IMG/VR virus record: IMGVR_UViG_3300048672_000845
Location: 1-26,997 of that record
From: a virus
Length of the DNA stretch: 26,997 nucleotides
Strand: one strand, 5' to 3'
Shown here: piece after piece, positions 1-26,997 of the stretch
Layout of the letters: each line of letters opens with the position of its first letter
How positions within the stretch are numbered: the stretch's first letter is position 1
Notes under the pieces: generated by a model
Told to the model about the DNA's origin: nothing
Databases searched by the model: none
The model's input: only the letters and a program-made list of their open reading frames with translations
Translations under genes and position numbers: made by a program

Positions 1-142
1 AGTTCTCAAATGCGCCTAGTATCGTTCCATCGTCCTCAATCTCTCCTTCGATACTATTAATTGCTGTCAATATTTCTTCTGGTATTTCTACCCCTGTTTT
101 CTGAACTAATACGTTGAGTAGTTCCTTGATTTCTACTGCCAT
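1..142 (-). CDS. N-terminus of an unidentified head-module protein, cut by window edge
   Basis: Forty-seven residues are visible from an ATG at 142, beginning MAVEIKELLNVLVQKTGVEI and continuing with an acidic helix (ILTAINSIEGEIEDDGTIL); the rest lies beyond the left edge. It starts 15 nt after the 91-aa gene stop, in the same leftward unit as the portal candidate. A short acidic, helical N-terminus directly after a portal gene suits a scaffold or capsid-associated protein, but this is inference from position and composition; no family is recognised. The start is firm because no other in-frame ATG lies upstream within the short gap. Confidence 0.6.
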   Translation of the reverse strand, partial: MAVEIKELLNVLVQKTGVEIPEEILTAINSIEGEIEDDGTILGAFEN

Positions 143-157
143 GTTGCTATGGTATTA

Positions 158-433
158 TTATTTGAACTCAATTGAAGATTCTGCGCCATTCTTTTCGATA
201 ACGCCAAGTACTCTAATTTTAAGGTCAGCACAATATCCGTTTTCGGCTACTACATAACCTTTGATAAAATCACGTGGCACAATTTGAACCACTTTCTCTT
301 TGCCCATTTCAAACTCTCCAGAGTCTTCATTTTGGATAATCTTATCTCTATCATAAGAGATTTTCAATTGATGGTCAAGTGTCAATTCGCTAAAGCTTTT
401 ATACACTGTTCCTGTTAATCTTTCCTTTGCCAT
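158..433 (-). CDS. Hypothetical 91-aa protein between portal and head genes
   Basis: The protein has 91 residues, is rich in beta-prone stretches and has no membrane segment or signal peptide. It is not recognised. Its ATG shares one base with the stop of the portal candidate (TAATG), so its translation is probably coupled to that gene. Short proteins between portal and scaffold or capsid in phage head operons are often decoration, connector or assembly factors; that is a positional guess only. It contains one cysteine and ends in ESSIEFK. Confidence 0.7.
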   Translation of the reverse strand: MAKERLTGTVYKSFSELTLDHQLKISYDRDKIIQNEDSGEFEMGKEKVVQIVPRDFIKGYVVAENGYCADLKIRVLGVIEKNGAESSIEFK

Positions 434-2271
434 TATTTTAAATTTTGATTGTTGTCCGTAAAACTTACTGGAGGGTTTACATTTAATTGTGTTACCTCTC
501 CAATTGGTTGCGATGGGTCTAATACATTAGCGAAATATTGTTCAAAAGTAGCGTCCATTAAAGCTATCTGATTATCTAAATCTAAATCAAATAACTTTGG
601 ATTGTCAAATAAGCATTGATTCAATATGGCATCAAAATACAACGACTTATCCAACTGCTTAATCATGAAAACATTTTGCACCGTCCCTCTGTTGCCTAGC
701 TGATAGCAACTAGACTTCATAAGTATTTTTTCTTGAGGGCTTTTTCCCCTGAAACTATCAAATCTCTTTTGCAATAAAAACTGTTTGTATTCCAAAGAAT
801 CAGCACCGCTTCTACTATCTAATAACTGAATACTAAATGTATCTTGCAACGCCTGAGGAAAGTTATTATTAATAGCGTCTTTTAGCTCAGTCCTTGTCTT
901 TTCAGCGTTAGTTACATCAAAGCGCATAGCCAGCGGAATAGAAGGACTATAGCCTTTATCTACGCCAAGAGTATAAATTAGCTCAGACACCTTGTAGAGC
1001 TTATGTAACAAAAACAAAAAGTGCTTCTCGTTATCAAGCAATATCTTTTTAAACTCTTCGCTATCTTGTTCTTTTGCTTTACCCGATTGACTTAGTGGCT
1101 GGTAGTTTAGATATTCCATACCACAACTTCTGTAGGTTGCGTCGTGCTCTTCATTGTACTCATTTCTGATAGTGTCAACACTTTCTTTAGGAAGTACAAC
1201 AAAACCAGCTGGAGGTGTTGGGATATTTACCGTTGGCGTATCATCAAAACCTTTCTGAACTGGAGGCGTTAGCAAAAGAACGTCCATTGAGCTGTCCCAA
1301 ACTTGCTTACCAGAACCGCCACAACTAGGGCAATTCACATCTACAAGTAATCCGTTTTCATTTTCAGCTTTTACCTTTCCAGTGCTACTACAAGTATCGC
1401 AACCGACTGTTTGAAACTGCCATTCTTTTGGATTTGCCAACTTAGAATTTACAATATCAAGGTCAGACTTTCTGCGAAGTGCAGTTCTTACGTGAGGCAG
1501 TGATTCTTGAATCTCCGAAGCAAATAACTCATAGAGTCCATCTTTTTCTATCTCTAAGATAGACTTACCAATCTTAAACGCTGGTAATTCTCCTGCATGG
1601 TGAAGTGTTGGCTCGCTATCGTAAGTAAATGACTTGACAGAATTTTGAGTTGCGATTAGATAACTGGTTTCATCAATAAATAAAACCTTAATACCTTTCT
1701 GACCGTTATCATATTCAACCTCTTCGTCAATAACCAAACAAGCAAATTTACCTTTTTGAAAATCAATAACTTCGTCAGCATCTACAATAAAAGGTTCAAT
1801 ATCTCTATTAGTAGATTGATCTACGCCTTCTTTTGGAATCAATGCAACTACTGAATTTGGCTTATTGATGTAGTGATTGCCTACGATAATATTCCAGAAA
1901 AACTCTTCAAGGTTGCCATAATTGCCAAATCTTTTCTCGACTAAGCTTTTGTATTCGTCTAAACCTTCAAGTCCTTCATTCCAAAGTACTGTATAGTCGT
2001 CGGCATTTCTAATGTTTCTTAGCGAGTTAGTAATACGCTTGAAAAAAGAAAGTAAGGTATTTTCAAAAGAATCTTTTCTATACTCTCTATGTTGCTTTTT
2101 TTCTTTCTTACAAGTTTTCTCAATAAACTTTGGAAGTTCAGTTTTTACACAATCTTCGATTTTTTCTTCAAGCTCAATAGAATCCTTATAAAACGGATGA
2201 GCCACCGCTTTATAGTTATTTTTCCCTTGGATAAGAGCTTCTAAATATTTCTGAAAAACATCTTTAATCAT
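433..2271 (-). CDS. Probable portal protein with a DnaJ-like zinc knuckle insertion
   Basis: The 612-residue protein is the longest in the left, head-like block. Length, an N-terminal helical region and a helical segment after residue 380 containing SGKAKEQDSEE resemble phage portal proteins, which form the dodecameric DNA channel at the capsid vertex; identification is from overall pattern, not a signature motif. Residues 291-320 hold two CxxC pairs in DnaJ style (CDTCSSTGK and CPSCGGSGK, Cys 291, 294, 314, 317), which should bind one zinc. This is followed by a Pro-rich linker (around 335-360) that may mark the switch from clip to stem/wing. It is followed by the 91-aa gene with a TAATG overlap. 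Alternatives are a minor head or another large virion protein. The portal call is moderate; the zinc knuckle is directly visible. Confidence 0.6.
   Translation of the reverse strand: MIKDVFQKYLEALIQGKNNYKAVAHPFYKDSIELEEKIEDCVKTELPKFIEKTCKKEKKQHREYRKDSFENTLLSFFKRITNSLRNIRNADDYTVLWNEGLEGLDEYKSLVEKRFGNYGNLEEFFWNIIVGNHYINKPNSVVALIPKEGVDQSTNRDIEPFIVDADEVIDFQKGKFACLVIDEEVEYDNGQKGIKVLFIDETSYLIATQNSVKSFTYDSEPTLHHAGELPAFKIGKSILEIEKDGLYELFASEIQESLPHVRTALRRKSDLDIVNSKLANPKEWQFQTVGCDTCSSTGKVKAENENGLLVDVNCPSCGGSGKQVWDSSMDVLLLTPPVQKGFDDTPTVNIPTPPAGFVVLPKESVDTIRNEYNEEHDATYRSCGMEYLNYQPLSQSGKAKEQDSEEFKKILLDNEKHFLFLLHKLYKVSELIYTLGVDKGYSPSIPLAMRFDVTNAEKTRTELKDAINNNFPQALQDTFSIQLLDSRSGADSLEYKQFLLQKRFDSFRGKSPQEKILMKSSCYQLGNRGTVQNVFMIKQLDKSLYFDAILNQCLFDNPKLFDLDLDNQIALMDATFEQYFANVLDPSQPIGEVTQLNVNPPVSFTDNNQNLK
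1321..1401 (-). other. Zinc-knuckle coding segment of portal candidate (CxxC-x19-CxxC)
   Basis: Two cysteine pairs 19 residues apart, each followed by a Ser/Thr-Gly-Lys turn (CSSTGK, CGGSGK), match the DnaJ cysteine-rich pattern CxxCxGxG in part. Four cysteines are enough for one tetrahedral zinc site. Confidence 0.65.
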
Positions 2272-2280
2272 GAAAGCATA

Positions 2281-2296
2281 GGGGCAATGATGCCCC
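2281..2296 (-). promoter_or_regulatory. Hairpin in the leader of the portal candidate
   Basis: A perfect 6-bp GC-rich stem (GGGGCA/TGCCCC) with a 4-base loop fills the short gap between the 319-aa gene stop (2303) and the portal ATG (2271). On the leftward strand it is followed by TATGCTTTC, not a U-tract, so it is a poor terminator. It may act as an RNA processing or stability element, or limit ribosome access to the portal start about 10 nt downstream. Confidence 0.4.
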
Positions 2297-2302
2297 TTTA
2301 AA

Positions 2303-3262
2303 CTATTGAACTTTTACCTTTAATCGAATTTCACCTTTTACGCCTACGCCATTAATGGCTACTACAGCATATTCGTATGTGCCTGCTGTCATTGTGGCTG
2401 GCAAAGTAAGTGTTTTTGCAATTGCATCATACGTGCCATAGTCTGCTGGCAAGCTTGAACCATCAGTTTTAAAGCAACCAATTTCTACGCCTGAATCTGC
2501 TGGATTCAATGCAAATACCAAAGTTCCTGCACCTGCCAAAGTTTTAGCGTATTGATAGTTTTTACCATCGTTTGCTGTGGCTGTTAATCCCGTTCCGCCT
2601 ACAGTTGGCGCAGCGAAAGTAAAGAAGATTGGAGTTAAAATGCTTGCGGATGTTACGCCAACTAATGGTTGTACATCAGAATCAATCGAATCAGTTACAC
2701 GGTATCCAATTGACCAACCACCAGTGATTCGTTGGTCTCTGTTGAATGGTGTATGTGTGATATTTTGATACACAACGCCATGCTCAGCATAATTCAACTG
2801 AGTTACTGAATTGTTAGTGAACAAGAAAATATCAAAAGGCTTATTATTACGTAGTAACGCAAAGAATCCTTTGTTTGCTGTCCACTTATCGGTAGATATA
2901 TTTACCATGCCTTGGTACAAATCTACAGCCTTACCACCTGCTTTGTTGCCATAAGGAGTTGGGTCGCTATAACTTGTAGGTGCATCGTGAGCGCCTGAAA
3001 TGTCCTTATTGATAAAGTAAGCACGTCCTTGCTTTGCTAGCGCTGTCAAGGTAGCTACAATATTCGAAGGCGTTACCGTCGCAGAGGTTACAGGATATAC
3101 AGCATGAGAAGAAGCAAATGTACTTCCTAGCTTTAATCCTACCTCTTGGTCGACAAGCGCAATAGCAATATAATTGCCAAGAGTCTTGTCGTGTGCTGTT
3201 TCAAAAGAATTAAATGGCTTTTGCTCCAGCGTTGGGGTTACTAAAAATTCTCCTGCTTGCAT
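2303..3262 (-). CDS. Structural protein with C-terminal Ig-like domain, tail tube or decoration candidate
   Basis: The 319-residue protein has two parts. Residues 1 to about 205 form a beta-rich domain with GGWSIGYRV near its end; residues about 205-319 look like an Ig-like fold (PTLPATMTAG-type turns, YEYAVVAINGVG strand, VKGEIRLKVKVQ end). C-terminal Ig-like domains are common on phage tail tube and capsid decoration proteins. No separate tail tube gene was found upstream of the tape measure gene, so this is one candidate; a head fibre or decoration protein is equally possible given the portal gene next door. Its ATG overlaps the 73-aa gene stop by one base (TAATG). There is no signal peptide. 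Confidence 0.55.
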   Translation of the reverse strand: MQAGEFLVTPTLEQKPFNSFETAHDKTLGNYIAIALVDQEVGLKLGSTFASSHAVYPVTSATVTPSNIVATLTALAKQGRAYFINKDISGAHDAPTSYSDPTPYGNKAGGKAVDLYQGMVNISTDKWTANKGFFALLRNNKPFDIFLFTNNSVTQLNYAEHGVVYQNITHTPFNRDQRITGGWSIGYRVTDSIDSDVQPLVGVTSASILTPIFFTFAAPTVGGTGLTATANDGKNYQYAKTLAGAGTLVFALNPADSGVEIGCFKTDGSSLPADYGTYDAIAKTLTLPATMTAGTYEYAVVAINGVGVKGEIRLKVKVQ

Positions 3263-3483
3263 TAGATCAATTTGATTATAAAGTCTTTTTGACTCGGTTT
3301 GAAATACGTTAAGCCATTGCCTTTTTCATCAAGTTCAATTTCTTTGAGTTCTTCACCTACAGAAACTTTTACTTTTTCAAATGGCTGACCTTTTACCTTT
3401 ACGCAACCAGATGTACTATCATGGTCTTCAATAAAGGGCTTTAGAGATTCGATAACCTCTTTTGTTTCTTGTTGCTTTGCCAT
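3262..3483 (-). CDS. Hypothetical 73-aa protein
   Basis: A small charged protein (73 aa) of unknown role. It is coupled by TAATG one-base overlaps to both neighbours (the 306-aa gene upstream, the 319-aa gene downstream), so the three are almost certainly co-translated. The middle (KVKGQPFEKVKVSVGEELKE) looks like an antiparallel beta hairpin. It is too short and undistinguished to name, but strict coupling to two virion-like genes suggests a small structural or assembly partner. Confidence 0.65.
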   Translation of the reverse strand: MAKQQETKEVIESLKPFIEDHDSTSGCVKVKGQPFEKVKVSVGEELKEIELDEKGNGLTYFKPSQKDFIIKLI

Positions 3484-4403
3484 TATAGTATAACTAGCTT
3501 TAAGTTTGAAATAATTGTACTCGGTGTACTGACTAGTCTTACCTCGTAAGTGTAAGTACCAGAAGCTACACCGCCAACCGTTGCATAATATCTATCCCCA
3601 TCGGTATTTGTTGTACTAACCCATGTACCTATGCCGTTAATTCTAAACTCTATTGAACTTGTGGCGTGTGCTGAGAAAGAAACAACATTTCCGCTTGGAG
3701 TATTATATGTAATAAAATAACCTGCACCCCAAATGTCCGTTACAGCTGGAGGAGAAGCTGGCTGAACAACTAAAGTGTAAGTTCTTTCTAAATAGTTGGC
3801 TGAATTATTACTATCAGTTACACGAACTTTATAGGTTCCTGACGCTGTATAGTTTTTGTAAGCGGTATTTCCACTTGCATCACTATCGAATTTATACACA
3901 TACGAACCTACTGAACCAGTTACATTTTTTACAGTAACTTGTGTGCTTCCTAGAGCTTGAGCTATCTCTAAATCAAAGTTTACCTTAAACGGTATTATTT
4001 CTTTAATTACGTCAACCTCTGGAACTCGGTTTATATTCGTGGATGGATTGTAAATGCTTGCTATTTGGTCGCCAAACTCAGCAATAAAATCTTCATAAGT
4101 GTAACTTGAGCCATCAACTACAACTGTTTCGGGGACTTGAAAGCCCGTTAACTCGTCTAAAGACTCTACCACCAACACAGCCCCACCTGTCGCATTCCCT
4201 CTGGTAGTTACGTAGGCCTCAATTGGCTGACCTAAGCCAAGACTAGGAACTGTTACCGTAGCGTAAGAATTTATCAATGTTGCGCTACCTAGCAAGTCAT
4301 TTCCGCTATATACTAATACAGTTGTACCATTGGCATAGTTTGCCAATACAGCAACTTGTGTACTGTTTTTTACAAAGCCGTCTATGATATATGCTAATTC
4401 CAT
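3483..4403 (-). CDS. Ig-like beta-sandwich virion protein
   Basis: The 306-residue protein is rich in Ser, Thr, Val and Tyr with alternating beta strands. At least two Ig-like stretches can be seen, about 145-215 (ending in GTYKVRVTDSNN, YTLVV) and 220-306 (GTYTYEVRLVS near the end). The GTYKVRVTD / GTYTYEVRL pair is the usual F-G strand signature of such domains in phage surface proteins. It is the first gene after the 4436-4476 terminator, starting the left transcription unit. A role as capsid or tail decoration, or in adhesion to glycans, is inferred. There is no signal peptide or enzyme motif. Confidence 0.6.
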   Translation of the reverse strand: MELAYIIDGFVKNSTQVAVLANYANGTTVLVYSGNDLLGSATLINSYATVTVPSLGLGQPIEAYVTTRGNATGGAVLVVESLDELTGFQVPETVVVDGSSYTYEDFIAEFGDQIASIYNPSTNINRVPEVDVIKEIIPFKVNFDLEIAQALGSTQVTVKNVTGSVGSYVYKFDSDASGNTAYKNYTASGTYKVRVTDSNNSANYLERTYTLVVQPASPPAVTDIWGAGYFITYNTPSGNVVSFSAHATSSIEFRINGIGTWVSTTNTDGDRYYATVGGVASGTYTYEVRLVSTPSTIISNLKLVIL

Positions 4404-4435
4404 AAAACAAAATTCATAAATTTCAATTATATGGC

Positions 4436-4476
4436 AAAAAAAAAATCAGCCACTAATTTGTAAGTGGCTGATTTTT
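4436..4476. terminator. Strong bidirectional rho-independent terminator
   Basis: A perfect inverted repeat (AAAAATCAGCCACT / AGTGGCTGATTTTT, 14 bp, 8-base loop) has ten A residues on its left side, giving a U10 tract for leftward RNA. It lies just after the SGNH gene stop (4496) and before the 306-aa gene start (4403), so it ends the distal-tail transcript. Confidence 0.9.
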
Positions 4477-4495
4477 AATGTTTTAAAAATTCTTA

Positions 4496-5623
4496 TTAAA
4501 CAATTTTATTAATAATGTTATTATTTATGATTGTTTCATACAACCTATTTGCTGCTAGTATTTGTGCGGCTTTATTCATATGGATTTTTCCATTATTGTC
4601 TATACTAGACGATGTGAAATATGTAGATGCTTGGGTGTTTGGGTCAAACAGATTACCAAACTCGCAATAATATATATAATTATTACTAGTATTAGCTACG
4701 CCTACATTACTACTATTAACAATGTTTTGCATTGTATTTCTAAGCGTAGCTAATGTGTTTTGCTTAGAAGTAGACTCCCCGTTTGGGCATGGAGAAATAA
4801 GGATTAAAATACTATTTGGGTATCTTGTTTTTTTCCAATCCACTAAATTTTGCAAGTGTGTTGAATATAAATTGTCTGCAACATTTCCAGGGTTATTAGT
4901 TCCAAGGTTATACAAAATAATAGATGGATTGAAGGGCAAAGAAAGAAAACCTTTTAATCTATTATTTTCGTAATCATTTGTCGTGGTATTTGCTAGAGAC
5001 TTATCGACAATTCTAATATTTATATTATGGTTGTCTTGTAGATTCTTTTTTAGCAACCACGTGTAAATATCCCATGCTGATGTTGCATTTTCGCAACTTG
5101 TACCTTCTGTGTTACTATCTGCAATACACAGCATAGTATAATCTGCATTGTAATCTACATCGACACTTAATGTTGTAATACGTGCTGTTGCGGTTGCTAC
5201 AACTCCCCCAGTTCCCGCATTCACTCGGCCTTTGATATTTACTCCAAGTGGCTCTTGTGGATTAAGGAAAAAATTAGTAGGCATCACTATTCCATTACTA
5301 CCAACAACCCCTTGATACACATTACTTGCCCCACCTACTTGTGCCCGCATAATAACTGGCTCACTTGCCCAAAGAGATAACCCGTTAATAAAATAACGTT
5401 TTGTTAGTGGAGGTCTTACGGAGCCTACCGATATATTACTTGCTATAGTTCCAGCAGTAGCACCATTTGTTGATGGAGTTTGAACTCCATCAAAAAGGTA
5501 ATTGGTCGGATAAAAACTGCCAAAACCAGTTGTAGGTTGCATTCCTTCTGTGCTTACGAAGTCTATAATATCACAATAAGGAAAATTAGACTTTTTTATA
5601 TTTACCCTTAAGTTTCTTGCCAT
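4496..5623 (-). CDS. SGNH/GDSL-family hydrolase, tail-associated esterase
   Basis: The protein has 375 residues from the ATG at 5623. The N-terminal 150 residues are beta-rich. The rest carries the SGNH blocks: nucleophile in CIADSNTEG (Ser170), block II around SLANTT (about 209-214), block III YNLGTNN (Gly241, Asn243), and block V with Asp342 and His348 (IDNNGKIHMN). These enzymes remove acetyl or other acyl groups, often from polysaccharides. With its place at the end of the tail operon, this one probably trims host capsule or surface glycan during adsorption. The first motif reads ADS rather than GDS. An upstream in-frame TTG (5653) was rejected in favour of the ATG, which follows the previous gene's stop by 5 nt. 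There is no signal peptide, which suits a virion protein rather than a secreted enzyme. Confidence 0.8.
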   Translation of the reverse strand: MARNLRVNIKKSNFPYCDIIDFVSTEGMQPTTGFGSFYPTNYLFDGVQTPSTNGATAGTIASNISVGSVRPPLTKRYFINGLSLWASEPVIMRAQVGGASNVYQGVVGSNGIVMPTNFFLNPQEPLGVNIKGRVNAGTGGVVATATARITTLSVDVDYNADYTMLCIADSNTEGTSCENATSAWDIYTWLLKKNLQDNHNINIRIVDKSLANTTTNDYENNRLKGFLSLPFNPSIILYNLGTNNPGNVADNLYSTHLQNLVDWKKTRYPNSILILISPCPNGESTSKQNTLATLRNTMQNIVNSSNVGVANTSNNYIYYCEFGNLFDPNTQASTYFTSSSIDNNGKIHMNKAAQILAANRLYETIINNNIINKIV

Positions 5624-5628
5624 TTTTT

Positions 5629-5904
5629 TTATATATCTTGTGTTACTAACCAATTTAATACATTGCCATCGTGAAGATAAAAAGTTTTTTCTCCTCCATT
5701 CGTTTCATCATTATTTACTTTTACTATCCTAGGATTATTAGCTTCTGATATTGAATAAAAGCTATCTGATACTTCATAGCCTAAAGGGTAATCCAATAGG
5801 TCTTTTGTGACTAGTCTTACATCAGCTGGGTCTATTTGCTGAGTGTTATTGTCTGGAAATCTGCTATTTATTTCTTGCAAAATTTCTGCATAAGGTTTTC
5901 CCAT
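5629..5904 (-). CDS. Small tail protein ahead of the SGNH gene
   Basis: The protein has 91 residues. The first half carries EINSRFPDNNTQQIDPADVR, a pattern (N..FPDN...I.PADLR) that I associate with short helical N-terminal modules of phage tail-fibre proteins in Bacteroidota; this is recall, not a search. The C-terminal half is beta-prone (KTFYLHDGNVLNWLV). It lies 6 nt after the 775-aa gene and just before the SGNH gene, so it may be a fibre adaptor or chaperone that joins the esterase to the tail tip. Confidence 0.6.
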   Translation of the reverse strand: MGKPYAEILQEINSRFPDNNTQQIDPADVRLVTKDLLDYPLGYEVSDSFYSISEANNPRIVKVNNDETNGGEKTFYLHDGNVLNWLVTQDI

Positions 5905-5910
5905 ATTATA

Positions 5911-8238
5911 TTAATTAAATCCGTTATCAAATCCTTCATTGAATCCATTTTCACTTGGCAAAGAAATTACCTCATTTTTATACTCAACCGAATCAATAGT
6001 CACTAAAGGTTCATTACTTGACTCAGTTATTATTAAATCTGAATCATACTCTTTAATCTTAATTATTGCCTCGTCATAAGGGTAAAATCTCAAAAATTCA
6101 GCATCTTTATTGATTCCTTCAAGCAAGATTAAATTTCTTAATAATTCGCCATTCCTAAAGTAGGATACCTTTACTTTTCTTCCTTTTGGCACGTTGAATA
6201 ATAACTTGTATTCACCTGCTAAGATATTAGTTTCTTTGACTATATATCTAGTTTCTGAGCCTGTAACGAGTATTGTTTCAATGCCTAAAACTTCGCTACT
6301 AATCACGAGCTTTGCATAACTATTTTCAGTTGGCATAGTAGAAAGAAATTTATCTCGATTGTCTTTTTCTTCTTGCGCCATGACTGAGCCTGTAAGTTGA
6401 AATTTATGATAGCCATTTGTAGGTTGCCAGTTTTGTAAAGCCCCTTCACAAGAATAAGCAACGCCATCAATAATCAAATCTTTGTGTTTAAGCCACTGCA
6501 CCAAAGCATCTCTGGTGCCTATTGGTATTATTTCGGTGACAATATCGCTAGCTTGTTGTATTGTTGTTACGCCTCTGGTTTTACCGCCATCTAGCAAACT
6601 TACAATATCTTCGTTGATTACTTGCTTTGGCAATTCAACCCAAAGGTTAAATCTAACGCACTGAGATAAATTAGGCTCTATATAGTCATAGTCAAAGCAT
6701 TTTCCATTGTTGGCTACTTCGATCAGTGGCGTTTCGCTATGATAAAAAACATTGAAAATATCTTCTTTTACTTCAACATAATTTCCAATGCTTACAATTT
6801 CAGTGCCATTTGTCAAAGCTAGTTTGTAGCTTCCTTTTAGAACGTCATTGAAATTCATTTCAGCCACCAATTGAGTACTTTTTTTATTTTGTGGCTGTTG
6901 AACTATCGTTACATAGGCAATATCGTTGCTAGTATATTTTTCTCCATTCTCGGCAAATGCTGAAAATGCTGTGCCTGTCGGAACGTCTACTAGGAAATAT
7001 GTACTGCTTCTCCCAAAGTAAGCTAAAACGTTATCGATAGTATCTCCATCCTTTACCGTGTAGCTATCTGAGCCAATGTTAAATACATTCCCAGCTACAA
7101 TATTATTGTTAAGAAGTACAGCGTATCTATCAATCGTATAGCTAGCAAAAGTTTGCTTATCATACAATCCGAAGTTTGGCGTATTATTATTTGGTATCGA
7201 CTGCGTGCCAGTTAGTACGGTAATTATTGGAATAGTTCCACTAGCCACATGGTACTGATTTCCTCCATCTGGATTTAACACATCCTCAATGCCAGTTTTA
7301 GTATCACCAGATTGAACTACATAAGTTATAGTAGTTTTCCCTGTGGCTTGAATCTGAATGATATTCCCAGCCACAAACTGCCCCAATACTGTAATTTTGT
7401 AATGGTCTAACCCTGAGCTACTACTTAGTAGATCGGCTTGAACATTAGGGCTAACTAAATTTTGTTGTTTAGTACTACCAGCTTCGAATGAGGCAATAGC
7501 CATACTTCCAGCGGTGACATAAAGTCTATCTTTACCATTGTAGAAAAAATCCTTTACAGACTGTACTGTATCCGTTTCGCTTATGGTAATTGAGGCGCTT
7601 CCGATAGTAAAAATGTTTCCTACTGCAATATTGTCTAATCTAATCAAGTATGAATCCTGACTAGGAATCGTTACCGAACCAATAAAAGAAGTATTAATTG
7701 AGGGATTATTTGTATTGTACTCTAGCACCTCACCAATACCGACTGAAATCTTTTCGCCTTCAATATGGAACGAGTTCGAAAAATATGCACGAATGGTCAA
7801 TAATTGCCCATCTTGGAAACAAACTACTGGCGTGTGAGGGTAAGATTCAAAATGATGTTTAATCGCTTTGATATACTCGTATAAGTCTTGTTGCTGACCT
7901 CTGAAAGTTCCAAATAAGCTACTCCCATCTTTACGGGTCAAAGCAAATTGTTTATATCCATTTGGTACTGAATTAATAGTGATTTTTGTCTCACTGTACA
8001 ATTCAGGTTCTTGTAGTCGAAGTGTTCCGATATTTTTTACAATAGCGTTAGTTTTCGGATTGATTAAAGATACTTTTGTAAACCTATAATCATTTCCTTT
8101 CAAATCAGCTTTTGGCAACAACACACGCCACTTGTCGCCAATCTTAGCTATTAGACTAGAATACAAGGAATTTTGCTGATAGTAATTATTACCATCAATG
8201 CCACCAAATCGAACGATATTTGCAAAATTGTTTTTCAT
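5911..8238 (-). CDS. Tail tip/fibre protein with three internal repeats
   Basis: The 775-residue protein has a globular N-terminus (1-190), three tandem repeats (about 195-258, 279-345, 368-440) and a mixed C-terminal region ending in a Gly/Asn/Phe-rich tail. Each repeat has a strand, V.GN.F.IGS, a T-rich strand with a DT or GDT turn, then a variable helix and a closing strand with V.SG or V.TG. Repeats of this general kind occur in phage tail and spike proteins. It starts with an ATGA overlap on the 589-aa gene, placing it in the distal tail operon. The likely role is receptor contact or a baseplate-linked spike. No enzyme motif was seen. Confidence 0.6.
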   Translation of the reverse strand: MKNNFANIVRFGGIDGNNYYQQNSLYSSLIAKIGDKWRVLLPKADLKGNDYRFTKVSLINPKTNAIVKNIGTLRLQEPELYSETKITINSVPNGYKQFALTRKDGSSLFGTFRGQQQDLYEYIKAIKHHFESYPHTPVVCFQDGQLLTIRAYFSNSFHIEGEKISVGIGEVLEYNTNNPSINTSFIGSVTIPSQDSYLIRLDNIAVGNIFTIGSASITISETDTVQSVKDFFYNGKDRLYVTAGSMAIASFEAGSTKQQNLVSPNVQADLLSSSSGLDHYKITVLGQFVAGNIIQIQATGKTTITYVVQSGDTKTGIEDVLNPDGGNQYHVASGTIPIITVLTGTQSIPNNNTPNFGLYDKQTFASYTIDRYAVLLNNNIVAGNVFNIGSDSYTVKDGDTIDNVLAYFGRSSTYFLVDVPTGTAFSAFAENGEKYTSNDIAYVTIVQQPQNKKSTQLVAEMNFNDVLKGSYKLALTNGTEIVSIGNYVEVKEDIFNVFYHSETPLIEVANNGKCFDYDYIEPNLSQCVRFNLWVELPKQVINEDIVSLLDGGKTRGVTTIQQASDIVTEIIPIGTRDALVQWLKHKDLIIDGVAYSCEGALQNWQPTNGYHKFQLTGSVMAQEEKDNRDKFLSTMPTENSYAKLVISSEVLGIETILVTGSETRYIVKETNILAGEYKLLFNVPKGRKVKVSYFRNGELLRNLILLEGINKDAEFLRFYPYDEAIIKIKEYDSDLIITESSNEPLVTIDSVEYKNEVISLPSENGFNEGFDNGFN
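6919..7653 (-). repeat. Three protein-level tandem repeats within the 775-aa tail protein
   Basis: Units align on the markers GNIFTIGS / GNIIQIQA / GNVFNIGS, then ETDTVQSV / SGDTKTGI / DGDTIDNV, then VTAGSM / VASGTI / VPTGTA. The DNA has diverged, so the duplication is old and kept at protein level. Confidence 0.7.
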
Positions 8239-10004
8239 TCTAGTACCAAGCCAAATAAGAAAGTATTGTTTGTCATCCTGTATTCTTTTCGAAGCAATAA
8301 GGCTTTTTTAGTAACCCCTCCTTCCATCCATGAGAATACATTATAAATCTGGTCGTAAGTTACAAAATCTTTATTTAATTCAATGGCAACTTCTTCGCCA
8401 GCAATACCCGATCCATTAAATTTTATTTGTTCGTAACCGCTTACAAGCTCATATCCCCCGACGCTCGATAGGTAATCAATAGAGTCACTGTACCCTAAAA
8501 AGAATTGCCAATTTTCTAAGATGTTTTTAGGCGTTAGTGCTTCGTTAGAATCCGAATCAATATCAATCAAAAAAAGTTGATTATCAAATTTATCGTCAGT
8601 TGTAGTGCTTGATTTGTCTTGCTTATACTGCATCCTACGAATGTACTCAATCAATTTACTTGATGCACTCAATCTACTGCATATTAAATATAAATTTGAT
8701 TTCACTTGGTCGTATCCTGTAGCATATTCGGCTTGAGTATTTATTTCATTATTACCAAGCTGAGTTCCAGACTGCCATGTATTATATCCAGCTTTGACAG
8801 TATTATAAATGTAGTTATTGGCAAAGCTATATTCTATACTTGCGATACACGAACGGTCAATAAATTGAACGTACCCTTTCGGTAAGTCTTTTATGTAAGA
8901 TATTTTTATTTTATCCTCTGTACTATTGCACGATAAGCAAAATATCTTTTTCAGGTCATCAAAGATATAGCCAAAAGAAGCATTGATATTATTCTTTCCG
9001 TCTCTTATATTTTTACCAGTGGTTAGGTATAATGATTTTAATATATCAATATCACTTTCAAATACAACTGAGTTCTTGGCGCATATTTGACTAATGGCGT
9101 CATAAATGCTTATTGCCCAACATTGCGAGCTTGATTCGTAAATATCCTCCTCAATACTTAGAAAGCTATCTGACTTGAAATTAAAATCAAACGAACCGTT
9201 AACACTATGTATCATTACTGAGATACTTTCGTTAGTATCAATAGTAATCGCCTGGTTAAAGATAACATTTTTTGAAGCCGTTGAGGAGGTTGTATTGAAG
9301 CTAACTAAATGCAAATCCTTAACAACGGCACCATCTGCACTTATTACAACCAAAGCCACATTGAAAGTATTGGCACTTGACGAACTTGCATCAAATACTA
9401 ATTGCCCAGAAACGTTGATATTTTTCTTTTGAGTAGTAGAATTTATATAAACGGGACTTTTACCAAATGGATTTAATACCGACAATCCCAGACCTTCACC
9501 AACTGATTCTTTATTCTTTACTTTGAATGGAATCGCAAACTCTTCTTTACCGAAAATTACGGCAAGAGTAGAATCTATTTCATGTGATACTGTGCCAAAA
9601 ATATCCTGTTTTTTAAGCGTGATTTGTTTGTTTGGCGTAAGAGAGTAAACCGTATCAATATTGTTATCAAAAGCATTTACAGCACCGCCATCACGAAACG
9701 AGCAAGAGTATCCTTGTTCTGTTCGTACCAATGTAGCAAAATCAATAAAACCCGAATATAAAGCTTTGTTGTAGTCGTTTTTAATTTCAAATAATACCTG
9801 AGCATTTACTTTATACTTTAATCTATGCGCCTCTATTAAATCTATGGCTTTTTTTTCTATAAATTCAACTTGACCAATACCGACTACCCTTGCAAGTTTT
9901 CTTCTTACAATGCCAAAATAGCGTTCATTCCTTACCTCTGTCTGGTAAAGACCTTTTACGCCTTTAGGCTCTTGTATTTGTACAGTATTTAATGTAAAAA
10001 TCAT
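8235..10004 (-). CDS. Baseplate/tail-hub candidate
   Basis: The 589-residue protein is mostly beta structure, with an insert of Ser/Thr-rich strands (about 190-285) that looks like a carbohydrate-binding or jelly-roll module, and a helical stretch with DAISQICAKN and DILKSLYLTTGKNIRDG (about 320-355), typical of tail hub proteins in Bacteroidota phages (from memory). Overlap by ATGA with the 105-aa gene before it and the 775-aa gene after it fixes it in the distal-tail operon. The role is inferred: the first large virion protein after the tape measure gene and the accessory cassette is usually a distal tail or hub component. There are no catalytic motifs. Confidence 0.55.
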   Translation of the reverse strand: MIFTLNTVQIQEPKGVKGLYQTEVRNERYFGIVRRKLARVVGIGQVEFIEKKAIDLIEAHRLKYKVNAQVLFEIKNDYNKALYSGFIDFATLVRTEQGYSCSFRDGGAVNAFDNNIDTVYSLTPNKQITLKKQDIFGTVSHEIDSTLAVIFGKEEFAIPFKVKNKESVGEGLGLSVLNPFGKSPVYINSTTQKKNINVSGQLVFDASSSSANTFNVALVVISADGAVVKDLHLVSFNTTSSTASKNVIFNQAITIDTNESISVMIHSVNGSFDFNFKSDSFLSIEEDIYESSSQCWAISIYDAISQICAKNSVVFESDIDILKSLYLTTGKNIRDGKNNINASFGYIFDDLKKIFCLSCNSTEDKIKISYIKDLPKGYVQFIDRSCIASIEYSFANNYIYNTVKAGYNTWQSGTQLGNNEINTQAEYATGYDQVKSNLYLICSRLSASSKLIEYIRRMQYKQDKSSTTTDDKFDNQLFLIDIDSDSNEALTPKNILENWQFFLGYSDSIDYLSSVGGYELVSGYEQIKFNGSGIAGEEVAIELNKDFVTYDQIYNVFSWMEGGVTKKALLLRKEYRMTNNTFLFGLVLE

Positions 10005-10318
10005 AACTCTTGAATAAGCTTGTCAACTCTTTTGATAAGATCGGGGTTCTGCTTGTTAGTAGTGCTTAGTAGAATAGTTATTGTATTTCTATACTTCTCT
10101 AATTCAGCCATAGAAATTACTACCTTAGTATTACCCTTGTTTCGAGTATTGGCTAAAACCTTCTTTGCTTTTTCAATAGCCATCTTACTATTGAAACCAT
10201 TCTGACTAGGGTCTAATACGTGCATTCGCAAGTCCTTTAAGGTACTTTTCATTTCATCGTATTCCTCACGGTCAAATATAGCAACATTTATTCTATCTGG
10301 CTTCTTAGTTTTGCTCAT
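10001..10318 (-). CDS. Hypothetical 105-aa helical protein, first gene of distal-tail operon
   Basis: A basic, mostly helical protein (105 aa) without cysteines or membrane segments. The C-terminal half (ELEKYRNTITILL, DLIKRVDKLIQEL) may form a coiled coil. It begins just after a TATATTTG promoter box (10336-10343) and its stop overlaps the hub candidate start (ATGA). No family is recognised. It could be a tail assembly factor or a small virion protein. Confidence 0.65.
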   Translation of the reverse strand: MSKTKKPDRINVAIFDREEYDEMKSTLKDLRMHVLDPSQNGFNSKMAIEKAKKVLANTRNKGNTKVVISMAELEKYRNTITILLSTTNKQNPDLIKRVDKLIQEL

Positions 10319-10335
10319 AGTCGTTGAATTTTATA

Positions 10336-10343
10336 CAAATATA
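10336..10343 (-). promoter_or_regulatory. Candidate Bacteroidota -7 box for the distal-tail operon
   Basis: TATATTTG on the minus strand fits TAnnTTTG and lies 18 nt upstream of the 105-aa ATG (10318), right after a terminator. The -33 position holds only T residues, with no clear TTG, so it is weaker than the box at 12602-12633. Confidence 0.45.
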
Positions 10344-10361
10344 TCATTTTGTATGGACAAT

Positions 10362-10385
10362 AAAAAAGCCCCAAAGTAGGGGCTT
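10362..10385 (-). terminator. Terminator ending the accessory cassette
   Basis: The leftward strand reads AAGCCCC, loop TACTTT, GGGGCTT, then U-rich. It is a perfect 7-bp stem with six T residues, 7 nt after the 158-aa gene stop (10392). Confidence 0.85.
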
Positions 10386-10391
10386 ACTGGG

Positions 10392-10868
10392 TTATACTAA
10401 TATGCGAACCTCGTAAAGCTTCATTAGTTCACTATCAACTAATACTTTAAATAATTCACTTTGCTCTTTGGGTAATCCTTCTACTAATGCTCTGTACTTA
10501 TGTATATTTGAAAGTATTACCATTTCAGTTGCCTTTATGGCTGTTTTCCTATTAACGCCAAGGGTGGTAATAAAATCAGATACCCAATTTTCTACTTGTT
10601 CTTTTGGCGTGTATGTTTTTTCGCTATTCATTTGATTTATTGGGTTTATTGCTGTTTGTGTAAATTCAACTTCTTTTCCACATACCATTGGATTAGCTGG
10701 CACAAAATCCTCAATATTTCTCATTATTCCCATTTTATTTGTTGGTTTACTATGAATAATTATATTGTTTACCTTTTTCAACGATTCAGTTAAAGATTCA
10801 ATTCTAGTCATTGCCTCTTCATAACTATCTGGTTGACCTAAATCTTCTATGCAAGTCATTTTACCCAT
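10392..10868 (-). CDS. Hypothetical 158-aa protein, last gene of the accessory cassette
   Basis: A soluble protein of 158 residues with an N-terminal coiled coil (SYEEAMTRIESLTESLKKVN), a flexible middle, and a helical C-terminus (TPKEQVENWVSDFITTLGV and following helices). The family is not recognised. The start at ATGGGT is preceded by the leader CAACAACAACATG; an internal ATG four codons in is an alternative. It is the last of a run of tiny genes and is followed directly by a terminator. Confidence 0.65.
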   Translation of the reverse strand: MGKMTCIEDLGQPDSYEEAMTRIESLTESLKKVNNIIIHSKPTNKMGIMRNIEDFVPANPMVCGKEVEFTQTAINPINQMNSEKTYTPKEQVENWVSDFITTLGVNRKTAIKATEMVILSNIHKYRALVEGLPKEQSELFKVLVDSELMKLYEVRILV

Positions 10869-10879
10869 GTTGTTGTTGT

Positions 10880-11278
10880 TTACTTACTCATTGCAATATC
10901 AAAAGCATTCTCAATAAACCTGTCTGGCAATCTGAATCTTTGGCGTTTTCTTCTTAATAAAACTTCGTCTCTTATTTCAAACTTTGCCTCATCATTAAAA
11001 TTCAAATACTTTTTCTTAAAAACATATACTGCTATCAAGAAAGTAATATCAAAGACGATAGTAACATTATCAGCCAAAAGTATAAATAGTGGTCTGATAA
11101 TTATCAAGTAAACTACCAATGGAAGCCAAAATAAACCACAGATTAAAGAAATAATAATCAACCAAATTGTATTTTCTATTTCAAATTGGTCATCAATAAT
11201 CGACCAAGAAAAATAAACTCCAAACCCTGAAAACATCCCGTAAATCAAGATTCCTATGTAGGTTAATAGTTCGTTCAT
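10880..11278 (-). CDS. Small integral membrane protein (3-4 TM)
   Basis: From the ATG at 11278 the protein has 132 residues: hydrophobic segments at about 4-26, 37-68 (long enough for two passes) and 73-89, then a basic tail (FKKKYLNF, RRKRQRFRLPDRF). A GTG at 11299 would add 7 residues but lies inside the preceding gene; the ATG lies 4 nt after that gene's stop. The function is unknown. In an accessory phage cassette, a membrane protein could serve in superinfection exclusion or lysis; neither is shown. The size and topology would also allow a holin. Confidence 0.65.
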   Translation of the reverse strand: MNELLTYIGILIYGMFSGFGVYFSWSIIDDQFEIENTIWLIIISLICGLFWLPLVVYLIIIRPLFILLADNVTIVFDITFLIAVYVFKKKYLNFNDEAKFEIRDEVLLRRKRQRFRLPDRFIENAFDIAMSK

Positions 11279-11282
11279 GCCA

Positions 11283-11459
11283 TTAAATATCTTCTCCACG
11301 CTTTAATCTTTGTATTTTACACTTCAAATCTTTAATGTAAATACTATGTAGCACCAAGTCATTATCTTTTTCAAACCTTTGTTTTACTTCATTAGATTTT
11401 AACTCTATAAGCTCCTGTTTAAGCCTTTTTATTTCGGGGGTGTCGTGAGATTGTTTCAT
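11283..11459 (-). CDS. Small charged coiled-coil protein (58 aa)
   Basis: The protein reads MKQSHDTPEIKRLKQELIEL and then runs as a highly charged helix to KRGEDI. The leucine/isoleucine spacing suggests a coiled coil, so it may dimerise or bind a partner. The ATG overlaps the previous gene's stop (ATGA at 11459-11456), which supports it as a real gene despite its size. It is unrecognised. Confidence 0.6.
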   Translation of the reverse strand: MKQSHDTPEIKRLKQELIELKSNEVKQRFEKDNDLVLHSIYIKDLKCKIQRLKRGEDI

Positions 11460-11785
11460 GTTTTTGGTTGATTTTCCTGTTCGTTAATCCATACTACTAA
11501 ATCTTTGGCGTCAATATTTGGCTTATATGTGCCATTGGCGATGCACCAGTTTGTGAATGCTAGCATTTGTTTTGGGGTGAATGCTCGGTGTTTCATTAGC
11601 CTTGTTTTTGAGCCTTTAAATGCTTTGCCATCCTTCAAGAAACCCTCTAAAGAGCAGACATTAAAGTTTACAGTGATTGGATAAGCACTATCTTCGTCTA
11701 TATCCGTGATAATGCCTATTGGCTTGCTTTTTACTCCTTTGTAGGACTTTACTACCAAATCGCCTACTTTAAATCTTATTTTCAT
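11456..11785 (-). CDS. Hypothetical 109-aa protein with SH3/KOW-like N-terminus
   Basis: From the ATG at 11785, residues 1-45 (KVGDLVVKS, PIGIITDIDEDS, YPITVNF) look like a small SH3/KOW-like barrel as found in nucleic-acid-binding or host-interaction proteins; the C-terminal half is helical (TPKQMLAFTNWCIANG). An in-frame GTG at 11803 falls inside the 11801-11828 hairpin and was rejected as the start. It overlaps the next gene by ATGA. The function is unknown; the fold is suggested by sequence pattern only. Confidence 0.65.
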   Translation of the reverse strand: MKIRFKVGDLVVKSYKGVKSKPIGIITDIDEDSAYPITVNFNVCSLEGFLKDGKAFKGSKTRLMKHRAFTPKQMLAFTNWCIANGTYKPNIDAKDLVVWINEQENQPKT

Positions 11786-11800
11786 TTTGCTGGTTGGTTT

Positions 11801-11828
11801 CACAGAAGGACATTATTGTCCCTCTGTG
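11801..11828 (-). promoter_or_regulatory. 12-bp leader hairpin upstream of the 109-aa gene
   Basis: The leftward RNA reads CACAGAGGGACA, loop AUAA, UGUCCUUCUGUG: a 12-bp stem with one G-U pair. It lies between the 60-aa gene stop (11842) and the 109-aa ATG (11785) and has no U-tract, so it is not a standard terminator. It may be a protein-binding or RNase-cut site that separates expression of the two genes. Confidence 0.55.
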
Positions 11829-11841
11829 ATGATAGTGACAT

Positions 11842-12024
11842 CTATGTCCCCATGATAATACATACACAAAAATTAAACACGCCAAATTTATAGACTCCCT
11901 TTTCTTTGCCGATAAGGATAATAAACCCGTCGTTAAACCATAACGTCCAGTGATTTCTGATTATCACCCTAAAACGTTTTGTTTCTAGTAGGGTGTAATA
12001 GGGTTTATTTGGGTCTAGTTGCAT
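11842..12024 (-). CDS. Hypothetical 60-aa protein
   Basis: The start is ATG at 12024, 4 nt after the preceding stop; an upstream TTG (12039) is less likely. It begins MQLDPNKPYYTLLETKRF, and the centre (FRVIIRNHWTLWFNDGFIILIG) is beta- and aromatic-rich, like a small barrel. The C-terminus is hydrophobic with two cysteines (FNFCVCIIMGT). The function is unknown; being a cistron within a tight run supports it. Confidence 0.5.
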   Translation of the reverse strand: MQLDPNKPYYTLLETKRFRVIIRNHWTLWFNDGFIILIGKEKGVYKFGVFNFCVCIIMGT

Positions 12025-12028
12025 AGCT

Positions 12029-12202
12029 TTAGCATTCAAAAGAATAACCCTCTTTTACAAGTAAGGACGATTCTAGTTTGTAAAAAATTAATACTTCGTT
12101 TACTTCCCTTCCGTGGCAATCTGCTAAAACATGTACAAACCACTTGCCATTTCTGTAGCCTGTCTTTAGTACCTTTTTTACGGTTGCTTCTAATTGGTTC
12201 AT
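12029..12202 (-). CDS. Hypothetical 57-aa protein
   Basis: A short leftward gene (57 aa) starting MNQLEATVKKVLKTGYRNGK and ending in VKEGYSFEC. The strand pattern (TVKKVLKTG, KWFVHVLADC, EVLIFYKLE) suggests a small beta barrel similar to its 109-aa neighbour. It follows the 34-aa gene after 7 nt and precedes the 60-aa gene by 4 nt, the spacing of an operon. Codon use resembles the neighbours. Rightward reading of this stretch gives a weaker frame. Confidence 0.5.
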   Translation of the reverse strand: MNQLEATVKKVLKTGYRNGKWFVHVLADCHGREVNEVLIFYKLESSLLVKEGYSFEC

Positions 12203-12209
12203 GGCTTTT

Positions 12210-12314
12210 TTAGTTTAAAATTAAAAAATCAATAATCAATACTGTGCCAAGTGGCAAAATGAAAAGCAATAGCCACGCTAAAGCTTCTTCTTGGAGTTTG
12301 ATTTTGTGTTTCAT
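12210..12314 (-). CDS. 34-aa single-span membrane peptide
   Basis: It starts by ATGA overlap on the HTH gene stop (12314-12311). The N-terminal third is charged (MKHKIKLQEEA); residues about 12-33 are continuously hydrophobic (LAWLLLFILPLGTVLIIDFL), long enough for one membrane span. Translational coupling to a regulator gene suggests it is real. The function is unknown; small toxin-like or exclusion peptides have this form, but no test of that can be made from sequence alone. Confidence 0.5.
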   Translation of the reverse strand: MKHKIKLQEEALAWLLLFILPLGTVLIIDFLILN

Positions 12315-12571
12315 GGTTTCGATAATTGTTTAAGTTTATTAGACAACTCCTCCAATTCTTTTAATTCTTCTCTTTTGCTTTCTATTACCTTTTCAAGTAA
12401 TGGCAATAAATACTGTGCCGATTTCCTTTCGTACATTGATGTAGATTTAGTCACAAGTCCTCCAGTCTCCATTTTAGAAAAATTTCCTTGCGAATGAATA
12501 CCTAAATGATTAGATAGTTCTCCTTGTGTAATCCTACAAGCCTCTCTTGATTTCTTGATTACTCTATTCAT
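12311..12571 (-). CDS. XRE-type helix-turn-helix regulator
   Basis: The protein has 86 residues from the ATG at 12571. Residues 4-40 form a Cro/CI-like HTH: an N-terminal helix (VIKKSREACR), TQGELSNHLGIHSQ as the turn and recognition region, then NFSKMETG, the classic start of helix 4. The rest (RKSAQYLLPLLEKV, then KREELKELEELSNKLKQL) is a leucine-rich helix for dimerisation. The promoter box at 12602-12609 rules out the GTG start at 12604, since transcription starts after it. It heads the accessory cassette and may repress its own promoter; TGTAAATTTATACA between promoter and ATG is a possible operator. Confidence 0.8.
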   Translation of the reverse strand: MNRVIKKSREACRITQGELSNHLGIHSQGNFSKMETGGLVTKSTSMYERKSAQYLLPLLEKVIESKREELKELEELSNKLKQLSKP

Positions 12572-12601
12572 TATTATATGTGTTTTGTATAAATTTACAC
12601 A

Positions 12602-12633
12602 CAAATATATAAATAAATATTATATATGTCAAG
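12602..12633 (-). promoter_or_regulatory. Bacteroidota-type promoter of the HTH gene
   Basis: The leftward strand has CTTG (-33), a 20-nt spacer and TATATTTG (-7), matching the TTTG / TAnnTTTG form. The expected start of transcription near 12595 leaves a leader of about 25 nt before the ATG at 12571. It lies directly downstream of the tape measure terminator. Confidence 0.75.
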
Positions 12634-12640
12634 TAACCAC

Positions 12641-12671
12641 AAAAAAAAGACCCAAGGTATAACCCTGAGCC
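12641..12671 (-). terminator. Terminator after the tape measure gene
   Basis: The leftward RNA forms a 9-bp stem with three G-U pairs (GGCUCAGGG / CCUUGGGUC, 5-base loop) and then eight U residues. It lies 24 nt after the tape measure stop (12695). The mirrored + strand lacks the pairs that depend on G-U, so it works only leftward. Confidence 0.8.
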
Positions 12672-12694
12672 TTTTTGCAACAACTAACGTTTTA

Positions 12695-15600
12695 TTAACT
12701 AACCAACATTTTATCTATGTATCTTGCTTTGTAATTATGGCGCTCTTCTTCGATTGTCATTTTATAGCCATCAATGTTTACTTTGAGCATGGATTTATTT
12801 TCTATGGCATGGCGCAATTTTACAAGCTCTTCAATTGTTGCCACATCCTTTTGACTTCCTAATCCTTCTGGAACTACCATATTCATTTCGAAGTTTTTCA
12901 CCAAGTTAGGCATTAACTCCTTAATGTTATTGTAAACTTTGAGATTATCTACTAATTCCTGATTGCTCAATCTTGCACCTCCTATTTGTTCGTTCAGGTC
13001 TGTAGGGATAATTCGCTCACCTTTATTAACCCTCGCTGGAACCGTATCTATGCCACTAGGATACTGATTTGCAATATCCACATAATCAGAACCCTTGAAA
13101 AAGTTAGGCGTTGTGCGTGGTTCTGGGTAGTATAATATCTTTCCGTTTTCATCTCTAACTGGCGGGTATGTTTCATATATAGACCTAACATAATTACCTT
13201 CTTGGTCGTAATCATTACCAACAGGCATTTCGTGTCCATCTGGCCCAGGAGTTCCAGGCTCATCAGCTGTTTGCCCGCCATAAGGGGCATCTTCTGTTTT
13301 TGCTGGCTTACCACCCTCTTGTCCAAGATTTGGGTTGTAATTAGGGTCAGTATATGTACCACCTTTTACGCTACCAGTCCATCCAACTTGATCGTACTTG
13401 CTACCCAGTGGCGATTTATACGACATTGAAGAAACTTTTGCAATCATGGCTGCCGAAGCTACTGCAATAGCAACTGCCGCTGCAATAGCATAAGGCAAAG
13501 TAACAAGTGCTGCATAATAAGGAAGTAATGCCGCCTCAGCCATTAATGCTTGCAAGAGGATTTGAGTAATCATCATCTCCTTTTGTGCTTCAAACTTTTG
13601 GCGCTCTATTTCGTCCTCTCGCTTGGCTTGTTCTTCGTTGAGGCTATTTACGTCTTTAGTATATTGGTCATTGATTTGCGTTTTCTGGTCGGTAGCATTT
13701 TTGGTTATTTCGACGCTAGCATCTGCGTACTTTTTCTCTATCTTTTCCTTTTCTTCGGAATATCTTTTATCAATTTCTAATTTACTATTAGCGTGAGCAT
13801 TTTCTAAATCTTCAAGCTCTTTATTTATAGCTTCCTTTTTAGACGCATAATCATCTTCATTAGATTTTCTATCTTGATTATACTTATCATCAAGCTTGCT
13901 TCTTAAGTCGTCGTATTTAATATCTAAAGCCTCTTTAGCTCTTGATGCATCATCGGCAGATATTAAATCTTGTCTTCTTTGCTCGTTGATAATCCTAATC
14001 TCTTCATCTTTGGCTTTTTGTAGTTCATCTTTTTCCTTTTTATAAGCCTCAGATAACGCATCTAATTTATCATTTTGCTCTTTTTCTAAGTCGGATTTTC
14101 TTTTTGATATTGCGCTCTTTCTATCGTCATAATCTAAACCTAGCGCTTCCAATTGGGCTTTTCTTTGCTTTTCAAGACTATCCAATTCGGCTTTTCTTTG
14201 TTTTTCAAGAGTATCTAGCTTTGCCTTTTCCTCTTCATTAATAAGCTTTATCTTTTCATCCTTTATTTGGGTCGCTAAATCAATTTGTTCCTGAGTCGCC
14301 TTGCGAGTGTATTCAAGTTCTGCATCTAACTGCTGAATCTTGAAGTTATACTCCATTTGATAATAACTAGATACCAAACTTAACGCTGACTGAGTAATAG
14401 AGGCTATATTGTTCAAAGTTTTTTCAGTACCTGCAATCTTAATTTGATTAGCTTTATCAAAGTCTGACATAGTAGACTTGTTTATCTCAACTACTTTTAT
14501 CTGGTACTGCTCTTCAAACTGCATTCTTTTGTCGTTATAGTTTGAAAATTCTCTAGTCAAGTTACTTAAAAATGAAGTGAACCGCTGAAATCTAGCGTTA
14601 CTAATCATTAATTCCTCCTCAGTCTTTGCAAACTTTTTCGTCAATTCTATCTTAGCCTCGATATTGTCACCAAGCAATTTGTATTGTGCATCGTAACTTT
14701 TTTTCAGGTTAGATACTGAATCATTAGCAAACCCATTTACAGTTTTAGTCATATTATCAAAAGCATTTGACGCTAATTTTATAGTATCACTCAACATTTT
14801 TTGGTATTGCATACTCTCTTTTTCGTATAAATGCAATCTATCTAAACTAGCCTTAGTAAAGTACTTTTTTTCAGCGTCTACCCTGTCGGTTGTAGTCTTT
14901 TGTGCAATAACCTGATAAGCCTTGTACTGTACAGAATCTTTGCCGTAAGTTATTTCTAAAAATTTCAAATGGCGTGTTTGAGCTTCTTCCTCAGCTTTTA
15001 GGCGCTTGATAGTATTGGCAAGTATTTCATCGTCGGTCTTTTTGCCATACTTGGTAATGATAGCCATCTTATGATGCTGAGTTTTGGCGCTTAAAACCTC
15101 CTCATAAACTGCTCGAGCATCATCACGCTTATTTAAGGTATCAAGATAGCTCTGATACTGCTTTTGGTAGTCAGCATTAATTTGCGCCAACTGCTTAGTA
15201 GTCTCTTTTTCCTTATCAATACGTGCCTTTGTTGATTCAGTGGTAAGCTGAACTACGCCACGTTGAATCTCATTAACTTGTATGTATTCCTGTTGTCTTA
15301 ATGATTTCCAGCTTGCTTCATAAGACTTCGTAATAGTATCTCTATCTTTTAAGTATTTAGCCTGAATATCAAGGATAGCTTTAGTCTCTGAATTAATATC
15401 CTTGTACGTAGCTTGTGCTTGCTTGATTCTATCGTCCCTTTCAGCTTTGAGTGCTTCAAACTTTTTCTTATAGATTTCATCGACTGTCGCAAAAGTCATG
15501 GTTTTGGTTTCCAGCTCGGTCTCCGCCAAAATCTCTTTAAGCTTTGCACTTGTGATATTCTGGTTTTTTACTTTGTCTTCGCCCACAGTTTTTGCTATTG

Positions 15601-17821
15601 CTACCTCCGTTTTACCTAGCTTTTCAACTTCTTTTGTGTACCATTCTTGGTCTTGTTTTTGAGCTTCTAAATTACCTTTGTGATTTTCTAACTTGTCTCT
15701 TAATTGGCGTTTAAGATTGTTTATCTCTCTAGCGTTAATAGATGTTCTTATTTGCTCAGAATCATCTGTTAGCTTATTGATTTGCTTAATTGTTGATTCT
15801 GCTACACTGCCCAAAGATTCATAATTCTTAATCTGTTGATTAATAGCGTTCATGTCCAACGTACTACCACCCATCGATGTAGTGATAGTAATAGATTTTT
15901 GAGCTTTAGCCAATTCCTGAACAAATTGTAAATCGTTAGCGTACTGCTTAGATAATGCAGAATTTTCAGCACGCAACTTTTGAACAATATCATATCTTTG
16001 CTTCTCTACCTCTAAAGCCTTTTCACTTAACTGTTCAGCTTTTGCATTAAGTACGGCTAACTGTATTTTCTTTTGAAGTTCTCTGTTTGTAAGCGCAATT
16101 GCGGTTGTTACTGCATCATGGTTATTCTTCTCAGTACTTAGATTGCTGAAATACGCTGGAAACTGTTTTTGTAGCTCAATAACAGTATTCTTGTACTCGT
16201 CTGTACCCTGCTTTGCGTTGGCCAACTTGCTAGTAAGCTGATTAAAGCTAACTACCTGTTTTTGTGCGTTATCAATTTCAGCACTTTGCACTTCCAATAC
16301 CTCTGTATTGATTGCCTTATATGCGTAGTATGCTGTAATTAGTCCACCAATTGCTGTAACTACTAAAGCCAATGGGTTAGCCCTTAACGCTGTATTGAAT
16401 GCAGTTGCTGCAACTGTTGCTTCTGTTTGCGCTACTGTCATAACTGCCATTGAGCCAGTTCTTGCACGATCAAGTAAGATTAATTCGCCTTGAACTATTT
16501 TTGTTACTTCGTTAACTCCATTCCATAAGCTTTGCGCTAATGCCACGCCTTTTGTAGCTACTACATACGTACCAATTGCGGAGGCTCCTGCTTTGATAGC
16601 TTCCGTAGTGCGTTGCAACGCTGATTCACTGCCGATTGTGGCCGTCATTAAATCCTTGGTAGTTTCTATTGCTGACTGCAAAGTATCTTCATAGAATGTA
16701 CCAATTCTAGCCTTGGCAATAAAATAAATATCCGCCAAGTTAGATACTTGTCCACCAAGGGTTTTTGAAGCTGTAGCCATTGAGTTGTAATAAACCCCAC
16801 CTACTTTTGTAGCATCCATCAAAGCTTTTTCTACATCAGCAAAAGCAATCTTGTGATTTTCAGCAAGTTTAATAACTTCCTCTCGTGGCTTCTCCATCGA
16901 CTTTGCTAGTAAGTCAAATAACGGTACGCCATTGTCAGTAAACTGCTTAATCTCCTGAGCCATCAACTTGCCTTTGTTCTGTACATCGGTCATAGCCTTA
17001 GCAATCAAAGGGAGTTTTTCAATCCCGACACGAGAAGAAATATCGCCTAATGTATTGATATAAGGTATCAACTTGTCAGTCTCAACGCCCATCGCTTTTA
17101 GTCGCAAGGTCGTTTCCATCAATTGCTCAACTTCGAACGGTGACTTTTGGGCAATCTTAATTACCTCTGCATTAATCTGGTCTGACTTCTGCTTGTTACC
17201 TATCATATCAGATAGTGCCATAGAAAACAAATCAACCTTTGTTTTGGCATCAATAACTTGCATTCCAAACTGATATACCTCTCTAATTGAAAAAGCAGAT
17301 ACCACCATTGTGGCAAATGTCTTGACCGTATTACTTAGGTCGTCGTATGCTCCAGCTTGCTTTTTTAGTTCTATCAAACGAGCTTGTGCTTCTGCTTTTT
17401 CCTGCACTAATCTTGCACGGCTTGCATCGTTTGCTTCCTGAGTACGTATTTTTTCGTCAGCAATAGCTTTAGCCTTAACCGCATCAGATTGATTCATGCG
17501 CTCTTTAGCTTCTGCTTTAGCATCAGAAATACGTTCCTGCGTCTGAGCTTTAGCATCAAGCGTCATGCGCTTTTGCGTCTCAGTTAGTTCTTTGTAATTA
17601 GCATTTGTTTCGTTGAGCTCTTTTCTATTGTCAAGATAGGCTTGTCTAATTTCAGCTAGTTGTTTTTTATATTCAATACTAGCTTGTTTGGCGGAGGCTG
17701 ACGAGCTGTTTACAATCGCTATCTGCTCTTGTTGCAAGCGAATGTTTTCTTCCAGTGAAGCATTATAGGCGAGTAAATCCGTCCTATCTACTTCTATCTT
17801 ATATCTGACGTTTTTTTCCAT
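12695..17821 (-). CDS. Tail tape measure protein
   Basis: The 1708-residue protein sets tail length and helps DNA entry. Residues 1-155 are a coiled coil; about 190-350 match the tape-measure domain, with QEIKQFTDNGVPLFDLLAKS (289-308) as the best marker. Hydrophobic segments lie at about 405-435, 480-505 and 1420-1465. A long Lys/Glu-rich coiled coil with short repeats (KQRKAELDSLE / KQRKAQLEALG, about 1200-1230) fills the middle to C-terminal part. The C-terminus has a Gly/Pro-rich linker and then the segment PSGIDTVPARVNKGERIIP, typical of phage tape measure proteins. At about 0.15 nm per residue, the tail would be up to roughly 250 nm. The start ATG at 17821 is clear. It follows the chaperone-like genes, the usual layout. 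Confidence 0.93.
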   Translation of the reverse strand: MEKNVRYKIEVDRTDLLAYNASLEENIRLQQEQIAIVNSSSASAKQASIEYKKQLAEIRQAYLDNRKELNETNANYKELTETQKRMTLDAKAQTQERISDAKAEAKERMNQSDAVKAKAIADEKIRTQEANDASRARLVQEKAEAQARLIELKKQAGAYDDLSNTVKTFATMVVSAFSIREVYQFGMQVIDAKTKVDLFSMALSDMIGNKQKSDQINAEVIKIAQKSPFEVEQLMETTLRLKAMGVETDKLIPYINTLGDISSRVGIEKLPLIAKAMTDVQNKGKLMAQEIKQFTDNGVPLFDLLAKSMEKPREEVIKLAENHKIAFADVEKALMDATKVGGVYYNSMATASKTLGGQVSNLADIYFIAKARIGTFYEDTLQSAIETTKDLMTATIGSESALQRTTEAIKAGASAIGTYVVATKGVALAQSLWNGVNEVTKIVQGELILLDRARTGSMAVMTVAQTEATVAATAFNTALRANPLALVVTAIGGLITAYYAYKAINTEVLEVQSAEIDNAQKQVVSFNQLTSKLANAKQGTDEYKNTVIELQKQFPAYFSNLSTEKNNHDAVTTAIALTNRELQKKIQLAVLNAKAEQLSEKALEVEKQRYDIVQKLRAENSALSKQYANDLQFVQELAKAQKSITITTSMGGSTLDMNAINQQIKNYESLGSVAESTIKQINKLTDDSEQIRTSINAREINNLKRQLRDKLENHKGNLEAQKQDQEWYTKEVEKLGKTEVAIAKTVGEDKVKNQNITSAKLKEILAETELETKTMTFATVDEIYKKKFEALKAERDDRIKQAQATYKDINSETKAILDIQAKYLKDRDTITKSYEASWKSLRQQEYIQVNEIQRGVVQLTTESTKARIDKEKETTKQLAQINADYQKQYQSYLDTLNKRDDARAVYEEVLSAKTQHHKMAIITKYGKKTDDEILANTIKRLKAEEEAQTRHLKFLEITYGKDSVQYKAYQVIAQKTTTDRVDAEKKYFTKASLDRLHLYEKESMQYQKMLSDTIKLASNAFDNMTKTVNGFANDSVSNLKKSYDAQYKLLGDNIEAKIELTKKFAKTEEELMISNARFQRFTSFLSNLTREFSNYNDKRMQFEEQYQIKVVEINKSTMSDFDKANQIKIAGTEKTLNNIASITQSALSLVSSYYQMEYNFKIQQLDAELEYTRKATQEQIDLATQIKDEKIKLINEEEKAKLDTLEKQRKAELDSLEKQRKAQLEALGLDYDDRKSAISKRKSDLEKEQNDKLDALSEAYKKEKDELQKAKDEEIRIINEQRRQDLISADDASRAKEALDIKYDDLRSKLDDKYNQDRKSNEDDYASKKEAINKELEDLENAHANSKLEIDKRYSEEKEKIEKKYADASVEITKNATDQKTQINDQYTKDVNSLNEEQAKREDEIERQKFEAQKEMMITQILLQALMAEAALLPYYAALVTLPYAIAAAVAIAVASAAMIAKVSSMSYKSPLGSKYDQVGWTGSVKGGTYTDPNYNPNLGQEGGKPAKTEDAPYGGQTADEPGTPGPDGHEMPVGNDYDQEGNYVRSIYETYPPVRDENGKILYYPEPRTTPNFFKGSDYVDIANQYPSGIDTVPARVNKGERIIPTDLNEQIGGARLSNQELVDNLKVYNNIKELMPNLVKNFEMNMVVPEGLGSQKDVATIEELVKLRHAIENKSMLKVNIDGYKMTIEEERHNYKARYIDKMLVS
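14155..14220 (-). repeat. Direct repeat of about 33 bp in the tape measure gene
   Basis: Two nearly identical units read ggcttttctttg followed by ttttcaaga and tatc on the + strand. They encode the tandem LEKQRKAEL / LEKQRKAQL coiled-coil units. A third, less similar unit (LDTLEK) flanks them. This is a likely site for in-frame length change. Confidence 0.75.
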
Positions 17822-17875
17822 GTCGGATTTTCTTTATATTTGTGCAGATAATAGTAAAAACGGATAGATATTTTT

Positions 17876-17908
17876 AAACCTCCCCTTGTTATAGAGGAGG
17901 TTTTTTTT
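17876..17908 (+). terminator. Hairpin between zinc-ribbon and tape measure genes, U-tract on the + strand
   Basis: AAACCTCC and GGAGGTTT form an 8-bp stem with a 12-base loop, followed by T8 only on the + strand. Leftward RNA has just UUUAAAAAU after the stem, so leftward read-through into the tape measure gene is expected. It could stop rightward antisense RNA, weaken leftward transcription, or protect the leader. Confidence 0.55.
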
Positions 17909-17913
17909 GTTGT

Positions 17914-18090
17914 TTACAGGATATAATATATTTTTTCGTAAAAATACTCTTTACATACTTTACACGAATAAGTCAATGGTTTGTCTTCCTTTTGTTTGTC
18001 TTCAAAAACATAAACTACACTTTTTGTTTTGCAATTTGGGCATTCTAAAGGAAATATTCTACCAAGTATTTTTCTAATTAACTTTGTCAT
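17914..18090 (-). CDS. 58-aa zinc-ribbon protein
   Basis: The visible features are MTKLIRKILGRIFPLECPNC, then CKVC at residues 43-46: two CxxC knuckles (Cys 17, 20, 43, 46) spaced 22 apart, as in rubredoxin/zinc-ribbon proteins. The N-terminus is basic. It lies between the 119-aa gene and the tape measure gene; the start overlaps by ATGA a 5-codon frame (18087-18104). The role is unknown; candidates are nucleic-acid binding or a structural zinc protein. The context makes a tail assembly role possible. Confidence 0.6.
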   Translation of the reverse strand: MTKLIRKILGRIFPLECPNCKTKSVVYVFEDKQKEDKPLTYSCKVCKEYFYEKIYYIL

Positions 18091-18105
18091 GTCGTTGGTT
18101 TCATG

Positions 18106-18465
18106 TTAAAATCCTGCTTCTTTTCTAAATTCAGTTTTTCTGGCTGTAAGTTTATCGAAATGCTCTTTTAGCTTAATTGGAATAGGTATAGCTACAACCC
18201 ATCTTAAATAAGGCAATATCCCAGCAAATCCAATACCCCAATGGTAATCAAGTACAAAAGAAAATTCAAACTGAAAGTTGTCTAATGTCCATATCTTAAA
18301 AAATAGCCACTTAAAACAAAAACTTTTTGTTTCGTAATAGTTAGCTTGTTTGATTCTTAAGTATGGCAACAGTGGAAATATAGAATCTTTACCAAACTCT
18401 TTTATATCAGTTTTTTCTTCTCTATAAACATTGCATTCGGCAGTCATTGGTTGTTTTGTTTTCAT
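18106..18465 (-). CDS. Conserved-looking 119-aa protein before the tape measure gene
   Basis: It has 119 residues, with an aromatic, beta-rich middle (CFKWLFFKIWTLDNFQFEF) and the run GIGFAGILPYLRWVV, then AIPIPIK. From memory, proteins with the GI.F.GILPYLRW signature occur in Bacteroidota phages next to the tape measure gene; no function is known to me. The ATG overlaps the stop of the gpT-like frame (ATGA, 18465-18462) and its leader is the A/C-rich CAACCGACGACATG. It lies where lambda-like phages have only the tape measure gene, so it may be a further assembly factor. The hydrophobic stretches are too interrupted to be sure of membrane spans. Confidence 0.7.
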   Translation of the reverse strand: MKTKQPMTAECNVYREEKTDIKEFGKDSIFPLLPYLRIKQANYYETKSFCFKWLFFKIWTLDNFQFEFSFVLDYHWGIGFAGILPYLRWVVAIPIPIKLKEHFDKLTARKTEFRKEAGF

Positions 18466-18824
18466 GTCGTCGGTTGTTTAAACTTCTTCTCAATAAACTC
18501 GGTTCGTTTCATAAACTCTAGTACTGTCAAGCTTTTGGCGTTCATAGTTCCGTTGTCTTCTAGTACACATACAAGTTCCTCAAATTGTTTCTCCTGAACC
18601 ACAAGGTAGTTGCTCGGTGAGCTAGTAAATATTTTCGGCTTCATTAAGCTAGTGAAATAATCGTATGCTTGTTGTAGTTGCTTTTGATGTACTTGACTTT
18701 CTGGTTCTAGTAATAATTGCAATTCAGCAAGCATTTTGCGCTTAATGTTACTGTAGTAGTTCAAGTCATTAGCTGTATCATTAGCAAACTTTTCAGGAAA
18801 ATAAATACCTAACTCGCTATCCAC
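18462..18824 (-). CDS. gpT-like frame of tail assembly chaperone, made by -1 frameshift
   Basis: This is a 120-codon frame, -1 relative to the 141-aa gene. It has no ATG start: the first codon is GTG, which is exactly the codon read after a slip on A AAA AAG at 18830-18824. The fusion would be 137 + 120 = 257 residues, close to lambda gpGT (279). The sequence starts VDSELGIYFPEKFAND and is helical; it ends FIEKKFKQPTT. In lambda, gpG and gpGT bind the tape measure protein and the tail tube protein during tail assembly, and their ratio is set by the frameshift. Here the gene precedes the tape measure gene by two small genes. Confidence 0.85.
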   Translation of the reverse strand: MDSELGIYFPEKFANDTANDLNYYSNIKRKMLAELQLLLEPESQVHQKQLQQAYDYFTSLMKPKIFTSSPSNYLVVQEKQFEELVCVLEDNGTMNAKSLTVLEFMKRTEFIEKKFKQPTT

Positions 18825-19234
18825 TTTTTTCTAATATCCTCGAGTGCCTCCTCCACGTCTCCCTGTGATACCTGTGTTTCCTCTAGTAGCCTTAAGCATT
18901 CCTCCTGCTCAATATCATTGTCAATATCACCCACTTTTCGGTCATTGATACTATAACACAACGCCAAAAAAGCGTTTGATTGATAATTAATGCCTTCCAA
19001 CATCGACCAGAATAATACGTGTAGATTCTCACGTTCCTGTAGTGCTTCTTGTATCTTATTGCCACGCAGGAAAGTATCTAGCTTTGCGAAGTGCTTGCTT
19101 ATGGCGTTCAAGTCAGATCCAATACCTGAATCTTGTATCAAGGCTCTATTGAAAGCATTATACCGCTTAATCGGCAAGTCTCGAATACTATCATACAGTA
19201 TTATTTTGCCGTTCGTGGCTTGTATAGTTTTCAT
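18809..19234 (-). CDS. gpG-like tail assembly chaperone
   Basis: From the ATG at 19234 the protein has 141 residues, almost the same length as lambda gpG (140). The start overlaps the previous stop by ATGA, with a strong AAGGGGG upstream; an upstream TTG (19303) would overlap the previous gene by 73 nt and was rejected. Near its N-terminus it has YDSIRDLPIKRYNAFNRAL, a pattern I recall from Bacteroidota phages before the tape measure gene; the C-terminus is acidic and ends in RKKWIAS. The slippery site lies five codons before the stop. It is expected to coat the tape measure protein during tail assembly. Most ribosomes should make this short form, a few the fusion. Confidence 0.85.
   Translation of the reverse strand: MKTIQATNGKIILYDSIRDLPIKRYNAFNRALIQDSGIGSDLNAISKHFAKLDTFLRGNKIQEALQERENLHVLFWSMLEGINYQSNAFLALCYSINDRKVGDIDNDIEQEECLRLLEETQVSQGDVEEALEDIRKKWIAS
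18824..18854 (-). promoter_or_regulatory. Slippery heptamer A AAA AAG with upstream SD-like sequence
   Basis: The gpG frame reads AGA AAA AAG TGG, and the heptamer A AAA AAG lies at 18830-18824. GGAGGAGG (18854-18847) and CGAGGA (18842-18837) lie 6 to 16 nt before it, the layout that stimulates -1 slippage in E. coli dnaX. No clear downstream hairpin was found by eye. Confidence 0.85.
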
Positions 19235-19506
19235 AGTGTACCCCCTTGACAAGCGTTCACTAATTCGACCAATTCCGGTGCCGACATTGGAATTATAAAG
19301 CAAGAACCTCCACTACAAATAGTACTAGCCTTTTCGGTAAATCCTTTGTGTGGCGTAATACTCGATACTTCATAAAAATAGCCGTAATCAATATCGTAAT
19401 CAGAGATTGACAACTTAGCATCTAAGCCAAGTAATTCATTTGTTTTTTCTTGCTGTTCAGCGTATTCACTATAATACACTACAGGTAATTTAATTGGATT
19501 TTTCAT
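19231..19506 (-). CDS. Hypothetical 91-aa protein between the two frameshift pairs
   Basis: The 91-residue protein has an N-terminal region (YYSEYAEQQEKTNELLGLD) and a beta-rich, aromatic centre (YDIDYGYFYEVSSI). Residues about 62-88 are Ser/Gly- and Val-rich with three cysteines (CSGGSCFIIP, NACQGG). It is not recognised. It starts 4 nt after the stop of the -1 frame at 19511 and ends by ATGA overlap into the gpG-like gene, so it is part of the same cluster. A partner of the chaperones or a small tail protein is possible. Confidence 0.65.
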   Translation of the reverse strand: MKNPIKLPVVYYSEYAEQQEKTNELLGLDAKLSISDYDIDYGYFYEVSSITPHKGFTEKASTICSGGSCFIIPMSAPELVELVNACQGGTL

Positions 19507-19510
19507 AAAA

Positions 19511-19801
19511 TTATTGTTTACGGTTAGCTCTCTCTTTCTCTTCCCTAATCTTATCTAATCTATACTGGAAATAGACGTGGAAATCTTCTGCACTGCCTTC
19601 AAGTAATCGGCAAAGCTTGTCAAGGTCTCCATCCGTAATTTTAAGTAATTCTCTTCTTCTGGAGTCAACTCTACCGCCAAGATACTCGACAAAAGACTCA
19701 TATTGTTGAGGCGCTGTAGTTGAACGTCGTCCGCTGTAAATTTCAGGAAATCGCTGTCTGAAAGAGTCGGAAACGGATTCCAAATATTTTGTGTAAACGA
19801 T
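19511..19801 (-). CDS. -1 frame of upstream pair, candidate C-terminal extension by frameshift
   Basis: After the slip at T TTT TTA the -1 frame runs 96 codons (IVYTKYLESVSDSFRQRF to EKERANRKQ). A TGA at 19813-19811 closes it just three codons upstream of the run, and no ATG lies near its start; TTG at 19783 is the only candidate start. The fusion would be 152 + 96 = 248 residues. The C-terminus has a basic/acidic helix (YRLDKIREEKERANRKQ). If made, it gives the same N-terminal domain another tail, as in lambda gpGT. Unlike lambda, the zero frame stays open for 81 codons beyond the slip, so about 245 nt code in two frames. Confidence 0.65.
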   Translation of the reverse strand: MVYTKYLESVSDSFRQRFPEIYSGRRSTTAPQQYESFVEYLGGRVDSRRRELLKITDGDLDKLCRLLEGSAEDFHVYFQYRLDKIREEKERANRKQ

Positions 19802-20256
19802 AAAAAAAAATCATTCAACTTTGGATGTTTCAAAAACTGCTGTTTCTTTTCTTCGGTAATCTCCTTATTGACGCGTGACGGGTTTTCTCCATGGCGGATA
19901 AACCAAAGTGCTGCCACATCAAAAACTCTTTCATACAAGAATCCTACTTCCGTTTGGCGCTTCATACTTGTAGCAATACCTATACCCTCAGTTGCTAGTG
20001 CGTTGATTTCCTTTGGATTATTGACATTGTTCATGATACGCTGAAACAGCCCAACAAACACGCCAAGATTGAAATCTAGGTCTTCCTTTTTGAGCACCCA
20101 GTTTGCGTGCTCTGTCATAATATCCGAAAATGCAAAAAGTCTTTCTTGTGACAACTTTGCGCCGTTTTCGGCAAACTGGTAGTAAGGAACACTATCGATG
20201 ACAAAAATTGGCTTTTCGCTTAAAATGTTTTCTTGGATAGCCTGTTCAAAGGTCAT
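19555..20256 (-). CDS. 233-aa protein of upstream frameshift pair
   Basis: The protein has 233 residues: N-terminal EQAIQENILSEKPIFVIDSVPYYQF-type strands, a helical core (about 85-150; VGFLYERVFDVAALWFIRHGEN is conserved-looking) and the slip at codon 152 (Leu, TTA). The zero-frame tail (residues 153-233, ending SFADYLKAVQKISTSISSID) is also protein-like. The ATG overlaps the 93-aa gene stop by ATGA. Position just upstream of the chaperone and tape measure genes suggests a tail or neck role. Whether zero-frame or -1 tail, or both, are made is unknown; a homopolymer error in T9 could produce one false frame. Confidence 0.7.
   Translation of the reverse strand: MTFEQAIQENILSEKPIFVIDSVPYYQFAENGAKLSQERLFAFSDIMTEHANWVLKKEDLDFNLGVFVGLFQRIMNNVNNPKEINALATEGIGIATSMKRQTEVGFLYERVFDVAALWFIRHGENPSRVNKEITEEKKQQFLKHPKLNDFFLSFTQNIWNPFPTLSDSDFLKFTADDVQLQRLNNMSLLSSILAVELTPEEENYLKLRMETLTSFADYLKAVQKISTSISSID
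19801..19810 (-). promoter_or_regulatory. Slippery heptamer T TTT TTA in a T9 run
   Basis: The zero frame reads GAT TTT TTT TTA TCG; T TTT TTA (19807-19801) matches the HIV-1 type heptamer. The -1 frame opens right after TGA (19813-19811). T9 is also a site prone to sequencing indels. Confidence 0.6.
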
Positions 20257-20534
20257 TGATTGCCTCCTTTCTTAGCCAATTCATCCTCTAGTATTTTGTT
20301 GGCTATCTTTCTGTTTTCCTCCAGGTTTTCTTCGTACTTGTATTCTTGGTATTCCGATTTCAATACGCTGTACAAGGCATAACCAACAGCACTATTGACT
20401 ATCGCAATAAGAAAGTAGGCAAAGTAAGTGTATCCATCATCGAATAGATAAGAATGTACTTGTGAGTACAAGTAGAATAAGTAGAATACTACGAGAATCA
20501 AAGCTCCGATTAGGTTTCTTTTGTGTTTTTTCAT
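20253..20534 (-). CDS. Two-span membrane protein with charged C-terminus
   Basis: A protein of 93 residues: MKKHKRN, then hydrophobic segments at about 8-30 and 36-58 (LIGALILVVFYLFYLY; FAYFLIAIVNSAVGYALYSV), then a charged coiled coil (EENLEENRKIANKILEDELAKK). The size and two-span topology are similar to class II holins, but no endolysin is in the window and its place inside the morphogenesis operon argues for another role, such as a membrane-linked assembly or exclusion factor. The start is ATGAAAAAACAC after the leader AACAACTAACATG. The stop overlaps the next start (ATGA). Confidence 0.7.
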   Translation of the reverse strand: MKKHKRNLIGALILVVFYLFYLYSQVHSYLFDDGYTYFAYFLIAIVNSAVGYALYSVLKSEYQEYKYEENLEENRKIANKILEDELAKKGGNQ

Positions 20535-20546
20535 GTTAGTTGTTAT

Positions 20547-21128
20547 TTACGTTGGAATATTATTTTCAAAACTTGTCTCAATATAATTGATAGAATTTGA
20601 TTTTTGCTCATCACTCAGCCACATATCAAAAAAATACTTTCTGTCGTTGTTTGTGGCCCTGATAATGTAGTTAATCACAAAGGCATATTTGTCTGGATTT
20701 TGCCCCAACATTTTGTTATTACCCCAGTAGCGTTGTAGTATCATTGTACTTTCCTCGCTGTAGCTCACTAAGTCTACTTTGTCAACCTTCGCAATGAAGT
20801 CGTTTAAGTATCTGCCAACATTTGGCTTATTACTCACACCAACCAGCATACCTTCAAACTTGTAAGTCGGCAATGAATGTTCTTGCAGTGTTCCGTAATT
20901 ACTAATCTTTCCTTTATCTATAAGATGAAATAGTTGCAAGTCAAACCTATCATCCTCTACAATGAAGTTGCCTTGTTTATCGTGAACTCTATTTGTCTTG
21001 TCGTTGCTGTCATATACCTGCTCACATTCTCCAAGTATCTGACAATTCCACATAAGCCCTGAAAAATCCCTAGGTAGTGCCTCTGTAATGGCATTATTGA
21101 TGTTCTGTATTACTTCTTCTAGTCTCAT
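20547..21128 (-). CDS. 193-aa protein, tail-completion candidate
   Basis: A soluble protein of 193 residues with an N-terminal helix (RLEEVIQNINNAITEAL), mixed alpha/beta core and aromatic C-terminal half (MILQRYWGNNKML, RKYFFDMWLSDEQ). The position after the gp10-like gene and before the chaperone pairs is where tail terminator proteins usually lie, so a tail-completion role is inferred; no family match is claimed. The start overlaps the previous stop (ATGA at 21128-21125). Confidence 0.6.
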   Translation of the reverse strand: MRLEEVIQNINNAITEALPRDFSGLMWNCQILGECEQVYDSNDKTNRVHDKQGNFIVEDDRFDLQLFHLIDKGKISNYGTLQEHSLPTYKFEGMLVGVSNKPNVGRYLNDFIAKVDKVDLVSYSEESTMILQRYWGNNKMLGQNPDKYAFVINYIIRATNNDRKYFFDMWLSDEQKSNSINYIETSFENNIPT

Positions 21129-21586
21129 AACAATTGTTCTATTTCTTTTTCTAGGAAATCAAGTGCCTCTATGGCTTCTGCGTCCGTAGGATTAAATATG
21201 TCAGTTCTGAAAATATACTCGTTCTCTAGTGCTTTTCTTGCTTCCTTGTCGCTGTCAAAGCCTATTTCAGATTCAGAACTATCTGTACTCAGCACCTTGA
21301 ATGAAGCCATCATATCGCCTGACATTGTTAAGTCCACATAATCTGTTTGTAATCCTTGCGCCCTTCTTTCCATAGCGTGAATTTTCGAGTATCTGCCAAC
21401 ACGAACAGGGCTGTAAGTAACCATAGGATTATTGTTGCTATCTTCGCCCAGTACTGTTATGCGAAACTTGGCGTTACCTACTAATCCGTCTGACGCTTTT
21501 TTGAGCGTGAACGCCAAGAATAAATCAAGGTGCTCCATTTTCTGGAGCGTGTCCCGTAGTGCGTTCTCTTGTTCGATTAGTTTCAT
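21125..21586 (-). CDS. gp10-like head-tail connector/neck protein
   Basis: The 153-residue protein has YVDLTMSGDMMASFKV and a later EIGFDSDKEA, a strand pattern (DLT..G.M..SF.V ... IGF) that resembles the HK97 gp10 / virion morphogenesis group (head closure and tail joining proteins). The N-terminal helix (NALRDTLQKMEHL) and acidic C-terminus fit. The gene lies between the zincin-like and 193-aa genes, the normal place for connector proteins after the head genes. Confidence is moderate because only short motifs support it. Confidence 0.65.
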   Translation of the reverse strand: MKLIEQENALRDTLQKMEHLDLFLAFTLKKASDGLVGNAKFRITVLGEDSNNNPMVTYSPVRVGRYSKIHAMERRAQGLQTDYVDLTMSGDMMASFKVLSTDSSESEIGFDSDKEARKALENEYIFRTDIFNPTDAEAIEALDFLEKEIEQLL

Positions 21587-21588
21587 GG

Positions 21589-21975
21589 CTAGATACTTGA
21601 TAACTTCCTATATATCTCCCTTGTAATATACCCTTGCAAATAACAAAAAGCCTCTGAATTTTTAACATTTATTTCAATTTCAAGACTCTCTAATATGCTT
21701 ATCACTGCATGCGATATTTCATGTTGTAATGACGAATATTCGAAATTACTTACTGGAATCTTTGGCATCCAAATAATTACGTCTGGATAGCAAACTTGGT
21801 CTATTGCTAGTCCAGATGCGTTCCTGAATTTGTCTAAATATAATTCATCTAAATTACATTCGAACTTTTTTTCAATATACCCTTTAAGCTCTTCTATCTT
21901 ATAGCCAAACGAAAAAAGTATTGATCTGTGATATATATCCAAATTGACTATATGCGAAAATTTTGTAACTGTCAT
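21589..21975 (-). CDS. Small HExxH zincin-like protein
   Basis: The 128-residue protein has the zinc protease motif HEISH (His85, Glu86, His89) within QHEISHAVISIL, and after a loop SEAFCYLQGYI (Glu108), which places a third ligand as in gluzincin-type metallopeptidases. The N-terminal 80 residues carry no signal peptide or membrane span. Similar small HExxH proteins with an EA..YL.GY tail occur in phage genomes (recall). The role could be a head-maturation or tail-processing protease, or a zinc-stabilised structural protein; the context (head-tail connectors) favours a virion assembly role. Size is below that of most proteases, so activity is unproven. It starts 1 nt after the previous stop. 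Confidence 0.7.
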   Translation of the reverse strand: MTVTKFSHIVNLDIYHRSILFSFGYKIEELKGYIEKKFECNLDELYLDKFRNASGLAIDQVCYPDVIIWMPKIPVSNFEYSSLQHEISHAVISILESLEIEINVKNSEAFCYLQGYITREIYRKLSSI

Positions 21976-21976
21976 A

Positions 21977-22933
21977 TTATCTTGACTGAATATAAACGCT
22001 TGGCCGTGTCTCTGGATTCATTCCTAAGCTAGAATGTTGTCTAACTACATTGTAGATAATCTCTAGCTTGTTGGTTAGTTCCTTGTTGTATTCCTTCTCG
22101 TAGTCCTGCATGGCAATATCCATACTGTCTCTATTAACAAGCTCCCAGCGACTAGCCTTCTTAGTTCCGAGCGTGTATCTATACAACTCAACAACACACT
22201 TATAAGCCAACGCCAAAACCAATTCATTGCTATACAACTCAATCACATTGTCAAAATTTGACGTAACGTCTAATGAGATATTGAGCAAACTTTGGTCTGA
22301 TTCTACAATATTGTCTTTTGTTGGTGTGGCGGAGGCTGTTTCTGCCGACACCATAGAAATAGTTTTTCCTTTGTATTGTGGTAAAAATCTAAGTGGCTTG
22401 ATCTGCGTTCCAAACTTAATGGCCACAAACAAGAACCCGTTCGGATAGGTTGGCGTGAATGTGTAATTAAGATTCACTCTGTTTTGTCCGATTACCACAT
22501 TAACATTTTGGCTTGTCAGCTCCTTGTTTTCAAACAAATCGAAAACTTTGATTGTAGCTGTAGTTGTGATATTACTCACAAACATAACTTCTTTGAAGTT
22601 AATCACCTGCAAGTCTGATCCAGAATAAGCAATTCTTTGTCCGTACCACTGACCAGAATTGATAGTTATTTCGTCTTCGTAGACCACACCCGTAAACTTG
22701 AAACTATCTACAAGGTCAAACCAGTTTTTGACTTTGCCAAGCTTTGCACGCAAATCTGACTTCATGCAGTTAAGCGCATTCTTTTTAATATCGGCAACTA
22801 CCTGCTGGTAGGTCTTATTAGATTCCTTACACGCCTCAATCATTTCTTGCGTGATATTTTGATAGGAATCTAAGTATATTTTGCTAGGGTCTGGCGTACC
22901 TGGCGTAATTAATTCTATTTTGTCGGTTATCAT
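21977..22933 (-). CDS. 318-aa protein after terminase, head or neck candidate
   Basis: The protein has 318 residues: an N-terminal helix (about 25-60), a central beta-rich domain (70-190; ITINSGQWYGQRIAYSG, VNLNYTFTPTYPNGFLFVAI) and a C-terminal helical domain (about 230-300; ELVLALAYKCVVELYRYTLG, EKEYNKELTNKLEIIYNVVR). The mix of beta barrel and helices is found in head-completion or minor head proteins. It starts by ATGA overlap on the large terminase stop (22933-22930), where a portal gene normally lies, but it is far too short for a portal and shows no portal pattern. Not recognised. Confidence 0.6.
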   Translation of the reverse strand: MITDKIELITPGTPDPSKIYLDSYQNITQEMIEACKESNKTYQQVVADIKKNALNCMKSDLRAKLGKVKNWFDLVDSFKFTGVVYEDEITINSGQWYGQRIAYSGSDLQVINFKEVMFVSNITTTATIKVFDLFENKELTSQNVNVVIGQNRVNLNYTFTPTYPNGFLFVAIKFGTQIKPLRFLPQYKGKTISMVSAETASATPTKDNIVESDQSLLNISLDVTSNFDNVIELYSNELVLALAYKCVVELYRYTLGTKKASRWELVNRDSMDIAMQDYEKEYNKELTNKLEIIYNVVRQHSSLGMNPETRPSVYIQSR

Positions 22934-24393
22934 GATATTAGTTCAAACTCTACGTTTTGTTTTAGATTCCTGTACTCGGTTGGGATATGAATTGTTTCGA
23001 TGATGTCCTCCCAGATGTCAAAGCAGAACACCCAGAAAAAGTATCGCATTGTATCGAGTACGTGCCCAATATCGTGTTTGTCGCAATATTTCTTATCTAT
23101 ATCGCCAAATGCGTTGATCGGGACGCTCTCTATGTCAGACCACAACACACTACAATTATAATCAATTTGTAAGTTTCTGCCTAAGTACTTGCTTATTTCA
23201 TTCACTACAAATCTACAGGCTTTTGTTCTAGGATTGCCTTTGAGTCTCACATAAGTAAGGTGTTTGCATCCAAATTTCCTTAAATTGAGCTGAATAATAG
23301 AAAATGCTGACATATTAGCCTGCGTCAAGGCGCTTCGGTTATTTCCAGAGGCATCACCAGAAAACTCGATGCTATATCCCTTGTACTTGTCGGCCAACTT
23401 CTTGCAAATGTGTTGCAAGTCGCTATCTTCATCGCCCCCGATGTGCATTTCTTCGATACAAGACACAAACCAACCTTCACGGGTCTGGTACTTTTGCCAA
23501 ACGGTTACGGAGTTTTTCACGTTGAAGTCAAAAGAGAAAATTACTCCTGTGAATTTCTTAAACGTAGTATTAGCACCGTTAGCGGATTTGTTGATATTAA
23601 GAATGTACGGATTACCAACTTTGATTGTACCCCAGTTGCCTAGTACATTAACGTCATAGCTAGCGAAATCTGTAATCCTTAGATTCTCGTACTTGTCAAT
23701 TAGTTTTTGATCAACAAAGCCAAATAAGCCATCTGGCGCACCAACTACCCAGTAATTATCCTTATAATCAGTCTTGATTAGGGATCTATTTCCTTTTTCG
23801 TTGATACGGATAAAAGAATCTTTTGAAGGCAGTGTAAAGCCGTCGTAATCATGCCAAATATCTTTGTCAATCAAATCTTTCTTAATCCAGCTTTGGTCTG
23901 ATACAGGGTTCCAAGTTCCGAAAAATACCTTTGCTTTTTCGCCCCTGAATGACAGAGTAAGCTGGTCGTACTCATCCTTTGAAAAGTGATTAAGCTCGTC
24001 CATCAAAACATAAGAATACGATTGTACGCCCTTGGCTTTTTCGTCGCTGTCCAGCCCCTTGAAGATCACCTCGTTTGAACTCGACGGGATAATAAAGCTA
24101 AAATCCCTTTTCTCGTAGGCGTTAGTCATCCGTGTAGAATCGAGTGCATCAGAGAAGGTCCTTTTGATTGTTGTCTTAATTACCGTGCTTTCTTTACGAA
24201 ATATCAAAGCATCATCCTTATCTATGAAACATCTTATGCCAATAAACTGACAAACCGAGAATGTCTTAGAACTACTCTTACCGCCATAAATATAAAATTC
24301 GCTTACTCCACTCTCAACAAGCTGTTTGATAGCGAAATACAAGGGGTTGAACCACTCTTTTTTGAATTTATATTTTGGCGTTTGGTTATTCAT
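22930..24393 (-). CDS. terL: Terminase large subunit
   Basis: The 487-residue DNA-packaging motor has Walker A GGKSSSKT (37-44), Walker B VLMDE (129-133), coupling motif GTWNP (159-163), then a RNase H-like nuclease domain with Asp289 (IFSFDFN), Asp347 (EFSGDASG) and Asp447 (DIGHVLD). All expected catalytic residues are present, so the enzyme should be active. It couples ATP hydrolysis to DNA entry into the prohead and cuts the concatemer. The start overlaps the small subunit by 8 nt, which is usual. Confidence 0.95.
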   Translation of the reverse strand: MNNQTPKYKFKKEWFNPLYFAIKQLVESGVSEFYIYGGKSSSKTFSVCQFIGIRCFIDKDDALIFRKESTVIKTTIKRTFSDALDSTRMTNAYEKRDFSFIIPSSSNEVIFKGLDSDEKAKGVQSYSYVLMDELNHFSKDEYDQLTLSFRGEKAKVFFGTWNPVSDQSWIKKDLIDKDIWHDYDGFTLPSKDSFIRINEKGNRSLIKTDYKDNYWVVGAPDGLFGFVDQKLIDKYENLRITDFASYDVNVLGNWGTIKVGNPYILNINKSANGANTTFKKFTGVIFSFDFNVKNSVTVWQKYQTREGWFVSCIEEMHIGGDEDSDLQHICKKLADKYKGYSIEFSGDASGNNRSALTQANMSAFSIIQLNLRKFGCKHLTYVRLKGNPRTKACRFVVNEISKYLGRNLQIDYNCSVLWSDIESVPINAFGDIDKKYCDKHDIGHVLDTMRYFFWVFCFDIWEDIIETIHIPTEYRNLKQNVEFELIS

Positions 24394-24952
24394 ACTCTTC
24401 TTTGTCTGCTGCCGTGCCGATTTTGATTTTTGTTGCGCTTTGCTCGTTATCTTCCTTATAGAAACCTAAGTTTCTATTAAGCATTTCGATTGCTTGCATT
24501 TTGTCGTGAAACTGAATCTCCAATCCGAACTTTGTGGGCTTAATAGTTTTGATTGCGTATTTCTGCTCTTGCGTTAGTTCATCTAGATTCCTTATCGTTA
24601 TTACACCATCGTCATCTACGCTCACAAAATCAGAAACGTTTGCGCTTGCAATTGCCTGTAAGCGCCAAGCTTGTTCTTGTATTGAAGCTTTAGCGTCCAG
24701 TGTGTCAATTTCACAAAGAAGATTTATGTATTTTTTGATGCTAGCTTTGTTATACAGGCGATTTCCGTAAACGTGAGAGTGCGTTTTCTTATATCCAGCC
24801 ATTTCGGCTGAACGTTTTTGATTACCAGTTTGGGCGTAAAAAGTACAAAATTTAACCTCTGTCTCCGTTAATTGTTTGTTTAATTCACCCAATTCTTTCT
24901 CAATCTCAGCCAGACGCTCCAGCTTTTTATTCTGAATGTCCTCCATAATCAT
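24386..24952 (-). CDS. terS: Terminase small subunit
   Basis: From the ATG at 24952 (another, ATGGAG, lies two codons on) the protein has 188 residues. The Terminase_2-type DNA-binding region is clear: LTETEVKFCTFYAQTGNQ, AEMAGYKKT, YGNRLYNKASIKKYI (about 30-80). It is followed by a helix and a basic/acidic tail. It recognises the packaging site and recruits TerL. An upstream TTG (24973) was rejected because it lies inside the promoter and operator region. It is the first gene of the leftward morphogenesis block. Confidence 0.9.
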   Translation of the reverse strand: MIMEDIQNKKLERLAEIEKELGELNKQLTETEVKFCTFYAQTGNQKRSAEMAGYKKTHSHVYGNRLYNKASIKKYINLLCEIDTLDAKASIQEQAWRLQAIASANVSDFVSVDDDGVITIRNLDELTQEQKYAIKTIKPTKFGLEIQFHDKMQAIEMLNRNLGFYKEDNEQSATKIKIGTAADKEEYE

Positions 24953-24958
24953 TATTTG

Positions 24959-25002
24959 TTTGTTTTCAAACAAAAATAATCAATTTAGTTCATATATCCA
25001 GA
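24959..25002 (-). promoter_or_regulatory. Candidate promoter and operator of the morphogenesis block
   Basis: The leftward TATTTTTG (24978-24971) fits TAnnTTTG; TCTG 20 nt upstream is a 3/4 match to TTTG. A 7-bp inverted repeat (TTTGTTT TC AAACAAA, 24959-24974) overlaps the -7 box and could be an operator. The terS ATG follows at 24952. Confidence 0.5.
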
Positions 25003-25036
25003 TTCGAAAATAATTTGAAAAATAATTATCAAAATA

Positions 25037-25068
25037 TTTGCATATTAATGCGCACTATATTAACTTTG
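25037..25068 (+). promoter_or_regulatory. Bacteroidota-type promoter of the 121-aa gene
   Basis: TTTG (25037-25040), a 20-nt spacer and TAACTTTG (25061-25068) match the -33/-7 consensus fully. GCGCACTATAT lies in the spacer (25050-25060). Confidence 0.8.
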
Positions 25069-25532
25069 TATATCGAATCAGTTAAACAGTCAAACTCAAA
25101 TCGAAAATCTTATGAAAACCATTGTAGAAATTTCTCGCAAAGCAAAGTCTATTTATGCAAGCATGGCAATAAAAGGCCGTCAAGCGTGGTTTGAGGCCAT
25201 GCGTCAATCTGCAAGATTGATCAAGGCATTAAAGACTGGAAGCGTTTGTTTTTTCAAAACTCCAAAATCAAATGAAGAGGTAGAGGTCACAAATAGACGT
25301 ATTGCGCCAATCAGTAATTTTCAGTATGAAAGTAAAGGTTCGAACAAAATAGATAATCCATTGCTAGCAAAAGTGGTAGATTTAGACAAGTTTGAATCAG
25401 CTATCAATGCAGGATTTAGCGAAATTCAGGCAACTGCAAAATCGATAATATCTTTTTATACATGGTCAATTTTGTAAAAAAAATAATTTAAAAAAGCGCA
25501 CTAAAATTAGGGCATTAATTAAAGGCGCACTA
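25050..25532 (+). repeat. Three GCGCACTA elements
   Basis: GCGCACTA occurs at 25050-25057, 25496-25503 and 25525-25532, all in non-coding DNA of the early region; the first and last extend to GCGCACTATAT. The last overlaps the -7 box of the second promoter. This looks like a shared operator. Confidence 0.7.
25112..25477 (+). CDS. 121-aa protein, SH3-barrel-like candidate
   Basis: The first half is a basic amphipathic helix (MKTIVEISRKAKSIYASMAI, QAWFEAMRQSARLIKAL); the second half, from KTGSVCFFKTPKSNEEVEV to KVVDLDKFESAI, has strand spacing similar to Bacteroidota phage proteins described as SH3 beta-barrel fold. This is recall, with low certainty. It is the first of three rightward genes, with its own promoter and a leader of about 37 nt. 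Rightward orientation opposite the late genes suggests early expression or regulation. There are two separate domains, no enzyme motif and no membrane span. Confidence 0.6.
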   Translation: MKTIVEISRKAKSIYASMAIKGRQAWFEAMRQSARLIKALKTGSVCFFKTPKSNEEVEVTNRRIAPISNFQYESKGSNKIDNPLLAKVVDLDKFESAINAGFSEIQATAKSIISFYTWSIL

Positions 25533-25538
25533 TATTTG
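25531..25538 (+). promoter_or_regulatory. Candidate promoter of the 69-aa gene
   Basis: TATATTTG matches the -7 form; only TTAG lies at the -33 spacing (25507-25510). The GCGCACTA element overlaps it. Confidence 0.55.
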
Positions 25539-25588
25539 TAATGTAAACATAACCACGGGAGACAGCGTTAGACTGAACAATTAATATT

Positions 25589-25798
25589 ATGACGACTCAA
25601 GAATTAGATAAGGCGTTAGAGTACCTTAATGATTACCCACTAACTCAAAATTGCCACCCGTCATACGAAGTGTCTAGCGACGGAAAAAGACTGTCTTATT
25701 ACAGACAATACTCAGACAAATGTCCTTCGGCAACAATAACAATCCAAAAAGCCCTTACGGCTAATTCTATTACAGAATTACAAGCAACGCTATGCTAA
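25589..25798 (+). CDS. Hypothetical 69-aa protein
   Basis: A small soluble protein (MTTQELDKALEYLNDYPLTQ) with two helical ends and a polar, beta-prone centre (SYEVSSDGKRLSYYRQYSD), plus three cysteines. It is not recognised. Its stop overlaps the next gene start by 7 nt, so it and the RHH candidate are co-expressed from the 25531 promoter. Possible partner of the regulator; no direct evidence. Confidence 0.65.
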   Translation: MTTQELDKALEYLNDYPLTQNCHPSYEVSSDGKRLSYYRQYSDKCPSATITIQKALTANSITELQATLC

Positions 25799-25989
25799 AA
25801 AAACAAGAATCAGCGGGCAAAGGTCAGTGGTCTGACCTCCCTGCAAAAAACAAAGTAGGTCGCCCAGCCAAAGAGCACGGGCGAATAAACATGAAGTTAG
25901 CAAAAGATGTCTACGAAACCATCAAGGCACAACCGAGTTGCACGGAGTTCGTGGAGAATTTGGTGAGAGAGTGGATGAGCAAACAATAG
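25792..25989 (+). CDS. 65-aa ribbon-helix-helix candidate
   Basis: The N-terminus has the basic stretch VGRPAKEHGR (an AT-hook-like GRP core) and then GRINMKLAKDVYETIKAQ, a beta strand followed by a helix as in ribbon-helix-helix regulators; a second helix (TEFVENLVREWMSKQ) completes the fold. RHH proteins bind DNA as dimers. It could bind the three GCGCACTA elements upstream of the same cluster. Alternatives are a small antitoxin-like or accessory protein. The length fits an RHH monomer. The gene is followed by a terminator. Confidence 0.7.
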   Translation: MLKKQESAGKGQWSDLPAKNKVGRPAKEHGRINMKLAKDVYETIKAQPSCTEFVENLVREWMSKQ

Positions 25990-25992
25990 ATT

Positions 25993-26019
25993 AAAGGGGC
26001 AATTAAGCCCCTTTTTTTT
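25993..26019 (+). terminator. Terminator between converging genes
   Basis: AAAGGGGC, a 6-base loop and GCCCCTTT form an 8-bp stem with T8 on the + strand (26012-26019). It ends the rightward cluster; the leftward U-tract is shorter but the hairpin probably also ends the gene at 26023. Confidence 0.85.
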
Positions 26020-26022
26020 GTT

Positions 26023-26997
26023 CTACACCAACCCCAAAACGTCAATTAATTCCTGCAAACAAGGATTCTTGTTAATCATTTTTTGCAAAGGGTCAACAAC
26101 TTCTATAGGTTGTACGACTACATTTTTCTTTTCCTCAATAAACATACTTCTTAGCTCCTCAATCGGCGGATACGCCTCAGAAATCCACGGAATATTTTCA
26201 ATAGCATAATCAGCAATATCTGCACCATCTTGGCGATCGGGGCAAACATTCCAGACGTAACATGATTTCACGCCAATGTTAAGGAGTTTTTGTTTCTGAG
26301 AAACGTAGTCCTCCTGCAATTCACCTTCTAAGCTAGGCTTACCCTCCAGCTTTCGCATAGGCAAACAGCCCCACTCCATGCGATTTTTGAAATGAAAATC
26401 AGGGACAAGTATCACATCATAACCGGCAAGCGCCTTTGATTTTTCGACAGTCAAGCCATTCGACCCTGAACAGGCTAGCCATACGGCGAAACGCTCGCCC
26501 TTTTTTGTCGGCATTGTCGGAAAATACAAAGAACAAAGTAGCGCAGTTTTTTCTGATTCGACTATAAAAATTAGAGGATTTTTGTTTGACGTATAATACA
26601 AAAGGTGTTCGCCAAACAGGCAAGGACTATACCCGTCGCCCACTTTGAAATGCTTTTTCGGGTGAATGTTCTTATCCCGATTGAAGCCCTTGTACTGAAT
26701 CTGGTTATCTGAACGAACCCGTAAATCTTTGTCAATTTGCCAAAAAACAACGCCATTGGACTTATTTGCGCCAACCAAATACCTTTCAAACGCCATGCGT
26801 GCATATTCCAAGCCAAAATGAGCTGAAAACCACGAAAAAAGAGGCGTTTTCTCGACTACCTTACAAGTTGGTTGCACAAAGTTTTCGTAAGATACGATTT
26901 TTAGCGGTTTTTCTTCGATTTTAGCCACGTTACTATGCTTTGTAGTATTCTTACTAGGCTTTACGTTTTTTTGTGGCTTAAAATCAATATTTTTCAG
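26023..26997 (-). CDS. TOPRIM/DUF6371-like replication protein, 5' end cut by window edge
   Basis: The leftward frame is open to the right edge (324 codons visible, beginning with KNIDFKPQKNVKPSKN); a GTG at 26928 is only an internal possible start. The core IFIVESEKTALL, WLACSGSNGL and VILVPDFH fits the Bacteroidota TOPRIM-like DUF6371 proteins, which in their full form have an N-terminal zinc finger and act like primases in mobile elements. Glu of ESEKTA and Asp of PDFH would be the metal ligands; the usual second acidic residue after PD is not obvious (F, H follow). Only the C-terminal part is visible. The gene converges with the RHH cluster. The most probable role is DNA replication. Confidence 0.65.
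   Translation of the reverse strand: MKNIDFKPQKNVKPSKNTTKHSNVAKIEEKPLKIVSYENFVQPTCKVVEKTPLFSWFSAHFGLEYARMAFERYLVGANKSNGVVFWQIDKDLRVRSDNQIQYKGFNRDKNIHPKKHFKVGDGYSPCLFGEHLLYYTSNKNPLIFIVESEKTALLCSLYFPTMPTKKGERFAVWLACSGSNGLTVEKSKALAGYDVILVPDFHFKNRMEWGCLPMRKLEGKPSLEGELQEDYVSQKQKLLNIGVKSCYVWNVCPDRQDGADIADYAIENIPWISEAYPPIEELRSMFIEEKKNVVVQPIEVVDPLQKMINKNPCLQELIDVLGLV

Follow-up and report, generated by a model that had tools for sequence, protein, structure and literature searches.

The gene at 18462..19234 (minus strand) of the viral record IMGVR_UViG_3300048672_000845 (26,997 nucleotides, analyzed over its whole length and referred to here as the window) appears to be a tail assembly chaperone-like gene, from which two proteins sharing their first 137 residues would be produced. 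Translation in the zero frame would yield a short product of 141 amino acids, with a long product of 257 amino acids arising when the ribosome slips by −1 at the heptamer A_AAA_AAG. Judged from sequence comparisons, −1 ribosomal slippage at this heptamer was the most likely reading of the gene, with a probability of about 0.68, and we infer that both products are made and that the ribosome slips at this site. The window would thus hold a diverged member of the phrog_8914 family whose frame relation is flipped with respect to its continuous relatives. In most members of this family, the long product would be made by default and slippage on a run of 9 to 11 A's (A9 to A11) would give the short one.

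The G-like ORF runs from an ATG at 19234 to a TAG at 18811-18809, and the heptamer lies in its zero-frame register, after which the zero frame reads TGG ATA GCG AGT TAG. In the −1 frame, the junction consists of a TAG (18833-18831) followed by AAA AAA GTG, and the frame then remains open to 18462, such that the T-like frame opens between this TAG and the stop codon of the G-like ORF. Because the −1 frame is closed just upstream and open from the heptamer onwards, the region where frames could be switched covers only a few codons, with the heptamer inside it. An X_XXY_YYZ heptamer therefore sits in zero-frame register within the overlap of two ORFs related by −1. The initial annotation, made from the letters of the window, had proposed a programmed −1 frameshift here. 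The heptamer, its register and its coordinates, a second frame that is −1, lacks an ATG at its start and opens at the slip site, and product lengths of 141 and 257 amino acids (137 + 120) were all confirmed by translation, and in this sequence the second half can be reached only by a −1 shift at A_AAA_AAG.

Table 1. Features of the window around the phrog_8914 gene
Feature	Coordinates	Strand	Evidence or remark
Tape measure protein, TMP_3, 1708 aa	12695..17821	-	Pfam PF20155, E value 3.9e-18
119-aa ORF overlapping the T stop (ATGA)	18106..18465	-	Not in L106; no family match
T-like half, -1 frame, 120 aa after KK, no ATG at start	18462..18830	-	phrog_8914 C-terminal domain
G-like ORF, 141 aa, predicted short product	18809..19234	-	Translation; phrog_8914 positions 1-136; tblastn
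Slippery heptamer A_AAA_AAG, zero-frame register	18830..18824	-	Coincides with the A9-A11 tract of relatives
TAG in -1 frame directly 5' of the slip site, bounding the shift region	18831..18833	-	
91-aa ORF overlapping the G start	19231..19506	-	L106 has a 93-aa ORF in the corresponding position, 30% identical
Native pair, zero-frame ORF, 233 aa	19555..20256	-	96% identical in L106; 30-32% in L107, L108 and L110
Native pair, -1 extension	19511..19810	-	Entered at T9 tract 19810..19802 (T_TTT_TTT)

A_AAA_AAG belongs to an efficient class of −1 heptamers. The string AAAAAAG is no commoner in the window than expected by chance (25 observed, 21.9 expected), and across the ORFs of the window, A/T-type slippery heptamers occur in register at 0.33% of codon steps. 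For a given 6-codon stretch of these ORFs, the probability of an in-frame A/T-type heptamer was ∼0.02 and that of A_AAA_AAG ∼0.004. The position of the heptamer is not accidental, as it coincides exactly with the site of the A9 to A11 tract conserved in relatives.

Both halves of the gene are covered by phrog_8914, a virion structural protein family of 250 positions, and meet at the heptamer. Profile positions 1 to 136 matched the G-like ORF (E value, 1.4e−27) and positions 138 to 248 matched the T-like half (E value, 7.4e−10). Since these ranges are consecutive, the two ORFs represent the halves of one protein family. Using tblastn, matches to the G half were identified in 77 phage records (Bacteroides, Parabacteroides, Alistipes, Flavobacterium, Elizabethkingia, and Croceibacter phages) and matches to the T half in 11. 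A single-sequence scan of viral contigs with the G protein of the window returned no relative, a DNA-level search of the phages collection gave no match, and phrog_8914 was matched in only 3 of the 395 Bacteroidota-level genomes searched. Homologues were collected from annotated phages, from IMG/VR using two different queries, the second of which consisted of patterns from the G half only and so was unbiased towards the tract, and from bacterial genome records. The resulting set comprised 142 distinct proteins from Bacteroidota-type phages, including the window, whose closest homologue shared 33% identity. Phage contigs of this group (L098, L100, L101, L103, L104, and L105) had been binned into Propionibacterium, Alphaproteobacteria, Bacillota, Clostridia, and archaeal MAGs, which are probably binning errors.

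A continuous single ORF was found in 130 of the 142 distinct homologues (L009 and L010 were counted as continuous from their translations, as their T match was spurious). A −1 step was needed in 11 (L007, L103, L104, L126, L141, L142, L145, L147, L155, L163, and the window) and a +1 step in one, Croceibacter phage P2559S (L171), which carries A8. We placed no weight on the +1-type frame of P2559S, which may be a sequencing or indel variant, given that its near copy L147 has A9; the two hold nearly the same Croceibacter phage gene and differ by either a sequencing error or a real indel. L155 is close to L141, but a base upstream is missing and an A10 run is present with a zero-frame TAA at the tract, and this junction may be an assembly error. 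With 130 members continuous, slippage in most relatives would yield the short product, not the long one. As to whether related phages keep A AAA AAG together with a −1 frame, a slippery A tract lies at the same place nearly everywhere, but it is the A9 to A11 homopolymer that is kept and not the heptamer as such, and the −1 arrangement is confined to the 11 members listed. Relatives with a start codon for the second frame or with no slip site had been named as grounds for rejecting the frameshift; the relatives gave no such grounds, having a longer slippery run at the junction.

Among the 130 single-ORF members, the junction is A9, A10 (the great majority), or A11 in 129, and the exception, L158, is continuous with A6G (GTA AAA AAG AGG). 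The typical junction, GTC AAA AAA AAA AT(A/T/C) GA, encodes Val-Lys-Lys-Lys-Ile and has either a +1 stop straight after the tract (ATA G, giving TAG) or a −1 stop (ATT GA, giving TGA). When members were grouped into 66 clusters (<70% identity), the three Lys codons of the tract were AAA in 196 cases and AAG in 1, compared with 800 AAA and 676 AAG (54% AAA) at Lys positions elsewhere in these genes. After allowing for the codon usage of each gene, the excess of AAA corresponded to a log10 P of ∼−62, for clusters that are not fully independent. Other A/T runs of at least 9 bases were rare, with only 5 in 331,687 bases of these loci. The AAA bias and the rarity of such runs indicate that the tract is kept as nucleic acid, beyond the needs of the protein. 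Synonymous codons are conserved elsewhere in the gene too, with z scores down to −7 just upstream of the tract, and given this conservation, part of the codon signal of the tract may have other causes. The Val codon before the tract (e.g., L003 2891-2893) is GTC or GTT, with a preference for GTC, and never GTG, though GTG is the commonest Val codon gene-wide.

The stop codons that follow the tract were compared with those in synonymous shuffles. A +1 stop within 5 codons was present in 58 of the 66 single-ORF clusters (shuffles, 42.4 ± 3.4), an excess that along the gene peaks exactly at the tract (z = 4.2), and both shifted frames were closed within 5 codons in 40 clusters (shuffles, 23.8 ± 3.5). 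Stops in the −1 frame were at chance level (42 clusters; shuffles, 39.9 ± 3.5). As the excess concerns +1 stops and joint closure of the two frames, not −1 stops alone, it argues against −1 ribosomal slippage as the only source of the short form in continuous members, where RNA polymerase, the ribosome, or both could produce it. Given the synonymous conservation elsewhere in the gene, the stop excess is supportive and not decisive. Stops in the +1 frame just upstream of the tract were strongly depleted in phrog_8914 genes.

RNA polymerase also slips on homopolymers as long as A9 to A11, and ribosomes, too, can be shifted by poly-A runs. The rate of insertion by RNA polymerase rises exponentially with the length of an A/T run (PMC5574713), and in Thermus thermophilus dnaX, polymerase slippage at 9 A's suffices and yields the short product (PMC5009743). 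An A/T homopolymer of about 9 or more, the criterion for programmed transcriptional realignment, is present in 129 relatives; the window has A6. Programmed transcriptional realignment is accordingly put forward as a possibility for the phrog_8914 family and not for the window. By the same findings, the tract of the family would be long enough for polymerase slippage to have made the shift in the window as well, but only 6 A's are left there, flanked by G on both sides, and we regard a shift by RNA polymerase in place of the ribosome as very improbable for this gene. Erosion would have reduced the run of the window to A6G, on which polymerase could not slip efficiently but which forms an efficient class of −1 heptamer for the ribosome.

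Split members were interleaved with continuous ones in a tree of 97 sequences, with 7 changes of state, at least 5 of them forced by well-supported (starred) branches. L163/L141 and L126, which belong to a diverged clade, keep the −1 split over long branches, and this persistence indicates that splitting is stably maintained and does not arise through error alone. The junction of L141 (GTA AAA AAA AAG TGG) is A9G, contains A_AAA_AAG and is split; together with L158, it would resemble a step on the way from an A10 run to the window heptamer. The end branch of the window is long (1.62 changes per column) and its placement in the tree is unsure. Despite this branch of ∼1.6 changes per column, its T half is still open and homologous.

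Homopolymers are indel hot spots, and one base missing from an A run would look identical to the layout seen here. The split in the window could accordingly reflect an indel in a hypermutable A run of an unneeded gene, or a one-base assembly error, with no functional slippage. The A9 and A8 versions of the Croceibacter phage gene are what error or neutral indels would give, the lineage of the window already has a slip pair of its own upstream (described below), and a near relative, L106, whose terminase is 97% and tape measure 85% identical to those of the window (the latter over the first 976 residues), has no copy of the gene, which may therefore be dispensable and free to decay. The searches gave no homologue of the window gene closer than 33% identity in which the heptamer could be seen to be kept, which also counts against the −1 slip. 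However, the tract of the window is not merely one A short; it also has an A-to-G change, with an efficient heptamer still in register, the two halves are free of other stops over 257 codons despite great divergence, and split forms are stable in other lineages. Decay or error was thus considered unlikely, and −1 ribosomal slippage at A_AAA_AAG is preferred.

Two further elements upstream of the window heptamer, GGAGGAGG and CGAGGA, had been proposed as Shine-Dalgarno (SD)-like stimulators. This proposal was not upheld: neither was seen at the same place in the relatives examined, and Bacteroidia ribosomes fail to recognize SD sequences (PMC9976891), which would apply here if the host of the window is a member of the Bacteroidia. 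RNA structure downstream of the heptamer was nothing unusual in the window (z = 0.04), and none was detected downstream of the tract in the family (mean z, −0.12). The lack of both a conserved stimulator and a downstream structure counts against a −1 slip in the window. Translation of the T-like ORF by reinitiation or coupling from the GTG at 18824, 11 bases downstream of which lies the G stop, would instead give a separate 120-amino-acid protein. This appears highly unlikely, as the T half forms one ORF with the G half in 130 of the 142 distinct relatives, no start codon is conserved in any split relative, and SD sequences are not used by Bacteroidia ribosomes.

The pair upstream of the phrog_8914 gene was found in five genomes of the window lineage as an ORF of 233 to 238 amino acids with a T7 to T9 tract in register (T_TTT_TTT). 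In all five, the −1 frame stays free of stops from the tract across the whole 80- to 83-codon overlap and beyond, with predicted fusions of 246 to 277 amino acids (247 amino acids and an 83-codon overlap in the window). Synonymous shuffles kept this frame open in only 0 to 10 of 5000 trials in each genome. Between the window and L106, third-position changes fell from 42 in ∼149 codons to 7 in ∼81 codons inside the overlap, and the −1 product of the window matched that of L107 (E value, about 1e−5). No tblastn match to the pair was found in the phages collection, profile comparison revealed no homology to phrog_8914, and an AlphaFold model of the 233-amino-acid protein (pLDDT, 42) was too poor to use. 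From these sequence features, the native pair (20256..19511) is by itself a strong candidate for −1 frameshifting and is better supported as a −1 slip pair than the phrog_8914 gene.

Neither the phrog_8914 G/T gene nor the 119-amino-acid ORF is present in L106, and neither was detected by tblastn in L107 and L108. Where the window has 19506..17822, L106 (7940-8313) has no G/T gene, no 119-amino-acid ORF, and a diverged allele of the 91-amino-acid ORF, and this difference would be a cassette exchange between close phages. With a native slip pair just upstream and the gene missing from the nearest relative, the phrog_8914 gene in the window is probably a second, extra or acquired chaperone-like pair, and the argument that its frameshift has to be functional loses force. 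Elsewhere in the window, a 128-amino-acid protein (21589..21975, minus strand) carries an HExxH-like motif (HEISH), matches phrog_1365 (E value, 2e−12), and has no match in L106. A 612-amino-acid protein (433..2271, minus strand) with a zinc-ribbon-like CxxC...CxxC motif (CDTCSSTGKV...CPSCGGSGK) is possibly a portal protein.

Tail assembly chaperones usually lie directly before the tape measure gene, and in the gpG/gpGT type, the G part binds the tape measure and the T part the tail tube protein, with neither found in the virion. In annotated relatives, the phrog_8914 gene usually precedes the tape measure gene immediately (e.g., L003, L004, L007, L008, L012, L015, L016, and L017); in the window, the 119-amino-acid ORF and about 280 bp lie between them. 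In Flavobacterium phage 1/32 (L007), the gene is annotated as a tail assembly chaperone with a frameshift-joined longer form. A model of a family member was good (mean pLDDT, 90.7) and showed a beta hairpin with helices after it, the KKK tract lying within a long helix (residues 121 to 142) that joins the G and T halves. No significant match to a solved structure was found for this model in the PDB. The confident matches in BFVD, at 246 and 158 residues, were equal in length to the two products of phage 1/32, and named tail chaperones appeared among the BFVD matches only at E values of 0.66 and 2.2. As no solved structure was matched confidently, the chaperone role rests on gene place, the two-product layout, and annotation, from which we infer that phrog_8914 products are tail chaperones. 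The gpG/gpGT-like identity given in the initial annotation agrees with both halves belonging to one family and with the location of that family before the tape measure gene in relatives, but a split gene is unusual in this family (11 of 142).

The reversed wiring of phrog_8914, with a long default product and a short one predicted to arise by slippage, is well supported as an arrangement. A broader proposal is that these mostly gut and marine Bacteroidota-type siphophages set the pair by A9 to A11 slippage in a single ORF, probably by RNA polymerase, with the long form as default, that lineages switch between this and a lambda-type −1 arrangement by gain or loss of one A, and that the window has moved to a ribosomal heptamer; we consider the chances of this proposal evenly balanced. 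The local −1 layout of the window is of a known kind, and what is new is the inverted wiring of the family together with its conserved A9 to A11 run. A large phage group with a long default and a hard-conserved A10 run offers a natural case in which one two-product gene would be served by different recoding routes with repeated switches. Most phrog_8914 genes are annotated as encoding one protein, so the predicted short product would have been overlooked. Within the open-licence literature, where absence carries little weight, no paper was found that connects slippage with the tail chaperones of Bacteroides phages.

In lambda, tail assembly is set by how much short chaperone is present relative to the long one. 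The window gene is like lambda gpG/gpGT in its shared N terminus, a −1 slip late in the first ORF, and similar sizes (141/257 versus 140/279, the lambda figures being those of the initial annotation), and the family shares the place upstream of the tape measure gene. Unlike in lambda, most relatives have the long form by default and a slip would make the short form, and no sequence or fold link between gpG/gpGT and phrog_8914 was detectable. Continuous phrog_8914 members resemble T. thermophilus dnaX, which has a one-ORF long product, a homopolymer of at least 9, and early stops in both other frames (PMC5009743), but the protein and its role are different, slippage in the phages is predicted only, and the window lacks the long run. 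Escherichia coli dnaX uses the same heptamer, A_AAA_AAG, and its shift makes the short product, as would be expected for L158, whereas in the window the shift would yield the long product and no downstream stem-loop was found. In layout only, the native pair is comparable to gp17.5/gp17.5* of Bacillus phage SPP1, which has a U-rich heptamer well inside the first ORF and a long two-frame overlap (PMC6316719). Within the family itself, F132_37/F132_38 of Flavobacterium phage 1/32 are annotated as a chaperone and its frameshift-joined form, and differ from the window in having an A10 tract and not A6G.

Follow-up and report, generated by a model that had tools for sequence, protein, structure and literature searches.

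A predicted phage tail assembly chaperone gene with two dual-coded tails and a conserved run of nine T's at which RNA polymerase may slip

The window, which is the whole stretch of DNA analyzed herein, comprises positions 1 to 26,997 of the IMG/VR virus record IMGVR_UViG_3300048672_000845. A 233-aa gene is found on its minus strand, and the features of this gene are collected in Table 1. Nine T's (T9) lie within the gene, and the residues of the run in the zero frame are D149, F150, F151, and L152. The zero frame continues for 81 codons beyond the run; therefore, 244 nt are open in both the zero frame and the -1 frame. The -1 frame begins immediately after a TGA and ends at the stop at 19511. 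For the -1 ORF a single start-like codon is listed, a TTG, which would yield 90 aa. The first-pass annotation had placed a T TTT TTA within T9 at codons 150-152 of the 233-aa gene, and this heptamer was located on the minus strand as described. The -1 frame of 96 codons directly after a TGA and without an ATG, the 81 open codons of the zero frame, and the stretch of about 245 nt read in two frames were likewise borne out.

Table 1 Features at the locus of the predicted chaperone gene in the window.
Feature	Position	Strand	Basis
Zero-frame gene, G-like product, 233 aa, ATG start (shared N-terminal region plus zero-frame tail)	19555..20256	-	ORF; homologs by profile
Shared N-terminal region of both predicted products	19811..20256	-	Alignment
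Slip run, nine T's on the coding strand (A's on the plus strand), GAT TTT TTT TTA in the zero frame	19802..19810	-	Exact T9 in 26/36 homologous places
Zero-frame tail, extending 81 codons beyond the run and overlapped by the -1 tail	19555..19801	-	Synonymous suppression and substitution positions
T-like tail in the -1 frame, 96 codons, lacking an ATG, reachable only via a slip at the run	19511..19801	-	Chance of the frame staying open, P 2.2e-4
Tape measure protein gene, downstream of and in the same direction as the 233-aa gene	12695..17821	-	phrog_9959, E 7.4e-36

The nearest sequence found was the IMG/VR contig 3300048672_001193 (L003), with about 90% nucleotide identity to the window over the gene region. 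More distant relatives, L004 and L005, were obtained by a terminase query, and their terminases are 35-36% identical to that of the window. Both carry a syntenic homolog of the 233-aa gene (28-29% identical), in which seven T's followed by C (T7-C) stand at the same place as T9 of the window and the -1 frame overlap is 237 nt. A further record from the terminase query, L006, contained only a G+C-rich stretch with many overlapping ORFs and was left unused. Profile search added homologs in viral contigs and genome contigs, among them three Dyadobacter genomes. By profile search, homologs were found in 17 of 390 genomes of the order of genome G001 with a fuller profile (10 with the earlier profile), in 5 of 395 genomes of the class of G001, and in 4 of 22 genomes of the order of G668. 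The virus of the window is most likely a tailed phage related to prophages of Bacteroidota.

A total of 36 homologous places was counted, made up of a systematic table of 32 and four places fetched later, one of which repeats L046. L059 (a remnant), L047 (no run), and L053 (a fragment) were kept within the 36 as misses. Repeat fetches were counted once: L001, L007, and L011 equal L003; L009 and L016 equal L004; L010, L012, L015, and L017 equal L005; L018 equals L013; L019 equals L008; L020 equals L014; L002 equals the window; and L021 to L035 equal later copies among L036 to L059. L051 and L058 are two almost identical copies within a single genome, L062 is a repeat of L046, and each of these pairs was counted as two places. 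L003, L044, L058, and L062 were excluded from the figures given below for distinct loci, namely the open-frame P, the hairpin z, and the exact-nine P.

In 33 of the 36 homologous places, a slip run was found with a -1 tail of 61-118 codons behind it. The run is T9 in 26 places, T7-C in five places belonging to one Dyadobacter group, and six T's followed by C (T6-C) in two places, and it is absent from three. The systematic table of 32 contributed 22 T9, five T7-C, two T6-C, and three places with no run, and the four later places are all T9. A run of eight or ten T's was seen at the slip position in none of the 36 places. The T9 was retained even in loci with 50-65% G+C and is rare outside the gene, where 164,928 nt from the homologous loci contain a single exact T9 and a single T10. 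The codon phase of T9 was determined for 22 loci: 19 are in phase 2, L048 and L052 are in phase 0, and L045 is in phase 1. Given the amino acids and one in-frame T_TTT_TTN kept in place, the joint probability of exactly nine T's was 10^-15.7 over 22 distinct T9 loci; this value covers the T9 rows only, with the seven T7 and T6 loci left out. In the protein tree, the T7 loci form one clade within the T9 loci and T6 arises twice, giving three changes in total, with the deep joins unsure owing to several long end branches.

A sequencing error or a decayed gene was also considered as the origin of the T9. Homopolymers are error-prone, and the run has been lost in L047, whose tape-measure ORF is short. 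T9 with both frames recurs across many independent records, and a sequencing error or a pseudogene is thereby ruled out. The first-pass annotation had named a run of T8 or T10, or conservation of one tail only, as evidence against the two-tail reading; the closest relative, L003, retains T9 and both frames with their tails. L047 (equal to L026) is itself of note in its zero-frame ORF at 1483-2190 on the reversed strand, where the -1 tail is still open after loss of the slip run; its short tape-measure-like ORF suggests that this prophage is decaying.

The coding constraint on the two frames was measured by comparing the window with L003. Among codons specifying the same amino acid, the fraction that differed was 41/135 upstream of the run and fell to 6/73 within the overlap (Fisher p 2.1e-4), and the synonymous difference in five neighboring genes was 23-34%. 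Of the 12 substitutions in the overlap, 6 leave the zero-frame protein unchanged and 7 the -1 frame protein, and the bias of substitutions toward zero-frame third positions was weaker there (chi-square p 0.0016). Similarly, a synonymous drop in the overlap was found in seven further pairs of the Dyadobacter group (p 8.8e-6 to 1.0e-2; the pairs share sequences). Conditional on the amino acids of the zero frame and on local codon usage, the probability that the -1 frame is open across the whole zero-frame tail of the window was 2.2e-4. The summed log10 P for openness of the -1 frame was -35.2 over 20 distinct loci, and for several distant loci, where the zero tail is short, the single-locus P was not small (up to 0.55). 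The third frame was closed within 28 codons in 20 of 22 T9 loci, the exceptions being L038 and L060.

Both tails align across distant relatives, with lengths past the run of 61-118 codons for the -1 tail and 17-100 codons for the zero tail in the table of 32 places. If the -1 tail alone mattered, the zero-frame tail would be neutral read-on left open by accident, and a zero tail of only 17-47 codons in several distant relatives, next to their long -1 tails, is consistent with this. However, the zero tail is 77-100 codons long and alignable in the 13 loci of the clade of the window, and half of the substitutions between the window and L003 in the overlap are silent in the zero frame, so that neutral read-on is quite unlikely. 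It is very improbable that the -1 ORF is a separate gene with its own start inside the overlap and no fusion; the TTG noted above could serve such a gene, but the -1 tails share no ATG and can be aligned from the slip run on, and the run precedes the -1 tail in nearly all of the places (33/36). These data strongly support dual coding of the overlap as real, which we regard as nearly certain. The earlier proposal of one N-terminal domain with two different tails was thus upheld by the constraint on the overlap in both frames and by the alignment of both tails in distant relatives.

The genes downstream were analyzed for the function of the protein. Four small ORFs lie between the 233-aa gene and the tape measure gene in the window, and one lies there in L003. 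Among ten downstream ORFs tested, eight have tape-measure PHROG matches, one hits nothing but a family of unknown function, and one is without any match. The -1 tail extends into the beginning of the tape measure gene in the Dyadobacter prophages. According to PMC5009743, the mark of a G/G-T chaperone is a position ahead of the tape measure gene together with a -1 shift. In most relatives, the gene is located just before the tape measure gene, and a conserved -1 shift signal joining the two ORFs was found, as a sequence signature, in 33 of the 36 places. A shift near the 3' end of G was not found, since the zero frame extends 81 codons past the run in the window and 17-100 codons in the relatives.

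No convincing match to Pfam or PHROG was obtained for either part of the protein with 15 members tested, and no match to the gene family was found in phage records. In view of this and of the position of the shift away from the 3' end, the gene is not assigned to a known sequence family. A weak PHROG match of two A4 members to 'DNA primase' (best E 0.0014) was regarded as chance. Positions 62-133 of profile A5, within the N-terminal region, weakly resembled the flagellar export chaperone FliS in a PDB profile search (E 0.003), and this similarity may be chance between helical proteins. The T tail gave no PDB profile match of note. The predicted structures were too poor to use, with a mean pLDDT of 47.6 for G and 59.3 for T.

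The missing Pfam and PHROG matches and the four ORFs ahead of the tape measure gene in the window would also suit some other virion or assembly protein with a dual-coded end. Such a protein is rather unlikely, as most relatives combine the -1 shift with the position before the tape measure gene. Because a tape measure gene usually follows this gene family, a tail assembly chaperone of the G/G-T type is the most likely identity, and we consider it highly probable that the protein is such a chaperone. In position the gene is like a G/G-T chaperone gene, its protein probably works like such a chaperone, and it is probably needed for building the virus tail.

Two side observations were also recorded. 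In L040, the ORF at 2098-2694, which comes after the -1 tail and precedes a tape-measure-like ORF, resembles by eye a second copy of the chaperone N-terminal region. In the window, a second candidate shift lies at 18462-19243 on the minus strand with its junction at 18809-18824, where a 144-aa ORF stops just after an in-frame A_AAA_AAG and shares its end with the following ORF, which lies in the -1 frame. The family phrog_8914 (250 positions, virion structural) matches both halves of this stretch, at positions 1-136 and 138-248.

RNA folding after the run was analyzed. A general folding test over 70 nt gave no common signal (mean z -0.61, 29 loci). At the usual spacing for a stimulatory hairpin, a test chosen after looking at the general result, all five T7-C loci, which belong to one clade, showed a stem of 8-9 bp six to seven bases past the run, with z of -2.2 to -3.6. 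The mean z of the T9 loci was -0.26 (19 distinct loci), and a stimulatory-type hairpin was absent after T9 in the window and L003 at this spacing. Hairpin-like stretches were found exceptionally among the T9 loci, in L054 (z -3.1), L041 (-2.0), and L055 and L057 (-1.8 each). The two T6-C loci had no significant hairpin after the run. The T7-C and T9 groups differed with a Mann-Whitney p of 0.0035, computed on rows that are non-independent. Judged from these sequence features, the shift in the T7-C group is most likely ribosomal.

In PMC1088944 and PMC5009743, a run of nine A's or T's is given as the length of efficient slippage by bacterial RNA polymerase, and selection against nine-A/T runs is described as evident in many genomes. 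Since nine is the length of efficient slippage, and since T9 is mostly without a hairpin, unlike T7-C, transcriptional slippage is favored at T9. A run of at least nine A's or T's kept whatever the codon phase, as expected of programmed slippage, was found as T9 in 26 of the 36 places, and the seven T7-C and T6-C loci lack it. The best argument for transcriptional slippage is that nine T's are retained in all three codon phases.

The same chaperone and tails could instead be produced by ribosomal -1 frameshifting at T_TTT_TTT or T_TTT_TTA, as in other long-tailed phages. An in-frame heptamer is present at every place having a run, with T_TTT_TTT in frame within every T9; the T7-C and T6-C relatives have sites of the ribosomal type; and the G/G-T shift is ribosomal in lambda and P2, as stated in PMC5009743. 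The phase-2 T9 holds two overlapping ribosomal heptamers, and thus part of the T9 conservation could be ribosomal, which is the strongest objection to transcriptional slippage. However, a heptamer does not need the ninth T, exactly nine are kept in three phases and in G+C-rich loci, and a stimulatory hairpin is missing from most T9 loci. A ribosomal shift at T9 is possible, if on the doubtful side. RNA polymerase slippage is a serious alternative to the ribosomal T_TTT_TTA shift that was first assumed, and it is fairly probable as the main route at T9.

In the proposed mechanism, standard reading would give G, consisting of the N-terminal region and the zero-frame tail. A fraction of the readings would slip to the -1 frame at T9 and give G-T, consisting of the N-terminal region and the T tail. 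The shift lies far from the end of G, unlike that in lambda; therefore, G-T would swap the tail of G, replacing its last 81 residues, instead of extending it. In T9 members, RNA polymerase would insert an extra U while copying the nine T's, and normal translation of the resulting T10 mRNA would lead into the -1 frame. The ribosome would instead slip in the T7-C group of Dyadobacter, at U_UUU_UUU before C, aided by the hairpin. On the model of lambda, coating of the tape measure protein would fall to G and recruitment of tail-tube subunits to the T tail, at a G to G-T ratio determined by the slip efficiency. The whole chain, a chaperone with dual-coded tails that slips mainly at transcription in T9 members, falls just on the probable side. 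The wider proposal is evenly balanced: a chaperone family with dual-coded tails, in which T9 polymerase slippage sets the G to G-T ratio and at least three switches have led to C-ended U runs suiting ribosomal frameshifting, once with a hairpin.

The G/G-T shift is among the best-known recoding events and is regarded as ribosomal. The known chaperones of long-tailed phages are characterized by a G that binds the tape measure, a T that binds the tail tube, and the absence of both from the virion. The P2 counterpart of G/G-T is E/E'. In the literature searched, no report was found of a tail chaperone shifting by transcriptional slippage or of the chaperone gene family of the window. The T9 family, retaining exactly nine T's across long spans of evolution and having relatives with a ribosomal-type site, would allow a direct test of why a phage sets this protein ratio at the mRNA level or during translation. 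With so long a dual-coded stretch, G-T appears as a tail swap and not as an extension, a point of relevance to the sharing of the tape measure protein between G and G-T. A practical gain is that a probable chaperone missed by Pfam and PHROGs is named.

The gene resembles lambda G/G-T, and its counterparts in long-tailed phages as covered in PMC5009743, in being a small gene ahead of the tape measure gene, and in having an N-terminal part common to two products via a -1 shift, which here is a sequence signature. It differs in where the shift occurs: lambda shifts close to the 3' end of G and thereby makes G-T as G plus T, and the shift here is 81 codons before the end, with the tail of G lost from G-T. 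No sequence match was found between the lambda chaperone and the gene family of the window, and this family has the exact T9, probably slipped at transcription.

A second comparison is dnaX, for which PMC1088944 and PMC5009743 describe slippage at nine A's in Thermus thermophilus and a ribosomal shift in E. coli. Similarly, homologous chaperone genes apparently use either a nine-base homopolymer or a ribosomal heptamer with a hairpin for the same end, and if this is true, the dnaX situation occurs within one phage gene family. The dnaX gene is cellular and its shift shortens the product, whereas the chaperone gene would swap conserved tails by a slip that we infer. In Shigella mxiE, as described in PMC1088944, transcriptional insertion of a U joins two overlapping ORFs, and likewise one extra U in the U run here would put the second ORF in frame with the first. 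The mxiE protein is unrelated and needs slippage for its longer product, whereas both predicted products of the chaperone gene have long conserved tails over the 244-nt overlap.
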